The notes beneath the pieces were generated by a model that did no database searches, had not been told where the DNA came from, and was given only the letters and a program-made list of their open reading frames with translations. Positions 1 to 64,000 of a stretch of DNA of 64,000 nucleotides are shown here, piece by piece; position 1 is the first letter of the stretch, and the number at the start of each line of letters is the position of its first letter. The DNA lies in contig CADEGF010000007.1 of assembly GCA_902826815.1 (NCBI GenBank), positions 84,155 to 148,154 on the forward strand, in the 5' to 3' direction. A program made the translations under genes and the position numbers. Origin of the DNA: an uncultured Mycobacteriaceae bacterium (GTDB taxonomy: Bacteria; Actinomycetota; Actinomycetes; Mycobacteriales; Mycobacteriaceae).

Positions 1-37
1 TCCTCGCCGAGCACCTCGGCGGCCGCGCATAAGTGAG

Positions 38-80
38 TTCGGCGCGCTCGCGCACCCTCCCGGTGGGTTAGCGCGCCGAA
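38..80. terminator. Inverted repeat, family B copy 1
   Basis: An 11-bp perfect inverted repeat (TTCGGCGCGCT at 38-48, AGCGCGCCGAA at 70-80) with a 21-nt loop lies just downstream of the fadD6 stop codon. A near-identical element occurs at 4664-4706. Both sit at 3' ends of genes, so I infer a factor-independent or REP-like bidirectional terminator; there is no U-tract. Confidence 0.55.
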
Positions 81-89
81 ATCGCTGGA

Positions 90-1898
90 CTACTTGGGCT
101 TCTTGCCGTCCTTGACCTCGGCGAGGTAGCCGTCGTAGAACTCGACGTAACCCTCGTCGCGGCCGGACAGCACGTAGATGGGGTCCTCGATCTTGCCCGC
201 CTCTTCGTCGCCCTCGCCGGAGTTGCCGCCGTAGCCCTCCTTGCGAAGGTCGACCTTCTGGCTCTTGAACGTCGAGGTGTGGGCCAACTCCTTGACGACG
301 CGGACGAACAACGGGACGGCGTAACCGGGCAGGTTGTCGTAGGCGGCCTTCGCGAAGGCCTTGCCGTCGAACTCCTGGCCCTCCTTGAGCTGGACGGCCA
401 CCATGCCCGCCCTTCCTCCGACGTCGGGCACCTCGACGCCGAACACCGTCGCCTCCTCGACCTGAGGATCGGTCGACACCGCGGCCTCGACCTCGGTGGT
501 GGCCACGTTCTCGCCCTTCCACCGGAAGGTGTCGCCGAGCCGGTCGGTGAACGCCGCATGCCCGAAGCCCTGCGAGCGCATCAGGTCGCCGGTGTTGAAC
601 CAGACATCGCCGTCCTTGAAAGCGTTGCGCACCAACTTCTTTTCGGTGGCGTCCTTGTCGGTGTAGCCATCGAACGGCTGGAAGCTGCTGACCTTCGAGA
701 TCAGCAGGCCCGGTTCGCCCGACTTCACTTTGCGCACGCGGCCGTCGTCACCGCGCTTGGGGTCGCCGCTTTCCTCGTCGTACTCCACGAACGCGACGGG
801 CGTCGGGCAGATGCCGGTGCTCTTGTCCATGTTCAGCACGTTGACGAACGCGGTGTTGCCCTCGCTGGCGGCGTAGAACTCGCATACCCGGTCGATGCCG
901 AAGCGCTCGGTGAACTCGTCCCAGATCGCTGGGCGCAGACCGTTTCCACCGATCACCCGCACCTTGTGCTTGCGGTCGGTGTCCTTCTCCGGCTGGTTGA
1001 GCAGGTATGCACAGATTTCGCCGATGTAGACGAAAGCTGTTGCGTCATAACGGATCACGTCGTCCCAGAATTTCGATGCCGAGAACGACTTTCCGAGTGC
1101 AAGCGTCGCACCCGAGCTCAACACCGACGACAACGCGACCGTCAGCGCATTGTTGTGATAGAGCGGCAGGCAGCAGTACAGGGTGTCGTTGCTGTTCAGT
1201 CGCATGCCAAGGCCGCCGAACCCGGCCAGCGCCCGCAGCCACCGGTAGTGCGTCATGATGCTCGCTTTGGGCATGCCGGTGGTGCCCGAGGTGAAGATGT
1301 AGAACGCCTTGTCCTTCGCGAGCACGGCCGACGCGGTGGCCGGATTGCTCGTCGGCGCGGTTTCGGCGAGTGCCTTGAACTCGTCGAGACTCACCAGTGC
1401 GTCGGTGTCGGCGCCGCTGTCCTTGATCGAGTCGACGAAGTCGGGGTCGGCGACCAGGACGGTCGCCGACAGCAGACCAAGGCTGTGGGAGAGCACATCG
1501 CCGCGCTGGTGGTAGTTGAGCATCCCGCAAATCGCCCCGCATTTGACGGCGGCCAGCATGAGCAGCACCGGCTCAGGCGAATTGCGCAGCATGATGCCGA
1601 CGACGTCGCCGTGGCCGACTCCGCGCGCGGCGAGCACCGCCGCGTACCGGTTGACGGTTTCGTTGGCCTCGCGGTAGGTGAGCTGCTGGTCTTCGAACTT
1701 GAGGAACACCTTGTCCGAGTACTGGGCCGCGCGGTCCTGGAAGACCTTGCCGATCGACGTCTTGGCCGTTGGGCGGGCCCCGAACCCGGTGATCACTCCG
1801 CGCAGGATGGTGGGCGTGTCGGCGAGCAGGCCGGGCACTCGGCTGGCGATGTCCAGCAGCCCGACGCTGCTGCGGGTGCCCGATTTCTCGTCACTCAT
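90..1898 (-). CDS. fadD6: Long-chain acyl-CoA synthetase, FATP type (FadD6)
   Basis: A 602-aa AMP-forming acyl-CoA synthetase that activates long-chain fatty acids to acyl-CoA via acyl-adenylates, acting in fatty-acid uptake and beta-oxidation. The adenylate-forming P-loop FTSGTTGMPK is at residues 202-211; a YAASEGN-type motif and the GEN(V)ATTEVE segment near residue 465-480 are typical of the FATP/very-long-chain subfamily. Length matches the family (about 600 aa). The ATG at 1898 is preceded by GGAGGGG about 9 nt upstream. It is followed upstream by a LOG-family gene on the same strand, the arrangement recalled for Rv1206/Rv1205 of M. tuberculosis. Confidence 0.93.
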   Translation of the reverse strand: MSDEKSGTRSSVGLLDIASRVPGLLADTPTILRGVITGFGARPTAKTSIGKVFQDRAAQYSDKVFLKFEDQQLTYREANETVNRYAAVLAARGVGHGDVVGIMLRNSPEPVLLMLAAVKCGAICGMLNYHQRGDVLSHSLGLLSATVLVADPDFVDSIKDSGADTDALVSLDEFKALAETAPTSNPATASAVLAKDKAFYIFTSGTTGMPKASIMTHYRWLRALAGFGGLGMRLNSNDTLYCCLPLYHNNALTVALSSVLSSGATLALGKSFSASKFWDDVIRYDATAFVYIGEICAYLLNQPEKDTDRKHKVRVIGGNGLRPAIWDEFTERFGIDRVCEFYAASEGNTAFVNVLNMDKSTGICPTPVAFVEYDEESGDPKRGDDGRVRKVKSGEPGLLISKVSSFQPFDGYTDKDATEKKLVRNAFKDGDVWFNTGDLMRSQGFGHAAFTDRLGDTFRWKGENVATTEVEAAVSTDPQVEEATVFGVEVPDVGGRAGMVAVQLKEGQEFDGKAFAKAAYDNLPGYAVPLFVRVVKELAHTSTFKSQKVDLRKEGYGGNSGEGDEEAGKIEDPIYVLSGRDEGYVEFYDGYLAEVKDGKKPK

Positions 1899-1955
1899 GC
1901 GGCGTTCCCCTCCGGTGTCATTTGACCGACACCCTATCCATGCCGGTGAGCGCCA

Positions 1956-2516
1956 TCACGGGGCCGGTGCGCAGGCCGCCAATGCATCGTCGATGTCGTC
2001 GACCACAACGAGCCGGTCCAATGCCGACTGAGCAACGTAGCCACTGTCGATCAGGCCGCGCAACCAGGCGAGCAGCCCGTCGTAATGTCCGAACGGATCG
2101 AGCATCACCACCGGCTTGTCGTGCATACCCAGATAGCCCGCCGTCCAGGCTTCGAAGAACTCCTCCAGCGTGCCGATACCGCCGGGCAGCGCGATGAAGG
2201 CGTCGGCCCTGTCCTCCATCACCTGCTTGCGTTCCCGCATGGTCTCGGTGACGACGAGTTCGTCGGCGTCGACGTCGGCCAGCTCGCGGTGCACGAGCGC
2301 CTTCGGGATCACCCCGACGGTTTTGCCTGCGTGCGCCCTCGCCCCGTTGGCCACCGCACCCATGGCCGAGACGTTTCCGCCGCCGGAGACCAGCGTCCAT
2401 CCGCGCGCGGCGATGGCGGCGCCGACGCGGTCGGCCAGCTCGAGCAGCTCAGGGTGCCTCGGTCCCGACGCGCAGTAGACGCAGACGGCCCATTCGTGGT
2501 CGGAATCGGTGGACAC
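1956..2516 (-). CDS. LOG family protein (cytokinin riboside 5'-monophosphate phosphoribohydrolase type)
   Basis: A 186-aa Rossmann-fold LOG protein. It shows the family signatures SGGGNVSAMG (nucleotide binding) and PGGIGTLEE (catalytic glutamate region). LOG enzymes cleave nucleoside 5'-monophosphates to the free base and ribose 5-phosphate; the M. tuberculosis homologue Rv1205 is known for cytokinin production. The open frame extends to 2909, but that extension lies antisense to the divergent gene and is not homologous; the GTG at 2516 gives the usual length and starts just before the conserved VCVYCAS segment. Only 58 bp separate it from the divergent gene at 2575. Confidence 0.88.
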   Translation of the reverse strand: MSTDSDHEWAVCVYCASGPRHPELLELADRVGAAIAARGWTLVSGGGNVSAMGAVANGARAHAGKTVGVIPKALVHRELADVDADELVVTETMRERKQVMEDRADAFIALPGGIGTLEEFFEAWTAGYLGMHDKPVVMLDPFGHYDGLLAWLRGLIDSGYVAQSALDRLVVVDDIDDALAACAPAP

Positions 2517-2561
2517 ACCGCAAACGTAGACGAGTACGGCACGGCCGCCGCGGCCACACCC

Positions 2562-2567
2562 TAAACT
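2562..2567 (+). promoter_or_regulatory. -10 box TAAACT for a leaderless GTG start
   Basis: TAAACT (matches TANNNT) ends 7 nt before the GTG at 2575, the spacing expected when transcription begins at the start codon. No Shine-Dalgarno sequence is present. Confidence 0.5.
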
Positions 2568-2574
2568 CCGGCGG

Positions 2575-4656
2575 GTGCCCGTCGACTGGAAGACCGCGCC
2601 ACCTGAGCCGGCAATCGAACAGGTCGAGGCGGCGGTCTGCGACCGCGGCGGGGCGGTGATCATCGGTCCAGTCGGTGCGGGAAAGACGACGGTGGCCGGT
2701 GCGGCGGGCGAGCGCCTCGGCGGACCGTCGGCGCGGGTGACCGGGACCGTCTCCGATCGCGTCGTGCCGTTCGCTGCGGTCCGCGACCTGATCGGGGCGC
2801 CCGACGACGGTAAGACGGCGGCGGTGCTGCAGGCGGCACGCGATTCGGTGACCGACGGGCTTCTGCTGATCGTCGACGACGCGCACCTGCTCGACCATTT
2901 GTCCGCCACGCTGGTCTATCAACTGGCCGTCAGCGGGGCGGTGCGACTGATCGTCACCGTCGATCCCGAGGAGGGCGCGCCTGACTCGATCAGGGCGCTG
3001 CAACTCGACAACGTGCTGCCGCGGATCGAGCTGGCCGCACCGGCCGCGGACCGCAAGCGCCTGGATGCCTCGATCCGCGAGTTCCTCACCGGGCTGCCGA
3101 CCGAGGCGCGCGCGGCGCTGAATTTCCTGGCGGTCACCGATCCGATGCCGCTTGCTGACCTGACGGCGCTCGCCGGTGAGAGCGCGGTGGCGGCCGCGAC
3201 GGATGCGGGCGCGGTCACCGTGGTTGACGACGTGGTGCGCGCGGCCCATCCCCTGTACGCGGGCGAGGCGCTGGAAGCGATGTCCCTCGAGGAGCTGCTC
3301 GCGCGGCGCGCCGAGCTGTACGAACAGCTGTCGGCTCAGCAGCCGCGCGACGTCGTCGACCGGCTGCGACTCGCGGTGCTGGCACTGGACAGTGACAACC
3401 CGCAGCCGGTTTCGGTTGTGGTGGCCGCAGCGGCGGACGCGCTTCGGCTCGGCGACCTGCCGCTGAGCGAGCGGCTCGGCGAGGCGGTTCTCAAACGCGA
3501 CCCCGACCTGGACGCACGGTTGACGTTGGCCCAGGCGCTGGCGTGGCAGGGCCGCGGCAGGGAGGCCGACGATGTGCTCGCTGCCGTCGACCCGGCCAAG
3601 CTGTCGGACGCCGAACTGATGGCGTGGGCGCTGCCGCGGGCGGCCAATCAGTTCTGGATGCTGTCGCAGCCGGAGCGGGCGACCGCGTTCCTGCAGACCA
3701 CCCGCAACCAGGTGACGTCGCCGGCGGCGCGAACGACGGTGGACGCGCTGTCAGCCACCTTCGCGATGAACGCGGGTCGACCCGGCCGAGCGGTGGAGAT
3801 CACCGAGGAGGTGCTGGCCTCGCCGGACGCCGACGACACCGCGATCGGCTGGTCGGCGGCGGCAGCAGCGCTGAGCTGTGCGCGAATGGGCCGGTTCGCC
3901 GAGGTCGACGCGCTCGCCGAGCGGGCGATGGAGGCTCAGCATCCGGGGCTGTTGCGATTCACCAGTGGCTTCGGCCAGACGACGGCGTTGATGATGGCGG
4001 GCGAGTTGGACCGGGCGCAGGAACTGGCGCAGCAGTTGACGGATTTCGCGCAGATGCAGCAGCCGGGGCGCGCGATCGGTGAGGTGTTGGTCGCCGATGT
4101 GCTGATCGAACGGGGCGATTCAGCGGATGCCGCGAAGCTGCTGCGCGGTGCCGCCGAGGCACTGGCCCCGACCGGGTATTCGTGGGGGCCGCTGGCGTGG
4201 ATGCTGCTTGCGCGTGCGCTTGGCCATCTGGGCAAGATGGGCGAGGCCGCAAAAGCGTTGTCCCGGGCGGAGTCCCGGCACGGGTTGAAGTCGATGCTAT
4301 TCGCGCCTGAGCTGCAGTTGGGGCGGGCCTGGACGACCGCAGCGCGTCGTGATCCGGCCGGGGCACGGTCCGCCGCGCGCGATGCGGGGCGGGCTGCCGA
4401 GCGCGGCGGTCAGTCGGCGGTCGCGGTGCGCGCGTTTCATGATGCGGTGCGGCTCGGCGACATCCGTGCCGTTGACGCGATCGCTCGGCTCACCGCCGAC
4501 GTCGATTGTGTGGTCGGCGATTTGGCGTTGCGGCACGCCCGCGCGTTCGTCGCGGGCGATGCCCAGGCATTGGCGGCGGTGTCGGCCGGATTCGCCGACA
4601 TCGGGATGATGGCGTCGGCGGCCGATATCGCCGCACAGGCCGACACGGCGCGCTGA
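2575..4656 (+). CDS. P-loop ATPase-like protein with helical repeat C-terminus (Rv1204c-like)
   Basis: A 693-aa protein with Walker A GPVGAGKTT at residues 31-39 and a Walker B-like LLLIVDDAHLL near residue 95, followed by a long alanine/leucine-rich helical region resembling TPR-type repeats. The layout is that of MalT/STAND-type LuxR regulators, but I see no C-terminal helix-turn-helix. Position and orientation opposite the LOG gene match Rv1204c as I remember it. The start is a GTG with a -10 box 7 nt upstream and no ribosome-binding site, consistent with a leaderless transcript. Role unknown; regulation or signalling is an inference from architecture. Confidence 0.8.
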   Translation: MPVDWKTAPPEPAIEQVEAAVCDRGGAVIIGPVGAGKTTVAGAAGERLGGPSARVTGTVSDRVVPFAAVRDLIGAPDDGKTAAVLQAARDSVTDGLLLIVDDAHLLDHLSATLVYQLAVSGAVRLIVTVDPEEGAPDSIRALQLDNVLPRIELAAPAADRKRLDASIREFLTGLPTEARAALNFLAVTDPMPLADLTALAGESAVAAATDAGAVTVVDDVVRAAHPLYAGEALEAMSLEELLARRAELYEQLSAQQPRDVVDRLRLAVLALDSDNPQPVSVVVAAAADALRLGDLPLSERLGEAVLKRDPDLDARLTLAQALAWQGRGREADDVLAAVDPAKLSDAELMAWALPRAANQFWMLSQPERATAFLQTTRNQVTSPAARTTVDALSATFAMNAGRPGRAVEITEEVLASPDADDTAIGWSAAAAALSCARMGRFAEVDALAERAMEAQHPGLLRFTSGFGQTTALMMAGELDRAQELAQQLTDFAQMQQPGRAIGEVLVADVLIERGDSADAAKLLRGAAEALAPTGYSWGPLAWMLLARALGHLGKMGEAAKALSRAESRHGLKSMLFAPELQLGRAWTTAARRDPAGARSAARDAGRAAERGGQSAVAVRAFHDAVRLGDIRAVDAIARLTADVDCVVGDLALRHARAFVAGDAQALAAVSAGFADIGMMASAADIAAQADTAR

Positions 4657-4663
4657 CTGCGAA

Positions 4664-4706
4664 TTGGGCGCGCTAGGCCACCCTCAGCGTGACCCAGCGC
4701 GCCGAA
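4664..4706. terminator. Inverted repeat, family B copy 2
   Basis: Arms at 4664-4674 and 4696-4706 (10 of 11 paired, right arm AGCGCGCCGAA identical to copy 1 at 70-80, followed by the same ATC). It fills the 51-bp gap between two convergent genes and ends two bases before the ABC-F stop codon, so a bidirectional terminator is likely. Confidence 0.6.
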
Positions 4707-4707
4707 A

Positions 4708-6300
4708 TCACAACTGCAGCGTCCGGTCGACGCGGATGTTCTGCAGGAATCTGGCGTCGTGGCTGACGACGACGAACGCACCGCGGTAGGCGTTCAGCGC
4801 GGATTCGAGCTGCGCGATGCTGACGAGGTCGAGGTTGTTGGTCGGCTCGTCCAGCAGCAGCAGCTGCGGCGCCGGGTCGGCATACAGCACGCACGCGAGC
4901 GTGGCGCGCAGCCTTTCGCCGCCGGATAGCACGCTGACGGGCAGGTGAATCATGTTGCCCCGGAACAGGAACTGCGCCAGTAGATGCATCCGCCGCGTCT
5001 CGCTCAACGTCGGCGCATACGAGACCAGGTTCTCGAGCACCGTCCGGTCCTCGTCGAGCAGGTCGAGTCGCTGCGACAGGTAGGCGATCCGCCCGTCGAC
5101 CCGCTGGATGTCTCCGTCATCCGGTTCGAGTTCGCCGGAGATGATCCGCAGCAGCGTCGTCTTCCCCGCGCCGTTAGGACCGACGTGCGCGATGCGTTCA
5201 GGTCCGCGGATGGTGATGTCGATACCGTCGCCGAATAGGGTCCGCCCGCCTCGGCATAACCGTATTCCGTTGCCCACGAACAGGTTACGGCCCGCGGGTA
5301 CCTCGGTTTCCGGCAGGTCAAGCACGATCGACGGATCGTCGCGCAGCGCACGCTCAGCGTCGTCGAGGCGGGTCCTCGCATCGTCGACCCGCGCGGCGCT
5401 CACACCGTCGATGCGTCCGGCGGACTCCTGTGCCCTGCGCTTCATCGCGCCCGCGATGATCTTCGGCAGCCCGGCGTCCTTCACATTGCGCGCCGCGGTG
5501 CTCGACCGGCGCGCAGCGCGTTCACGGGCCTGTTGCATCTGCCGCTTCTCGCGTTTGACCTGTTGCTCTGCGTTGCGCACGGCGCTCTCGGCGAGGCGTT
5601 GGCCTTCGCGCACCGATTCCTCGTATGCGGTGAAATTGCCTCCGTAGAGGTTCATTTCGCCGCGGTGCAGTTCGGCGATGCGGTCCATCCGGTCGAGCAG
5701 CACGCGGTCATGGCTGACCAGTAGCAGTGCCCCCTTGTAGTCGTCGAGCGCGTTGTAGAGCTTGGCGCGCGCACCGGCGTCGAGGTTGTTGGTCGGCTCG
5801 TCGAGCAGCAGGACATCGGGCTGCTTGAGCAGTTCGGCGGCCAACCCGAGCGAGACCACCTCGCCTCCGCTCAGCGAGCCCAGCCTGCGATCGAGTGCAA
5901 CGTGCGCGAGGCCGAGCCGGTCGAGCTGCGCGCGGGTGCGCTCCTCGATATCCCACTCGTCGCCGATTGCGGCGAACACCGCCTCGCCGGCGTCACCGGA
6001 CGCCAGCGCGTCGAGCGCCTCGAGCACGGGTGCGACACCGAGCACGTCGGCCACAGCGCGCTCTGCATCGAACGGCAGCGTCTGCGGTAGATAGCCGAGT
6101 GAGCCGTCGACGGTCACCGATCCGGCCGACGGCCGGTAGGAACCGGTGATCAGCTTCAGCAGCGTGCTCTTGCCTGCGCCGTTGGGTGCGACCAGGCCGG
6201 TATGCCCGTCGCCCACGGCGAAGGACAACTCCTCGAACAGCGGGGACTCCCCCGGCCACGAGAAGGACAGATTCGAACAGACGATGGCGGTTTCAGACAT
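4708..6300 (-). CDS. ABC-F family ATPase
   Basis: A 530-aa protein with two fused ABC ATPase domains and no membrane segment, the ABC-F layout. The first domain has [12 protein letters not shown] (about residues 35-46), LSGGE and [11 protein letters not shown]; the second has [19 protein letters not shown] and [11 protein letters not shown]. The charged linker between them (about residues 230-300, rich in R, K, Q, E) fits the ABC-F interdomain linker. ABC-F proteins act on ribosomes as translation factors or antibiotic-resistance factors (Msr/Vga/OptrA types); which applies here cannot be told from sequence alone. It is convergent with the preceding gene, separated by a terminator-like hairpin. 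Confidence 0.9.
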
Positions 6301-6444
6301 ATGCGGGCTCTCGTGATTGCACGGAAAATGGACGGCAGCATCGATCCGGGCTTCACCCGGAGATGGCGTCAGCTCACATGCCTCCAGAGTAGGCGCGACG
6401 TCAAGCAGATAAGTACCGCCGCAGCCTGCCCGCCGATGGTGCGG

Positions 6445-7911
6445 TCAGCTCGCAGGCGCACCCGCATCCGCGGGGGCCGGGTCGCTTTGGCCTGAGCCGC
6501 TCTGGCCGGCAGCCGAATCGCCATCGCCATGCGACGTCACGGCCTTGACCACAGCTTTGATCGACTTCCTCACCGTTGCCAGCAGCGATCCGTTCGGGCC
6601 GGCGATTCTCGGCTTCGACGGTGTCGACGAATTGCCACCAGGAGTCGCGAACAGCGGCGGCCTCAGCACGTTCAGCTTCGGGCCCGTTCCGTTCGAGTCG
6701 TTCACGGCGCCAGGCCCGGCATCGGCCGTCGGCGCAGGCGGCGTCGCCATCAACGCCTGACCATTGTCATTCTGGTCGACCTCGGCCCCCATGGTCGTCA
6801 TCGCGAGCGGCTGCGCGTTCGTCGTCGGGCTCATCGTCACCGGTGGCCCACCGATCCCGTACGCATCCTGGCCCATCGTGCCGGGACCGATTTGTGGTCG
6901 CGCGGTGTTCAAGGGACGCCCGGCACCGACGTCCTGGAGCCCGTTGTCGAGCCCGGTCATGATCGCGACAGGAATGTTCTTGACGAAGGTGGCCGGGTCA
7001 GGGAAGTAACCGAAGTCGAACGTGGTTGGCTGGCCGGGACTGATGTTCCGGTTGTAGCCCGCCTCAACGAGGAGCCGGACAAGCGGGTCGAGCACATCGG
7101 CGGCGATCGGCCCGACGACCGGGATCATGTCGATCGGCATCAGCAGCGGAACCGGGTACGACGGGATCAGGTAGTACGCGGTGTCACCGTATTCGTCCTG
7201 CAGCACCGCACCGCTCGGGTTGTCGTAGTTGAGGTGAACGAACAAGGTACCCATTGCGGCGTTCGTCAGCGCGAACAGGTTGGTCGGGTTCGTCGGAGCG
7301 TCAGCAATCGGATCGTACTGGCCGGCATAGTCTTTCGTGGTGATCACGCCATCTGCCGCGCCGCTGGTATTGGTGGGGGTCGCCGAGGTGAAGGTCATGT
7401 CGAGACCCGGTATGTACAGCCCTGCCATCCGCGACAGGATGCCGCCGTTGGGCCGGTCCCCGTTCCCGACGAACACGAACTCCGGAACGACGCCGGGCGT
7501 CGGATCGGCGTTGAACGCCTTCTTGTACTCGCTACCGACGACGGCGCCCTGCGAATATCCGAAAATCACCGGTGAAGGGTCACCTGCGGTGGCGAGCTGC
7601 AGGGCCGTCACGCCCTGCCGAACCGACTGATCCCAGGTGGGGTCCGAGAAGCCACCCGGCGACAGCGGGCGCCAAGAGGCCGGGTAGACGACGACGGTCG
7701 GCGGAGTGCCGACGGTCCCGACGCCGTACTGGATGGCCATCCCTTGGATCGCCGGATCGCTGGTGATGTTGAGGATGGGAATCTGGGTGCCTTTCAGGGC
7801 ATGCGATCCCGTCAGTTGCACCGCCAGCGGCATATTGCCCGATAGCCCCATCAGGAGCGCGCAGAGAACGGCCAGCAGCGCTACACCGAGTGTTCGAATT
7901 GTCTTTCGCAT
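6445..7911 (-). CDS. Secreted PE-PPE-domain esterase without PE or PPE module
   Basis: A 488-aa protein starting with a hydrophobic signal segment (residues about 5-32) and continuing directly into a PE-PPE-type alpha/beta hydrolase domain. The nucleophile elbow GYSQGA is at 118-123 (Ser120). Segments such as YPASWRPLSPGG and the later FGYFPDPATF are typical of the domain. The C-terminal 120 residues are low-complexity, rich in P, G, A, S and N. In M. tuberculosis this domain usually follows a PE or PPE module; here there is none, so export is probably by the Sec route. Start ATG has GGGGGAGGG about 5 nt upstream. Substrate unknown; cell-envelope lipid or short-chain ester is a guess. Confidence 0.85.
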   Translation of the reverse strand: MRKTIRTLGVALLAVLCALLMGLSGNMPLAVQLTGSHALKGTQIPILNITSDPAIQGMAIQYGVGTVGTPPTVVVYPASWRPLSPGGFSDPTWDQSVRQGVTALQLATAGDPSPVIFGYSQGAVVGSEYKKAFNADPTPGVVPEFVFVGNGDRPNGGILSRMAGLYIPGLDMTFTSATPTNTSGAADGVITTKDYAGQYDPIADAPTNPTNLFALTNAAMGTLFVHLNYDNPSGAVLQDEYGDTAYYLIPSYPVPLLMPIDMIPVVGPIAADVLDPLVRLLVEAGYNRNISPGQPTTFDFGYFPDPATFVKNIPVAIMTGLDNGLQDVGAGRPLNTARPQIGPGTMGQDAYGIGGPPVTMSPTTNAQPLAMTTMGAEVDQNDNGQALMATPPAPTADAGPGAVNDSNGTGPKLNVLRPPLFATPGGNSSTPSKPRIAGPNGSLLATVRKSIKAVVKAVTSHGDGDSAAGQSGSGQSDPAPADAGAPAS

Positions 7912-8187
7912 AACACCCTCCCCCGGGCACGCACTGTCGTATAGCTATGGTGCAACGTCACAACTCACTATGTAGCAAATTCGCCACATCGGGCGAAGAA
8001 GTCGCATGGCTTTGTCTTTCGGCGAACGTCTCGAACGCCGATACGCGATTCTCGCTAGATACAGGAACATCTTTCACCATCGAAGTAGGCACTGCTTTAC
8101 CTCGCACTAGCCCGACACACTCAAGAAGTCAGCGCGTACAGCAAACTACACCACAAACCGTTGGCTATCCCGAATTGAACTCGTTTC
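7912..8187. other. Intergenic, AT-richer than surroundings
   Basis: 276 bp between the start of the PE-PPE esterase and the 3' end of the dapD paralogue. It holds an inverted repeat TTCGCC-N6-GGCGAA at 7980-7997, about 70 bp upstream of the esterase start, which could be an operator. No gene seen. Confidence 0.4.
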
Positions 8188-9171
8188 TCAGTCGTTCGCC
8201 AGTAGTTCGGCGTTGATGTCGACGCCCTTGCCGGTCCACGGCCAGGCTTCGACCGCGCCGGTGACGGAGTTGCGGCGCAGGTGGAGATTGCTCATCCCGG
8301 CCACCGTGGCCGCAGCGACCGAAGAGCCGTCCGGCCGGAAGACCGCGGTATCCGCGGCGACGTGCAGCCCCGTCTCGACGACGCAGTCATCGCCGAGGGA
8401 TATCTCGACTTCGGCGTTGGCCCCGACGAGGCAGCGCTTGCCGATGCAGATCGTGTGGCCACCGCTGCCGCCACCGACGTCAGAGCCGTCACCGACGACG
8501 ACGCCTGCGGCAACCTGGCCTTCGATGATCGCGCCACCCAACGTGCCCGCGTCGTAATCAACGAAACCCTCTGGCATCACCGTGGTTCCCGGCGCCAGGT
8601 GGGCGCCGAGCTGTACGCGGGCGCCGTCGGCGATTCGCACGCCCGACGGAATCACGTAGTCCACCATCCGTGGCAGCTTGCCGACGCCCTGGACCGTGAA
8701 CGGCCCGAATGCGCGCATGCGCCGATGCACATTGGAAAAGTCATCGGCGGCGATCGGGCCGTGATTCGTCCATACCACGTCGGCGAGCAGTTCCTCGACG
8801 CCGTCGAGGTTGGCTTCGTGAGGTCGAACCATCCTGTGCGACAGCAGATGTAACCGAAGGTAGGCTTCGTACGCGTCGCACGGAGCCTTGGCGAGATCGG
8901 CGATCGTGGTGCGGACCGCAACCACACTGACCTCACTGACCGGGTTACGGCCGATCAACGGCAACAACCGCTCAGGAATCGCGCCGGACGTCAGCATTTC
9001 GACCTCGGTGGTCGGGTAGTGACCCAGTTCCGGTTCTGGGTACCACACGTCCAGAACAGCACCGCTCGGGCTCAGCGACGCCAAACCCGTCGCTGAGGCC
9101 CCTTGGGAGAGCACCGCCTCCCCCGGTACGTCAGGTACCGGGTTCGGCGGTGCTTCTGTATCGATGCTCAT
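8188..9171 (-). CDS. DapD paralogue (divergent tetrahydrodipicolinate N-succinyltransferase-like acyltransferase)
   Basis: A 327-aa left-handed beta-helix acyltransferase clearly homologous to the canonical DapD at 17218-18162: both share DAY(E)[20 protein letters not shown](S/A)GVR and [14 protein letters not shown]. The glutamate of I-I-E-G (E217, matching E196 of the canonical copy) is retained. About nine residues are missing after DGSDVGGG, where canonical DapD has the [11 protein letters not shown] loop. The frame is open to 9582 but ATG 9171 follows the LuxC-like stop codon by 5 nt and gives the family length. It is the last gene of the lux-like operon, so it more likely acylates a product or intermediate of that pathway than serves lysine synthesis (inference). 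Confidence 0.85.
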   Translation of the reverse strand: MSIDTEAPPNPVPDVPGEAVLSQGASATGLASLSPSGAVLDVWYPEPELGHYPTTEVEMLTSGAIPERLLPLIGRNPVSEVSVVAVRTTIADLAKAPCDAYEAYLRLHLLSHRMVRPHEANLDGVEELLADVVWTNHGPIAADDFSNVHRRMRAFGPFTVQGVGKLPRMVDYVIPSGVRIADGARVQLGAHLAPGTTVMPEGFVDYDAGTLGGAIIEGQVAAGVVVGDGSDVGGGSGGHTICIGKRCLVGANAEVEISLGDDCVVETGLHVAADTAVFRPDGSSVAAATVAGMSNLHLRRNSVTGAVEAWPWTGKGVDINAELLAND

Positions 9172-9176
9172 CGCAC

Positions 9177-10733
9177 CTACTTGAGGTTCATTTCCTCGTA
9201 CACCTTCCAGACCTCCATCGGGTCCGGGTTCTCGGTGTCGTCCCCGCGGCCGTAGAACAACCGGTCGTCCTCCTCCACGGGGATACCCCAGAACTTGTAC
9301 TTGAAGGCGACACCGCGCTCGATGGTGACCCACCGGATCAAGCGCGCCAACGGGAACATGCCGTCGTGCGCGAAGCCCGGCCGAGGCCGTCCCGCCCGGC
9401 CCACCTCGGTGATGCGGGCGATGCCAAGGAACGCCAGTTCGTCCGCGAGTTCCATCGCACGCTCCGGCGGGTAGAGCGCGATCGTCTGAGTATGCTTGTC
9501 GACGAAGCCGTACGCCTCTTTCAGGTCCTTCACCGGATGAACGAACATGGTGCGGCTCAACGGATGTGCCGCAATCCTGCACGGCCCGTCGGTCACCACG
9601 ATGGTCCAGCCCGTGCCGCCATCCTTGGGCGTGATGACGTCCCAGCCGCGGAACGCCGACTCACGGCGGGTCCTCGCCACGGCGGCCGCCTCGTCCGCAG
9701 GAACCGGCGGCTTCGGCATCCGCTTGAGGTTGGTGTCCAACCATCGACCCAGCGCCTCGACGTACTCATTCGGGTCCGCTTCGCAGAACGTCTCCTGCGG
9801 GCTGAAGCAGGCGACCTGGTCGTAGATGCTGATGTCGTACGCCGCCTTCATCCCGACGTAGTCGAGATCGGCGCAGTCCTTACCGACCAGGTGCAGGCTG
9901 CGCTTCGGGCCGAACTCGACGAACTCGGTCCCGTAGCGGATGCGCCGCTTGATCGGTTCGATCGACGTCTCGTGACCCCACGCACACACCACATCGGACA
10001 TATCCAGGATCTCGTCTTCGATCGTCGAGCCCGGATCCCAGTAGGCGACGGTCAACGACTTGGTGATCGGGTGGTCGGGCGCGACGGCGATGAAGCTCAG
10101 CGCGAACAGCAGGCTGGTGACGGCATCGCGCTTCGGCAGCTTGGCGATCGTCATGTTCTTGGTCATCACGCTGCGCACGATGGAGAACAGGCCAGCCATC
10201 GGGATGTTGCCGACCATGATGTGGGTGCACTTCCCGCGTGGTTCGGCGTGTAGATACACCGTCTTTCGCGGCAGCCACTCGTCGAGCAGATAGGGGTCCC
10301 CGATCTCGCTCTCGAGCATGTCGTACACCTTGATGCGCCGCAGCGCCGTCGACAGCAGGCCGAGGTCGTAGTAGATGCTCGGACCGACGTATCCGGCTGT
10401 CTCGGCGATGGTCTCGGTCACCAACTGCCGAAATTCGTAGTCCTCGTCGATCCACCTCTTGCAGAGGTCGTTGAGGAAGATCGCGACGTCGTCGATCGAC
10501 AGCGCGGCGATACCCCGATTGTCGGCCTCGCGGATACGCGCGACGTCGGCGGCATCCAGGCGCGGAATGCGAACCTCCATGCTGTCGCCGTAGCTCAGCG
10601 AGATCGTGTTCTCCGGAGTGGGCAGCTTCACCTCACCGCAGACCACGATCGGCAGTTCCAGCACCTTCCCCGAGGGTTCGTCGCGGATCGTGAAACCTTC
10701 TTGAGTCACGGTCCGTTCGAGTTGATCTGTCAT
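9177..10733 (-). CDS. LuxC-like acyl-CoA/acyl-enzyme reductase (fatty aldehyde forming)
   Basis: A 518-aa member of the LuxC acyl-reductase family (aldehyde-dehydrogenase fold). In luminous bacteria LuxC reduces the acyl group passed from LuxE to a fatty aldehyde using NADPH. The likely catalytic cysteine is C309 in DQVACFSPQ; HIMVGNIPMAG (about 171-181) lies in the region expected for nucleotide binding. Length is close to LuxC (about 480 aa). Start ATG overlaps the LuxD-like stop codon by 4 nt (ATGA), and the dapD paralogue begins 5 nt after its stop. No luxA/luxB neighbours exist, so light production is not implied. Confidence 0.87.
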   Translation of the reverse strand: MTDQLERTVTQEGFTIRDEPSGKVLELPIVVCGEVKLPTPENTISLSYGDSMEVRIPRLDAADVARIREADNRGIAALSIDDVAIFLNDLCKRWIDEDYEFRQLVTETIAETAGYVGPSIYYDLGLLSTALRRIKVYDMLESEIGDPYLLDEWLPRKTVYLHAEPRGKCTHIMVGNIPMAGLFSIVRSVMTKNMTIAKLPKRDAVTSLLFALSFIAVAPDHPITKSLTVAYWDPGSTIEDEILDMSDVVCAWGHETSIEPIKRRIRYGTEFVEFGPKRSLHLVGKDCADLDYVGMKAAYDISIYDQVACFSPQETFCEADPNEYVEALGRWLDTNLKRMPKPPVPADEAAAVARTRRESAFRGWDVITPKDGGTGWTIVVTDGPCRIAAHPLSRTMFVHPVKDLKEAYGFVDKHTQTIALYPPERAMELADELAFLGIARITEVGRAGRPRPGFAHDGMFPLARLIRWVTIERGVAFKYKFWGIPVEEDDRLFYGRGDDTENPDPMEVWKVYEEMNLK

Positions 10734-11638
10734 GAGTTTTCCTCCCGATCTAGCGTTTTCTCTTGACGGTTCTTCTCCACTACGTCGTTGAACGAAGGTG
10801 AGACCACCTGTTCGACGTCAATGTCCGCGCCGGTGAGTTCGCGCGCCACAGCAGCGGTGGCCACCGAGAACGCAGTTCGGGCGGCAACAGGGTTGTATTC
10901 GAGCTTGTGAGTCGCCTCGGGCAGGATGTACATCTGGCGCGGCGCCTGCTCGCAGTCCTCGCCGAAGACAGATTCCGCTTCGTCCAGATTGGTCCAGGCA
11001 TCGTCTTCGGCGAACACGTGTGTGATCGGGAAACGGCACTGTGCGACATCATGTTTCGTCGACTCGAGGGAATGCAGATTGTGCTCGATGGCGTCCATCA
11101 CGATCTGGCCTCCCACGTGATAGCCGAGCACTTCACGTGCGTGCGGGACACTGCCCGACAGACCTTCGGCGACGACGTCCTCACCGACGACGGAGTTGAG
11201 CGTGTCCTGCAGGTTCACCACACCGACGAGGGACACCAGCGCTGCGACGTCGGGCAGATCTCGCAGGGCCCGGAAGGCGATTCGCGCACCCATGCTGACG
11301 CTGATGACGCCCACGGGGCCGCGCACTCCCCAGTCGCCGAGGGCGGCGAACACGGAGCGCAGATCATCTGCGGCTGTGGACAGCTTGTAGTCGAAGACGT
11401 GGCCCTCGCTTGCCCCTACGTGGTCGGTGTAGTCGAAGCGCAGCGACCGAAAGCCGTTGAGGGTCAAGAACAGCGACAGGGGACCAAAGTGGCGCATCGA
11501 CAACGCGTAGCTGGGCGCGATGATCACGCACGGGGTCTCAGAATCCCCAGACGCGGGCACCTCAAGCAGGCCTCGAATCCTTTTGCCTGCGCTGTTGCGG
11601 GTCTCCAGAAGAGAGCCCAACTCGGTGAAGGCGGTCAT
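10730..11638 (-). CDS. LuxD-like acyltransferase/thioesterase
   Basis: A 302-aa alpha/beta hydrolase closely resembling LuxD, which in Vibrio diverts acyl groups from acyl-ACP to release fatty acid for the reductase. Recognised by IIAPSYALSMRHFGPL near the N-terminus, LRFDYTDHVGASEG, and VGVVNLQDTL, which nearly matches the GVVNLRDTL of Vibrio LuxD. The triad is visible: Ser115 in SVSMGAR (Vibrio Ser114), Asp212 or Asp213 in AEDDAW (Vibrio Asp211), and His244 in EATHK (Vibrio His241). Both ends overlap neighbours by 4 nt, indicating translational coupling with the LuxE- and LuxC-like genes. Confidence 0.88.
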   Translation of the reverse strand: MTAFTELGSLLETRNSAGKRIRGLLEVPASGDSETPCVIIAPSYALSMRHFGPLSLFLTLNGFRSLRFDYTDHVGASEGHVFDYKLSTAADDLRSVFAALGDWGVRGPVGVISVSMGARIAFRALRDLPDVAALVSLVGVVNLQDTLNSVVGEDVVAEGLSGSVPHAREVLGYHVGGQIVMDAIEHNLHSLESTKHDVAQCRFPITHVFAEDDAWTNLDEAESVFGEDCEQAPRQMYILPEATHKLEYNPVAARTAFSVATAAVARELTGADIDVEQVVSPSFNDVVEKNRQEKTLDREENS

Positions 11639-12825
11639 GACTGTTCCTCCTCTGCGACTTCGGTTTCGCCGTCCATCGCGCGCGCACAGCCGCGCTCATC
11701 GGATGCGGTCACTCTTCGGGTGAAGCTCATCGTCGGCCCTCCTCGCCCGCACTCGCACGGGCCGTGGTCGACCACGCCGAAGTCATCGGAGATGACGAAA
11801 CCCGGGTAGCCGGTGGGCAATGCGTCCCAGTACGCGAGGACTCCCATCTCCCCGGCAGGCACCGGCTGCTGGGTTTCGGAGTCGAGCGCAGCAACGATCA
11901 GCCACGGCGGGATGTGCTTGTGCGCGGCCTCGCACTCGAACACCACCGTGTTGAGTTCGACCATGTTGTAGGCGTCGCGCACAGAAGCCGAGTCCAGGCC
12001 GAGTTGGCCTGCACACCAGGCCCTGAAATCCGCGCTGTCGATCTCTTCGTCGGAGTGCGTCTTCCAACCGCCGCCGGTGACCAACAGGCCGCGGCGCGCG
12101 CCCAGATTCATCGTGATGCCCTGATCGGCGAGGTAGCGCAGCAGGTATACGACGAAGATCGGCGGACCGACGATGATCGGCTGGATCTCTTCGTCCAACG
12201 CCGTCAGGTCGTCGGCCACCTTGCGTGGATCGAATACGCCGTCGACGACGTAGTGCGTTGCCGGGCGCAGCAGGCTGATCAGGCTCATGACGTACGGGAA
12301 CCAAACGTCTCCGGCATCGTCGGTGTCCGGTCCGAGGTTGAAGACGTGCGCTCTGACCCTCAGGTCGAGCAGCTGTTCCGCAGACAGCCGAATGGAGCCG
12401 ACGAATCGTTCCAGGCTGGTGTTGTCGCGGCGGACCCTGCTGATGACGCCCTGCGTGCCGCTACTCCGGCAGACCTTGGCGACGGCCTCGCCGGCGACGC
12501 TGCTGATCGCCTGTTCCTTGAACATCGATGCCGGGATCAGCGGCACCCGGACGATGTCGTCTGGAAACGTCAGCGACTCGGGGTTGACTCCTTCGATAGC
12601 GCAGTAGCGCTGATACTGCTTGCAGTTCTCGTAGTGGTAGCGGAAGGCTTCGGTGAAGACCAGAGCCTGAAATATCCGCGTTCTGGCTTCGTCCCATTGA
12701 TACGGATCGTCTTCGCCGTAGACGACGGTCTCGACTGCTGTTTGAGAACCGAGATAGGCACGTGGGCGCCTGATCCGCGAAGCTTGCGGAAGGTCGATCA
12801 CAACGGATTCATCTACATATGTCAC
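11635..12825 (-). CDS. LuxE-like acyl-protein synthetase
   Basis: A 396-aa LuxE-family enzyme, which activates a fatty acid with ATP to acyl-AMP and carries it as a cysteine thioester before transfer to LuxC. Seen: the adenylate-forming motif SSGTQG (121-126), LLVTGGGWK, AYNMVELN, and a cysteine 16 residues from the C-terminus (C380 in ERGCAR), where Vibrio LuxE has its acylated cysteine. The frame opens at 12930, but GTG 12825 is preceded by GGGGAGG at 6-nt spacing and starts at the expected place; an ATG at 12840 overlaps that Shine-Dalgarno. It is the first gene of the luxE-D-C-dapD2 operon. Confidence 0.87.
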   Translation of the reverse strand: MTYVDESVVIDLPQASRIRRPRAYLGSQTAVETVVYGEDDPYQWDEARTRIFQALVFTEAFRYHYENCKQYQRYCAIEGVNPESLTFPDDIVRVPLIPASMFKEQAISSVAGEAVAKVCRSSGTQGVISRVRRDNTSLERFVGSIRLSAEQLLDLRVRAHVFNLGPDTDDAGDVWFPYVMSLISLLRPATHYVVDGVFDPRKVADDLTALDEEIQPIIVGPPIFVVYLLRYLADQGITMNLGARRGLLVTGGGWKTHSDEEIDSADFRAWCAGQLGLDSASVRDAYNMVELNTVVFECEAAHKHIPPWLIVAALDSETQQPVPAGEMGVLAYWDALPTGYPGFVISDDFGVVDHGPCECGRGGPTMSFTRRVTASDERGCARAMDGETEVAEEEQS

Positions 12826-13109
12826 GCTCAGCCTCCCCATTAGCTGTGATCTTGATTTAGCGCACGATAAATAGAGCCCCACTAGGGACCTATTCATACT
12901 GACGCCTGTGTCAACTAGAGCTATCGGCACAGTACAACCTAGTATCGGTGTGCGTGGCGAAATCTACGGCAAAACTAATTGTGAATTAATTGGACGCCTG
13001 TGTATTACATCGATGGCGTTTGCTATGACAACGCGGTTTGTCTTAATTTGCCTTAATTTTTCACCGGCTCGAGGGCCGGGAATTTTCTGTGAGTTTGCTG
13101 AGCGGACGC
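12826..13109 (-). promoter_or_regulatory. AT-rich leader/promoter region of the lux-like operon with GACGCCT repeats
   Basis: This 284-bp gap is visibly AT-richer than the flanking genes (runs such as AATTGTGAATTAATT and two TTAATTT blocks). The 11-mer GACGCCTGTGT occurs at 12901 and 12993, and GACGCCT again at 13105. On the minus strand a consensus -35 TTGACA is at 12914-12909; the best -10 nearby, TAGGTC (16-bp spacing), is imperfect. I infer the operon promoter and possible regulator sites lie here. No ORF recognised. Confidence 0.5.
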
Positions 13110-15266
13110 CTATTTTTCCGATACGGCAGCTGGCGACTCTAATGCGACAGGTCCTGGGGTGGCGACGTCGGCATGACGATGCTGCGCGAACCTCGGCAGC
13201 CACCAATTGGCGGGACCCATCAGGGTAACCAGGGCGGGCACGAGAAGCATGCGCACAATCGACGCATCAAGGATGATCGCAAACGCCATTCCGATGCCAG
13301 CAATCTTCATCAAGGCAACCTGGGAGAGCCCGGCAGCGCCCGTGACTATGACGAGCAGTGTGGCAGCGGCCGTGATCACGCGGCCCGTCGAGGCAAGTCC
13401 TTCTCGCACCGATTCGACGGTGTCAGCACCCTTTTGGTGCGCTTCCACCATTCGGGCGACGAGAAACACCTCATAGTCGGTGGAGAGGCCGAAGATCACG
13501 GCGATCACCATCACGATCGCAGCCGCGGGAAGCGGGCGCGGGTCGACGCCCAACATCTCGGCGCCATTGCCGTCGACGAAGATCCAGGTGAGCACTCCGA
13601 GGGTTGCGGTAAGGCTGAGGCCCGCCATGACAACGGCCTTGATCGGCAACACGATCGACCGGAACGCGATGAACATGAGCACCAGCGTCGCGGCAATCAT
13701 AATCGCGAGCATGATCGGAAGCCCGTCGAGCACGGCGGTGTTGCTGTCGGCCCGCACAGCATTCTCGCCGCCGATGAGAACTGTCGTCCCCTGCGGCGGC
13801 GGGATGGCTCGCAAGGCGGCGATCGAGTCGCGTGCTTCGTTCGAGAAATCGTCGCTCGACAGCACCGCATGCAGGATCGTCATATCGTCGCCCGCGGCGA
13901 GCGGGTCCACCCGCGTGACGCCTTCGGCCGACTTCGCCTGGCCGGCGAACTCCGCGATGGACGCCTCCGCCGGAGGACCGTTCTCGCCCTTGATGACGAC
14001 CGTCGCGCCGTTGTTCACCAGCGGGAAGTCCCTGGTGATCATCTCCTGGGTGGAGCGAACGGTATTGCTCTTCGGGAGGTCGTGAATGTCGAGGCCGCCA
14101 AAGGCGATATCGCGGATCGGCGAGCTGATCAGCGCCAGCCCGACAACGATAGGCACAGCAACCAGCACCGGCCTGCGCGTCACCTTGGTGGCAAGCGCGG
14201 ACCAGAACTTGTATGCGCGCGCCTCACCGCGCTGAGCGGCTCCGCGCCGCCACGGCAACGCATTGACGCGGTCGCCGAGGATCGTCAGCAGCGCGGGCAC
14301 CGCCGCCAATGACAGGAACGCCGCGATGCCGACCGCCGCGATGGCGCCGAAGCCGACGGACCGAACCATGGACAACCGGAACACCGACATGCCGGCCAGC
14401 CCGACCGCCAGCAGCAGCGCTGAAAACAGCACGGTGCGTCCGGCTGTGGCGATCGTGCGCCGGGCGGCGGCGGCCGGTTCCAGGCCGTGCCTTAGTTCCT
14501 CCCGAAAGCGCGACACCGTCAACAAGCCGTAGTCGATGGCCATGCCGAGGCCGAGGATCGAGGCGGTGTTCAGCGCGAACGCACTCACATCGGTCACCAT
14601 CGACAGCGCATGCAGCGCTCCCAGCGACCCGAAAACCGCCAAACCGCCCACACATACAGGGATCGACGCGGCTACGAACCCGCCGAAGATCACCACCAGA
14701 AGCGCGAGTGTCAGTGGCACTGCGATCGACTCGGCAATGGCCAGATCGTGCTTGGACTCGGAGTTGTACGCGCCCGTCGTCGCACTCTGGCCGGAGAAAT
14801 CGGTCTGCACGCCGGGCACCTGCAGTCCGGGACTGAGGTCGTTGAACAGCTTCAACCGCTGGCTGTCGTCGCCCTTCAGGGTCAGGACGGCCAACGCCTT
14901 CCGGCGGTCAGGTGAGACGAGCCGCATTCGTTGTTGCGGCGCGGATGTCCAATATGCGTCGATCGGCTTTGCCAACATCGACTTGTCAACTGCGTCGAGG
15001 CGTTCGGTGACTTGCGGGGTTATATCGTCGACCGTCTTTCCGACGGGTGCGGTGTACACGAGGACGATGTCGGGAGTTCGGCGGCCGAGGTGTTGGTCGA
15101 CGAGTCGGTCGGCCTGCGCCGACTCGCTTGTCGGGTCTGCGTAGCCGGCGAGGTTGAGCCGGTCAAAGACGCCAAGCCCCCACAGTCCGGACGCCAACAC
15201 CGCACCCACCGTCACGAGGACGACGAGCAGAGGCCTAGTTGTGACTAACCGCGCCCACCTGTCCAT
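13110..15266 (-). CDS. MMPL/RND family transporter (short form)
   Basis: A 718-aa RND-type transporter of the MMPL family, which exports lipids or other hydrophobic molecules using the proton gradient. It has the two-fold layout: one N-terminal helix, a periplasmic domain (about 40-170), a helix bundle with GLGMAIDYGLLTVSRF (about residue 240), a second periplasmic domain and a second bundle with GLSTDYEVFLVARM (about 600). These Asp-Tyr pairs are the proton-relay residues of MmpL proteins. It is shorter than mycolate-type MmpL3 (over 900 aa) and lacks a long C-terminal tail. SD GGGAGGGG lies 8 nt before ATG. The methyltransferase stop is only 28 nt upstream, suggesting one transcript. Confidence 0.9.
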   Translation of the reverse strand: MDRWARLVTTRPLLVVLVTVGAVLASGLWGLGVFDRLNLAGYADPTSESAQADRLVDQHLGRRTPDIVLVYTAPVGKTVDDITPQVTERLDAVDKSMLAKPIDAYWTSAPQQRMRLVSPDRRKALAVLTLKGDDSQRLKLFNDLSPGLQVPGVQTDFSGQSATTGAYNSESKHDLAIAESIAVPLTLALLVVIFGGFVAASIPVCVGGLAVFGSLGALHALSMVTDVSAFALNTASILGLGMAIDYGLLTVSRFREELRHGLEPAAAARRTIATAGRTVLFSALLLAVGLAGMSVFRLSMVRSVGFGAIAAVGIAAFLSLAAVPALLTILGDRVNALPWRRGAAQRGEARAYKFWSALATKVTRRPVLVAVPIVVGLALISSPIRDIAFGGLDIHDLPKSNTVRSTQEMITRDFPLVNNGATVVIKGENGPPAEASIAEFAGQAKSAEGVTRVDPLAAGDDMTILHAVLSSDDFSNEARDSIAALRAIPPPQGTTVLIGGENAVRADSNTAVLDGLPIMLAIMIAATLVLMFIAFRSIVLPIKAVVMAGLSLTATLGVLTWIFVDGNGAEMLGVDPRPLPAAAIVMVIAVIFGLSTDYEVFLVARMVEAHQKGADTVESVREGLASTGRVITAAATLLVIVTGAAGLSQVALMKIAGIGMAFAIILDASIVRMLLVPALVTLMGPANWWLPRFAQHRHADVATPGPVALESPAAVSEK

Positions 15267-15294
15267 AGTTCGACCCCTCCCGTGGTCATCCTGA

Positions 15295-15939
15295 TCACCG
15301 GCCGCACTCCCACACCTCGATGGTTCCGAACACCGATGGCACCCGCGCGACCGAACCCACGGAGGAGAAGGTGTCGCGCATTGCGGCCTCGAAACTGCCG
15401 TCGTGGTTGGACTGCTTGCCGCCGACGGGATCCGACAACGCCGACAGCTTGGACAGGATCACCTGACCGGGTCCGTGATGATGGCCGGTGAAGTCCGCAA
15501 TCACGAACTTGCCGTCCTCGGCGAGCAGGCCATGGATCCGAGCGAACACCTCTTGTTTGGCCTCGAGGTTCAGATGATGCAGGACGAGCGTGCTGTAGAC
15601 CCTGTCGTAGATGCCCTCCAGCGGGCACGTGACGAAGTCGCCAAGCACGAAGTCGATATCGACCCCGGCCTGCCCGGCGCGGTTCTTCGCGACCTTCATG
15701 ATGTCGCGGTTGCCGTCCACCGCGGTGATCGCCACCTTCGGGTGCTCGCTCTTGATCTTGATTGCGAGACGCCCTGATCCGCAACCGAGTTCGAGCAGTC
15801 GTTGTCCGGGCTCCAACTCGAGAGCGTCGACGACGACGTCGCGCATCTTGTTGCCCGCAGGCCAGCGCGCGGTCAGAGGATCGTAAGCGCCTGTGAACCA
15901 CGACGGCCCCAGCGGTTGGATGATGGAATTTTTCGCCAT
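15295..15939 (-). CDS. Class I SAM-dependent methyltransferase
   Basis: A 214-aa Rossmann methyltransferase: motif I LLELGCGSGR at 48-57, an acidic motif II (AVDGNRDI), and VLHHLNLE followed by FVIADF. Annotation as UbiE/type-11-like small-molecule methyltransferase is safe; substrate is unknown. The MMPL gene starts 28 nt downstream, so a modified lipid or small molecule exported by that transporter is a plausible substrate. Its 5' region (15940-16124) carries a short hairpin (GCCGTC at 15970-15975, GACGGC at 15980-15985). Confidence 0.85.
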   Translation of the reverse strand: MAKNSIIQPLGPSWFTGAYDPLTARWPAGNKMRDVVVDALELEPGQRLLELGCGSGRLAIKIKSEHPKVAITAVDGNRDIMKVAKNRAGQAGVDIDFVLGDFVTCPLEGIYDRVYSTLVLHHLNLEAKQEVFARIHGLLAEDGKFVIADFTGHHHGPGQVILSKLSALSDPVGGKQSNHDGSFEAAMRDTFSSVGSVARVPSVFGTIEVWECGR

Positions 15940-16124
15940 AGGAATCGCCTACCCCTGTTTGCGCCGAATGCCGTCGAAGGACGGCGCGCCTGACTGCAAG
16001 CTAACACCGGTATCGCAGATCGGGGGCTGATTCTCGCGAGAAATTTACCTAACGGCAAATTCAAGTGACCGCGACCATCCAGGTGTCTCACAGCCGAAAA
16101 CCGTTGCTGTGGCTAATGCTGGCG

Positions 16125-17192
16125 TCAAGCGGTCAAGTAGCGCCGCAACATGTCCGTCGCCGCGGTGATCTGCGCGACCTCAACCCGCTCATCGACACGG
16201 TGCGCAAGGTTCGGGTCACCGGGGCCGAAGTTGACGGCAGGCACGCCAAGCGCCGCGAATCGCGCCACGTCCGTCCAGCCGTATTTGGCGCGCACCTGCC
16301 CGCCCGCGGCCTCGACCAGCGCAGCGGCGGCGGGTTTCGTGAGCCCCGGAAGCGCGCCAGCGGCGGCGTCGGTCTGCTCGATCTGCACATCGAGACCGTC
16401 GAGGACTTCGCGCATGTGTTGGCCCGCCTGTTCGACGCTTCGGTCGGGCGCGAAGCGGAAGTTGACGGTGACCGACGCGGCGTCGGGAATGACGTTGCCT
16501 GCCACCCCGCCGTCGATACGCACCGCCGACAGACCCTCGCGGTAGACACAGCCGTCGATGTCGACGCTGCGCGCCCGGTAGGCGGTCAGCCGATCGAGCA
16601 CAGCACCGAGTTTGTGAATCGCGTTGTCGCCCAACCACGACCGCGCCGAGTGCGCGCGGGTGCCGGCTGCGCTGACGACGACGCGCAGCGTGCCCTGACA
16701 GCCCGCCTCGATGAATCCGCCAGACGGTTCACCGAGTATCGCGACATCGGCGTGCAGCCACTCCGGCAACTCGCGCTCGATGCGGCCCAAACTGTTCGCG
16801 GAAGCCTCGATTTCCTCGCAGTCGTACATGACCAACGTGATGTCGTGGGCCGGGTCACCGACGGTGGCCGCCAGGTGCAGGAACACCGCGTCGCCCGACT
16901 TCATGTCCGAGGTACCGCAGCCGTGCAGTTCGCCGCCGCTGCGGCGGCTCGGCACGTTGTCGGCGATGGGGACGGTGTCGAGGTGTCCGGCCAGGATCAC
17001 CCGCGACGGCAGGCCGCGGTCCGTGCGGGCGAGCACGGTATTGCCGGTGCGGACGATCTCGAACCCCGTGGTCTGTTCGCGAAGCGCGGCCTCGACCTCG
17101 TCGGCGATGCGCCGCTCGTCGCGCGACTCGCTGGGGATGTCCACCAGCGCCGCGGTAAGCCCTATCGGGTCGCCATGCAAGTCCAGGCCCAC
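16125..17192 (-). CDS. dapE: Succinyl-diaminopimelate desuccinylase (DapE)
   Basis: A 355-aa M20-family metallopeptidase that hydrolyses N-succinyl-LL-2,6-diaminopimelate to LL-DAP and succinate in lysine and cell-wall synthesis. Metal and catalytic motifs are visible: [21 protein letters not shown] and DCEEIEAS. The frame runs on to 17423, but the extension is antisense to dapD; the GTG at 17192 gives the expected start ([10 protein letters not shown]...) and has a -10 hexamer TAGCCT ending 8 nt upstream, with no ribosome-binding site. Divergent from dapD with 25 bp between start codons. Confidence 0.92.
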
Positions 17193-17200
17193 ACCCGTTG

Positions 17201-17210
17201 AGGCTAGTCT
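17201..17210. promoter_or_regulatory. Overlapping divergent -10 boxes of dapE and dapD
   Basis: The 10-bp AGGCTAGTCT holds TAGCCT on the minus strand (17206-17201, 8 nt before dapE GTG) and TAGTCT on the plus strand (17205-17210, 7 nt before dapD GTG). The hexamers share two base pairs. Both genes look leaderless, so polymerase opening at one promoter should exclude the other. Confidence 0.6.
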
Positions 17211-17217
17211 TAGCGTC

Positions 17218-18162
17218 GTGACCTCAGCTTCAGGTATCGGCTTAGCGACGATTGCCGCGGACGGATCCGTGCTGGACACGTGGTTTCCCGAGCCGCAGCT
17301 GAGCGGGGAAGGCGCGTCGGGAACGGTGCGGCTGTCGGCTGCCGAGATCCCCGATGAGCTGACCAGCATGATCCGCCGAGACGAGGACCGCGGCACCGAG
17401 ACGGTCGCGGTGCGCACGGTCATCGAGTCACTCGACGACCAGGCTGTCGACGCCCACGACGCCTACCTGCGACTGCACCTACTGTCACACCGCCTCGTGC
17501 GCCCACACGGGTTGAATGCGGACGGCTTCTTCGGCGTGCTCGCCAACGTGGTGTGGACGAATTACGGTCCCTGCGCCGTGGCGGGCTTCGAGATAGTTCG
17601 GGCCAAGCTTCGGTCCCGCGGTCCGGTCAACGTCTACGGCGTCGACAAGTTCCCCCGCATGGTCGACTACGTGATACCGGCAGGCGTGCGGGTCGCCGAC
17701 GCCGACCGGGTTCGGCTGGGAGCACACCTTGCCGACGGCACAACGGTCATGCACGAGGGCTTCGTCAACTACAACGCGGGCACACTCGGAAAGTCGATGA
17801 TCGAGGGGCGGATCTCCGCGGGTGTGGTGGTCGGCGACGGCAGCGACGTGGGCGGCGGCGCCTCCATCATGGGCACCCTCTCAGGCGGCGGCAAAGAGGT
17901 GATTTCAATCGGCCAGCGCTGCCTGCTCGGTGCGAATTCCGGGCTCGGCATATCCCTCGGTAACGACTGCGTAGTCGAAGCCGGCCTCTATATAACAGCG
18001 GGCACAAAGGTCACGTTGCCCGATGGTGCGGCCGTCAAGGCAGCAGACCTGTCCGGCGCCGACAATCTGCTGTTCCGTCGTAACTCCGTTTCCGGCGCCG
18101 TCGAGGTGGTCGCGCGGGACGGCACCGGCATCTCGCTCAACGAGGCGCTGCACGCCAACTGA
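17218..18162 (+). CDS. dapD: 2,3,4,5-tetrahydropyridine-2,6-dicarboxylate N-succinyltransferase (DapD)
   Basis: A 314-aa trimeric left-handed beta-helix enzyme that succinylates tetrahydrodipicolinate with succinyl-CoA in the DAP/lysine pathway. Length matches M. tuberculosis DapD (317 aa). It retains the expected catalytic glutamate (E196, in SMIEGR) and the intact [11 protein letters not shown] loop with G219, which correspond by offset to E199 and G222 that I recall as important in the M. tuberculosis enzyme. GTG 17218 is chosen because TAGTCT lies exactly 7 nt upstream, giving a leaderless mRNA; the longer open frame is antisense to dapE. It ends at 18162, directly abutting the convergent sdaA stop. 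Confidence 0.93.
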
Positions 18163-19548
18163 TCAGCACTCGACGACGTTGAGCGCGAGGCCGCCGCGCG
18201 CGGTCTCCTTGTACTTGTCCTTCATATCGGCGCCGGTTTCGCGCATGGTCTTGACGGCCTTGTCCAGCGACACTTGATGGGTGCCGTCGCCGCTGAGCGC
18301 GATCCGGGCGGCGGTGATGGCCTTGACCGCGCCGACGGCGTTGCGTTCGATGCACGGGATCTGGACGAGGCCGCCGACGGGGTCGCACGTGAGGCCGAGG
18401 TTGTGCTCGATGCCGATCTCGGCGGCGTTCTCCACCTGCTGTGGTGACCCGCCGAGCAGTTCGGCGAGGCCTGCCGCCGCCATCGAGCACGCCGACCCGA
18501 CTTCCCCCTGGCAGCCGACTTCGGCGCCGCTGATGGAGGCGTTCTCCTTGATGATGCTTCCGATGCCCGCCGCGACGAGAAGGAAGCGCACGGTGCAGTC
18601 GTCGTCTGCGCCGTCGACGAAGTTGTGGAAGTACTGCAGCACGGCGGGGATGATGCCCGCGGCGCCGTTGGTCGGTGCGGTGACCACCCGCCCGCCCGCG
18701 GCGTTCTCCTCGTTGACCGCGATGGCGTACAGGTTGACGCGGTCCATCGCGATCAGCGGATCGCTCGAACCCCCTGCAACCGAGAGCTTTTCAGCCAGCT
18801 GCGGGGCCCGCCGACGCACCTTGAGGCCCCCCGGCAGTACAGCGATCGTGGTGTTGATGCCTGCCTGGATGCACTCCTGCATCACCGACCAGATCCGCAG
18901 CAGCTCGGAACGGACGTGATCTTCTGTGTGCCAGGTCATTTCGTTGGCCATCACGATATCGCTGATGCGCAGCCCGGTCTCGGCCGCATGAATGAGTAGC
19001 TCATCGCCGGTGCGGAACGGGTAGCGCACCGGCGTCTGGTCGGCGACCACAACGGGGTCGTCATCGTCGGACACCTGTGTGTCGTCGACGACGAAGCCAC
19101 CGCCGATGGAGTAGAAGGTCCGCTCCGAGAGCGTCGCACCGTCGTCGTCATAGGCGCGGAACACCATGGCGTTGGAGTGGAACCGGGCCTGTTTATTGCG
19201 GTGCAGGATGATGTCGTCGGCGAGGTTGAATGCGATCGAGTGTTCGCCGAGCAGCGACAGCCGTCCGGAATCGGTGATCGCGGCGATGCGGTCGGGCGTG
19301 CGGTCGGGGTCGACGGCGTCCGGTCGCTCCCCCATCAGGCCGAGGGCGACGGCGGGGATGCTGCCGTGGCCCTTACCCGTCGCGCCGAGGGATCCGAACA
19401 GTTCGACGGTGACGTGCCGTGTCGAGGCGAGCGTCGCATCCTTCGCCAGCCCGCGGACGAACCTGTCGGCGGCGATCATCGGGCCGACGGTGTGTGAACT
19501 CGACGGTCCGATGCCGATCTTGAACAGATCGAAGACGCTCAGTGCCAT
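18163..19548 (-). CDS. sdaA: L-serine ammonia-lyase, iron-sulfur type (SdaA)
   Basis: A 461-aa single-chain L-serine dehydratase converting L-serine to pyruvate and ammonia with a [4Fe-4S] cluster. N-terminal beta domain contains the [12 protein letters not shown] substrate motif (residues 13-24). The alpha domain holds [23 protein letters not shown] and QIPCIERN, whose cysteines ligate the cluster. ATG 19548 lies one base after the stop of the dimethylglycine-dehydrogenase-like gene (TGA-C-ATG), so the two are translationally coupled. The operon context suggests serine made from glycine or sarcosine is routed to pyruvate. Confidence 0.93.
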
Positions 19549-19549
19549 G

Positions 19550-22006
19550 TCATGGTCTTATTTTGGTGCTGGTTGGATCATAGATCGGCCGCAGCGACAC
19601 CGATATGGGATAGGGCTCGCCACCCACGTTGACCTGGTAATTACCTGCCTTGGCCCAGCCCGCGTCGATGACGGAGTTGTCGCCGGCGCGCACGTAGGCC
19701 AACCCCACGCAGCCGCCCGCGGTTTCGCCCCACGCCGCCGAGGTGACCTGACCGGCGACCGCACCGTCGCGCAAAACCAGTTCGCCGCCCCACAACATCG
19801 CGTCGGGCGCGTCGACGCTGAACCCGACGAGTTTGCGGCGCGTGCCCTCCGCCTTGGCTTTCTCGACGGCAGCACGGCCGAGGAATCCGATATCGGTCTT
19901 GAGCTTGCAGGCGAACATCAGCCCGGCCTCGACGGGGTTCTCGCTTGGCGTCAGCTCCCGGCCGAATGCGCGATAGCCCTTCTCCAGCCGCATCGATTCG
20001 ATCGTGTAGTAGCCGCCGCGCCCGACCCCGAACTGTTCGCCCGACTCCATCAGGTCCTGGTACACGCCGACGGCGAACTCGGCGGGTACGTAAAGTTCCC
20101 AACCCAATTCGCCGACATAGGTGATCCGGGTCGCCCGCACGGTCGCATATCCGAGCGCGATCTGCTGGCTGGTGCCGAACGGGAACGCCTCGTCGGACAG
20201 GTCGGCCGACGTCAGCGTGGACAGCAGCGCCCGCGAATTCGGGCCCATCACACCGAGGACCGCGTACGCCGACGTCACGTCGACCAGCGATGCGCGAGTG
20301 TCGGCCTGCAGGTTTCTGCGGATGTGGTCCTTGTCGCGTTCGGTGGTGGCCGCGCTGCTGACGATGAAGTACTCGTCGGCGCCGGTACGGGTGACCGTCA
20401 CGTCGGACTCGTAGGTGCCGCGCTCGTTGAGCATTCCGGTGTAGACGGCCTTGCCGACTTCGACGCCGACGTCCGCCGTGCACAGCCACTGCAGCGCCGC
20501 TTCGGCATCGGGCCCGACCATCAGGTATTTGGAGAACGAGGTCTGGTCGAACACTGTGACCGCGTTGCGCGTATTGGACTGTTCGGCCGCAGACCATGTC
20601 AGCCAGTTCGGCTTGCCCCAGGTGTACTCGATCGCAGGGTCGGTGCCTGCGGGGGCGAAGAAATTGGCCCGTTCCCAGCCGTTTCGGCTGCCGAAGTTGG
20701 CGTTGGCCGCCTCAAGCAGATGATGTACCGGCGAGCGGCGGAACGGGCGCGCGGTCTTCATCTCCCTGTTGGGCCAAGGGATTTCGTAGTGCAGGCCGAG
20801 CACCTCGGCGACGCGGTCGTGCAGCCAGCGGTTGTTGCCGTTGAACGGTGCGAAGCGGCGAATGTCGACACCGGTGAGATCGCTTGTGGGGGCGCCGTTG
20901 ACGATCCACTCGGCAAGCGCCCGGCCCGCACCGCCCGCGGTCGCGATGCCCACCGAGTTGAATCCGGCGCCGACGAAGAAGTTGTCGAGTTCGGGCGCCT
21001 CACCGAGGATGAACTGATTGTCGGGGGTGAAGCTCTCTGGGCCGTTGTAGAACTTCTTGATGCCGGTCACCTCGAGCGCGGGGATGCGCAGCAAGGCGTT
21101 GTTCATCAGGATCTCGAAGTGATCCCAATCCTCGTCCAGCAGTTGGAATTCGAACGGATACGGGATGGCGTCGGGCGATACCCACGGCTTGGCTTCCGGC
21201 TCGAACCCGCCGATGACGAGGCCGCCGACCTCTTCCTTGAAGTAGGTGTAGCCGTCGGGGTCGCGCAGGATCGGCAGGTCGGGGTGCACGCCGTTGATGT
21301 CCTCGGTCACGACGTAGAAATGCTCGGCCGAGTGCAGTGGCACGTTGACACCGGCCATCGCGCCGACCTGTTTGGCCCACTGTCCGGCGCAGTTGACGAC
21401 GATCTCGGCCTCGACGTCACCCCGGTCGGTGCGGACACCGGTGACGCGTCCGTCACTGGTGAGAATGTCGGTGACCCTGGTCTTTTCGACCACGCGGGTG
21501 CCGCGCATCCGGGCACCCTTGGCAAGCGCGAATGTCAGGTCCGTCGGGTTGGCTTTGCCGTCGGCGGGCAACCAGATGGCGCCGACGAGGTCGTCCACCC
21601 GCATGACGGGATAGCGCTCGAGAGCCTGTTCGGGGCTTAGCAGTTCGCATTCCATGCTGAACGCCGCGGCGTTCGCAGCGGTGCGCCGAAGCTGAACCAT
21701 CCGATCCTCGCTGCGGGCCACCGTCACTCCGCCGCACTGCTTGTATCCGGCCGACAACCCGGTCTCATCCTCGAGTTCGGCGTACAACTGCGTTGAGTAC
21801 TGCACCAGCCGGGTCGCGCTCTCCGATGCGCGCAGCTGGCCGACCAGCCCGGCGGCGTGCCAGGTGGTGCCGCTGGACAGTTGCCCCTGCTCCAGCAGCA
21901 CGACGTCGGTGAGGCCGAGCTTGGTCAGGTGGTAGGCGACGCTGGTGCCGATGACGCCGCCGCCGATGATGACGACGCGCGCTCGGTCCGGGAGTTCGGT
22001 GGCCAC
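19550..22006 (-). CDS. Dimethylglycine/sarcosine dehydrogenase-like flavoprotein (DAO + aminomethyltransferase domains)
   Basis: An 818-aa two-part enzyme. Residues 1-about 390 form a DAO-type FAD domain with [18 protein letters not shown] at 10-27; TTWHAAGL has the histidine that carries covalent FAD in dimethylglycine dehydrogenase. Residues about 430-815 form the folate-binding GcvT-like domains ([15 protein letters not shown] is typical). Such enzymes demethylate dimethylglycine or sarcosine and pass the one-carbon unit to tetrahydrofolate. GTG start shares one base with the upstream kinase stop (TAGTG). Located between a choline-kinase-like gene and sdaA, it fits a choline/betaine-to-glycine-to-serine route; exact substrate is uncertain. 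Confidence 0.87.
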
Positions 22007-22929
22007 TAGTCGGCCGCCTGCACGTCGTCGAGCAGCCGGGCCAGATCCGGACCCTTGAACGCGGCCACCGCGCCCTCATATCTTTCCATCGCCCATCCCC
22101 AGAAGTCGAAATCGATTGCGCTGGACCCGTTCTGGATGCAGCCCCACAGTGTCCAGCCGTATTTGCCGACGATGCCCTGCAGGTGGGCCCTTGCGATCTT
22201 GTGACGTAGCCGCCGCCCGTAGTAGGCGCTCACGTAGTCGTCGAGTTGGTCGGTGGTCATGCCCGTCTCGCACCAGGTATTGCCCAGTTCGAAGCACGGA
22301 TCGTTGTTGCCCGAGTACTCGTAGTCGATCAGCCAGATCTTGTCGCCGTCTTCGATGAAGTTTCCGGCAAGCAGGTCGTTGTTGCACGGCACCGTCGTTT
22401 GATCGGTCGCCGTCAGCACCCTTGCGATCTCGTCGAACGTATCCGCGTGGTCAAGGTAGTCCGCAGGAAGCCGGAATCCGTTGTCCATCACAGTCTTCAG
22501 ATAGACGGGTTGCCGCTCGAACATGTTGAAGCGGCCCTGAAAACGCGGGCCCTCGTGCAGGGCGCGGACCGCGGTGGCGGCCTTGCGCAAGATCTCCGGG
22601 CGCTGAAAGTCGTCGTTGTCCAGCGTCTGCCCCTCCAGATAGCTCAGCAGCAGGATCCCCAGGTCGGGTCGGTAGTCGATCACCTCTGCGCCGACGCCTG
22701 CCTGCGCGGCGGCCTTCGTGTTGTGGAATTCGCGGGCGCGGTCGATGCCGAGGAAGTTGCTGCCCATGTCACAGCACCTGGCCACGTACACACCGTCCGG
22801 TGTGGTGATCTTGACGTTCCGGTTGGTCAGGCCGCCGGACAGTTCGTCGAGTTGCCGCGGCCGCCCAGCCAGCACAGGGAACTCCTCGAACATCTCGTTG
22901 AGCTGTTCGTCAGTGAGCGATGACGGCAC
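22006..22929 (-). CDS. Choline/ethanolamine kinase-like phosphotransferase
   Basis: A 307-aa member of the choline kinase/APH fold. The Brenner-type motif is NNDLLAGNFI followed by WLIDYEYSG, matching the HxDxxxxN and metal-binding DxE motifs of choline kinases, with asparagine in the usual histidine position (CNND). Predicted to phosphorylate choline or a related amino alcohol; other APH-type substrates cannot be excluded. GTG 22929 has TAGAGT (22941-22936) six nt upstream, indicating a leaderless transcript. First gene of the kinase-DMGDH-sdaA operon, divergent from the HAD gene with 46 bp between starts. Confidence 0.82.
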   Translation of the reverse strand: MPSSLTDEQLNEMFEEFPVLAGRPRQLDELSGGLTNRNVKITTPDGVYVARCCDMGSNFLGIDRAREFHNTKAAAQAGVGAEVIDYRPDLGILLLSYLEGQTLDNDDFQRPEILRKAATAVRALHEGPRFQGRFNMFERQPVYLKTVMDNGFRLPADYLDHADTFDEIARVLTATDQTTVPCNNDLLAGNFIEDGDKIWLIDYEYSGNNDPCFELGNTWCETGMTTDQLDDYVSAYYGRRLRHKIARAHLQGIVGKYGWTLWGCIQNGSSAIDFDFWGWAMERYEGAVAAFKGPDLARLLDDVQAAD

Positions 22930-22935
22930 CGGCCC

Positions 22936-22969
22936 ACTCTAAGCCGACTCCCGTGCAAAGGTCTAGACT
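22936..22969. promoter_or_regulatory. Divergent leaderless promoters of kinase and HAD genes
   Basis: Minus-strand -10 TAGAGT (22941-22936) serves the kinase GTG at 22929, plus-strand -10 TAGACT (22964-22969) serves the HAD ATG at 22976; each is 6 nt from its start codon. Confidence 0.5.
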
Positions 22970-22975
22970 TTCTGA

Positions 22976-23722
22976 ATGCCATCCGCGACGGACGTGATCC
23001 ACGAGTGGCTGAACAGCGGTCAACCCGCCGTCATCTTCGATTTCAACGGCACGCTATCGAACGACGAACACATACTGTTCGAGATCTTCGGCGACCTGTT
23101 TCGGGATCATCTCGGCTGGGCGATGACGGCCGACGAGTACCGCGGTGAGCTACTCGGCCGCAGTGACCGCGAGATCATCGAACGGGCCGTCGCGCTTCAC
23201 GGCCGCGGGACCGGCAACGAGGTCACCGAGTTATTGCGCCTCCGCAAAGTCGCCTACAAGCAACATGTCACGCGCGAGCATCCGATCGAAGAAGCGACGG
23301 TGCAGCTCGTCAACATCCTGGCGGGCAATGGGATTCCGATGGCGATCGTCACCGGCGCCCAACGCGACGAGGTTCTTGCCGTCCTTGGAAGCAGCACGGC
23401 CGGAGCGGCGTTCGCAGCGTTGGTCACCGAGGAGGACGTCGCCGATGGCAAGCCGCATCCCGAAGGGTTTCTGACCGGCGCCCGGCTACTCGGGCGTCGG
23501 CCGCGAGACATCCTGGTGTTCGAGGATTCGGTGCCCGGCGTGCGCGGGGCACTGGCCGCGGGCATGCACTGCGTCGCCGTCAGCACTCATCCGAGCGCCG
23601 AGTTGGTGGCTGCCGCACCCGCGATCGTGCCGCGATTGACGGCGGGCCTGTTGCCCGATGCGCTGGTCAGGAGGCCGGAAGCGAATCCGTCCGCGTCAGT
23701 CGATCCTCGACCCTCGACTTGA
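22976..23722 (+). CDS. HAD-superfamily hydrolase with variant DxN nucleophile motif
   Basis: A 248-aa HAD hydrolase of the beta-phosphoglucomutase-like subclass with helical cap (about residues 35-100). Motif I reads FDFNGTLS (residues 21-28): the nucleophile aspartate is kept but the second aspartate of DxDGT, normally the general acid/base, is asparagine. Motif II is IVTGA, motif III K in GKPHPEGF, motif IV FEDSVPGV. Expected to act on a small phosphorylated metabolite; the neighbouring kinase suggests phosphocholine or similar, but this is inference. Its last 56 bp overlap the convergent GntR gene. Confidence 0.83.
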   Translation: MPSATDVIHEWLNSGQPAVIFDFNGTLSNDEHILFEIFGDLFRDHLGWAMTADEYRGELLGRSDREIIERAVALHGRGTGNEVTELLRLRKVAYKQHVTREHPIEEATVQLVNILAGNGIPMAIVTGAQRDEVLAVLGSSTAGAAFAALVTEEDVADGKPHPEGFLTGARLLGRRPRDILVFEDSVPGVRGALAAGMHCVAVSTHPSAELVAAAPAIVPRLTAGLLPDALVRRPEANPSASVDPRPST

Positions 23723-24476
23723 TGCGGATCCGCGCGCGGTCCGAGCGGTGGTAGTCGCGCGAGAACTCGACGGCGACGCCTGCGTCGGTGAACGATGTCC
23801 GCGTGATCAGCAGAAGCGGGCTCCCGGGGTCGACGCCGAGGACGTCGGCTTGCTGCTCGTTGGCCTGCGTGGCTTCGATCTGCTCGTCTGCGGAGAACGG
23901 GGCCGCGTCGTATTCGCGCATCGCCGCGTACAACGAGCCGCTCAGATCTGCGGAGAGCAGACCGGGGAAAACGGCCGCGGGTAAGTGGGCCTCCTCCAAC
24001 ACGATTGGCTCGCCGTTGGCCGAGCGTGCACGAAGGATCTCGTGCACGCGGCCGCTGCGGGGCAGGCCCAGGCTCTTGCGGACTTCGGCTGACGCCACTC
24101 GCGTGGTCGCACTCAGCACCCGTGCACCGGCCTCGACGTGGATGCGGCGCATCTGCTCGGTGAATCCTGGCAGGCTCGCATGGTCGAACTCGATGCGCGG
24201 CGTCGCCACGAAGTTGCCGCCGAAACGGCCGCGTCGCCGATCGATCAGTCCCTTGGCCTCTATCGAGGCCAGCGCCTGGCGCAGAGTCATCCGGCTGACG
24301 CCGAGCGCGTTGGCGATCTCCACCTCGGCGGGCAGCTTGTCGCCCGGCCGCAGGGTCTTCGTGGCGATGAGCTGCTCCAGCCAGTGGCCGATCCGCAGGT
24401 GCGCGGGCGACTCTCCGGCACCGGCGAGGTCCGGCCGGACCGCCAGCGCTGGATCATCCATGCTCAGCGCGCGCAC
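23667..24476 (-). CDS. GntR/HutC family transcriptional regulator
   Basis: A regulator of about 269 aa with an N-terminal winged helix (RPGDKLPAEVEIANALGVSRMTLRQALASIEAKGLI) and a C-terminal UTRA effector domain, the HutC subfamily. Likely local regulator of the choline/serine operon. The frame is open to 24551. GTG 24476 is favoured because TATTCT (24488-24483) lies 6 nt upstream, typical of leaderless genes; ATG 24461 is the alternative. It is convergent with, and overlaps, the HAD gene. Confidence 0.85.
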   Translation of the reverse strand: MRALSMDDPALAVRPDLAGAGESPAHLRIGHWLEQLIATKTLRPGDKLPAEVEIANALGVSRMTLRQALASIEAKGLIDRRRGRFGGNFVATPRIEFDHASLPGFTEQMRRIHVEAGARVLSATTRVASAEVRKSLGLPRSGRVHEILRARSANGEPIVLEEAHLPAAVFPGLLSADLSGSLYAAMREYDAAPFSADEQIEATQANEQQADVLGVDPGSPLLLITRTSFTDAGVAVEFSRDYHRSDRARIRIKSRVEDRLTRTDSLPAS

Positions 24477-24497
24477 GTTACGAGAATAGCCACGGCT

Positions 24498-24573
24498 CTC
24501 GCACCGCGAGCGTGCGCGTTTGTACGCGACACGCCGCGCGATGTTGTCCATCTGCGCACGCTCGCGGTGCGAG
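24498..24573. repeat. Intergenic palindromic repeat, family A copy 1
   Basis: A perfect 20-bp inverted repeat (24498-24517 and 24554-24573) with a 36-nt centre. The internal part GACACGCCGC and the arm GCGAGCGTGCG recur in copy 2 at 44412-44479. It fills the space between the VOC stop and the GntR start. Looks like a mobile REP/MITE-like element that may also terminate transcription. Confidence 0.65.
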
Positions 24574-24574
24574 G

Positions 24575-24928
24575 TCAGTCGTTGGGCGCCAGGATGCAGA
24601 ACTCGTTGCCCTCGGGGTCGGCGAGCACCACCCAGGACTCGTCGCCGGTTTGGCCGATGTCGACGTGCCGGGCCCCCATTCCGATGACCCGGTCGACCTC
24701 GGCCTGCTGGTCTTCTCCTTTGAAGTCCAGGTGGATGCGGTTCTTGACGACCTTCTCATCGGATACCGCGATGAAGATCCAGGGCGGCCCCTGGCCCGGC
24801 GGTGGCTGCAGCCGTACGTCGCCGTCGTCGTCGACGCCGTGCGGCCAGCCCAGCACCTCGGCCCACCACTCGCCGAGTGCGGTGGCGTCATGGGCGTCGA
24901 TGCAGATCTCGTCGAACTTCAAGACCAA
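24575..24928 (-). CDS. VOC (glyoxalase/bleomycin-resistance) family protein
   Basis: A 117-aa single-domain vicinal-oxygen-chelate protein. Seen: the N-terminal LKFDEICIDAHD strand with a potential metal-binding glutamate/histidine pattern, IHLDFKGED in the middle and VVLADPEGNEFCIL at the end, all characteristic of glyoxalase-like domains. The start appears to be TTG (24928) with GGGAG 8 nt upstream. Function unknown; a ring-cleavage, thiol-transfer or binding role is possible. Sits between fadD36 and the GntR gene on the same strand. Confidence 0.8.
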   Translation of the reverse strand: MVLKFDEICIDAHDATALGEWWAEVLGWPHGVDDDGDVRLQPPPGQGPPWIFIAVSDEKVVKNRIHLDFKGEDQQAEVDRVIGMGARHVDIGQTGDESWVVLADPEGNEFCILAPND

Positions 24929-24977
24929 TGGTCGACTCCCTCTCGCTCCGGTCCTCGCTCGTTCCTCGCTGCGATCC

Positions 24978-26399
24978 TCACTCGCGTTCGTCTCCGAGCC
25001 ATCCTGCCAACTCCTTCTTCAGCACCTTGCCCATCGCGTTGCGCGGCAGACTGCCCACGATCCGCACCTCTCGCGGCCGCTTGTGCACCGAAAGCTGTTC
25101 GGCGACATAGCCGATCAACGCATCGGGGTCGGCATCGCCGACGACGAACGCGACGATCCGTTGGCCGAGGTCGTCGTCGGGCACACCGACCACCGCCGCC
25201 TCCTGCACACCGGGGTGACCGAGAAGCACCGTCTCGACCTCGCCCGCGCCGACCCGGTAACCGCCGGTCTTGATCAGGTCGACCGATTCGCGTCCGACGA
25301 TGCGGTGCATACCGTCGCCATCGATGACGGCCGCGTCGCCGGAGCGGTACCAGCCGTCGGCGTCGAATGCGTTCGTGGTGGCGTCGCGCAAGTTGAGGTA
25401 TCCGTCGAACATCGTCGGGGTCTTAACCTGTAGCGCCCCAATGGTTTCGCCGTCGTGTGGGGAAGGTGCGCCATCGTCGTCGACCAGCCGGGTCTGCACA
25501 CCGTTCAGCGGAAGCCCGACCCAGCCGGGCCGACGCTCGCCGGCGGCGCGGGTGCTGATGGTGATCAAGGTTTCGCTGGCGCCGTAGCGCTCCACGGGTG
25601 GGTGGCCGGTCAGTTCGGCGAGCCTGTCGAACACCGGCACCGGTAGCCCGGCGCTGCCCGAAACCAGCAATCGGGCCGACGCAAGCGCCCTCGCGGCATC
25701 GGTGTCGTCGACGACACGCGACCACACCGTCGGCACCCCGAAGTACAGCGAACCGTGAGCCTCGGCGTAACCCGCGGGCGTCGGTTTTCCGGTGTGCACG
25801 AAGCGGTTTCCGATCCGAAGCGATCCGAGCAGGCCGAGCACAAGCCCGTGGATGTGGAACAGCGGGAGCCCGTGCACAAGGGTATCGTCTGCGGTCCACT
25901 GCCATGCGTCGGCCAGCGCGTCGATGTCGGCGGCGATGGCGCGCCTGCTGACCAGCACGCCCTTCGGCGGCCCGGTGGTACCGGAGGTGTACATGATCAG
26001 TGCGATTGCCTCCGGCGGCGGTTCGGCGTAGCGGTGCCACGACCGCGCGTGCAGCCGTACCGGGATGTGAGGCAGCCCTTCTGGTTCGTCGGGCTTCTCC
26101 CCCAGCCACAGCTGCGCACCTGAGTCGGTCAGGATGTGTCGTCGCTCGGCCGAGCCGACGTCGGCGGGCACAGGGACGATGGGTACGCCCGCGATCAGGC
26201 AGCCGGTGACGGCCAGCACGGTGGCGGCCGTCGGCCGGGCGAGCACCGCAACCCGCTGCGCACCGCCGACCCGTTCGGCGACCGATGTCGCGGCGCCGAC
26301 GAGGTCGCTGCGGCTCAGCACGGCTCCGTCGATGCGCACCGCGTCGCCGATGTCGGCGCCCCCCGCGACCGCCGCGGGGTTCAGCGAGGCCAGCAGCAC
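24978..26399 (-). CDS. fadD36: Fatty acyl-CoA synthetase (FadD36-like)
   Basis: A 473-aa AMP-forming acyl-CoA ligase; same length as I recall for Rv1193 (FadD36). P-loop MYTSGTTGPPKG is near residue 140, YGASET near 275, the hinge WYRSGDAAV near 355 and the catalytic lysine region NAMGKVLKKEL at the C-terminus. Predicted to activate a fatty or related carboxylic acid. GTG 26399 is supported by -10 TAGCCT (26412-26407) exactly 7 nt upstream, so the mRNA is probably leaderless; the open frame to 26540 lies antisense to the Nudix gene's upstream region. Confidence 0.88.
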   Translation of the reverse strand: MLLASLNPAAVAGGADIGDAVRIDGAVLSRSDLVGAATSVAERVGGAQRVAVLARPTAATVLAVTGCLIAGVPIVPVPADVGSAERRHILTDSGAQLWLGEKPDEPEGLPHIPVRLHARSWHRYAEPPPEAIALIMYTSGTTGPPKGVLVSRRAIAADIDALADAWQWTADDTLVHGLPLFHIHGLVLGLLGSLRIGNRFVHTGKPTPAGYAEAHGSLYFGVPTVWSRVVDDTDAARALASARLLVSGSAGLPVPVFDRLAELTGHPPVERYGASETLITISTRAAGERRPGWVGLPLNGVQTRLVDDDGAPSPHDGETIGALQVKTPTMFDGYLNLRDATTNAFDADGWYRSGDAAVIDGDGMHRIVGRESVDLIKTGGYRVGAGEVETVLLGHPGVQEAAVVGVPDDDLGQRIVAFVVGDADPDALIGYVAEQLSVHKRPREVRIVGSLPRNAMGKVLKKELAGWLGDERE

Positions 26400-26406
26400 G
26401 CTAGCG

Positions 26407-26433
26407 AGGCTACCCGCACTCGCTCGGCATACT
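26407..26433. promoter_or_regulatory. Divergent leaderless promoters of fadD36 and Nudix gene
   Basis: The 40-bp gap holds TAGCCT on the minus strand (26412-26407, 7 nt from fadD36 GTG) and a weaker CATACT on the plus strand (26428-26433, 6 nt from the Nudix GTG). Confidence 0.4.
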
Positions 26434-26439
26434 TGGCGC

Positions 26440-26976
26440 GTGGATGAGATCCGGCGCATCGATTCTCGCGAGGTGTACCGCAACGACTGGATGACGGTGC
26501 GCGAGGACCGGGTCCGTCGACCCGACGGGTCGGACGGCATCTACGGCGTCATCGACAAACCGGCCTACGCGCTGATCATCGCGGTCGACGGCGACCGGTT
26601 CCGGCTCGTCGAGCAGTTCCGGTATCCGCTCGGCCTGCGTCGCTGGGAGTTCCCGCAGGGCACGGCACCGGGACGGGTCGATCTCGACGCCACCGCGCTC
26701 GCCCACCGCGAACTGCGCGAGGAGACCGGGCTGCGCGCCGAATCGATCATCCCCATCGGTCTGCTCGATGTCGCCGCGGGCATGAGCAGCCAGCGCGGCC
26801 GGGTATTCGTCGCCACCGGCGTCACCGAGGGCGAGCACGATCGTGAACACACCGAACAGGACATGCACAGCGAATGGTTCAGCCGCGCCGACGTCGAGCG
26901 GATGATGCGGGACGGTGAAATCACCGACGCCCAGTCGCTGGCGGCATGGACACTGTTTCTGTTGAGCGAAGGATAG
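26440..26976 (+). CDS. Nudix hydrolase, ADP-ribose pyrophosphatase type
   Basis: A 178-aa Nudix protein. The Nudix box core RELREETGL is present within GTAPGRVDLDATALAHRELREETGL-type spacing, although the first glutamate of the classic GX5E is replaced. WEFPQGTAP and LVEQFRYP before it are typical of ADP-ribose/ADP-sugar diphosphatases. Predicted to hydrolyse ADP-ribose or similar nucleotide sugars in housecleaning or NAD turnover. GTG 26440 is chosen because it begins the homologous region and has a -10-like CATACT 6 nt upstream. Confidence 0.85.
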   Translation: MDEIRRIDSREVYRNDWMTVREDRVRRPDGSDGIYGVIDKPAYALIIAVDGDRFRLVEQFRYPLGLRRWEFPQGTAPGRVDLDATALAHRELREETGLRAESIIPIGLLDVAAGMSSQRGRVFVATGVTEGEHDREHTEQDMHSEWFSRADVERMMRDGEITDAQSLAAWTLFLLSEG

Positions 26977-26992
26977 CTAATGCTTGGAGCAG

Positions 26993-27134
26993 CAGGCATA
27001 AGCCCTTGATCTTCGGAGGCTAACGGCCCATCATTGTCCTATGCCTGACGATCCATGCGTAAGGTAGACGATGGCTGATCCGCGTCGGACAAAACCACGT
27101 CGTGATGACTCTATGCCTGAGATTGCAGGCATAG
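26993..27134. promoter_or_regulatory. Palindromic operator sites for HipB
   Basis: A 9-bp inverted repeat CTATGCCTG-N6-CAGGCATAG lies at 27111-27134, overlapping hipB codons 14-22. Two isolated half-sites occur upstream: CAGGCATA at 26993-27000 and TATGCCTG at 27040-27047. HipB-type antitoxins bind such palindromes to autorepress their operon. A weak -10 TAAGGT is at 27060-27065. Confidence 0.6.
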
Positions 27135-27331
27135 GGCGTCAGATTGCGGCCCGCCGAGTTGAACTACACCTCACTCAACAAACGCTTGCCGACCTCGCTG
27201 GCGTCTCCAGATGGAGCCTGCAAGCTTTGGAATACGGATCGGGATCCGTCAAATTGGCATCGGTTGTCCACATTGCAGACGCCCTCGGGTTGCAGTTGAA
27301 GCTCGCCACGCCGTCAGACGACGCGGGATGA
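27071..27331 (+). CDS. hipB: XRE-family antitoxin (HipB-like)
   Basis: An 86-aa protein with a Cro/C1-type helix-turn-helix (IGRQIAARRVELHLTQQTLADLAGVSRWSLQALE, about residues 21-55). It precedes hipA and overlaps it by 4 nt (ATGA). Two starts are possible: ATG 27071 (weak AAGG 7 nt upstream) and ATG 27113, the latter lying inside the operator palindrome. Expected to neutralise HipA and repress the operon. Confidence 0.85.
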   Translation: MADPRRTKPRRDDSMPEIAGIGRQIAARRVELHLTQQTLADLAGVSRWSLQALEYGSGSVKLASVVHIADALGLQLKLATPSDDAG

Positions 27332-28557
27332 CAAGCAGCGAAGCCGTCGATCTGCGCGAGATGACGGCGGCCGACGTCTATCTCGGCGACGAACCCGTCG
27401 CCAGCCTTCGCCGCGTCAGCGACGACGTCATTTTCGAGTACAACTCGACATCGAGCGAGAACGGCAGATCTGTACGCGAGCGATCTGTCGCATGGTCGCT
27501 TCTCGTAACTGGGGCCTATCCCAGGACCACCACCGGCGGCGCCGTTCCACCGTTCTTCGCCGGCCTGCTACCAGAAGGTGTTCGGCTCGGCGTTGTCGTC
27601 TCGTCCGCAAAGACATCGCCGGACGACCACTTCACCCTGCTTCTTGCGATAGGCGCAGACACCACGGGCGACGTCCGAGTCGTTCCAGCCGGAACTCGAC
27701 CACCCGAACGCGCGCCGATGTTCGCGCCCGAGCGGGACAAAGACTTCCGTGTTGTTTTCGAACGCCTCACGGGTTCAGTGGATGCAGACCCGCGTGGACT
27801 TGCCGGAGTTCAGCCGAAAGTAAGTGCTGCGACGTGGACGACCCCGGCACGAACGTCGTCTGGCCCGGCAATTCTGAAACTCAATCCCGCCGAAGGCTAT
27901 CCACGACTGGTCGAGAACGAACACTTCTTCATGCGGATGGCGGCAAGCTGTGGTTTGCGCGTACCGAAGACGCAGCTGCTGCGGGACGAGCACGGACAGA
28001 GCGCCTTGCTCGTGTCCCGCTTCGACCGCGACAAGGGCGTCCGGATCGCGCAAGAAGACGCGTGCCAAGTGGCCGACCTCTATCCAGCGTCGAAGTACCG
28101 AATCAAGACAGAAACCGCGATCACGGTGTTGGCAGACGCATGTGCACGCGGGGGAGGTTCACGACCTGTTGCAGCACTGGAACTGCTTAAAACAGTTGCG
28201 TTTTCGTGGCTGATAGGCAACGGCGATCTGCACGGAAAGAACCTGTCGATATACGCGCCAAACGGCTTGTGGCAGCCGACGCCCGCCTACGATCTGCTCA
28301 CCACCCAGCCATACGTCGGATGGAAGGACCCCATGGCGTTGAGTCTGTACGGCCGAGCCAACAAGTTGACGCGCAGCGACTTCGTCGACGCATCAACTCG
28401 GCTCGGCCTTCGCGAACGTGCGACGACCAGGATGCTCGATTCGATGATCGATCCGGCCAACGAATGGCCTGACCGTTGCGAGGAAATCGGCTTCAGTACA
28501 AGACAAACGGAGCTCCTCTCTGACCTGCTACGAAGGCGGATCAAGTCGTTGAAGTGA
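27328..28557 (+). CDS. hipA: HipA-family serine/threonine kinase toxin
   Basis: A 409-aa HipA-type kinase. FFAGLLPEG (76-84) marks the N-terminal subdomain; GVQPKVSAA (160-168) is the ATP/phosphorylation loop; the catalytic segment is GNGDLHGKN (297-305, D300 and N305) and PAYDLLT (319-325, D322) the metal-binding motif. E. coli HipA phosphorylates glutamyl-tRNA synthetase and induces persistence; the target here is unknown. Start ATG overlaps the hipB stop. The pair is absent from this position in M. tuberculosis as I remember it, and the DNA is less GC-rich than its neighbours, consistent with acquisition. Confidence 0.9.
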   Translation: MTSSEAVDLREMTAADVYLGDEPVASLRRVSDDVIFEYNSTSSENGRSVRERSVAWSLLVTGAYPRTTTGGAVPPFFAGLLPEGVRLGVVVSSAKTSPDDHFTLLLAIGADTTGDVRVVPAGTRPPERAPMFAPERDKDFRVVFERLTGSVDADPRGLAGVQPKVSAATWTTPARTSSGPAILKLNPAEGYPRLVENEHFFMRMAASCGLRVPKTQLLRDEHGQSALLVSRFDRDKGVRIAQEDACQVADLYPASKYRIKTETAITVLADACARGGGSRPVAALELLKTVAFSWLIGNGDLHGKNLSIYAPNGLWQPTPAYDLLTTQPYVGWKDPMALSLYGRANKLTRSDFVDASTRLGLRERATTRMLDSMIDPANEWPDRCEEIGFSTRQTELLSDLLRRRIKSLK

Positions 28558-28585
28558 GTTCGTCAACCGAATCGAAGGAGTCCCC

Positions 28586-29374
28586 GTGTCCGCAGCCCTC
28601 ATCACCGGCGCGTCCACCGGCATAGGCCGCGAGCTGGCAAGGCTTTTCGCGGCCGACGGTGTCGACGTCGTCGTGGTTTCGAGCGAACGCAGTGTCGCCG
28701 GGCTCACCGCCCTCGCCGACGAGTTACGGGCACGCCACGGCATTCGCGCCGACACGATCACGATGGATCTCGCGAAGCCGGGCGCGGGTGCCGACCTCGT
28801 TTCCCGCGTCGACGAACTCGGCGTCGACGTCGCGTACCTGGTCAACAACGCGGGTGTCGGCATCCTCGGCCTCACGGTTCAGGACTCTGATCCCGACGCG
28901 GTGTCGCGAATGGTTCAGCTGAATGTGGTCACCACGACCGACCTGACGCTGCGCTACGCCGAGCGGATGGTCAAGGCGGGCCGCGGGGCGATCCTGAACG
29001 TCGGCTCGATTGCGGCGTACGTCATCCCGCACGGGCTGGAGGCGGGATACGCCGCAAGCAAGGCTTACGTGAGGAGCTTCTCCGAATGCGTGGCCCACGA
29101 CTTGCGCGGCACCGGGGTCACGTGCTCCCATCTGGCGCCTGGCCCGACCCGCACCGAGTTCATGAGCACGGCCGGGCTGGGTGACACATCGCGGCTGGAC
29201 CGATACTTCATGGATGCCGAGCCGGTGGCGAAGGCGGGTTACGCCGCGATGCGGGCGGGGCGCGTCAACGTGATACCCGGGGTGGGTACGAAGATCATGC
29301 GCGCCATGTCGGCGATCTCGCCGTCACGGCGCTTCACCGGGGAGCTGTCAGGCCGCTTTGTGAGCAGGCATTAG
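28586..29374 (+). CDS. Short-chain dehydrogenase/reductase
   Basis: A 262-aa classical SDR: cofactor motif TGASTGIG (7-14), structural NNAG (about 89-92), catalytic Ser in LNVGSIAAY and YAASK. The missing acidic residue after the second beta-strand (VVVSSER) suggests NADP(H) preference. GTG 28586 is preceded by GAAGGAG at 5-nt spacing. Starts 28 bp after hipA. Substrate unknown. Confidence 0.87.
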   Translation: MSAALITGASTGIGRELARLFAADGVDVVVVSSERSVAGLTALADELRARHGIRADTITMDLAKPGAGADLVSRVDELGVDVAYLVNNAGVGILGLTVQDSDPDAVSRMVQLNVVTTTDLTLRYAERMVKAGRGAILNVGSIAAYVIPHGLEAGYAASKAYVRSFSECVAHDLRGTGVTCSHLAPGPTRTEFMSTAGLGDTSRLDRYFMDAEPVAKAGYAAMRAGRVNVIPGVGTKIMRAMSAISPSRRFTGELSGRFVSRH

Positions 29375-29398
29375 GGCGTCATCGAGTGGGAGAGGCCA

Positions 29399-29626
29399 AT
29401 GAGTGACGAACAAGCTATCCGCGACGTGTTCACCAGCTGGGTCGAGGCGATTCAGACGCAGAACCTGGAAGGCGTTGTGGCCAATCACGATCCGAGCATC
29501 GTGATGTTCGACGTGCCGCCGCCCTACAACGGCATACGTGGCATCGACGACTACCGCGAGGCGTGGCCGACACGGCGCCGTAATCCGCGGGTTCGCCCGC
29601 TGCGGCGGCTACCGTTCCCCTCGTGA
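29399..29626 (+). pseudogene. Truncated SnoaL-like protein
   Basis: A 75-aa ORF whose first 55 residues (DEQAIRDVF, NHDPSIVMFDVPPPYNGIRGIDDYREAW) match the N-terminal half of SnoaL/DUF4440-type proteins, normally about 130 aa. After REAW the sequence becomes an arginine-rich tail and stops. The second half of the fold is missing, so this looks like a deletion remnant, though a good SD (GGGAGAGG) precedes the ATG. Its stop overlaps the next start (GTGA). Confidence 0.65.
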
Positions 29627-30132
29627 GGGCCGCGATTCGTCGAGTGGGTTCGGCGTTGCTCGCCGTCGGCGTTGTCGGCGCCTGCGCGTGCGCGATGCCC
29701 CCCGCAGCCGCGGCTGACCAGGTCTGGAACGGCAAGTACTCGCTGTTGAGGTACGCAGGCGAGAAGACGGGCACCAGCCTGGCGGCACGCCAGCCCGAGC
29801 CGGATTTCAGCGACGTCTACAACTTTGTCACCGACTGCTCCAGCGGCACCTGTGTCGCCACAGTGGTCGACGGCCCCAAGCCAGCCAACCCGACCCTCCC
29901 GCTGCCACCGCGCTACACATGGAACGGTTCGACGTGGGTGCACATCTATGAGTGGCAGTGGGATTGCTATATGGGCGAAGGTGTTCCGAAGGTGTGGGAA
30001 CCGGCACGGTCCGTCGCGTACTACACACCGCAACCCGACGGCACCCTGCGCGGCAGTTGGCGCACCGACATCTACGGCGGCCCATGCGCGGGCTCGGTGA
30101 TCATGGATGTCGCCGCGTTCCCGGCTCAGTAA
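29623..30132 (+). CDS. Conserved secreted mycobacterial protein of unknown function
   Basis: A 169-aa protein with a clear signal peptide (hydrophobic 9-27, AMPPAAAA cleavage region) followed by a domain with four cysteines (CSSGTC, DC, GPC) likely forming two disulfides and aromatic-rich motifs YTWNGSTWVH and WQWDC. I recognise it as a conserved mycobacterial exported family but know no function. GTG start overlaps the truncated SnoaL stop by 4 nt. Ends 10 bp before the convergent putB stop. Confidence 0.75.
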   Translation: MRAAIRRVGSALLAVGVVGACACAMPPAAAADQVWNGKYSLLRYAGEKTGTSLAARQPEPDFSDVYNFVTDCSSGTCVATVVDGPKPANPTLPLPPRYTWNGSTWVHIYEWQWDCYMGEGVPKVWEPARSVAYYTPQPDGTLRGSWRTDIYGGPCAGSVIMDVAAFPAQ

Positions 30133-30142
30133 CACCGCCGAG

Positions 30143-31111
30143 TCAGTGCCGCCTCTCGGCGAGTGCGCGCAGGAAGAACGTCAGGTTCGCGGGGCGTTCG
30201 GCGAGTCGACGGACGAAGTACCCATACCACTGCGTGCCGAACGGAACGTAGACGCGGACGTGATTGCCTGCGTCGGACAACCGGCGCTGTTCGGCGTCGC
30301 GGATCCCGAACAGCATCTGGTACTCGAAATCGCCCACACCGCGGTCGTTCTCGCTGACCAGCGCAGGTACGGCCTCGATGATCGCCGGATCGTGTGAGGC
30401 CACCATCGGATAGCCCGATCCTGCCATCAACACTCGCAGACAACGCATGTACGAGGCGTCGACGTCGTCGCGATCGCGGAAGGCCACCGATGCGGGTTCG
30501 TCGTAGGCGCCCTTGCACAACCGGATCCTGGCGCCCGAAGCGGCGAACTCCTCGCAATCACCCTCCGTGCGCTTGAGATATCCCTGCAAAACCGTGCCCA
30601 GCCAGGGGAAATCGGCGCGCAGGTCGCGAACGATGGACAACGTCGAGTCCGTCGTCGTGTGGTCCTCGGCGTCGACCGTCACCCAGACACCGGCCCGCTG
30701 CGCCGTCTCACAGATGGTGTGCGCGTTGTCGCGTGCGATCTTCTCACCGTCGCGCGGTAACGCCTGGCCGAGCGCGGACAGCTTCAGCGACACTTCGAGC
30801 GGCCGCACCGTGGCGGTGGTGTTTTCGTCGCGCGTGCCAAGCGCGTTGAGCAGCTCGAGGTAGGCCTGCACCGTCTTCTCGGCGTCCTCGACCTCGGTGG
30901 TGTCCTCGCCGAGGTGGTCGATGCTGACCATGCGATCGCTATCCCGCAGTTGCGCAACCGAGTTCATGACGTCGGCGACCGTCTCGCCGGGAACGAAGCG
31001 GTGTACCACGTCCCTGGTGACCGGTAGCCGCTCCGCGGTGCGTCGCAGTCCGCTCGACCTGGCGGCCGCGAGAATCGCCGGCCGCGCGACCCGGTGGAAA
31101 AGCTCGGTCAT
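30143..31111 (-). CDS. putB: Proline dehydrogenase (PutB)
   Basis: A 322-aa FAD-dependent proline dehydrogenase that oxidises L-proline to delta-1-pyrroline-5-carboxylate. TIM-barrel signature segments are visible: SLKLSALGQ, VTVDAEDH, TVLQGYLKRT, RLCKGAYDEP and MVASHD; the C-terminal YVPFGTQWYGYFVRRLAERP contains the substrate-binding arginines. ATG 31111 overlaps the rocA stop codon (ATGA), showing coupled translation in a rocA-putB operon. Length agrees with Rv1188 (about 329 aa). Confidence 0.93.
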   Translation of the reverse strand: MTELFHRVARPAILAAARSSGLRRTAERLPVTRDVVHRFVPGETVADVMNSVAQLRDSDRMVSIDHLGEDTTEVEDAEKTVQAYLELLNALGTRDENTTATVRPLEVSLKLSALGQALPRDGEKIARDNAHTICETAQRAGVWVTVDAEDHTTTDSTLSIVRDLRADFPWLGTVLQGYLKRTEGDCEEFAASGARIRLCKGAYDEPASVAFRDRDDVDASYMRCLRVLMAGSGYPMVASHDPAIIEAVPALVSENDRGVGDFEYQMLFGIRDAEQRRLSDAGNHVRVYVPFGTQWYGYFVRRLAERPANLTFFLRALAERRH

Positions 31112-32742
31112 CACTCCGACTCCATGTGGGGATAGTTGTGATCGGTTGGCGGGACGAAGGTCTCCTTGATCGACCGCGCCGACGTCCACCGAAGCAGGTT
31201 CAGTGCCGAGCCCGCCTTGTCGTTGGTGCCCGATGCACGGGCGCCGCCGAACGGCTGCTGCCCGACGACGGCGCCGGTCGGCTTGTCGTTGACGTAGAAG
31301 TTGCCTGCCGCGAACCGAAGTCGGTGCTGGGCCTGCAGCACCGCCTGACGGTCGTCGGCGATGACGGCTCCGGTCAACGCGTATTTCGCGCCGCGGTCGA
31401 CCACATCGAGCATCTGCTCGAAATCGGAGTCAGGGTAGACGTAGACCGAAAGGATCGGTCCGAAGTATTCGGTGGAGAACGACTCGTCGCCGGGATCATC
31501 CGACAACAGCACGGTGGGCCGGACGAAATAGCCTTCGCTGTCGTCGTATTCGCCGCCTGCAGCGACCGTGACACCGGCCGCGCCCTTGGCGCGTTCAATG
31601 GCCTTGACGTTCTTGGCGAACGAGCGGTCGTCGATGAGCGCGCCGCCGTAGTTGGTCAGGTCGGTGACGTCGCCGTAGCGCAGCGCTTCGGTAGCACCGA
31701 GGAAGTCGTCGCCCATCGACTGCCATACCGACCGCGGGATGAACGCCCGCGAAGCGGCCGAGCACTTCTGCCCCTGGAAGTCGAAGGCGCCGCGGATCAG
31801 CGCGGTGCGCAACACGTCGGGACGCGCCGACGGATGGGCCAGCACGAAGTCCTTGCCGCCCGTCTCACCGACCAGCCGTGGATAGGTGTGGTAGCGGTCG
31901 ATGTTCGTGCCGACCTCGCGCCACAGGTGCTGGAACGTCCCGGTGGAGCCGGTGAAGTGGATGCCCGCCAGCCGTGGATCTGCCAGTGCCACATCGGAAA
32001 CCGCGATCCCGTCGCCTGCGAGCAGGTTGATCACCCCCGGCGGCAGACCTGCGGCCTCCATCAGCTGCATGGTCAGGTAGGCGGCGAACGTCTGCGTCGG
32101 CGACGGCTTCCACACCACGGTGTTGCCCATCAGCGCAGCCGCGGTCGGCAGGTTGCCTGCGATCGCGGTGAAGTTGAACGGGGTGATGGCGTAGACGAAG
32201 CCTTCGAGCGGACGGTAGTCGGTGCGGTTCCACACCCCGCGCGAGCTGGTCGGCTGCTGCGCCATGATCTCGCGCGCGAAGCCGACGTTGAACCGCCAGA
32301 AGTCGATGAGCTCGCAGGCCGCGTCGATCTCGGCCTGGTAGGCCGACTTTGACTGGCCGAGCATGGTTGCCGCGCAGAGCTTTTCGCGCCATGGTCCGGC
32401 GAGCAGATCGGCTGCGCGCAGGAACACCGCGGCGCGCTCGTCGAACGGGGTGTTCGCCCACTCGTCCTTGGCGGCCATCGCGGCATCGATGGCGGCGGTG
32501 GCGTCGGCGTGCTCGGCGTTGGTGAAGGTGCCCAGTTTGACGGCATGGCGATGTGGCTGCACCACGTCGACGCGTTCACCGCCGCCCATCCGGTGCGTGC
32601 CGCCGATGACGTGCGGCAGGTCGATGGGGTCGTCGGCGAGCTCGGCAAGCGCGGTGACGAGTCGCGTGCGTTCGGGACTGCTCGGTGCGTATTCGTGTAC
32701 TGGCTCGTTGATCGGCGCGGGAACCTCGGTGACGGCATCCAT
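31111..32742 (-). CDS. rocA: 1-pyrroline-5-carboxylate dehydrogenase (RocA/PruA)
   Basis: A 543-aa aldehyde dehydrogenase that oxidises P5C/glutamate semialdehyde to glutamate. The catalytic cysteine is in FQGQKCSAASRAF and the general-base glutamate in VGETGGKDFV; the NAD-binding glycine loop is FTGSTGTF. Length equals Rv1187 (543 aa). Starts 93 bp from the divergent PucR-type regulator, with a palindrome between them. Together with putB it completes proline to glutamate. Confidence 0.94.
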   Translation of the reverse strand: MDAVTEVPAPINEPVHEYAPSSPERTRLVTALAELADDPIDLPHVIGGTHRMGGGERVDVVQPHRHAVKLGTFTNAEHADATAAIDAAMAAKDEWANTPFDERAAVFLRAADLLAGPWREKLCAATMLGQSKSAYQAEIDAACELIDFWRFNVGFAREIMAQQPTSSRGVWNRTDYRPLEGFVYAITPFNFTAIAGNLPTAAALMGNTVVWKPSPTQTFAAYLTMQLMEAAGLPPGVINLLAGDGIAVSDVALADPRLAGIHFTGSTGTFQHLWREVGTNIDRYHTYPRLVGETGGKDFVLAHPSARPDVLRTALIRGAFDFQGQKCSAASRAFIPRSVWQSMGDDFLGATEALRYGDVTDLTNYGGALIDDRSFAKNVKAIERAKGAAGVTVAAGGEYDDSEGYFVRPTVLLSDDPGDESFSTEYFGPILSVYVYPDSDFEQMLDVVDRGAKYALTGAVIADDRQAVLQAQHRLRFAAGNFYVNDKPTGAVVGQQPFGGARASGTNDKAGSALNLLRWTSARSIKETFVPPTDHNYPHMESE

Positions 32743-32774
32743 GCAGTAAGGATCCCCTTTTCGGGTATCACTAA

Positions 32775-32812
32775 CCGATGGTCAATCGGACAACGATCTG
32801 AGGATCTATAGT
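32775..32812. promoter_or_regulatory. Palindrome and pucR -10 box between rocA and the regulator
   Basis: CCGAT-N5-ATCGG at 32775-32789 lies midway between the divergent starts and is a candidate binding site for the PucR-type activator. TATAGT at 32807-32812 matches a -10 for the plus-strand gene; its SD AAAGGAG is at 32823-32829. Confidence 0.4.
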
Positions 32813-32835
32813 GGAATCGGACAAAGGAGTGGTCA

Positions 32836-34470
32836 GTGGCGGAGCGGGAAGGGCTTTCCCTCGGCCAACTGCTGCTCGCGCTGGACCGCACCATGGTGAC
32901 GTTGGTCGAGGCGCCCCGCGGGCTGGACATGGCCGTCGGATCGGTCGCGCTCGTCGACATCGACGACATCCGACTCGGCCTGGCCCTCGGCGCGGGGTCG
33001 GCTGACCTGTTCTTCCTGCTCGGCGTGTCCGACGCCGAGGCGGTCGGCTGGATCGCCGAGCAGGTTCACCGAGCGGGTGCCGATTCGACGCCGCAAGCCG
33101 CGCGGCTCCGCGCCCCTGCCGCGATATTCGTGAAGGAGCCGTCGCCCACGGCGGTGAAACAGGCCGTTGCACTCGGCACCGCGGTCGTCGCCGTCGAGCC
33201 GCGGGCCCGCTGGGAGTCGCTCTACAAACTGGTCAACCACGCGTTCGAGCACCACGGCGACCGAGGCGACCCGGGCAGCGACTCCGGCACCGACCTGTTC
33301 GGGCTGGCACAGTCGATCGCCGAGCGCACCCACGCGATGATCAGCATCGAGGACGACCAGTCGCATGTGCTGGCCTACTCGGCCTCCAACGAGGAGGCCG
33401 ACGAACTGCGCAGGCTGACGATCCTCGGCCGCGCGGGTCCGCCCGAGCACCTGGAATGGATCGGCCAGTGGGGCATCTTCGACGCGCTGCAGGCCAGCGG
33501 CGATGTCGTCCGCGTTGCCGAACGCCCGGAGCTTGGCCTGCGGCCGAGGCTCGCGGTGGCCATCCACCTCCCCGCGACGGATGCGCGGCGCCCGCCAGGC
33601 TTCGCGGGCACGATCTGGCTGCAGCAGGGTTCGGCGCCGCTGGCCGATGACGCCGAGGAAGTGCTGCGCGGCGGGGCCGTGCTCGCGGCGCGCATCATGT
33701 CGCGGCTGTCGGCTGCGCCGTCGACGCACACGGTCCTCGTGCAGAACCTGCTCGGGCTCGGCGAGGACTCCGCCGACGTCGGCGCCATCGCCAGGGAGCT
33801 GGGGATCGCGGTCGACGGCCGCGCTGCGCTCGTCGGGTTTCGCGGCGAAGGAACCGCGGTGCCTGCCAAAGTGATCGCCCTGAGCGCGAGCGCTTTTCGG
33901 GCTGACGCGCAGGTGGCGTCAACGGGTGAGCGGGTCTACGTGCTGTTGCCGAAGATCGGGGCGACATCGACGCTGACCTCGTGGGTCCGGGGCATCGCCG
34001 CTGCACTGAACCGAGAGTTGAGCCTGACGATGCGGGCGGTGATCGCCGCGCCGCTGACCGGGCTGGCAGGTGCGGCCACCGCCCGCGCCGAGGTGGATCG
34101 CGTATTCGACAGCGCCGAACGGCATCCCGGTGTCATCGGGCAGGTCACATCGTTGGACGAGGCGCACACCACGGTGCTGCTCGACGAGATCGTCGCGCAT
34201 GTGGCGGGTCAGAGCCGGCTCGTCGATCCACGTGTCCGCGAACTGCGGGAACAGGATCCGATGCTCGCCGACACCTTGGCGGCCTATCTGGATGGCTTCG
34301 GCGACATCGCCGCGGTCGCGAAGCGGTTGCACGTACATCCGAATACCGTGCGCTACCGCATCCGTCGCATCGAGAAGCTGTTGTCGACGTCCTTGGACGA
34401 CCCGGACGATCGACTGGTGCTGGCATTGGGCCTACGAGCCACCGACCAGCGCTCACCTTCCAAGCGTTAG
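32836..34470 (+). CDS. PucR-family transcriptional regulator of proline catabolism
   Basis: A 544-aa regulator with the PucR C-terminal helix-turn-helix (DIAAVAKRLHVHPNTVRYRIRRIEKLL, about residues 492-518) and a central GGDEF-like CdaR domain. Divergent from rocA-putB, as Rv1186c is in M. tuberculosis, where the homologue activates proline utilisation as I recall (PruC). GTG 32836 has SD AAAGGAG at 6-nt spacing. Ends with a 4-nt antisense overlap with the acyl-CoA dehydrogenase stop. Confidence 0.9.
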   Translation: MAEREGLSLGQLLLALDRTMVTLVEAPRGLDMAVGSVALVDIDDIRLGLALGAGSADLFFLLGVSDAEAVGWIAEQVHRAGADSTPQAARLRAPAAIFVKEPSPTAVKQAVALGTAVVAVEPRARWESLYKLVNHAFEHHGDRGDPGSDSGTDLFGLAQSIAERTHAMISIEDDQSHVLAYSASNEEADELRRLTILGRAGPPEHLEWIGQWGIFDALQASGDVVRVAERPELGLRPRLAVAIHLPATDARRPPGFAGTIWLQQGSAPLADDAEEVLRGGAVLAARIMSRLSAAPSTHTVLVQNLLGLGEDSADVGAIARELGIAVDGRAALVGFRGEGTAVPAKVIALSASAFRADAQVASTGERVYVLLPKIGATSTLTSWVRGIAAALNRELSLTMRAVIAAPLTGLAGAATARAEVDRVFDSAERHPGVIGQVTSLDEAHTTVLLDEIVAHVAGQSRLVDPRVRELREQDPMLADTLAAYLDGFGDIAAVAKRLHVHPNTVRYRIRRIEKLLSTSLDDPDDRLVLALGLRATDQRSPSKR

Positions 34471-36239
34471 GGCGCGAACGAGCCTGCCGCCAGCTCGTCG
34501 AATCGTTCGATGGCGTCCTCGCTTTCGGCGTCAAGCCCACGCAGCGGCCCGCGGTCGGCGAGATATCGCTGCGCGTACAGACGGGCCACCAAGGCCTTAC
34601 GGTTGGTTCCGTTTTCGGCCCGCTCCCATGCCGCCTGCTCGGTCAGCAGCGCACCGGCGTAGACGTCGCCCATGAACTGCGCGAGTGGGAACAGCCGGGC
34701 CTCGGCCACCGCGCCGTCGAGCTTGCTCCACGCGGTGATAGCCGAATCCAGATCCTCTACGCGGCGGGCGACAAGAGCGGTGGTGTCGTCGGCGTCGGAC
34801 ACCGAGACGGCATCGTGCAGGCGTTGCAACAGCGACTCGTGCGCCTGCGCCCGCTCGATCCCCCGCCGCACATCGAGGCAGAGGATGTTGTCGGCGCCTT
34901 CCCAGATGGTGTTCACCTGTGCATCGCGCAGAATCCTTGCGACCGGCCAGGTTTCGATATAGCCGTTACCGCCGTGGATTTCGATCGCATCGGATGCCAT
35001 GGTGATGCCGAGCCGACAGACCTTCATCTTGGTGACGGGTACGGCGATGCGCTGGCGCACCGGCCGCGGCTGACGGTGGTTGGCGGCGCCGGTGCCGTCG
35101 AACACGAGCGCCTGTGCGGCTTCGACGTCGACCATCATCTCAGCCAGCTTGCGGCGCATCAGCGGCTTGTCGATCAGCGCATCACCGAATGCCTGCCGCC
35201 GTCCGGCGTAGCACAGCGACTCGACGAGAGCGCGTCGCGCATTGCCGAGCGCGAATAGCGCAATGCCAAGGCGCGCAGCATTCGTCAGCTCCATCATCCG
35301 GCCGAGCCCTTTGCCGTCTGACGGGCCTGCACCCTCGCTGGCTTCGCCGGAAAGCAGGAACGCCTCGGCGTCGACGAACTCGATCTCGCCTGAGGCGACG
35401 GAGCGGGTGCCGAGCTTGTCCTTCAGCCGACGCACCCGCACGCCGTTCCGCGAGCCGTCGCGACGGCTTCGCAGGACCAGGAAATTCGCCACACCCCTGC
35501 TCGAGTCGGGCGCCCCCTCGGGTTTGGCGAGCACCACGAACGCCTCGCCGTTGCAATTCGACGCAAACCACTTGAAACCGTTGAGCAGCCAGGTATCTCC
35601 GTTGCGGGTGGCCGTCGTCTCCAGTGCGCCGAGATCGGAACCGCCGGTCCGCTCGGTCAGCAGTTGAGCGGTCTCGCCCTCCCATTCTCCTGACTCGAAT
35701 TTGGCAAGCACGTGGTCACGCACGTCCGGCGGTGCGTACGCCGCCACGAGCGACTTCACCATGCCGCCACCGGTGCCGAGCGCACATCCCATGCCGATGT
35801 CGGCCTGGTTGAGCAGATAGTTCGACGCGAACAGCGGCAGCGTCGAACTCATGCGCTCGCTACGGGTGTCCTTGCGTAGCGCCTGTTGCGCATCGAGAAC
35901 CGCACGGCGGGATTCCACGAACGAGGGCGGCATGATGACGCGGCTGATGTCGTGGCCCCACCGGTCGTAGCGTTCGAGCCGCGGCGGGTTGCGGTCGGTC
36001 TCCTCGGCCCACCGCGACACCGGGCCCGCCATCAGGTCACCGATGCGCGTCAGATGCGGCTCGGCCACGCCGAGTTGGTCGGGCTGCAAGTAGTAGGCCA
36101 TCATCGCCTGCAGGGTCGGGTCGGACGAATACCAGTTCAGGCCAACCGCACCCCGGTAGTCCTCGGTGCGGTAGCGCGCGGACTTCTCCGGCGTCGTGAA
36201 GGGCAGTCGGTCGACGGCCTCGACGTCGTAATCGCTCAT
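34467..36239 (-). CDS. Acyl-CoA dehydrogenase, AidB type
   Basis: A 590-aa flavin acyl-CoA dehydrogenase of the AidB-like class. Distinctive points: QLLTERTGGSDLGALET (FAD/substrate loop), NGFKWFASNCNGEAFVVLA, DKLGTRSVASGEIEF, and IEIHGGNGYIETWPVARILRDAQVNTIWEGADNIL near the C-terminus. Longer than ordinary FadE proteins (about 400 aa). ATG 36239 is chosen because the preceding open frame has no homologous character. AidB homologues bind DNA or oxidise unusual substrates; the substrate here is unknown. Confidence 0.88.
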   Translation of the reverse strand: MSDYDVEAVDRLPFTTPEKSARYRTEDYRGAVGLNWYSSDPTLQAMMAYYLQPDQLGVAEPHLTRIGDLMAGPVSRWAEETDRNPPRLERYDRWGHDISRVIMPPSFVESRRAVLDAQQALRKDTRSERMSSTLPLFASNYLLNQADIGMGCALGTGGGMVKSLVAAYAPPDVRDHVLAKFESGEWEGETAQLLTERTGGSDLGALETTATRNGDTWLLNGFKWFASNCNGEAFVVLAKPEGAPDSSRGVANFLVLRSRRDGSRNGVRVRRLKDKLGTRSVASGEIEFVDAEAFLLSGEASEGAGPSDGKGLGRMMELTNAARLGIALFALGNARRALVESLCYAGRRQAFGDALIDKPLMRRKLAEMMVDVEAAQALVFDGTGAANHRQPRPVRQRIAVPVTKMKVCRLGITMASDAIEIHGGNGYIETWPVARILRDAQVNTIWEGADNILCLDVRRGIERAQAHESLLQRLHDAVSVSDADDTTALVARRVEDLDSAITAWSKLDGAVAEARLFPLAQFMGDVYAGALLTEQAAWERAENGTNRKALVARLYAQRYLADRGPLRGLDAESEDAIERFDELAAGSFAP

Positions 36240-36265
36240 GACGCGACGGTATAGCGGGCCGCGCC

Positions 36266-36664
36266 TCAGGTCGAGATCCGCAGGTGCGCGCGCTCGCCGA
36301 TCTCCGCCTCGTCGAGATAGGTCAGCATCGGCACATCGGGAGCGCACAGCATGAACACCACGAACTTGCTCGCGATATCGCTGCGGAGATTCGCCGCCTG
36401 ATAGTGCACCACGTCGAACCCTGGCTCCCAGAACGCCTCGCCCGCCTTGATCGGATATGGCGACTCTCCCTCTAGTTCGAAGAGGATTTCGCCTTCCAGC
36501 ACGTAGCCGAACACCGGACCAGAGTGCCGGTGTGGTCCCGAGCCGGGATCGCCGGGCGGGATGGTGACGGTGGCGACCATTGCGGCGGAATTAGCTGTGA
36601 TCCGCGGAGTTTCGTGCAGCAGCACGTCGAATGTGTTCGTCGGAGACGGCCCGATCGGCATCAT
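36266..36664 (-). CDS. Cupin-domain protein
   Basis: A 132-aa single cupin. Motif 1 reads GPHRHSGPVFGYVLEGE with two histidines and a glutamate; the second motif is PYPIKAGEAFWEPGFDVVHY. Probably a metal-dependent small-molecule enzyme or binding protein. The frame opens at GTG 36715, but ATG 36664 has -10 TAGCGT (36677-36672) exactly 7 nt upstream, so I choose it as a leaderless start. Lies 27 bp upstream of the acyl-CoA dehydrogenase on the same strand. Confidence 0.78.
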   Translation of the reverse strand: MMPIGPSPTNTFDVLLHETPRITANSAAMVATVTIPPGDPGSGPHRHSGPVFGYVLEGEILFELEGESPYPIKAGEAFWEPGFDVVHYQAANLRSDIASKFVVFMLCAPDVPMLTYLDEAEIGERAHLRIST

Positions 36665-36741
36665 GCCGCCAACGCTAGCCTCGCGCACCGGCCACTCGGT
36701 GGTCCATTCCGGCACCGGATCGATGGGCCAATAGGGCCGGG

Positions 36742-37845
36742 TCAGGCGGTGAGGCGCTGGACGGCGGCGGCGATTCGTTCGTCGGTCGCCGTCAACGCAA
36801 TACGAACGTGGTGCGACCCGCGCGGCCCGTAGAACTCACCAGGGGCGACGAGGATTCCGCGCTGCGCGAGCCATCGGACGGTGTCGCGACAGGCCTCGCC
36901 CCGGCTCGCCCAGATGTAGAGACCTGCCTCGGAGTGGTCGACGGCGAAACCTGCCGCCTGCACCGCGGGCAGAAGCGCTGACCGGCGTCGCTCGTAGCGC
37001 TCGCGCTGCTCGCGTTCGTGCTCATCGTCGTCGAGGGCGGCGACCATGGCGCCCTGCACAGGCGTCGGCATCATCATGCCCGCGTGCTTGCGCACCGCGA
37101 GCAGTTCGGCGACCAGAGTCCGGTCGCCCGCGACGAACCCCGCCCGGTAGCCGGCCAGCGACGAGGTCTTGGAAAGGGAGTGGATGGCCAGAAGGCCGGT
37201 GTGGTCGCCGTCGCACACCGACGGATGCAGAAGCGATAGGGGTTCGGCGTCCCAGCCGAGCCCGAGGTAGCACTCGTCGGATGCGACGATCGCGCCGCGT
37301 TCGCGCGCCCACCCGACGACCTTGCGTAAGTGGTCGGCGCCGAGCACGGCACCCGTCGGATTGCTGGGAGAGTTGATGAAGATCAGCGCGGGCGACCGCG
37401 GACCGAGCTGGGTCAGCGAGTCGGCAAGTAGCACCTGCGCACCCGCCAGTCGCCCGCCGACTTCGTAAGTCGGATAGGCCAATTCGGGGACCACGACGAT
37501 ATCTTGTGGACCAAGGCCGAGCAGCGTCGGCAGCCAGGCGATGAGTTCCTTGGTACCGATCGCGGGCAGCACGGCGCCCTCGTCGAGGTCGGTCACGCCG
37601 TAGCGACGATTGAGTGCCGCTACCGCCGACTCGCGAAGCGCGGTCGTGCCTGCCGTGGTCGGATAGCCTGGCGCTGCGCTCGCCGCTGCAAGCGCCTCGC
37701 GGATCAGCGGTGCGACCGGATCAACCGGCGTGCCGACGGACAGGTCGACGATGCCGTCGGGATGCGAGCGGGCCTGTGCCGTCGCGTCGGCGAGGGTGTC
37801 CCAGGGAAAAACCGGAAGCCCCGCGGAGATGCCGCGGCGAACCAC
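36742..37845 (-). CDS. dapC: N-succinyldiaminopimelate aminotransferase (DapC)
   Basis: A 367-aa class I/II aminotransferase. The PLP lysine is in HSLSKTSSLAGYRAGF; FINSPSNPTGAV and ASDECYLGLGWD are fold-type I motifs, and HHVRIALT carries the carboxylate-binding arginine. It matches Rv1178 (362 aa), the proposed DapC that forms N-succinyl-LL-DAP. GTG 37845 begins 9 nt after the fdxC stop; fdxC-dapC is the mycobacterial arrangement. With dapD and dapE it gives three DAP-pathway genes in this window. Confidence 0.9.
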   Translation of the reverse strand: MVRRGISAGLPVFPWDTLADATAQARSHPDGIVDLSVGTPVDPVAPLIREALAAASAAPGYPTTAGTTALRESAVAALNRRYGVTDLDEGAVLPAIGTKELIAWLPTLLGLGPQDIVVVPELAYPTYEVGGRLAGAQVLLADSLTQLGPRSPALIFINSPSNPTGAVLGADHLRKVVGWARERGAIVASDECYLGLGWDAEPLSLLHPSVCDGDHTGLLAIHSLSKTSSLAGYRAGFVAGDRTLVAELLAVRKHAGMMMPTPVQGAMVAALDDDEHEREQRERYERRRSALLPAVQAAGFAVDHSEAGLYIWASRGEACRDTVRWLAQRGILVAPGEFYGPRGSHHVRIALTATDERIAAAVQRLTA

Positions 37846-37853
37846 GGCGGCTG

Positions 37854-38177
37854 TTACTCCTCGCCTTGGGGCGCGAGCTCCTTGACCGAGGGCGGGTCGT
37901 TCTCGGTCATACCGACCTTGGAAGCGCCGCCTGGCGATCCCAGCTCCGAGAAGAAGTCGGCGTTGATCTGGGTGTAGGAGCTCCACTGGTCGGGCACATC
38001 GTCTTCGTAGTAGATGGCCTCGACGGGGCAGACGGGCTCACATGCGCCGCAGTCCACACATTCGTCAGGGTGGATGTACAGCATGCGTGCGCCCTCGTAG
38101 ATGCAATCAACGGGACATTCCTCGATACAGGCTTTGTCCTTGATGTCGACGCAGGGTTCGGCGATCGTGTACGTCAC
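37854..38177 (-). CDS. fdxC: 7Fe ferredoxin (FdxC)
   Basis: A 107-aa ferredoxin with [3Fe-4S] and [4Fe-4S] ligands: CVDIKDKACIEECPVDC at the N-terminus and CVDCGACEPVCPVEA in the middle, plus the acidic C-terminal tail typical of actinobacterial 7Fe ferredoxins. Carries electrons to unidentified partners. GTG 38177 has SD GAGGAG 6 nt upstream. It is followed by dapC. Confidence 0.95.
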   Translation of the reverse strand: MTYTIAEPCVDIKDKACIEECPVDCIYEGARMLYIHPDECVDCGACEPVCPVEAIYYEDDVPDQWSSYTQINADFFSELGSPGGASKVGMTENDPPSVKELAPQGEE

Positions 38178-38505
38178 TGAAAGCTCCTCGAGTCCTCTCG
38201 ATCAACCTGATCAATGGGGCTGCTGCCTGTGGTTAGGGCCCGCCGAAATTCGCTCCAGTATCCGATGTGGATTTCAGGAGGTTTGTGTCAGCCTGCCCTA
38301 ACTTTTGGCGCCCACCGTTGGTGGACGCGTAGTTACTGATACTAGACGTTGCATATACAAGTGCCTAGTCGGCACACCTTCGTCCGAGTCGACACCGGGT
38401 TGACGAACCCGCTCCGGCTTGATCAATCCCTCAGCACGCACAGCGCTGCGAAATGGGAAATTGTTCTCATGTGCAGCCACTACGTCGAGTAATACCGTCG
38501 ACGAT
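38178..38505. other. Intergenic region between divergent fdxC and lipoprotein genes
   Basis: 328 bp without a convincing ORF. It contains the fdxC SD and, at its right end, TACCGT (38493-38498), a -10 box placed 7 nt before the lipoprotein GTG. Confidence 0.4.
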
Positions 38506-39024
38506 GTGGCCGTGCTCCGATCGCACCTCTCGTTGGTCCTGTTAGCTTCCGCGCTCAGCAGCTGTAGTTTCAATTTTTCGGCGGGCGGGCCGGATTACGG
38601 GAAGCTGGAAAGTGGGATCACCGACGAGTTGAACGCGGCGTATGCCCAGATGTCCCGCCAGGTATCGAGCGTCGTTTGTCCGCGCCAGTCGAACACCCCG
38701 AAGGCCGGCGACACATTTGTATGTACCGCCGATGTTGAGGGTCATGATGTACGCGTTGAGGTCGAGCTCGCGGACGATGAAAGCGCAGACTTCAGAACGC
38801 TCGATGTTCTGTTCGATCTCCCCGACACGGCGAAAAGCCTTTCTCGCGAGATCTCGGCCGAGCACGGGTTTGCCGTGACTGTCACATGCGGCAAAGGCCT
38901 GGAGGTCGTGGCGATCGGGGAATCGTTCGAGTGCACCGCGGCCGATCGAGCGGGCGATACCCGCACCGTGAAGGTCACCGCCGGCGAAGTGGGCGTCGAA
39001 GACCGCTGGGAGTTGGTCGAATAG
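38506..39024 (+). CDS. Lipoprotein with two DUF4333-like domains
   Basis: A 172-aa lipoprotein. The signal segment VAVLRSHLSLVLLASALSSC ends in lipobox LSSC, so Cys20 should be acylated. Two similar segments follow, each with a pair of cysteines (VVCPRQ...FVCTADV and VTCGKG...FECTAAD), the DUF4333 pattern of mycobacterial lipoproteins. GTG 38506 is supported by -10 TACCGT exactly 7 nt upstream; the frame runs open further upstream to 38419. Function unknown. Confidence 0.75.
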   Translation: MAVLRSHLSLVLLASALSSCSFNFSAGGPDYGKLESGITDELNAAYAQMSRQVSSVVCPRQSNTPKAGDTFVCTADVEGHDVRVEVELADDESADFRTLDVLFDLPDTAKSLSREISAEHGFAVTVTCGKGLEVVAIGESFECTAADRAGDTRTVKVTAGEVGVEDRWELVE

Positions 39025-39060
39025 CCCACGTATAAGGCGTGGTCGCCGACTGATCTGGGA

Positions 39061-39066
39061 TACTCT
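39061..39066 (+). promoter_or_regulatory. -10 box TACTCT
   Basis: TACTCT ends 8 nt before ATG 39075 of the LuxR-type regulator; no SD present, so a near-leaderless start is likely. Confidence 0.45.
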
Positions 39067-39074
39067 GCCTGCCA

Positions 39075-41723
39075 ATGGCGGGCATCGCGTTGCGAGCTGA
39101 ACTCAATCACGCGCTTGCACAAAGATGGTCGAAGACCCTTCAGGGCGTTGGTCACGTCGTTGTCCTGCTGGGCGATGCCGGAATCGGCAAGTCGACCACG
39201 TTGTCACGGCTAGCCGACCTCATCGGCGATGTAGCGCACCTGACCTCATGTCGTGGCGGTGATGTCGGGACGCCGATGTCGACGGCCACGGAGATCGCCG
39301 CCGCGCTTGCGATTCCCGACGCGCTACCCGTGGACCCGTTGCGGGCCGCCGACATTCTCTGTGCCGGACTGGAACAAGCCGGTTCGACAGCACTGCTCAT
39401 CGACGATATCCACGACGCGGATCCATCCAGCCGGACGGCGCTGAATCTCGCGCTGCGGCGTGCCGCGGCGACCGGGGTCATGGTCGTTGTAACCGGCCGC
39501 AACGTGCCGTCGGCACTGACGTTCGCTGAAGGATTCGATACGCAGGTACTCGACGGTCTTGCGGCCGCGGATGCCGTTGCGGTGCTGGAGGCAGCGAGCG
39601 ATGTTCCAATTGCCCCTCAGATTATCCAGCGGTTGCTCGAGGTGGCTGACGGAAATCCGCTCGCGCTGGCTCACCTGCCCCACGCGCTGTCGCCCGAGCA
39701 ACTCTCGGGAGCGCAACTGCTGCCCGAGGCTATTCCGCTTGTCGGCGACCTCCGCGCCGTGTTCACGCGACAGCTTCCACGCCCGGGCACCGCGGCCAGG
39801 GAACTGCTCGACCTCGCCGCAGTGTCTGCCGATGGTTCGTGGGCCGTGCTCACCGCGTTGCACCCCAGCGCCGGGGACGGGTTGGCGGACCTTGAAGACG
39901 GGGGGCTGGCGAGCCTGAGCGATGGCCGACTGGTGCTGCGGCACCCGCTGTTGCGCAGCGCCGCCGTCAGCGCGATGCCCAAGAGTCGATGGCGGGCACT
40001 CAACCTGCGCTTCGCAGCGGTGTCGTCGTTGCCCGACGATGTGCTTCTCGCTCATCGCGCGCGGGGCACACTCGGCCCCGATGACGAGCTGGTGGATGCT
40101 CTGGTTGACGCGTCGCGAGTCATGCGGGTCCGTGGTGGCACCGACGCCGCGGCGCGAATGCTCGACCGAGCCGTCGATCTGACCGGCAGCGATGTGCGCC
40201 GCGGACGACTCCGGCTGGAGGCCGCCAAGTTACTGGGCGCCGCAGGCGAGGCGACCGCCGCGCGGCACCGGCTGGAGGCGGTTCTCGACGACCATGCGTC
40301 GCATGACATGCATGTCGACGCGACGCTCACTCTGGCCATCCTCGAAGCCGTCGACGGCGCACCTGCGGCAGCCTGCCAGCGGCTGATGGAATGTCTGGTG
40401 GTCGCGACCCCGGCCGAAGTCGGCTCGGTTCACGCGCGGCTCACGCTCCCCCTCGGAATGCTGGGCCTCGTCGGGCAGATCGTGATCCACGCCGAAGCCG
40501 CTGTGGAGAACAGCAAGCCCGACTCGCCCGAATGGGTTGTCGCACGCGTGGTTCTCGCGCACGCCGCCAGTGCGCAAAGCGAAAGCCGCGCGACAGAACT
40601 CGTCGGCGAACTTCTCGAAGAGGTCGACCTGGTCACCGCGGTCCAGCACGACCCGATGGCGGGTCTGCACATCGGCCGCGCTCTGTCCATCGCCGAGCAA
40701 TACGATGCAGCCGTTTCGGCGCTGACCGAGCTCGGCGCCCGGCTGCGCGGCGAAGGCGCACGATCTGCGCTCGCGATGACCTTCGGAGCTCTGGGCGAAA
40801 CCCACGTTCGCGCTTCGCGGTTCGATGAGGCACTCGCGTGCCTCGATGAGGCGATTGCGCTCAGTCTGGCCACGGGGCAGCGGGCGTTCGCCCCCTTCTG
40901 GTTATCGTTGCGCGCGCGGGTGCACGCGGTCCGTGGAGACGACAGGGCATCCGCGACGGATCTCAGCTTGGGGTTCGCGATCTCAACCGAATTGTCGACA
41001 TTCGGTGCGCGCTACTTCCTGCTGGCGAACGCTGGACTGGCCGCCCTGACATCACAGCACTACGACGAAGCGGTGACGCACCTCGCCGAGTGCTGGGCAT
41101 TCGAACAGGCCGACGCGTTGTTGGCGCCACAACTGGCCAGATGGCATGTGGACTTGGTCGAAGCGTACGTGGCATGCGGGCGGCACGACGACGCCGTGCC
41201 TGTGCTGGCCCACCTGGTCGCGGTCTCCGCCGAACCAGGGGCAAGTCGATGGACGAAGGCCACCGCCTATCGGGCGAAGGCGCTGATTTGTGCGGACTCC
41301 GACCCCGGTCGGGCGGTGGAACTGCTCGACCTGGCGCTGGCCACCTACGATTCGCGCGTCGACTGCTTCGACCGTGCCCGCGCGTTTCTCCAGAAGGCGC
41401 TGATGGCGCAGGAGCGCGCTGACCGAGAAGCTGCCTGCGCGGAAGCCCTCCATGCATTCCACAGACTGGGTGCGGTCCCTTGGGCGGCGCGTCTGACTTC
41501 CGCGACACAAACCGACGAAACCGACTCGTTGACCGAAGCGGAGAGCCGGGTACTCGCCGAAGTCGCCAAAGGTCTGACCAACCGACAGATCGCAAAGCGC
41601 TTGCACCTGAGTATCAAGACAGTCGCCAACCACCTGTACCACGCGTACCGGAAACTGGGGGTGGCATCGCGCACCGAGGCCGCGCGTTACGTAATCCTCA
41701 AGGAGACCGGCAACGGTCGGTAA
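39075..41723 (+). CDS. Large ATP-binding LuxR-family (LAL) regulator
   Basis: An 882-aa regulator: N-terminal AAA/STAND ATPase with Walker A GDAGIGKST (33-41) and Walker B ALLIDDIHDAD (about 104-114), a long TPR-like helical middle, and a C-terminal LuxR helix-turn-helix (LTEAESRVLAEVAKGLTNRQIAKRLHLSIKTVANHLYHAYRKLGV, about 822-866). Such proteins activate adjacent or distant operons in response to metabolites. Target is unknown; the divergent organisation gives no obvious one. Confidence 0.9.
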   Translation: MAGIALRAELNHALAQRWSKTLQGVGHVVVLLGDAGIGKSTTLSRLADLIGDVAHLTSCRGGDVGTPMSTATEIAAALAIPDALPVDPLRAADILCAGLEQAGSTALLIDDIHDADPSSRTALNLALRRAAATGVMVVVTGRNVPSALTFAEGFDTQVLDGLAAADAVAVLEAASDVPIAPQIIQRLLEVADGNPLALAHLPHALSPEQLSGAQLLPEAIPLVGDLRAVFTRQLPRPGTAARELLDLAAVSADGSWAVLTALHPSAGDGLADLEDGGLASLSDGRLVLRHPLLRSAAVSAMPKSRWRALNLRFAAVSSLPDDVLLAHRARGTLGPDDELVDALVDASRVMRVRGGTDAAARMLDRAVDLTGSDVRRGRLRLEAAKLLGAAGEATAARHRLEAVLDDHASHDMHVDATLTLAILEAVDGAPAAACQRLMECLVVATPAEVGSVHARLTLPLGMLGLVGQIVIHAEAAVENSKPDSPEWVVARVVLAHAASAQSESRATELVGELLEEVDLVTAVQHDPMAGLHIGRALSIAEQYDAAVSALTELGARLRGEGARSALAMTFGALGETHVRASRFDEALACLDEAIALSLATGQRAFAPFWLSLRARVHAVRGDDRASATDLSLGFAISTELSTFGARYFLLANAGLAALTSQHYDEAVTHLAECWAFEQADALLAPQLARWHVDLVEAYVACGRHDDAVPVLAHLVAVSAEPGASRWTKATAYRAKALICADSDPGRAVELLDLALATYDSRVDCFDRARAFLQKALMAQERADREAACAEALHAFHRLGAVPWAARLTSATQTDETDSLTEAESRVLAEVAKGLTNRQIAKRLHLSIKTVANHLYHAYRKLGVASRTEAARYVILKETGNGR

Positions 41724-41766
41724 TCCGTCAGCAGACGGCCGCACACCACTATGCGCACAGGTGCAG

Positions 41767-41780
41767 TGCAACAAGTTGCA
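41767..41780. promoter_or_regulatory. Palindromic operator upstream of padR
   Basis: TGCAAC-AA-GTTGCA is a perfect dyad. It overlaps a -35-like TTGCAT (41776-41781) that sits 18 bp from the -10 TACGCT (41800-41805), itself 6 nt before the padR GTG. This placement suits autorepression. Confidence 0.5.
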
Positions 41781-41811
41781 TATGCCGGCGATGTGCTTCT
41801 ACGCTGCCCGC

Positions 41812-44381
<2,570 letters not shown>

Positions 44382-44411
44382 CCCTAGCCCGCTATCCAGC
44401 CCGCTCCCTCA

Positions 44412-44479
44412 CACCGCGAGCGTGCGAGTCTGCACCCGACACGCCGCACCCTGGTGGCATTTTGCGCACCCTCGCGGTG
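44412..44479. repeat. Intergenic palindromic repeat, family A copy 2
   Basis: Arms at 44412-44426 and 44465-44479 pair at 14 of 15 positions. The left arm GCGAGCGTGCG and the following GACACGCCGC match copy 1 at 24498-24573. It separates the convergent fadH and yceI-like genes. Confidence 0.65.
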
Positions 44480-44492
44480 GGGAGAACCCGCG

Positions 44493-45044
44493 TCAGGCCT
44501 GCTTCAGGGCCTCGATCTCCAGGGTGATGGTCACCTTGTCGCCGACGACGGCACCGCCGGTCTCCAGCGGCAGGTCGACGACGATGCCGAAGTCCTTGCG
44601 GTTCAGCACAACCGACGCGGTGAAGCCGGCGACCTCGCCATGGCCCATACCGGGATTGGTGCCGTTGAACTCGAGGTCGAGGCTGACCGGCTTGGCGATG
44701 CCCTTCAAGGTGAAGACGCCGTCGAGCACGTAGGAGTCGCCGCTCTCGCGGACGCCGGTCGAGGCGAATGTCGCGGTCGGATGGTTCTCCACGTCGAAGT
44801 ACTCGGCGGACTTCAAGTGAGCGTCTCGCTGCTCGTTACGGGTGTCGACCGAGTCGACGGCGATCTCCGCAGTCACAGCCGGGGTGCCGTCCTCGCCGAC
44901 CACGACCGCACCCGAGAACCCGTCGAAGGTTCCTCGGACCTTACTCACCAGCAGATGGCGTACGGAGAACGCGATCGACGAGTGAACGGGATCGATGGCC
45001 CACGTCCCTGCGGTGAGCTCGGTGGTTGCGGTGGCTGCGGTCAT
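44493..45044 (-). CDS. YceI family protein
   Basis: A 183-aa lipocalin-like YceI-domain protein: WAIDPVHSSIAFSVRHLLVSKVRGTFDGFSG at the N-terminus and the repeated beta pattern through FTASVVLNRKDFGIVVD. YceI proteins bind amphiphilic molecules such as polyisoprenoids; no signal peptide is present, so it is probably cytosolic. ATG 45044 has SD GAGGAG 6 nt upstream. Confidence 0.9.
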   Translation of the reverse strand: MTAATATTELTAGTWAIDPVHSSIAFSVRHLLVSKVRGTFDGFSGAVVVGEDGTPAVTAEIAVDSVDTRNEQRDAHLKSAEYFDVENHPTATFASTGVRESGDSYVLDGVFTLKGIAKPVSLDLEFNGTNPGMGHGEVAGFTASVVLNRKDFGIVVDLPLETGGAVVGDKVTITLEIEALKQA

Positions 45045-45199
45045 GTGACTCTCCTCGAGTTGCGTGTCGGCCTTTCCGACAGCGTCGAGAAGATAAAGCG
45101 GACTCTGGTCCGCTTCTATTCCCGCGACCTTACGGATTCTCCGCCCCCAACGGGCTGTCATTTCCCGGCAACCGCCGTTGGCGCTGCTATACCTGCCTC

Positions 45200-45805
45200 A
45201 TGGTCACCAGAATCGCACCACCCAAGCATGACCAAGTCCTTCACATCCGGCAGCTCAAGGCCGACGAGCTCGAGGAGGTGCGGGCGAGCAAGCGATGCTT
45301 CAAGGAAGCCGCCTGGGACGAATGGCGGACGACTCAACCTCTTGAGTTCGACGGCTATAACCACGAGTTCAAGGTCGTTTCAGACTTCCCCACCGACCTG
45401 GTATCGGTCCCCAACATCTTCTCCTGGTTCATCCCACGAGCAGGGCGATATGCGCGCGCGGCCGTCCTTCACGACTATCTGTGGCGCCGCCCGATGAGGA
45501 TCAATCGGCGCGATGCCGACAGGCGGTTCCGCCGCCAAATGGAACTGGACGGGGTCGGCATGCTTCGCAGGTGGATCATGTGGGCGGCGGTCCGCGCAAT
45601 CTCGATCGGGACGTGCAAAGGCGGCCCAGGTTCGTGGAAGGACGCAGTGGGGGCCGGCGCGCTGCTTCTCTTCGTTGCTCTGCCGATTGTGCTGGTACCG
45701 GCGTTGGCCATCGTGCTATCCATCGTGGTTTTCTGGATCGTCGAGTCGCTGGTCGCGTTGTTCGCACCCGGCGAGACCGTCCAGTGGCCACAGGTAATGA
45801 CGTAG
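45200..45805 (+). CDS. DUF1353-domain protein with C-terminal membrane hairpin
   Basis: A 201-aa protein. Residues about 30-130 form a DUF1353 domain (VVSDFPTDLVSVP, AAVLHDYLWRRP, RRDADRRFRRQMELDGVG), a family also found in phages and of unknown function. Residues about 148-190 are strongly hydrophobic, enough for two membrane helices. ATG 45200 with TATACC 6 nt upstream is a possible leaderless start; an alternative upstream frame overlaps yceI and is unlikely. Confidence 0.78.
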   Translation: MVTRIAPPKHDQVLHIRQLKADELEEVRASKRCFKEAAWDEWRTTQPLEFDGYNHEFKVVSDFPTDLVSVPNIFSWFIPRAGRYARAAVLHDYLWRRPMRINRRDADRRFRRQMELDGVGMLRRWIMWAAVRAISIGTCKGGPGSWKDAVGAGALLLFVALPIVLVPALAIVLSIVVFWIVESLVALFAPGETVQWPQVMT

Positions 45806-45815
45806 CCGGTCGACG

Positions 45816-46277
45816 CTACTGGCGCTCACCCCAAACCGCCTGCGCACCGGCATCACCGATACGCACCACGCCCACGATCGACGACACCCCGACGACCACG
45901 GCAAGCACCGCCGCGATCACGGACAGTGTGCGTTTCGGCTCCGAGGAACGGGACTCCGTCCAGTGCTGAATCGCCTGCACGATCGCTACGACCAGCAATC
46001 CGATGGCGAAGTAGATCATCCACGCGCCACGCTGCTCGTGTGCTTCCAGAATCGGAGCGGGCTGCGGCTGCTGGTTGTACAGCCACTCGCCCGCCGACGT
46101 GGTCAGAGGTGTCAGCACCACTACCGCTGCGGCGAGTGCCAGGTTGAGCCACACCAAACGCCTGCGGGCGGCCGGCCAAATGGCGCAGAGGATTTCGAGC
46201 GCCGCCACGAGCGGCGCGAGCACCACGATGGCGTGGACGAGCAGGACATGGGCGGGCAAACCGAAAAGGGTTGTCAC
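45816..46277 (-). CDS. Four-helix membrane protein, DUF2231-like
   Basis: A 153-aa integral membrane protein with four hydrophobic segments (about 8-28, 38-58, 85-105, 118-140) and the LPAHVLLVHAIVVLAPL start typical of DUF2231 proteins. Function unknown. Its stop lies 10 bp from that of the convergent DUF1353 gene. Confidence 0.78.
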   Translation of the reverse strand: MTTLFGLPAHVLLVHAIVVLAPLVAALEILCAIWPAARRRLVWLNLALAAAVVVLTPLTTSAGEWLYNQQPQPAPILEAHEQRGAWMIYFAIGLLVVAIVQAIQHWTESRSSEPKRTLSVIAAVLAVVVGVSSIVGVVRIGDAGAQAVWGERQ

Positions 46278-46389
46278 GGCGCGCTCCTGGGCTGGGACTA
46301 GCGACAGTCACTTTTGTATACGTAATGAGCGTGACACTCGGTTCACCAGCAGGCGTGGATTCCGGCGCCGAAGGCCCCGGTGAGTCGCG

Positions 46390-48969
46390 TCAGGCGGCCA
46401 GTGGTGCGTAGGTGGTGGTGCGCTGACGTGCGGGTCGGCCGATGCCTTCGGCGATCGCGGTCAGTTCGTCGACACTCATGGCAGACCCGAACTCCGAACC
46501 GGCCATCCGGGAGATGGTCTCCTCCATCAGCGTGCCGCCCAGGTCGTTCGCGCCGCCGTTGAGCATCACCTGGGTGCGCTCCACGCCGAGTTTGACCCAG
46601 CTGGTCTGGATATGGGAGATCCTGCCGTGCAGCATTATTCGCGCCAAGGCGTGAACGGCGCGGTTGTCGCGGTGCGTCGGGCCGGGCCGTGCCCCACCCG
46701 CCAGGTACAGCGGCGAGGACTGGTGCACGAACGGCAACGGCACGAATTCGGTGAACCCGCCGGTCCTGTCCTGAATATCGGTCAGCACCCGCAGGTGACC
46801 GACCCAGTGCTTGGGCGTGTCGACGTGGCCGTACATCATGGTCGAACTCGACCGCAGCCCCACCTCGTGCGCGGTGCTGACGACCTCGATCCACATCGAC
46901 GTGGGCAACTTGCCCTTGGTCAGGACCCAGCGGACCTCGTCGTCGAGGATCTCCGCCGCGGTGCCGGGGATGGATCCGAGTCCGGCCTCGCGCAGGCCGA
47001 TCAACCACTCCCGGATCGACAACCCGCTCTTGGTCACGCCGTTGGCGATCTCCATCGGCGAGAACGCGTGCACGTGCATCGACGGCACCCGCTGCTTCAC
47101 CGCGCGCACCAGATCGGCGTAACCGGTGACCGGCAGTTCCGGGTCGATACCGCCCTGCATGCAGACCTCGGTCGCGCCCGCGACATGGGCCTCCCACGCG
47201 CGGTCGGCGACTTCGGTGGTCGACAGGGAGTAGGCGTCGGCGTCGCCCTTGCGTTGTGCGAACGCGCAGAACCGGCAGCCGGTGTAGCAGATGTTGGTGA
47301 AGTTGATGTTGCGGTTCACGACGAACGTGACCTCATCACCGACGGTGTCGCGGCGCAACGAATCCGCCAGCGCGGCAACGGCATCCAGCGCTGGACCCTC
47401 CGCCGTGGCCAATGCCAGGTATTCGTCGTCGCTGCATCCCGCGGGGTCCCGTTCCGCGGACCGCAGAGCCGCGACGACGTCGGTGTCGATGCGCTCAGGG
47501 GCGCGGGCGGCGAGCTCCCCCACCTTCTCCCGAATGGATTCCCAATCCCCGAATGCGCTGTCCAAGTCGCTGCGGGTGGTCGTCAACCGGCCCTCGGAGT
47601 CGATCGCTTCGTGCAGATCGATCCGGCCTAGCGACTCCGAAGCCTCGTCGGGCTCCTGCCACGGTCGCCCGACCGGGTTGACGTCCATTGCGAAACCGGT
47701 GTCGGGGTCGGCCAGTGCGGCGACGTGGCCCTGCACGCGCGGATCGATCCACGCCGCGCCTGCCTGAACATAGGGCGGCTGCGCGGTCAAGCGCTGCACG
47801 AGGTCGTAGCCCGCCTCGGCGGTGACCGCGGCGAGTTCGTCCAATGCCGGCCAGGGCCGTTCGGGGTTGACGTGATCCGGCGTCAACGGCGATACGCCGC
47901 CCCAGTCGTCGACGCCCGCGCCGATCAGGGCGAGGCATTCGTCGCGCGACACCAGGTTCGGCGGCGCCTGGATACGCATCTTGGGTCCCAGCACCAGCCG
48001 GGACACCGCGATCGTCGCCAGGAAGTCGTCGATACCGGCGTCGGGCGTCGACGCCATCGCGGTGTGATCCTTGGCCCGGAAGTTCTGCACGATCACTTCC
48101 TGGACGTGACCGAACGCCTTGTGGGACTTCCGGATCGCGTGCATGGTCTCGGCGCGTTCGGTGAGCGTCTCGCCGATGCCGACCAGAAGACCGGTGGTGA
48201 ACGGAATCGACAGCCGCCCCGCGTCATCGAGCGTCCGCAGCCGAACGTCGGGATCCTTGTCCGGGCTGCCGTAATGCGCCAGACCCTTCGTCTCGAACAG
48301 CCGACGCGACGTGGTCTCGAGCATCATGCCCATCGACGGCGCGACCGGCTTGAGGCGTGAGAGCTCCGACCACGTCATCACACCCGGGTTCAGGTGCGGC
48401 AGCAGTCCGGTCTCCTCGAGCACGCGAATCGCCATGGCGCGCACGTAGTCCAGCGTCGAGTCGTAGCCGCGCTCGTCGAGCCACTGCCGCGCTTCATCCC
48501 ACCGGGCCTCGGGCCGGTCACCGAGTGTGAAAAGCGCTTCCTTGCAGCCGAGTTCGGCGCCGCGGCGGGCGACGTCGACAATCTCGTCGGGCTCCATGAA
48601 CATGCCACAGCCCTCGGCGCGCAGCTTGCCGGGAACGGTGACGAATGTGCAGTAGTGGCAGGTGTCGCGGCACAGATGGGTGACGGGGATGAACACCTTG
48701 CGCGAATAGCTGACCGGCAACCGGCCGTTGGGTCCGCGCCGACTCGACGACGTCAGTCCGGCGTCACGGACGCGTGCGGCGCTGGCACAGAGGTCGGCCA
48801 GGTCGTCTCCGCGGGCTGTTATGGCGATGGCGGCCTCGTCGACGTTCAGCGCGACGCCGTCGCGGGCACGTCGAAGGACACGCCGCAAAGCAGTTGCGCT
48901 GGGCGCTCCGGAACTGGGTGGGACCACCGGGCTGGGCAGATCGGTGCCGTGCTGCGGGTTCAGGGCCAC
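46390..48969 (-). CDS. fbiC: F420 biosynthesis FO synthase (FbiC)
   Basis: An 859-aa bifunctional radical-SAM enzyme making FO, the chromophore of coenzyme F420, from tyrosine and a pyrimidine precursor. The CofG-like half has [10 protein letters not shown] (CX3CX2C, near residue 98) and the CofH-like half [10 protein letters not shown] (near residue 560). Length matches Rv1173 (856 aa). GTG 48969 is the start, with the sequence GGGA close upstream; no better SD seen. Confidence 0.96.
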
Positions 48970-49188
48970 TCCCGTGTAACCGCACGTTCGTCAATCATCA
49001 TCCGCACGTCTCACATTCTGAAACACCGGCGCCTTGCATATCGGCCACAGTAGTCCGCGGGACGGTCGGTGTGTCGGCTGCGGTCGCCTCGGCGAACGCC
49101 GACACGCTCGAGGTCGCGATTTGCCGACGCCCGCGTCAACGCACGCGTAGGTTTATCCAGGTCGGGGCACTATTTGGGAGGAGTCGAC

Positions 49189-50658
49189 ATGCAGATCTCT
49201 GCACGCTCGGTCTTGATGTCAGGCATGGCCACGCTGACCGCGAGCGCCATTGCGCTGACACCTGTGCAGGCGCTTCCTCGCGACATCGCGGTGCCGGCCA
49301 CAAACGCCGCAGTTCAGCAGGTGCCATCGCAGCAGCTCGTCGACCTTCTCGCTGCCGTTCAGCGCCTGGCGCCGAATCCTCCTGGCGCAGCGTCGCTCGT
49401 TGAACAGCAAGCGGCTCCGACTGCGGGATTGCTCGCATTCCCCGGCCTGGGCAACGCCATCATCAACACCTATAACGTCATCGAACCCTGGGTCGCCTAC
49501 GGCGTCGACTGGGCCGCCTATGCCGCGGGCTGGATCCCCTGGGTCGGCTGGATCGCCGCCGCGCAGATCAACATCTTCTACGACGCCCTCATCGAACCCA
49601 TCGCACGAACCATCACCTACAACATCGCCTACTGGATTGGCGGATCGAAAAACTTCTTCCAAGCCCTCAACGACGGCATTCTCGACTCCGCCAATGCCGG
49701 GATCGGCTTTTTGAACGCCGAGATCAACTGGGGTTGGGGCCTATTGCCGCCGCTTCCGTTCCCGCCTCCGCAGATCCCGTATCTGCCGTGGTTCGGGCTA
49801 CTCCAGACGCAGGCGGCAAGCCTCGCCGCACCCGAGGTCAGCGTCCAGAACGCAGCGAGCAACTTGGTCGACGCGATCTACGTACCTGTGGTGAACACCA
49901 TCGACTACGGCGTCGACGTTCTGCAGACGGCGCTGGCTCCGATCCCGCTGGTCAATATCGCGGGCGACCAGGTCAGCATTCTGTGGAATTCGCTCGCGCA
50001 GCCGATCTCCAACAGCGTCGTGTTCGACCTGATCGACCCCGTGCTCAATCAACCACTGAACATCAACAGTTACCTCAACGGCGCGTACGACGTCGGTGCG
50101 ACGACGGTGAACTCGCTCGTCAACACCGCGATCAACGAGGTCAACTACTTCCTGGGGGTACCCCTCGTCGCGAGTGCACAAGAACGCCAACTGGATCGGA
50201 CATCCGAAGTCAGTTCCGTACCGTCGATCGTCAAAAACACACTCACGCCGCAGACTTCGCCGAAGACCGCGGTCGATGACGCCGACCAGAGTCGGTCCGG
50301 TCCGTTGAGCGAGATCACCAACACTGTGCGGAACGTCCGCAACGAGATCCGCTCCAGCTTCACCGAGCGCCGGTCCGAGGCGAAGCAGGTCGATGACGCG
50401 GCCGACGCCGGTGGTAACACCGTGGTGCGCTCCTCTGGCGAGGCGAACGGAGCGGTCGCCAAGGCGATATCCGACGTCGCAAAGGCGGCCCGCGCAGGGA
50501 AGCCGAACAAGGTCGCCGAGGAGGTCGCGAACGCTCCGGCCAACGTGGTGAAGAGCATCGGCGACACCGCGCGCAAGGTCGTCAAGGATGTGCGGCAGGC
50601 GGCCAAGGACGCACGCGATGCGGCCAAGGACCGGCCCGCTGCTGACGCCGCCGAGTAA
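49189..50658 (+). CDS. Secreted protein of unknown function, possible outlier member of the RPY-TAGVALVGAS cluster
   Basis: A 489-aa exported protein: signal peptide with cleavage region LTPVQALP, then a long glycine/asparagine/proline-rich body with repeated short hydrophobic helices, and a lysine/alanine-rich C-terminal tail (about 440-489, coiled-coil-like AKDARDAAKD). It resembles the four downstream paralogues in layout but its signal lacks the RPY...GAS consensus. ATG 49189 has SD GGGAGGAG 5 nt upstream. It lies where M. tuberculosis has PE12, but shows no PE motif. Confidence 0.75.
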   Translation: MQISARSVLMSGMATLTASAIALTPVQALPRDIAVPATNAAVQQVPSQQLVDLLAAVQRLAPNPPGAASLVEQQAAPTAGLLAFPGLGNAIINTYNVIEPWVAYGVDWAAYAAGWIPWVGWIAAAQINIFYDALIEPIARTITYNIAYWIGGSKNFFQALNDGILDSANAGIGFLNAEINWGWGLLPPLPFPPPQIPYLPWFGLLQTQAASLAAPEVSVQNAASNLVDAIYVPVVNTIDYGVDVLQTALAPIPLVNIAGDQVSILWNSLAQPISNSVVFDLIDPVLNQPLNINSYLNGAYDVGATTVNSLVNTAINEVNYFLGVPLVASAQERQLDRTSEVSSVPSIVKNTLTPQTSPKTAVDDADQSRSGPLSEITNTVRNVRNEIRSSFTERRSEAKQVDDAADAGGNTVVRSSGEANGAVAKAISDVAKAARAGKPNKVAEEVANAPANVVKSIGDTARKVVKDVRQAAKDARDAAKDRPAADAAE

Positions 50659-50661
50659 CCG

Positions 50662-51081
50662 CTAACGCGGCTGGGTGCGCCGATAGAGCAGAAGCGCGGG
50701 CGGGAGCGCACCCACCGCGATGAGCAACAGCAGTTGCCATTGCGCGCTGAACACCGCGTCGTCGCCAGGACCGGGAAACGTGAGTGCCGCGACTGTCACC
50801 AACCATGTCCACAACGGCAGGGCGGCCAGTCGCGGCGACGACGTCCACCGCATCCCGACCCATACAAGGGCGGCGTTGAGGAGGCCGCTGATCAGGGCGC
50901 TGATGGGAAATGGAACCTGGCCAATACGAAGCGGCAGGAAAAAGGCGCCTAGTAAGGCTGAAATGACGCCGTCAACGGCGAGCAGGGTCAGGACGACGGC
51001 GCGCAGGGCCCGAGCGTCGTCGGGCGACTGATTCAGGTCGGGATGCTGTCGAGAACTGACGTCAGTGAACCGACCACCCAC
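50662..51081 (-). CDS. Small membrane protein (Rv1171-like)
   Basis: About 139 aa with three to four hydrophobic segments (AVVLTLLAVDGVISALLGAFF, FPISALISGLLNAALVWVG, LWTWLVTVAALTF, LLLLIAVGALPPALLL). Position between mshB and fbiC matches Rv1171. The start is unresolved: GTG 51081 overlaps the upstream small ORF by 49 nt; CTG 51036 would overlap its stop codon by 3 nt. Function unknown. Confidence 0.7.
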   Translation of the reverse strand: MGGRFTDVSSRQHPDLNQSPDDARALRAVVLTLLAVDGVISALLGAFFLPLRIGQVPFPISALISGLLNAALVWVGMRWTSSPRLAALPLWTWLVTVAALTFPGPGDDAVFSAQWQLLLLIAVGALPPALLLYRRTQPR

Positions 51082-51140
51082 TGGAAGTTGTCCAGGCGGT
51101 CCTGCCAATGCTGCAGGTTCGGATCGAGATCCGGATCCAT
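51033..51140 (-). CDS. Small ORF of 35 aa between mshB and the Rv1171-like gene
   Basis: ATG 51140 with SD AAAGGA at about 6-nt spacing opens a 35-residue ORF (MDPDLDPNLQHWQDRLDNFQ, then WVVGSLTSVLDSIPT). The product would be acidic and amphipathic-helical. It starts 55 bp after the mshB stop and runs into the Rv1171-like gene. The strong ribosome-binding site and start support it; there is no known homologue I can name. Confidence 0.5.
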   Translation of the reverse strand: MDPDLDPNLQHWQDRLDNFQWVVGSLTSVLDSIPT

Positions 51141-51194
51141 GATTGTCCTTTGTCTCCGCGGCCACTCGGTCGAAGCTTAACCCGTGATCGCCGG

Positions 51195-52079
51195 TTATCC
51201 GAGACTCAATCCTGCAAGCAGGTCGGTCTCCCAGCCGCGGTGGTCGCGGTCGCCGGGTTCTCCGGAGACAAGTATGTAGTGCTCCTCGGCCAGGATGGGC
51301 AGCGCGATGTTGTTCGACAGCGCGAACGATCTGCCGTTGGAAGCGACGTTGACCTGGGTGGCGTGGGCGCGCATCGCCGCGGTTTTGGCGGCGATGTGGT
51401 CGCCGGCATCGATGACGGCGTCGATCTTGTCGTCGGGATAGCCGAACGGGACAAGGTCGATGGTCACGCGCACCCAATCTTCGGGCGCGCCGTCGAGATT
51501 CTCGAGACCGTCGCCCATCGCGCTGGTGGCGGTGACGGTCCAATAGAACTTGGGCACGCGCCAGGGTTCACCCGGGTAGTCGGTGCCTGCCGACGCGGCG
51601 ACGGCGTCGGTGGTGACGCGGTGGGCCTGAATGTGGTCGGGATGCCCGTAGCCGCCGTCGGGGTCATAGGTGACGACGACGTGCGGCCGCAACCGGCGGA
51701 CGATCGCGACGAGTTCGCCGACCGCCTCCCGCATATCGGCGTCGGCGAAGCGTTGACGGTGCCGCGGTGCCGTGCCTTCCATACCGGAGTCGCGCCAATG
51801 CCCCGGTCCGCCAAGGAAATTCGGCTCTTTGACTCCGAGCGCTTGAAGAGCATTCGTCAGCTCGCTGATGCGATATCCACCGAGCTGGTCGGCGGCGTCA
51901 ACGGCCAGCTGCGCGTAGCGCTCGCCGATGACTTCGCCCTCCTCGCCGAGGGTGCAGGTGACGACGTGAACGTCGGCGCCCTTTGCGATGTAGTGAGCGA
52001 TGGTGCCGCCGGTGGTCAGCGTTTCGTCGTCCGGGTGGGCGTGAACGAAGAGCAGGCGAGGGGCTTCGCGCGTGGACAT
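51195..52079 (-). CDS. mshB: GlcNAc-inositol deacetylase (MshB), mycothiol biosynthesis
   Basis: A 294-aa zinc deacetylase of the LmbE/PIG-L family that removes acetate from GlcNAc-Ins in mycothiol synthesis. Zinc ligands are visible in HAHPDDET (H15, D18) and a later [11 protein letters not shown] 52079 is preferred over the in-frame ATG 52091: TATGTT (52092-52087) is a -10 hexamer 7 nt upstream of 52079 and contains the other ATG, so the transcript should be leaderless. Confidence 0.93.
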
Positions 52080-52690
52080 CGACCCGAACATACCGGCGGG
52101 TGTTGCTCGGCGCCCTCAGGCTGCCTCGACCGGGATGCAATGCGAGTAGTTGTCAGCACTGGCTCGCGAGCCAGTGACAGCGAGCTTTTCGAGAGGGAAA
52201 CGCAGAGCACACATCATGTTTTACGCATCTTCGGTTACCAACATTTTCGGCATGGCCATCTTGCCGTTCTGTTGCTGAACCCGCAGGTTGCGTTGCCGGC
52301 TCATGGATCCGCGGGGCGGGGGATTATTGACGACTCAGCAAAGATATCTGGGTGTTATCCCGGGAACGAAGCTGATGCAAAATTAACGCACACTGCATCT
52401 AAATCCGTCGTCAGTTAACACTCCATGATCTTGAAACATCAGCTATTTCGCCTAGCTAAAGAGACCATTGGCGCGCTGTAACCTTCTTCATTTCACCATA
52501 TAATTTTTCTCAGGAATGCAAATCTTTGCCAACGTGAGAGGCGTTCGCGCAAGGCGTCAATATCGGCTAATCCAGCAGGTGAAGCCATGTTCTTGCGTCG
52601 ACAAATAACCGGCTGAAACCCAAGAGAAACCTGAGAACTCTGTAATAGATTTGTTTGCGGTAACCCACCACTGAGCCCGAAGGAAGGGTG
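52080..52690. other. 611-bp intergenic region with a perfect 20-bp palindrome
   Basis: Between divergent mshB and the secreted gene at 52691. A perfect palindrome CACTGGCTCGCGAGCCAGTG occupies 52157-52176, 65 bp upstream of the mshB -10. Right half is AT-rich. ATTTTTCTCAGG (52503-52514) recurs at 62709, and AACCTGAGAA at 52628-52637 recurs at 55542. TAGATT (52646-52651) is a candidate -10. No gene seen. Confidence 0.5.
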
Positions 52691-54538
52691 ATGAAGGTAA
52701 ATATCAGGCCCTATGCGACAGCCGGCATAGCAATCGTAGGAGCAAGCGTTATCGCGGTAACCCCGCTAACAGCGGCTCCGCAGGACAAAATCATTCGCGC
52801 AAATGAGACTCCGTCCGTGACCCTCACCGCGACGCCGAGTGAGATCTTGGCCCAATTCATCGGCACGTTCGATGACTTCCTGCCCGGCGGATCGCTCGCC
52901 GAGGCCGCGGACGGCGCCGGCGACGTCATCGGCGATCTCGGTACCGCCGTTCAGCAGGCTTCCGGTGTGCTGAACACCGCAATCGGAGACAGCCCTGAGG
53001 CGCTGCTGCAGTTCCTCGACGACGTCGCGAGCGGTAATCCGCTGGCGTTCGGCTACGCGGCCAGGACCGCCGTGGATCTGTTCGTCGCGCTGATCACGCC
53101 GTTCTTCAACGCGATCGAGCCCAACCTGCCCGAAGCGATCGCGTCGCCACTGCGGGATGCATTCGCACAATTTGGGGCGGCGATCGCCCAACTGAGGGAC
53201 GTCCTGGTCCCGCCAACCGCTCCGAGCGCCGCGGCTGCGGCGGCAAACCTCGACGCCAGCGATGTTCAGGACGTGCTGTCAGGTTTCGTCGACGACTTCA
53301 TCACGGTCAGCTCGGCGTTTGGCAGTGCAATTGCAACGGGCGCAACATTCTTCGGCGATGCCCCGTTCACGCTGCCGTACTTGCCTGGCACGCAGGCGAA
53401 TCCTGGTGGCCTTGTCGGACTGGCAGAGGCTGTCTTCGCGAATCCGTTGGCGTTGGGGAACGCGTTCAGCATCGTCGCGAGCAGCTTGCTGCATACGCCT
53501 GAGATCCTGCTTGGTAACCCTGGTGGTGACAACACGGCGGGATTGCTGACCAGTGCTGGCCTCCCGCTTGTCCTCGCCTTCGCATCGATCCTGCCTGCGC
53601 CGTTGGGACCAGGCAGCAATCCGCTGACCGACCCCGGCTTGGTCCTCCAAGGCTCATTGCTGTTCGCGGGCCTGATCAACAACTTCCTTGGCCTACTGCC
53701 GGAGCCGGAGCTTCCCGTCGCCGAGGAGGGGGCACTCGTCGGGGCAACGAACGCCAACCTGGCCGAGGACGTACCGATCGGGAATGCCGTGAACGCCATC
53801 GGCACAATCGCCGACGGCTTCGCAGAATCTGCTGGGAACTTCGTCAACGCCAGCTTGCTGCTGGGTCCGGGTCTGCTCCAAATCGCCGAGGCTGCAGCAG
53901 CGGGAAATCGTGCGGCCGTGTCCTTCGGCGTTCAGCAGATCATCGATGGACCGCTATATGTAGTGCAGCCGCTCATCGAGGCATTCGCAGAAGCGCTGCC
54001 GTCGCCGCTCGGCGGTACACCACCGGAGCCTGGTCTGGTATTCCAGGGACTCCTGCAAGCACTGGCCGTCCGCGACAGGATTGATGATCTCGTAGACAAC
54101 GTCATCGATCCCCCACCAGCTGAACCGGCGACGGCTTCCGGCGCGACGTTAGGACTCCAGACCAACCGTCAAACAGCCGAGAGTTCAAGCGAAGTCAGCA
54201 ATGCGCTGCCGGGCGCAGGCACCGGGTCGCGGACTCTCTCCAGCAACGACAATGCCGGCAACAGCGGCGCGGCGACGAACCGTCGCTCATTGGTAAACGT
54301 CGATGTTCTGAATCCGCTTGCTGGCGCGCGCTCCCGCGCCCAACAGCAGCAGCCCAGCGCATCGGACAGCGACGGTATAAGCGCTACGCGCGCACCGTCC
54401 CATGGACCCGGCATCGGCAGGACGCCGGTCCGGGATCTGGTCAAGCGCATCACCAGTGGCTTTGACCGCAACGACGCTGACAGCAACAACAGTCGACAGT
54501 CGTCGACAGGAACGGACAGGTCACCAAGGAGGCGATGA
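52691..54538 (+). CDS. Secreted RPY-TAGVALVGAS family protein, paralogue 1
   Basis: A 615-aa exported protein: MKVNIRPYATAGIAIVGAS opens a signal segment (cleavage near TAAP), followed by a body of repeated hydrophobic/glycine-rich helices and a low-complexity hydrophilic C-terminus rich in S, N, R ending in GIGRTPVRDLVKR-type sequence, also seen in the 55617 gene. No catalytic motif or PE/PPE signature recognised. ATG 52691 has AAGGAAG upstream; GTG 52688 in frame is too close to the SD. Function unknown; surface or envelope location inferred. Confidence 0.8.
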   Translation: MKVNIRPYATAGIAIVGASVIAVTPLTAAPQDKIIRANETPSVTLTATPSEILAQFIGTFDDFLPGGSLAEAADGAGDVIGDLGTAVQQASGVLNTAIGDSPEALLQFLDDVASGNPLAFGYAARTAVDLFVALITPFFNAIEPNLPEAIASPLRDAFAQFGAAIAQLRDVLVPPTAPSAAAAAANLDASDVQDVLSGFVDDFITVSSAFGSAIATGATFFGDAPFTLPYLPGTQANPGGLVGLAEAVFANPLALGNAFSIVASSLLHTPEILLGNPGGDNTAGLLTSAGLPLVLAFASILPAPLGPGSNPLTDPGLVLQGSLLFAGLINNFLGLLPEPELPVAEEGALVGATNANLAEDVPIGNAVNAIGTIADGFAESAGNFVNASLLLGPGLLQIAEAAAAGNRAAVSFGVQQIIDGPLYVVQPLIEAFAEALPSPLGGTPPEPGLVFQGLLQALAVRDRIDDLVDNVIDPPPAEPATASGATLGLQTNRQTAESSSEVSNALPGAGTGSRTLSSNDNAGNSGAATNRRSLVNVDVLNPLAGARSRAQQQQPSASDSDGISATRAPSHGPGIGRTPVRDLVKRITSGFDRNDADSNNSRQSSTGTDRSPRRR

Positions 54539-55616
54539 CCCGACACAGGCAGAGCCGGGTGACAGACGGGAGCCGTCGCTGGGGATGCTCGTTGGCTTGA
54601 CGAGTGCTCCGACTGCTGCGGGGAAGCTGTTCGACAACCCGGCTAACGGAGAATGGGATCGATGGCTCTCAAATGAAACTGGCGCGAAGTCGGTAAAAGG
54701 TCGAGGCGACTCGACGTGCAGCCAATTCCGACGGGACTCACGGGGCGGGTCGGCCGTTGCTCGCTGCCGGATGTTTCGGGCCTAAACCGAAGTCCCACCT
54801 GAGAGATATGGAATAGATTGAGCGCAGCAGTCCGTGAGAGTTTGCGGAGGTGCGGGTCGGCGGTTCGCGAGAACGTCGGCCGGCTGGGCATAGAAGGCGA
54901 ACGCTCGGAGCAAGGGGTCCGAGTGACGGATGGGGAGCCGTCGTAGAGGTAACTCTTCGCCTTCTTTATCGGCCCCGCTGTCGGTGGTGCCCGCACCCGC
55001 TGGCAGCGGGGCCGATCCATATGGCGAGCTACTTCGCTGTTTAGACCCTTCCGGAACCCTTAGTGCCCGCACCACCGCGTAGCTGTCCGCATGATGGTGA
55101 GTTGCTGAGCATCGGCGTGTCGGCGAGAAATCGGTGGTCAATCTGCGTGTTTGCATGGGAATTATCTTCCGCGTTAGTTAACACCCTGTGTTGCAGACGA
55201 TGGGGGCTCTGAGCGTAGCCAGCGCGTTGCTGAGGAGCCAAACGTTTCTGGTGCATCCGACAGCGCGCGAAGGCGGCGGGGTGGTCCGGGACGATCGCTT
55301 GCCTCAGCGGCAAAGGACGTGGCCCACGATTCGCCTAGCAATGCTGTATCAACCTGGCCCCTGGCTACTTAGCCAGACGCGAACATCAATATCTGTGTTC
55401 TGAGTTTGAATTCTATTTGCGACTATGTTGGATTTATTTGCCGCCCGAACCGACAGCGGGTGCCGTCGGCTCCATCCAGCAATTTTGTCGCCATAAGCAA
55501 ACTTATTGCAAACGCAAATAGGTTGCTATCGGCCACCATCGAACCTGAGAATTACGTGAATTTTCCGGCATAGATTCCTGAGTGCTGCAGATCACAGCCC
55601 AACCCAGGAGGTTGCC
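54539..55616. other. 1.08-kb gene-free intergenic region
   Basis: Holds no ORF I can support. An inverted repeat ATCGGCCCCGCTG/CAGCGGGGCCGAT (54968-54980, 55004-55016) may be a terminator. Two degenerate direct repeats of GTGACRGAYGGG(G)AGCCGTCG lie near 54558 and 54922. At the right end are AACCTGAGAA (55542-55551), TAGATT (55571-55576) and the SD of the next gene. Confidence 0.45.
54968..55016. terminator. Stem-loop with 13-bp perfect arms
   Basis: ATCGGCCCCGCTG pairs perfectly with CAGCGGGGCCGAT across a 23-nt loop. It resembles the hairpin at 60517-60551 in containing GGCCCC and GATCGG, but lies 430 bp past the preceding gene. Confidence 0.4.
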
Positions 55617-57251
55617 ATGCAACTCGCTCTTCGCCCGTACGTCACGACCGGTGTGGCCCTTGTGGGAGCCAGCGTCATCGCTGCAGCCCCGATCGCACCG
55701 ATAACGCCGGCTGAAGTCCAGATCCCAAATCCGGCGGTACAGGCAGTTGAGCGAGGCGTTCAACTCACGGCCAACGAGATTCAGACCGCCGTCAACAGAG
55801 CGATATTCGCCTTCGTCGCGCGCCCGACAGTCGCCGGAGCCGAACTGCTCGGCCAACTTCTCGAGCCAATCCTCGGAGAGGAACAGGCCGCCCTACTCCC
55901 TCTCGCCGCCCTGGGGTTCGCCGGGCCGCTGATCAGCGGTGGCGGGTCAGTCGGAACCGCGCTTCAGAACGTCGTTGACTCCGACAGTTTCGAAGAGCTT
56001 CTCACCAACCTCATCGGTGGCGTTGGGACGATCATCGATGGCTCCGTCAACGGCGGGTACGGACCCGATCTGTTTTCCTTAGTCGGGGAAGCACTGGCCG
56101 ACTCGAGTTCCGATTTCGCCAACGCCTTAGCGGCCCTGGATTTCATTGGAGCACCGCCTCCGGCCATTTTGGCCGGGGGGCTCATCAACCTGCAGGGCTC
56201 GGTGTTGCAATTGTTCTCGGGGTTCCCAGCCCCGCCCTTCCCCGCATCCACTCTTCCCCTTCCGGTAGAGATCACGCTTCCAGGCACAATCCCTACGCTG
56301 CAGGGGTTAGTCGAGCAGCTCTTCGGACTGCTTGGCGGGTCGGACATGGCGCAAAACGCGAGCCTCTTGGCGGCTTCGCCGCCAGATCCTCGTCGAATTG
56401 AAAACGGTGTCAACGATGCGCTCTACGCCGCGACCGCTGTCACGCTTGCCCTCGTGACACGTGCAGCACCGCTTCTCGAACCAATTCTGGGCGACGACGC
56501 GGCGCAGTTCCTCGCCATTGGCACCCTCGGGTTTATCGGTCCGCTCATCGGCGGAACGGGAGGTCTCGGCCATGCGGTACAAGACCTCGTCGATTCTGAC
56601 GATCTGCCTAACTTCCTCGACAACGCCCTCGATCTTGCTCGACTGCCCATCGACGGCGCGGTCAATGGCGGCAGATTCGGACCCAATCTCCAACCATTGC
56701 TTCCCTTCCTGCCGACTCAGATACCGATCGCCTATGACACAGATGGAAACCCGATTGCTGTAAGGCCCGTTGAAAACGTCTTCGCGCCCGGCCTCATTCC
56801 GAACGCCAATTATTCGTATCCGGCGGCGTTTGGAGGAATCGGCTTGCAGCCGATTGGCGGGGGTCCGATGACTCCTCCCGACGGCTTCAATCTCACCACC
56901 GTTGGCACGATCCCCACGTTGCAGGGGCTAGTAGGGCGCGTCTTCGATTCACTGCCGTCGGCAAGCGCAGCGTCGCAGAGCAACATCAAGGTCGCTAGCG
57001 CTGCGAGCGAGGCGGCAGGCGATGGCCAGAAGGTTGAACCCAAGAAGAGGAACCGGCCGCTCCTCAACCTGGTCAGGCACTCCCTCGGTGCCGACGAGGA
57101 CGGCGTCCAGGCCGGATCCGCGACCGGAGCCTCGGGCCGGCACCGCATCGGCACGCCGGTCCGCGATCTGATCAACAAGGTCGTCAACGGTGGTCACAAT
57201 GAGAAAGAAAAGCAAGACGAGAAGGAAAAGCCGGCCGAGGGCGAGGAATAG
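55617..57251 (+). CDS. Secreted RPY-TAGVALVGAS family protein, paralogue 2, internally duplicated
   Basis: A 544-aa exported protein starting MQLALRPYVTTGVALVGAS. The body is an internal duplication: residues about 60-240 and 265-440 align (LLEPILGEEQAALLPLAALG with LLEPILGDDAAQFLAIGTLG; both end in GTIPTLQGLV). The C-terminus is basic then acidic (GRHRIGTPVRDLINKVVNGG, then KEKQDEKEK). ATG 55617 has SD CAGGAGG close upstream. Function unknown. Confidence 0.82.
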   Translation: MQLALRPYVTTGVALVGASVIAAAPIAPITPAEVQIPNPAVQAVERGVQLTANEIQTAVNRAIFAFVARPTVAGAELLGQLLEPILGEEQAALLPLAALGFAGPLISGGGSVGTALQNVVDSDSFEELLTNLIGGVGTIIDGSVNGGYGPDLFSLVGEALADSSSDFANALAALDFIGAPPPAILAGGLINLQGSVLQLFSGFPAPPFPASTLPLPVEITLPGTIPTLQGLVEQLFGLLGGSDMAQNASLLAASPPDPRRIENGVNDALYAATAVTLALVTRAAPLLEPILGDDAAQFLAIGTLGFIGPLIGGTGGLGHAVQDLVDSDDLPNFLDNALDLARLPIDGAVNGGRFGPNLQPLLPFLPTQIPIAYDTDGNPIAVRPVENVFAPGLIPNANYSYPAAFGGIGLQPIGGGPMTPPDGFNLTTVGTIPTLQGLVGRVFDSLPSASAASQSNIKVASAASEAAGDGQKVEPKKRNRPLLNLVRHSLGADEDGVQAGSATGASGRHRIGTPVRDLINKVVNGGHNEKEKQDEKEKPAEGEE

Positions 57252-57268
57252 CTCGACCCACAAACCCG

Positions 57269-57298
57269 GATGGCCACCTCTTCACGGAGGTGGCCATC
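57269..57298. terminator. Stem-loop terminator after the 55617 gene
   Basis: GATGGCCACCTC and GAGGTGGCCATC form a perfect 12-bp stem with a 6-nt loop, 18 bp after the stop codon. Confidence 0.7.
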
Positions 57299-57391
57299 TG
57301 CTTTCCGTCGGGTTCTGCGAGATGGCTGTAGTCAGGCGCGAAATTCACGACCTGCCTGCAGAACTCGGGGACGTGAGCATAGATTCAGTCA

Positions 57392-58657
57392 GTGAGTCGG
57401 CGCACGCTGGAGTTCTGTTGCGGCATCGTCGTTATCGGGCTCTTGGCCGGGGTCGCCGGTCTCTGCACGACGCTGCTGCTCCGCTTCGTCGAGCACCTGA
57501 CATACCACTACACATTCGGCACGCTTCTGTCCGGCGTCACCGGGAGTAGTCCTGTACGCCGCGCGGTTGGACCGATGATCGGCGGAGCGCTCGCCGGCTT
57601 CGGGTGGTGGATGCTTCGTCGGCGTACCGAAGTGCCGCCACTAACCGAGACGATCCTCAATCACGGGCCTATTCCCCGTCTGACGATGACGATCGATGCC
57701 GCGCTTCAAGTCCTCATCGTCGGCTCGGGTGCATCACTTGGCCGAGAGGGTGCACCCCGTCAATTCGCCGCTGCACTAGGCGATCTCGGCACATCCCGGT
57801 GGGCGCTGACCGAGCGGGACCGCGAGATCCTGCTCGCCTGCGGCGCCGGCGCCGGTTTGGCCGCGGTTTACAGCGTGCCCGTCGGTGGCGCACTGTTCGC
57901 CACCGCCATCATCCTGAAAACCTGGCATCCACGCGCGGTCGGTACAGCGCTGATCACCTCGAGCCTGGCGGTCGCGGTTGCCTCGCCGGTGACGCATGAA
58001 GTCCCTCCGCTGGACTGGCCGGATCCCCAATTATCTTATCTGCTGACGGCTTTCGCGATTGTGTTAGCGCCGCTGGCCCTAGGCGTCGGATTGGGGTTCA
58101 ACCACATCATGGCGCGAGCACGGCCGGCCAAGCTGATGAAGTCGTGGCTGCTGATACCTGCCATCGCTGCGGCGGGCCTGCTCATCGGACTCTGCTCCAT
58201 CCGGTACCCCGAACTTCCAGGCAACGGCAAGAGCATTCTGACGATCAGCCTCAACAGCGGCCTGACTCTGGGCGCCGCGGTCGTGCTTCTGTTTCTCAAG
58301 CCACTTCTCACGGCGGCGTTCCTGCGCGCGAGCGCGGTCGGCGGCATGCTCACTCCCGCGCTAGCGACGGGCGCTGCGATGGGATCCGTCGTAGCTTTGT
58401 CGATCAACACCTTCACCGGACACGACGTCAGCGTGCCCGCCGTATCGCTGACGTGCGCTGCCGGCGTACTCGCGATCACGCAGAGAGCCCCGATATGGGC
58501 CGCGATCTTCGTCTGGGAACTGGCGCGACCTCCGTGGTGGCTCCTCGTACCGTTTCTAGTCGCTGCCGTCATTGCGCACGGGCTGCGGCTGTTCGTCGAG
58601 CGGCGTCATCACGGCACGGGGCGCCACAAAGGCACCGTGTCTGCACAACTCCTGTAA
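57392..58657 (+). CDS. ClC-family chloride channel/transporter
   Basis: A 421-aa polytopic membrane protein of the ClC family. GSGASLGREGAPRQ contains the gating glutamate (GREG(A)P) and GAGAGLAAVYSVPVGGALFA the selectivity/inner region. About ten hydrophobic segments; no CBS domains. ClC proteins move chloride, often as Cl-/H+ antiporters. GTG 57392 follows -10 TAGATT (57380-57385) by 6 nt, indicating a leaderless transcript. It interrupts the secreted paralogue cluster. Confidence 0.9.
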   Translation: MSRRTLEFCCGIVVIGLLAGVAGLCTTLLLRFVEHLTYHYTFGTLLSGVTGSSPVRRAVGPMIGGALAGFGWWMLRRRTEVPPLTETILNHGPIPRLTMTIDAALQVLIVGSGASLGREGAPRQFAAALGDLGTSRWALTERDREILLACGAGAGLAAVYSVPVGGALFATAIILKTWHPRAVGTALITSSLAVAVASPVTHEVPPLDWPDPQLSYLLTAFAIVLAPLALGVGLGFNHIMARARPAKLMKSWLLIPAIAAAGLLIGLCSIRYPELPGNGKSILTISLNSGLTLGAAVVLLFLKPLLTAAFLRASAVGGMLTPALATGAAMGSVVALSINTFTGHDVSVPAVSLTCAAGVLAITQRAPIWAAIFVWELARPPWWLLVPFLVAAVIAHGLRLFVERRHHGTGRHKGTVSAQLL

Positions 58658-59100
58658 AAGTTACCAACCAGTAATGCGGGCGAACGAGTGTCAGTTACAG
58701 ACAAGTTGACCCCGACCTTTGCGATTGCAAGGACTGCCAGATTCGCTGTCCACAGCCTCTAGTTGCAACCAATCGACTGATAGGTGCCCCGCTCGCAAAG
58801 ATGGTCGCGGTATCGACGTTTAGCTCGGGAGCGACCAGACGTATTTCAGCGGCATTCAGCAAATTTGAGACCGAGAGTCTTCCTATCGTTAGCTGAGGTG
58901 GCTAGTCGCAAATCGTCAATTTTTGCTTGGGCGAAAAGTTTTCTACTGCAACTCAATCGCTGGCAATAATTGACGCTTTAGCTGGTGTTTTGCTCGCACC
59001 AACCGAGTTAAATTAGTTTGCTGAATCACTCCCGCAATCTTCTTACGGGCGAGTAAGTTTCGATTCGTTCCATTCCTCTAGCGGTCTGAAAGGATTCGTT
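58658..59100. other. 443-bp AT-rich intergenic region
   Basis: Upstream of the 59101 gene. AT-rich relative to flanks, with no ORF of credible codon use. It ends in SD AAAGGA 7 nt before the ATG. Confidence 0.4.
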
Positions 59101-60495
59101 ATGCAAGCAGCCCTCCGTCCCTATGCAACGGCGGGCGTTGCGCTGGTGGGGGCCAGCGTCATCGCTGTTTCACCTGTCACAGTTACACCAACTGCCATCC
59201 AGGAGGTCCAAGACAAAGCCGTGCAGCTCTCGGCTTTGGTGAATCCAATCGATGTCTTCGGGCCGATCTTCGAGTCAGCCTTCGAAAACGCCCAAGCGCT
59301 CGGGGTGCGGTTCGCCGAGAATCCGGCACCGATCCTGCAGCAGATCCTGGTAAATCAGATCAACGGGATCGGCAACATCGGTAGCGCCCTTGAGGCCCAG
59401 GTCGGCGTGATCTCTGAGTTCCCGGCGCTCTTGGGCGATGCGATCGAAAACGGGTTCGCCAATTTCGGGGCGCTCGCTGAGTTCGCCCCGACTGTCCTGG
59501 AGAATTTCGTCGGGTTGTTTGAAAGCGGCGTGTTGCAGAATCAACTCCAAGGTGCGTTCGATGCCGCAGCAGCAGGGGACTTCGGGCAAGCTGTCACCCA
59601 ACTCTTCGGTGCCGGATTGCTTTTGGTCGCGGGCCAGAATCTGGGGAATCTCGACATCATCCCTCTGGTCAGCGGAGCGCTCCAAGGAACATTGGCTGAT
59701 GCAGCGGCGCTGCTGCCGATTGTCGCGGGTCCGCTCGGCAACGCACAGGCGGCGCTCGAGGCAGCGCAGACCCCGTTGCTACTTGTCGGCCTCGGGGCGC
59801 TTTCTCCGGTGCTCGCAGTGGGAGTGGCAGGCGGAGACACCCTCAGCGGGCTGGTCAATGCCGTGCAGAACGGTGATCCGGAGGCTGCCTTCAACGCCAT
59901 TGTCAATGGTGCCGCGGCGGCGACAACAGGAGTCCTCGACGGCGCTGTCGGATCGTTCGGAATCGCGGCAGGTCTACAAAGCCTCCGCGAGGCGATCGCC
60001 GACGCGATCACCAACCCGTCGTTCCCGCCGCCGGCCGAGGCCGCTGACTCACTGACGAAGGCACCCAGCCCCGCGGCCCAGTCATTCACGTTGACTGCGC
60101 CACTCAAGGAACTCGCCCCATCGCCGAAGGCCGGCGCTGCATCCGGCGAGGAGAAGGCGGGATCCGGTGCGGTCGACGTCGGCACGGTCGACCCGACCTC
60201 GGGGGCGAAGGATTCGACCGGCGAGGTGACTCCGACGAAGACCACGGACATCCTCAAGGGCGGCAACCTGTTCGTGCCCGGTAGCACCACTACAAAGGGC
60301 AGGCACCGCGCCGACACCGGCAACTTCGCTCAGGGCCTCAGGGATGGGGTCGAAAAGACCATCAAGGGGCTCACCGGCCTCGGTCGCGAGAAGAAGTCGG
60401 AGAGTTCAAGCTCAACCGCCACGAGCGGTGAAAGCGCCTCGAGTGGTTCAGGTTCCGGCGATTCCGGCTCGGGCGGTGGCGAAGGAAGCAAGTAA
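59101..60495 (+). CDS. Secreted RPY-TAGVALVGAS family protein, paralogue 3
   Basis: A 464-aa exported protein with signal MQAALRPYATAGVALVGAS and cleavage region VSPVTVTP. Body of alternating hydrophobic and glycine/asparagine-rich helices to about residue 310; then a proline/serine/threonine-rich linker and KGRHRADTGNF, a basic motif shared with the paralogues, ending in a serine/glycine tail. No enzymatic motif. SD AAAGGA precedes ATG by 7 nt. It is convergent with lpqW. Confidence 0.82.
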   Translation: MQAALRPYATAGVALVGASVIAVSPVTVTPTAIQEVQDKAVQLSALVNPIDVFGPIFESAFENAQALGVRFAENPAPILQQILVNQINGIGNIGSALEAQVGVISEFPALLGDAIENGFANFGALAEFAPTVLENFVGLFESGVLQNQLQGAFDAAAAGDFGQAVTQLFGAGLLLVAGQNLGNLDIIPLVSGALQGTLADAAALLPIVAGPLGNAQAALEAAQTPLLLVGLGALSPVLAVGVAGGDTLSGLVNAVQNGDPEAAFNAIVNGAAAATTGVLDGAVGSFGIAAGLQSLREAIADAITNPSFPPPAEAADSLTKAPSPAAQSFTLTAPLKELAPSPKAGAASGEEKAGSGAVDVGTVDPTSGAKDSTGEVTPTKTTDILKGGNLFVPGSTTTKGRHRADTGNFAQGLRDGVEKTIKGLTGLGREKKSESSSSTATSGESASSGSGSGDSGSGGGEGSK

Positions 60496-60516
60496 CGCCA
60501 CGCTGTAACGCAAAGT

Positions 60517-60551
60517 GATCGGCCCCCTTCCCGCCCGGCAGGGGGCCGATC
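60517..60551. terminator. Bidirectional stem-loop terminator
   Basis: GATCGGCCCCCT and AGGGGGCCGATC form a perfect 12-bp stem with an 11-nt loop between the convergent 59101 gene and lpqW. Confidence 0.7.
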
Positions 60552-60563
60552 TCTACCCAGAAA

Positions 60564-62456
60564 CTACTGCGGCTTCTTGGACCACGTGCCTGCGTCGCCG
60601 ACGATGCCCACGGGTACCGCACCGGACAGGCTGACCCCCTGCACGCGTGGACCCGCGGCGACGATCGTCGTGTCCTGCAGGATCGGCAGCACCGTCGACA
60701 TGTTCCACAGTCGAGGCTCGACCGCATCGATCACCTCGCCGATGTTCTCGGTATCCCGCAGCGCGGCATCGATCTTGGGCTGAATGCTTCGGTCGCAGAT
60801 ACCGGTGAGGTTCGACGGCGCCTGGATGAGCTCGTCGGCCTCCGGCTCCGGGCTTCGCGTTGTCGGTGTCGCCGTGGTCGTCCCGGTCGTCGGCGGCGGG
60901 CTCGTAGTAGTGGCAGTCGTAGACGACGTCGTAGCCGGAGGCGAACCTGCAGTCGTCGTCGCGACCGGCGTCGCCTCCAGCGCCCGGCAGCCGTACCGCG
61001 ACGACAAAGCCGTACCTAGATCGCCGCCGGCCTGATGCCATCCGACGATCGCGTCCACCCGGTTCTGCGCAATGGCATCCCCATACAGCACAACAGGATC
61101 CATTGCGAGCACCGAGGCCTCGATACCGACATTGCGCAGCTGATCGGCAGCAGTGTTGGCGACAGCCACCGATGTCGGGTCGTTGGTCGCCACCCCGATC
61201 ACCAGCGACAGCGGCACGCCGTCCTTGGTGATGCGCCCGCGGTTCTCGTCTGGCACGGGCGTGCCCGGCGTCGGCGTCGGCGGCGCATCCAATGCCACGA
61301 GCTGGTATCCGCTGCTCCCCAACAACTGAAGCGCGGCTTCCTTGCTCAAGGCAGGCGGCGCCGTCGGCGTGTAGCCGGGATCCGACGGTGAGCGCACCTG
61401 CGCCTGCGCCAGCGTCACGGTGTTGTCACTGCCGGCACCAACCGAAGCGAGCAGGTCAACGTCGAGCAGGCCCAGAATCCCCTTGCGCACTTGCGGATCG
61501 GCGAGCTTGGGCTGCTGCGCGCGCATGGTCAGCTGCATGACCCGCGGTGTGACGATCCGCGCCGTTCGCACATCGGGGATGGCCGACAGCTGCGCGAATG
61601 CCGCAGTTCCACCGTGCACCTGGGCTACCTGTGTGTCGCCGTTGCGGATCGAATCCGCCAGTGCCGCAGTAGCACCCGCGCGCCTGAACAGGAGTTGGTC
61701 GGGTTTCGCGGGCTCGGCCCAGTACCTGTCATTCCGCGCCAGCAGGATTTCCTCGCGCTGCGGATCGATGTTCTCCACCCGGAACTGGCCACCCGTCACA
61801 GGTAGCGCGCGCGCCAATCCTGAGGTGAAGCCGCCCGGAATGTCCTTGACGATGTGCGCGGGCAGGATGTCGTTGAACAGCTCCCGCCACGCCGGATACG
61901 GCTGCGAGAACGTCACCACCGCCGTCTTGCCACCCTCGATCGACTGAACGCCCGTGATGAGGTCATAGCCGGCCGGGTCGACGACGCCGGGCTGGCTGAC
62001 CATCTGCCGCCAGAGATACCAGTAGTCGTCCGCGGCGATCGGCGCGTTGTCGGTCCAGCTGGCTTCGGGGCGGATCTTGTAGGTGACGGTGAACGGGTTG
62101 TCGTTCGTCACCTCAGCCGACACCAGCAGCGTCGGGTCCATCTCCCACCGCGAGCCTGTCGGCGTCGCCGGGTCAGGAGCAGGCCGGAACGAACTCGGCA
62201 GGACGAGCGAGCTGATCGCCGCGTTCACCGGCGACTGGTCCGACAGCAGATGCGAGTTGAAACCGGGGCCGATCGTATCGATGGCCATGATGATCTGTGT
62301 CGCCTTCGGCGGCGGCGGCGCCGTGGTTTCCGTGGTGTCGGTGCTCTGCGGCGCAGGCGGAGGGCTCACAGTGCAGCTCCCGACGACAAGCAGCGCTGTG
62401 GTGAGAACGACGCCGCGCGCGATCCACTCACGAACGGAGGCTGACGGCACGCCCAT
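60564..62456 (-). CDS. lpqW: Lipoprotein LpqW (family 5 solute-binding-like)
   Basis: A 630-aa lipoprotein with signal and lipobox (VGSC) and the peptide-binding-protein fold, matching LpqW, which controls lipoarabinomannan/PIM synthesis in mycobacteria. Recognised segments: [68 protein letters not shown]-type and a Pro/Thr-rich linker near residue 500. ATG 62456 starts the conserved MGVPS; GTG 62450 is also possible, since TACCCT (62463-62458) is 7 nt upstream of it, a leaderless arrangement. Confidence 0.93.
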
Positions 62457-62897
62457 CAGGGTATCGACAGGCGTCGGATCCACCGATTCGAAAGCTTGTC
62501 CACTAGCCCGACTATCCAATTTACGAAGCCGTCAGAGCAAACAATATTTGCTGGCTCAGCTTACTTCGAGCATCCTGCGTGTCCCTGCCAGGGTAAATGC
62601 ACCTGAACTGCGCGTTCAGCTAATGCTGAATTCAAAAACCTAAGAGTTTAGAGTGCAGAATCAGGTCGTCTAGCGGGGACGCTTACGCGTAACTCTCAAA
62701 TCGAGCACATTTTTCTCAGGTTGGCGATAGAGTCCTGAACCGTGCAGATGAGACGCTTTTCGGTAGATCGACTCCTGGCACACCGTCCGACGTGCAAGTT
62801 TAAAATGCTTGCTCAGCAAACTTGTTCTGAATCGATTCATGCTCTAAGGTTCTGCTCAGGGTCGGGCTAGATCCAAAACCAAAACTGAGGGGAATTC
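62457..62897. other. 441-bp intergenic region between lpqW and the last paralogue
   Basis: Divergent promoter region, AT-rich in its right half. TTCTCAGGTT at 62713-62722 is the inverse of the AACCTGAGAA found upstream of two other paralogues. TTGCTCAGCAA is a small palindrome near 62810. SD GAGGGG lies 7 nt before ATG 62898. No gene seen. Confidence 0.4.
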
Positions 62898-64000
62898 ATG
62901 TCTACTCGTGTCCAAAAGGGCATCACTGCAGGTGTTGCACTCGTCGGTGCAGGCGTTGTGGCCGCGATGCCGGTCGCTCAGCAGGCACCGGAGGTGCTGC
63001 GCAGCGCCACCGCCAACGTCGAACTCGCGGCGCAGTTGGACGGAAACCCTGCCGAGAACCTTGCGCTGTCGGGTCAGCGGCTGGTGGAGAGCCTCGTTGG
63101 AGCGCCGCTTGGCCTCATTCCCGCCGCCCAGGCCGTGGCGGAAGGCGATAACGCGACCCTGTACGGGGTCTTGAAGCAGTACGTCGACGGCGGGCTCTAC
63201 GTTGCTGATCCGGCGATCTTTGCGCTCGACGACCTGCTGCCTGCGCCAATCGGCGGGGATCCGGACAATATCCAGGAGCAGCGTGGCACCAGCCTGATCA
63301 CCCAGTTCCGCGCCGACCAGCTCATCGCCGCTAGGGACGACATCAATGAGGCAATTCGCGACAGCCTTGGCGTCGGATCAGCCACCCAGCCGGTTGGCAA
63401 CGAAGTGAGTCCCGCCTACGCCGCGGCTCGGCTTGGCGGCGGTCTCGCAGTGTCTGCGCAACGCGCAGTCACCAGCGCTGTTACCGCGCCGCTCGGCCTC
63501 GTGGCCGTCGCACAGGGCGTGCAGCAGAGTTTCGAGGGAAACAACAAGCCGCTGTACCAGGCACTTCAGGCGTACATCGATGCGCCGAACTACGTGACCG
63601 ATCCGATCGTCTTCGCGGCCGACGACGTGCTGCCGCAGCCCGTGGGTGGCGATCCGCAGACAAACCCGGCACAGATGAACGGAAGCGAGATCTCGCGTCT
63701 GCGCGGCAACGTTCTTCTTGCGCCTAGGGATGCCGTCCGTAACGCCGTTGCCGGCGCGCTCAACGTCAACCCGGTCACCGGCGATAACTTGCCGGCTGCG
63801 TCCACCACGACGCTGAACAGAACGGCCGCTACTGACACCACGGAGCGCAAGGGGCCGATTACTCGAGTCCTGAACTCGCTGAAGGCGACCCCGGGTGGCG
63901 GCGCGTCGACCGAGTCCACCGTCGGCAAGCACCGCGCGCCGGCGACCGGCGGCCTCAGCAACCTGTTCAAGAAGAAGGAAGACAAGAAGGCTGACACCGC
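62898..64000 (+). CDS. Secreted TAGVALVGAG family protein, paralogue 4, internally duplicated (cut by window end)
   Basis: At least 367 aa; no stop before the window end. Signal MSTRVQKGITAGVALVGAG, a variant of the cluster consensus. The body has two tandem copies: residues about 60-155 (APLGLIPAAQAVAEGDN, VADPAIFALDDLLPAPIGGDP) and about 190-295 (APLGLVAVAQGVQQSFEGN, VTDPIVFAADDVLPQPVGGDP). Ends with GKHRAPATGGLSNLFKKKED, a basic tail like those of the paralogues. Function unknown. Confidence 0.8.
   Translation, partial: MSTRVQKGITAGVALVGAGVVAAMPVAQQAPEVLRSATANVELAAQLDGNPAENLALSGQRLVESLVGAPLGLIPAAQAVAEGDNATLYGVLKQYVDGGLYVADPAIFALDDLLPAPIGGDPDNIQEQRGTSLITQFRADQLIAARDDINEAIRDSLGVGSATQPVGNEVSPAYAAARLGGGLAVSAQRAVTSAVTAPLGLVAVAQGVQQSFEGNNKPLYQALQAYIDAPNYVTDPIVFAADDVLPQPVGGDPQTNPAQMNGSEISRLRGNVLLAPRDAVRNAVAGALNVNPVTGDNLPAASTTTLNRTAATDTTERKGPITRVLNSLKATPGGGASTESTVGKHRAPATGGLSNLFKKKEDKKADT

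Follow-up and report, generated by a model that had tools for sequence, protein, structure and literature searches.

In luminous bacteria, the roles of the LuxC cysteine, of the Ser-Asp-His residues of LuxD and of the C-terminal LuxE cysteine are known from the LuxC-LuxD-LuxE complex, which works in the order LuxD, LuxE, LuxC and in which aldehyde formation by LuxC and LuxE depends on ATP and NADPH. LuxD belongs to the equipment of glowing bacteria. Chp2, from another setting, is an enzyme of the PE-PPE type. Its role in the MmpL10 pathway is the extracellular transfer or removal of an acyl group (PMC4183827). In Mycobacterium marinum, the mel2 locus is described in PMC1793995 as comprising LuxC-, LuxD-, LuxG- and LuxH-like domains and as having a role in oxidant defence. 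For M. smegmatis, PMC2875389 reports light from luxAB combined with luxCDE; the paper also mentions, as an unpublished result, toxicity of luxD in mycobacteria when it is carried on a plasmid.

We analysed 64,000 nucleotides of DNA from an uncultured Mycobacteriaceae bacterium (the window), for which the original prediction proposed an operon of four genes, luxE, luxD, luxC and a dapD paralogue. The four genes are indeed arranged as proposed, but they are part of a larger block of about 9.8 kb (6301..16124, the island), in which seven genes, all in the same direction, code for a methyltransferase, an MmpL-type exporter, LuxE, LuxD, LuxC, a DapD-like protein and a PE-PPE enzyme. The island lies between a gene for an ABC-F-type ATPase (4708..6300, minus strand; name read by eye) and dapE (16125..17255, minus strand; 520 bits with TIGR01900, cut-off 304). 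Beyond dapE stands the canonical dapD (17218..18162, plus strand), which reaches 529.6 bits with TIGR03535 (cut-off 441.5) when positions 17200-18162 are scored; the exact starts of dapE and dapD are not fixed.

Among the matches listed, the ABC-F and dapE genes adjoin in 13 of the 15 other same-genus genomes with rows for both, their match ends being 34-877 bp apart, and none of the island genes was found between them in the four relative loci for which genes were called. The block is thus missing from this site in relatives and looks like an insertion. Its GC content is 0.632 versus 0.654 outside, a difference smaller than the standard deviation among 1-kb windows. No short repeat pair joining both ends of the block was found among the pairs listed, and a mobile element was dismissed, the sole tRNA of the window (at 51348) being outside the block. 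Inside the island, an AT-rich stretch of 284 bp separates mmpL from luxE (12826..13109; GC 0.479) and may be a promoter region; 276 bp separate the dapD-like gene from the PE-PPE gene. A scan of the block for sigma-70-type promoters gave one site versus 1.7 expected, and none in 12826..13109. The two gaps, with no promoter detected, allow separate transcription units.

The assignment of the three Lux-like proteins to their families was confirmed by Pfam profile searches. The acyl-protein synthetase LuxE (11635..12825, minus strand) matches LuxE with 229 bits (E-value 1e-67, cut-off 24.9), the acyl transferase LuxD (10730..11638, minus strand) matches Acyl_transf_2 with 121.9 bits (4e-35, cut-off 20.3) and the acyl-protein reductase LuxC (9177..10733, minus strand) matches LuxC with 279.1 bits (7e-83, cut-off 21). 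Their solved relatives are 7xc6 for LuxE (7xc6_E, 224 bits) and LuxC (7xc6_A, 230 bits) and 1tht for LuxD (114 bits). The top NCBIfam matches are also LuxE, LuxD and LuxC, at scores far below the equivalog cut-offs (263.5 against 550, 131 against 420 and 287.7 against 750 bits, respectively). We aligned the window proteins with a set from Micromonospora and with those of a luxCDE reporter carried by a plasmid of E. coli, which we take to be Photorhabdus luxCDE. In these three-row alignments Cys380 near the C-terminus of LuxE, Ser115/Asp213/His244 of LuxD and Cys309 of LuxC are invariant; the catalytic residues are kept, as anticipated. The anticipated coupling was found as well, with overlaps of 4 nt between luxE and luxD and between luxD and luxC. 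Purine-rich sites resembling ribosome-binding sites precede luxE (GGGGAGG), luxD (GAGGAGGAA) and luxC (GGGAGGAAA), and the dapD-like gene has a weak one. In the best reading, LuxEDC is predicted to act as a fatty-acid reductase without luciferase.

The absence of a luciferase alpha subunit, originally claimed for the window, holds for the whole genome, in a search made with the LuxA profile alone. No LuxA-model match falls within the window, and of the 25 matching places in the genome none is good, the best reaching 61.7 bits; for reference, a LuxA-like protein from Micromonospora scores 227 bits. Since no light-making enzyme was found, the aldehyde may enter an exported lipid.

The fourth gene (8188..9171, minus strand) starts 5 nt after the luxC stop, close to it and without overlap, and encodes a left-handed beta-helix acyltransferase. 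The proposal that it is a dapD paralogue was right as to homology: the protein is a whole-length homologue, 49-60% identical to 14 DapDs, with 3fsx as its solved relative. It needs to be refined as to function, for most of the DapD substrate-binding residues are lost. With TIGR03535 the protein scores 365.5 bits, below the equivalog cut-off of 441.5 that the window's own DapD exceeds. Near-invariant columns are changed at 37 of 129 positions, versus 5 in the next DapD, and a loop with eight near-invariant positions is missing. In addition, five of the seven side chains involved in binding or orienting succinate and aminopimelate, all invariant in 34 of 34 DapDs, are replaced or deleted (Asp168, one Arg of a pair, assigned by motif, Asn209, Arg223 and Ser241), Glu221 and the other Arg being kept. 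The catalytic Glu is retained. With these changes, the protein has probably ceased to be a DapD. For the host's canonical DapD the best solved match is the M. tuberculosis enzyme, which together with the gene content indicates that the host is a mycobacterium. A local duplication of dapD was rejected, as 17 same-genus DapDs form a clade (support 97) that excludes it; its branch in this tree is very long and a long-branch error is possible. No second DapD-like gene was found in 98 genus genomes.

The remaining island genes are all on the minus strand. They encode a SAM-dependent methyltransferase of 214 aa (15295..15939; Pfam Methyltransf_25, 60.8 bits), an MmpL-family (RND) transporter of 718 aa (13110..15266; Pfam MMPL, 232.5 bits) and a PE-PPE-domain enzyme (6445..7911; Pfam PE-PPE, 159.2 bits) with a signal-peptide-like N-terminus as read by eye, which is weak against the NCBIfam acyltransferase PE (38.1 of 580 bits). 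Among 148 genus genomes, the nearest relative of the MmpL protein is 56% identical and the following ones 43% and below. The gene for that nearest relative adjoins genes for a polyketide synthase and for a synthase of the BioF/serine-palmitoyltransferase type, a context pointing to a lipid-like product. Relatives at E <= 1e-100 are present in 106 of these 148 genomes, so an MmpL gene beside luxEDC could also be due to chance. PADLOC was run on the island proteins other than MmpL, six in all, and its one match was the methyltransferase (mad2, 79.1 bits; oMTase, 20.9 bits); we took this as domain similarity and discarded a defence role.

LuxD is the rare member of the set. A single full-length LuxD, the window's own, was found in a search of 198 genomes of the genus, and likewise in a profile search of 396 genomes of the phylum; some genomes are shared between the samples, and the genome searches score the best few candidates per genome. 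The four-gene order has no second case among the genomes sampled, nor does any second genome among them carry the island, so that the co-function of the seven genes is without support from conservation. LuxC-family proteins of three same-genus genomes score 131-162 bits with the LuxCDE-type model, versus 288 for the window's LuxC. As no Pfam family, not even LuxE, is matched by the genes upstream of these three, we dropped the idea of LuxE-LuxC pairs in other mycobacteria. A quick LuxC tree, whose rows include one duplicate, places the window's LuxC together with the LuxCDE type (support 84, long branches). Origin from a plasmid was rejected: a tblastn search with LuxC in 72,556 plasmid records hit 52 of them, all below 60% identity, with no mycobacterial plasmid among the 30 listed, and the search with LuxD hit a single record, the luxCDE reporter on a plasmid of E. 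coli K-12. A viral origin was also set aside, with six pattern matches and no relative in viral contigs. A separate scan of genome contigs relied on two narrow peptide patterns, and the window's own record may be missing from it.

We give an even chance to the island being a module that makes and exports a lipid, in which the LuxEDC aldehyde goes into an exported acylated lipid or signal. LuxD would hydrolyse or transfer an acyl group, LuxE would activate the fatty acid with ATP and carry it on Cys380, and LuxC would take the acyl group onto Cys309 and reduce it to the fatty aldehyde. Either this aldehyde itself or an amine or alcohol derived from it would be built into a lipid or signal molecule. 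An amine in that product could be N-acylated by the DapD-like protein, with a donor acyl-CoA different from succinyl-CoA, and the methyltransferase could decorate the product. The MmpL protein would export the product and the secreted PE-PPE enzyme, like Chp2, would transfer or remove an acyl group outside. We infer the enzyme activities, the substrates, the step order and the joint action of the seven genes. This model is supported by the family matches and intact residues, the coupling and ribosome-binding-like sites, the single co-directional block, the nearness of the window's LuxC to the LuxCDE type, the surroundings of the nearest MmpL relative, the Chp2-MmpL10 precedent, the DapD-like protein with its altered binding residues and retained catalytic Glu, and the biosynthetic context in Micromonospora. 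Points against it are the scores below the NCBIfam equivalog cut-offs, the two long gaps, the commonness of MmpL relatives, the lack of a second genome with the island, the small GC difference and the weaknesses of the quick LuxC tree. Also against it, in the island we found neither an enzyme that would consume the aldehyde (aminotransferase, alcohol dehydrogenase, wax synthase) nor a polyketide synthase.

The aldehyde might instead be used inside the cell, for a fatty alcohol, a wax ester, an alkane or an aldehyde signal. In that case the genes for the methyltransferase, the MmpL protein, the PE-PPE enzyme and the DapD-like protein would be unrelated passengers of the block. This would fit the two long gaps, and it would fit the lack of a second LuxD (genus and phylum samples) or DapD-like gene, which leaves no conserved order tying the genes together. 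However, the short distance from luxC to the dapD-like start and the single direction of the seven genes speak against it, as do the other fatty acyl-CoA reductases for wax esters that PMC3522743 describes in M. tuberculosis, with which there would be less need for LuxEDC there; we find it unlikely. Rather improbable, in our view, is the reduction of a specialised acid, such as a carrier-bound polyketide or a modified acyl chain, in a natural-product pathway partly encoded elsewhere. The biosynthetic surroundings of the Micromonospora set and the polyketide synthase next to the nearest MmpL relative are in its favour, but the island has no carrier protein or synthase and the Micromonospora genes are only 25-35% identical to those of the window.

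The 25 LuxA-model matches, together with the Lux-like content and oxidant role of mel2 given in PMC1793995, could suggest that the aldehyde serves a mel2-like defence against oxidants, as substrate of a luciferase-like oxygenase from another part of the genome. The low score of the best match, the location of all 25 outside the window and the lack of a clear LuxE in mel2, as described there, make this quite improbable. Least credible, and very improbable, is a relic, that is, a lux fragment acquired horizontally and with no present function: the single genome among the samples and the slightly low GC could be so explained, but the frames are open, with catalytic residues and ribosome-binding-like sites, and relatives that share the active-site residues are only 25-36% identical, which points to long selection.

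Beyond the original prediction, the block with its exporter, the altered residues of the DapD-like protein and the E-D-C relative in Micromonospora are new. That both a mycobacterium and a Micromonospora, the latter amid biosynthetic genes, have a complete LuxE-D-C set suggests an independent life, present or past, for the aldehyde branch of bioluminescence. We hold as tentative, and less likely than not, the broader reading that a luciferase-free LuxEDC branch in actinobacteria is a general supplier of fatty aldehydes for secreted specialised lipids, here an amine or amino lipid that a repurposed DapD fold would N-acylate with a neutral acyl-CoA and that the MmpL and PE-PPE proteins would export and finish. 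If true, mycobacteria would have an envelope lipid or signal of a new class, and the lux aldehyde genes a side-branch, or an origin, that is not luminous. The island would be a direct route to a new exported mycobacterial lipid, and in the DapD-like protein an enzyme of the lysine pathway has apparently been turned, in a clean case, to another substrate.

Compared with the luminous complex (luxCDABE; 7xc6, 1tht), the island has the same three subunits in adjacent genes, with the catalytic Cys, Ser-Asp-His and Cys; it differs by the order E-D-C instead of C-D-A-B-E and no LuxA was found. Its proteins are 29-36% identical to those of the presumed Photorhabdus reporter. With mel2 it shares the occurrence of Lux-like genes in a mycobacterium; unlike the locus, where no mel2-type luciferase-like gene was found, mel2 has a LuxA/LuxB-related protein, and the similarity to LuxC and LuxD is reported at the level of domains (PMC1793995). 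The DapD-like protein resembles DapD (3fsx, 3r5a) over its whole length and in the catalytic Glu, and differs from it by the five lost side chains and the loop. An MmpL exporter with a PE-PPE-type enzyme recalls the MmpL10-Chp2 acyltrehalose pathway of PMC4183827; the island differs by having LuxEDC and no polyketide synthase in the block. The closest relative found is luxE-luxD-luxC of Micromonospora trifolii NIE79, which lies amid biosynthetic genes, with AroB-like cyclases next to it, a DesII equivalog, a modular polyketide synthase read by eye and the LuxA-like oxygenase about 8.4 kb away. In this set LuxC is nearer to the luminous type (404 versus 288 bits) and 123 bp separate luxE from luxD, but the order E-D-C, the 4-nt overlap of luxD with luxC and the catalytic residues are the same as in the island.

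The original prediction placed homologues of all three fatty-acid reductase genes side by side in the window with 4-nt overlaps, and this arrangement was confirmed: luxE (12825-11635), luxD (11638-10730) and luxC (10733-9177) are open reading frames on the minus strand that overlap by 4 bases at both the luxE/luxD and luxD/luxC junctions. Ribosome-binding-like sites lie upstream of luxE (GGGGAGG), luxD (GAGGAGGAA) and luxC (GGGAGGAAA), the first of which supports the GTG start of luxE at 12825. Gene content points to a mycobacterium as the host. As proposed, Pfam profiles assign the first protein to LuxE (229 bits), the second to Acyl_transf_2, which is the LuxD family (121.9 bits), and the third to LuxC (279.1 bits); each score exceeds its gathering cut-off by a wide margin. 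The top NCBIfam models are also LuxE, LuxD and LuxC, with scores under the equivalog cut-offs, so by that criterion they are not orthologues of the proteins of luminous bacteria. Relatives of solved structure are 7xc6 for LuxC and LuxE and 1tht for LuxD.

We aligned the three proteins with those of Micromonospora trifolii NIE79 (25-35% identity) and of an E. coli reporter plasmid (29-36%), whose luxCDE genes we take to be from Photorhabdus, the plasmid record giving product names only. LuxE Cys380, LuxD Ser115, Asp213 and His244, and LuxC Cys309 are invariant across all of them, so the predicted catalytic residues are kept. The functions assigned to these active-site residues are those of lux biochemistry. 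The predicted lack of luxA also held: a LuxA profile matched 25 places in the whole genome (best 61.7 bits), none of them inside the 64-kb window.

The set is rare in the genomes sampled; the samples overlap and each covers part of its group. LuxD matched in 5 of 198 same-genus genomes at E ≤ 0.001, in full length only in the window's own genome (666.8 bits), the other four scoring 20-25 bits. Across the phylum, three of 396 genomes matched the LuxD profile at E ≤ 1e-8, one, the window's own, over its full length (483 bits) and two partially (44 and 38 bits). LuxC matched in 63 of 396 same-genus genomes at E ≤ 1e-10, the window's own included (E = 0), the best other reaching E = 2.3e-47, and in 26 of 397 genomes of the order, with 5.4e-76 for the best other (G679). 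LuxC-family reductases are thus present in roughly a sixth of the same-genus genomes sampled. On NCBIfam's LuxC model three such relatives score 131-162 bits and the window's LuxC 288. The genes upstream of them had no Pfam match (three of three) and no NCBIfam match (two tested), and so are not LuxE by these models. At three LuxC loci viewed, a gene without a Pfam family precedes LuxC, and the neighbours look dehydrogenase-like by eye.

When 84,980 species were scanned with two LuxC peptide patterns, a narrow search that can miss relatives, 105 stretches gave 16 relatives, namely M. trifolii NIE79 (34%) and 15 Pseudomonas (21-27%). In a quick LuxC tree (59 rows, one duplicate, with long-branch warnings), the Micromonospora and reporter proteins group together (98), and the LuxC of the window is sister to them (84). 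The Micromonospora set (L052:11448-15094) has the same gene order, with 123 bp from luxE to luxD and a 4-nt luxD/luxC overlap, and a search of its family with its LuxC at E ≤ 1e-40 returned, among 101 genomes, only the query itself. Its luxC is followed by two AroB-like cyclase genes, glycosyltransferase-like genes and aminotransferases and, 8.4 kb on, by a LuxA-like protein (L053:3481-4542) that reaches 227 bits on the LuxA model, whose cut-off is 600. An rRNA-dimethylase-type gene lies to the left; to the right are a gene that passes the DesII equivalog cut-off (780 over 450 bits) and a long gene that by eye is a polyketide synthase, so the set lies in or between biosynthetic clusters. The stretch between the rRNA-dimethylase-type gene and the DesII equivalog (L052:11448-17525 and L053:3481-9835), with its lux set, two cyclases and LuxA-like oxygenase, could possibly carry out aldehyde-oxygenase chemistry within a natural-product cluster.

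The fourth gene had been called a dapD paralogue. The gene is present (9171-8188, minus strand, ORF), starting 5 bases after the luxC stop. Its score on TIGR03535, 365.5 bits, is under the 441.5 equivalog cut-off; the canonical dapD beside the block scores 529.6. At E ≤ 1e-30 it is the sole second DapD-type gene among 98 same-genus genomes; of 18 genomes outside the genus, 17 carry a single DapD and the other lacks one at this threshold. An alignment of 34 DapDs has 129 near-invariant columns, and the DapD-like protein departs from 37 of these; eight of the 37 fall in the loop SxMGTLSGG, which it lacks. In a leave-one-out control, the runners-up among the DapDs departed from 5 of 125 and 5 of 124 such columns. 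We compared it with P. aeruginosa DapD complexes, transferring residue numbers by hand via PDB alignments. Seven side chains bind or orient the DapD substrates in the available text of PMC3281039, and five of them are altered here: Asp168 is Gly164, Asn209 is Asp205, Arg223 is Gln219, Ser241 is deleted and one arginine (VRLG) is Gln187. The second arginine (GVR) and Glu221, which faces the substrate amine (PMC3281039), are retained, the latter as Glu217. The arginine pair was set by motif, with some doubt, because Arg181/Arg193 of that paper miss arginines on counting. All these positions are invariant in the 34 DapDs. Judged from these residues, most of the succinate and aminopimelate-carboxylate clamps are gone and the catalytic acid is kept; the natural reading is an N-acyltransferase that would use other substrates.

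These genes belong to a block of seven in one direction (methyltransferase, MmpL, luxE, luxD, luxC, dapD-like, PE-PPE), which fills the 9.8 kb between an ABC-F gene (4708-6300) and dapE (16125 on). A DNA search of 61 relatives showed, among the matches listed, at least 15 other same-genus genomes with both flanking genes; in 13 of these 15 the ends of the two matches are separated by 34-877 bp, and in G006 and G015 a weak ABC-F match (65-66%) lies elsewhere. Also among the matches listed, the two are not adjacent in four genomes outside the genus that have both. Gene calls in four of the 13 (G011, G013, G027 and G028) gave no island genes between them. The block is absent from the same place in these relatives, so it either entered the window's lineage by insertion or, on a less simple account, disappeared from the other genomes. 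Its GC is 0.632 versus 0.654 outside, a difference smaller than the standard deviation among 1-kb windows (0.033), with 0.479 in the gap upstream of luxE; no tRNA lies at its borders, and no pair among the repeat pairs listed joins its ends. The dapE and dapD matches lie 1.5-4.4 kb apart in six same-genus genomes (G005, G017, G018, G019, G029, G036), so insertions may recur in the dapE-dapD region. The methyltransferase (15295-15939) matched part of the PADLOC mad2 profile (79.1 bits), which probably reflects no more than a shared methyltransferase domain.

The island MmpL has MmpL3 as its top NCBIfam model (545 of 1400 bits). Among 148 same-genus genomes, 106 have relatives at E ≤ 1e-100; it is 56% identical to a protein of one of them (G109) and 43% to the next best. 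The G109 gene adjoins a BioF/serine-palmitoyltransferase-type synthase and a polyketide synthase in which Pfam recognises KS, AT, DH, ER, KR and carrier domains; these neighbours tie this nearest relative to a lipid-like product. This three-gene run (L103:9923-19924) possibly makes an exported amino-ketone lipid. For the PE-PPE protein, no other match at E ≤ 1e-110, the threshold of the matches listed, occurred in the 148 genomes, which argues that it is not a core gene. We take Chp2 of M. tuberculosis to be of PE-PPE type. According to the available text of PMC4183827, Chp2 carries out diacyltrehalose transesterification on the periplasmic face in an MmpL10-dependent pathway.

The reading that the evidence supports best is that of a fatty-acid reductase without luciferase, set in a lipid-export block. 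The lux complex would form an aldehyde that would then be converted, N-acylation and export would take place, and all seven genes would act together. Against this count the lack of an aldehyde-consuming enzyme in the block, its occurrence in one genome only, the commonness of MmpL genes in the genus and the promoter scan of the block, which gave 1 site versus 1.7 expected and located no promoter.

In the available texts of the open-access literature, where subscription journals are mostly missing, we found no luxE-luxD-luxC set in a mycobacterium or other actinobacterium, a faint hint that the set is novel there. The available text of PMC2875389 contains an unpublished remark that luxD on a plasmid is toxic to mycobacteria; this bears on expression and is notable since the present host has its own LuxD. 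Of the published lux-like loci in mycobacteria that we found, mel2 of M. marinum is the nearest; in the available text of PMC1793995 it is without a clear LuxE and combines a LuxA/LuxB-related protein with LuxC-, LuxD-, LuxG- and LuxH-like domains.
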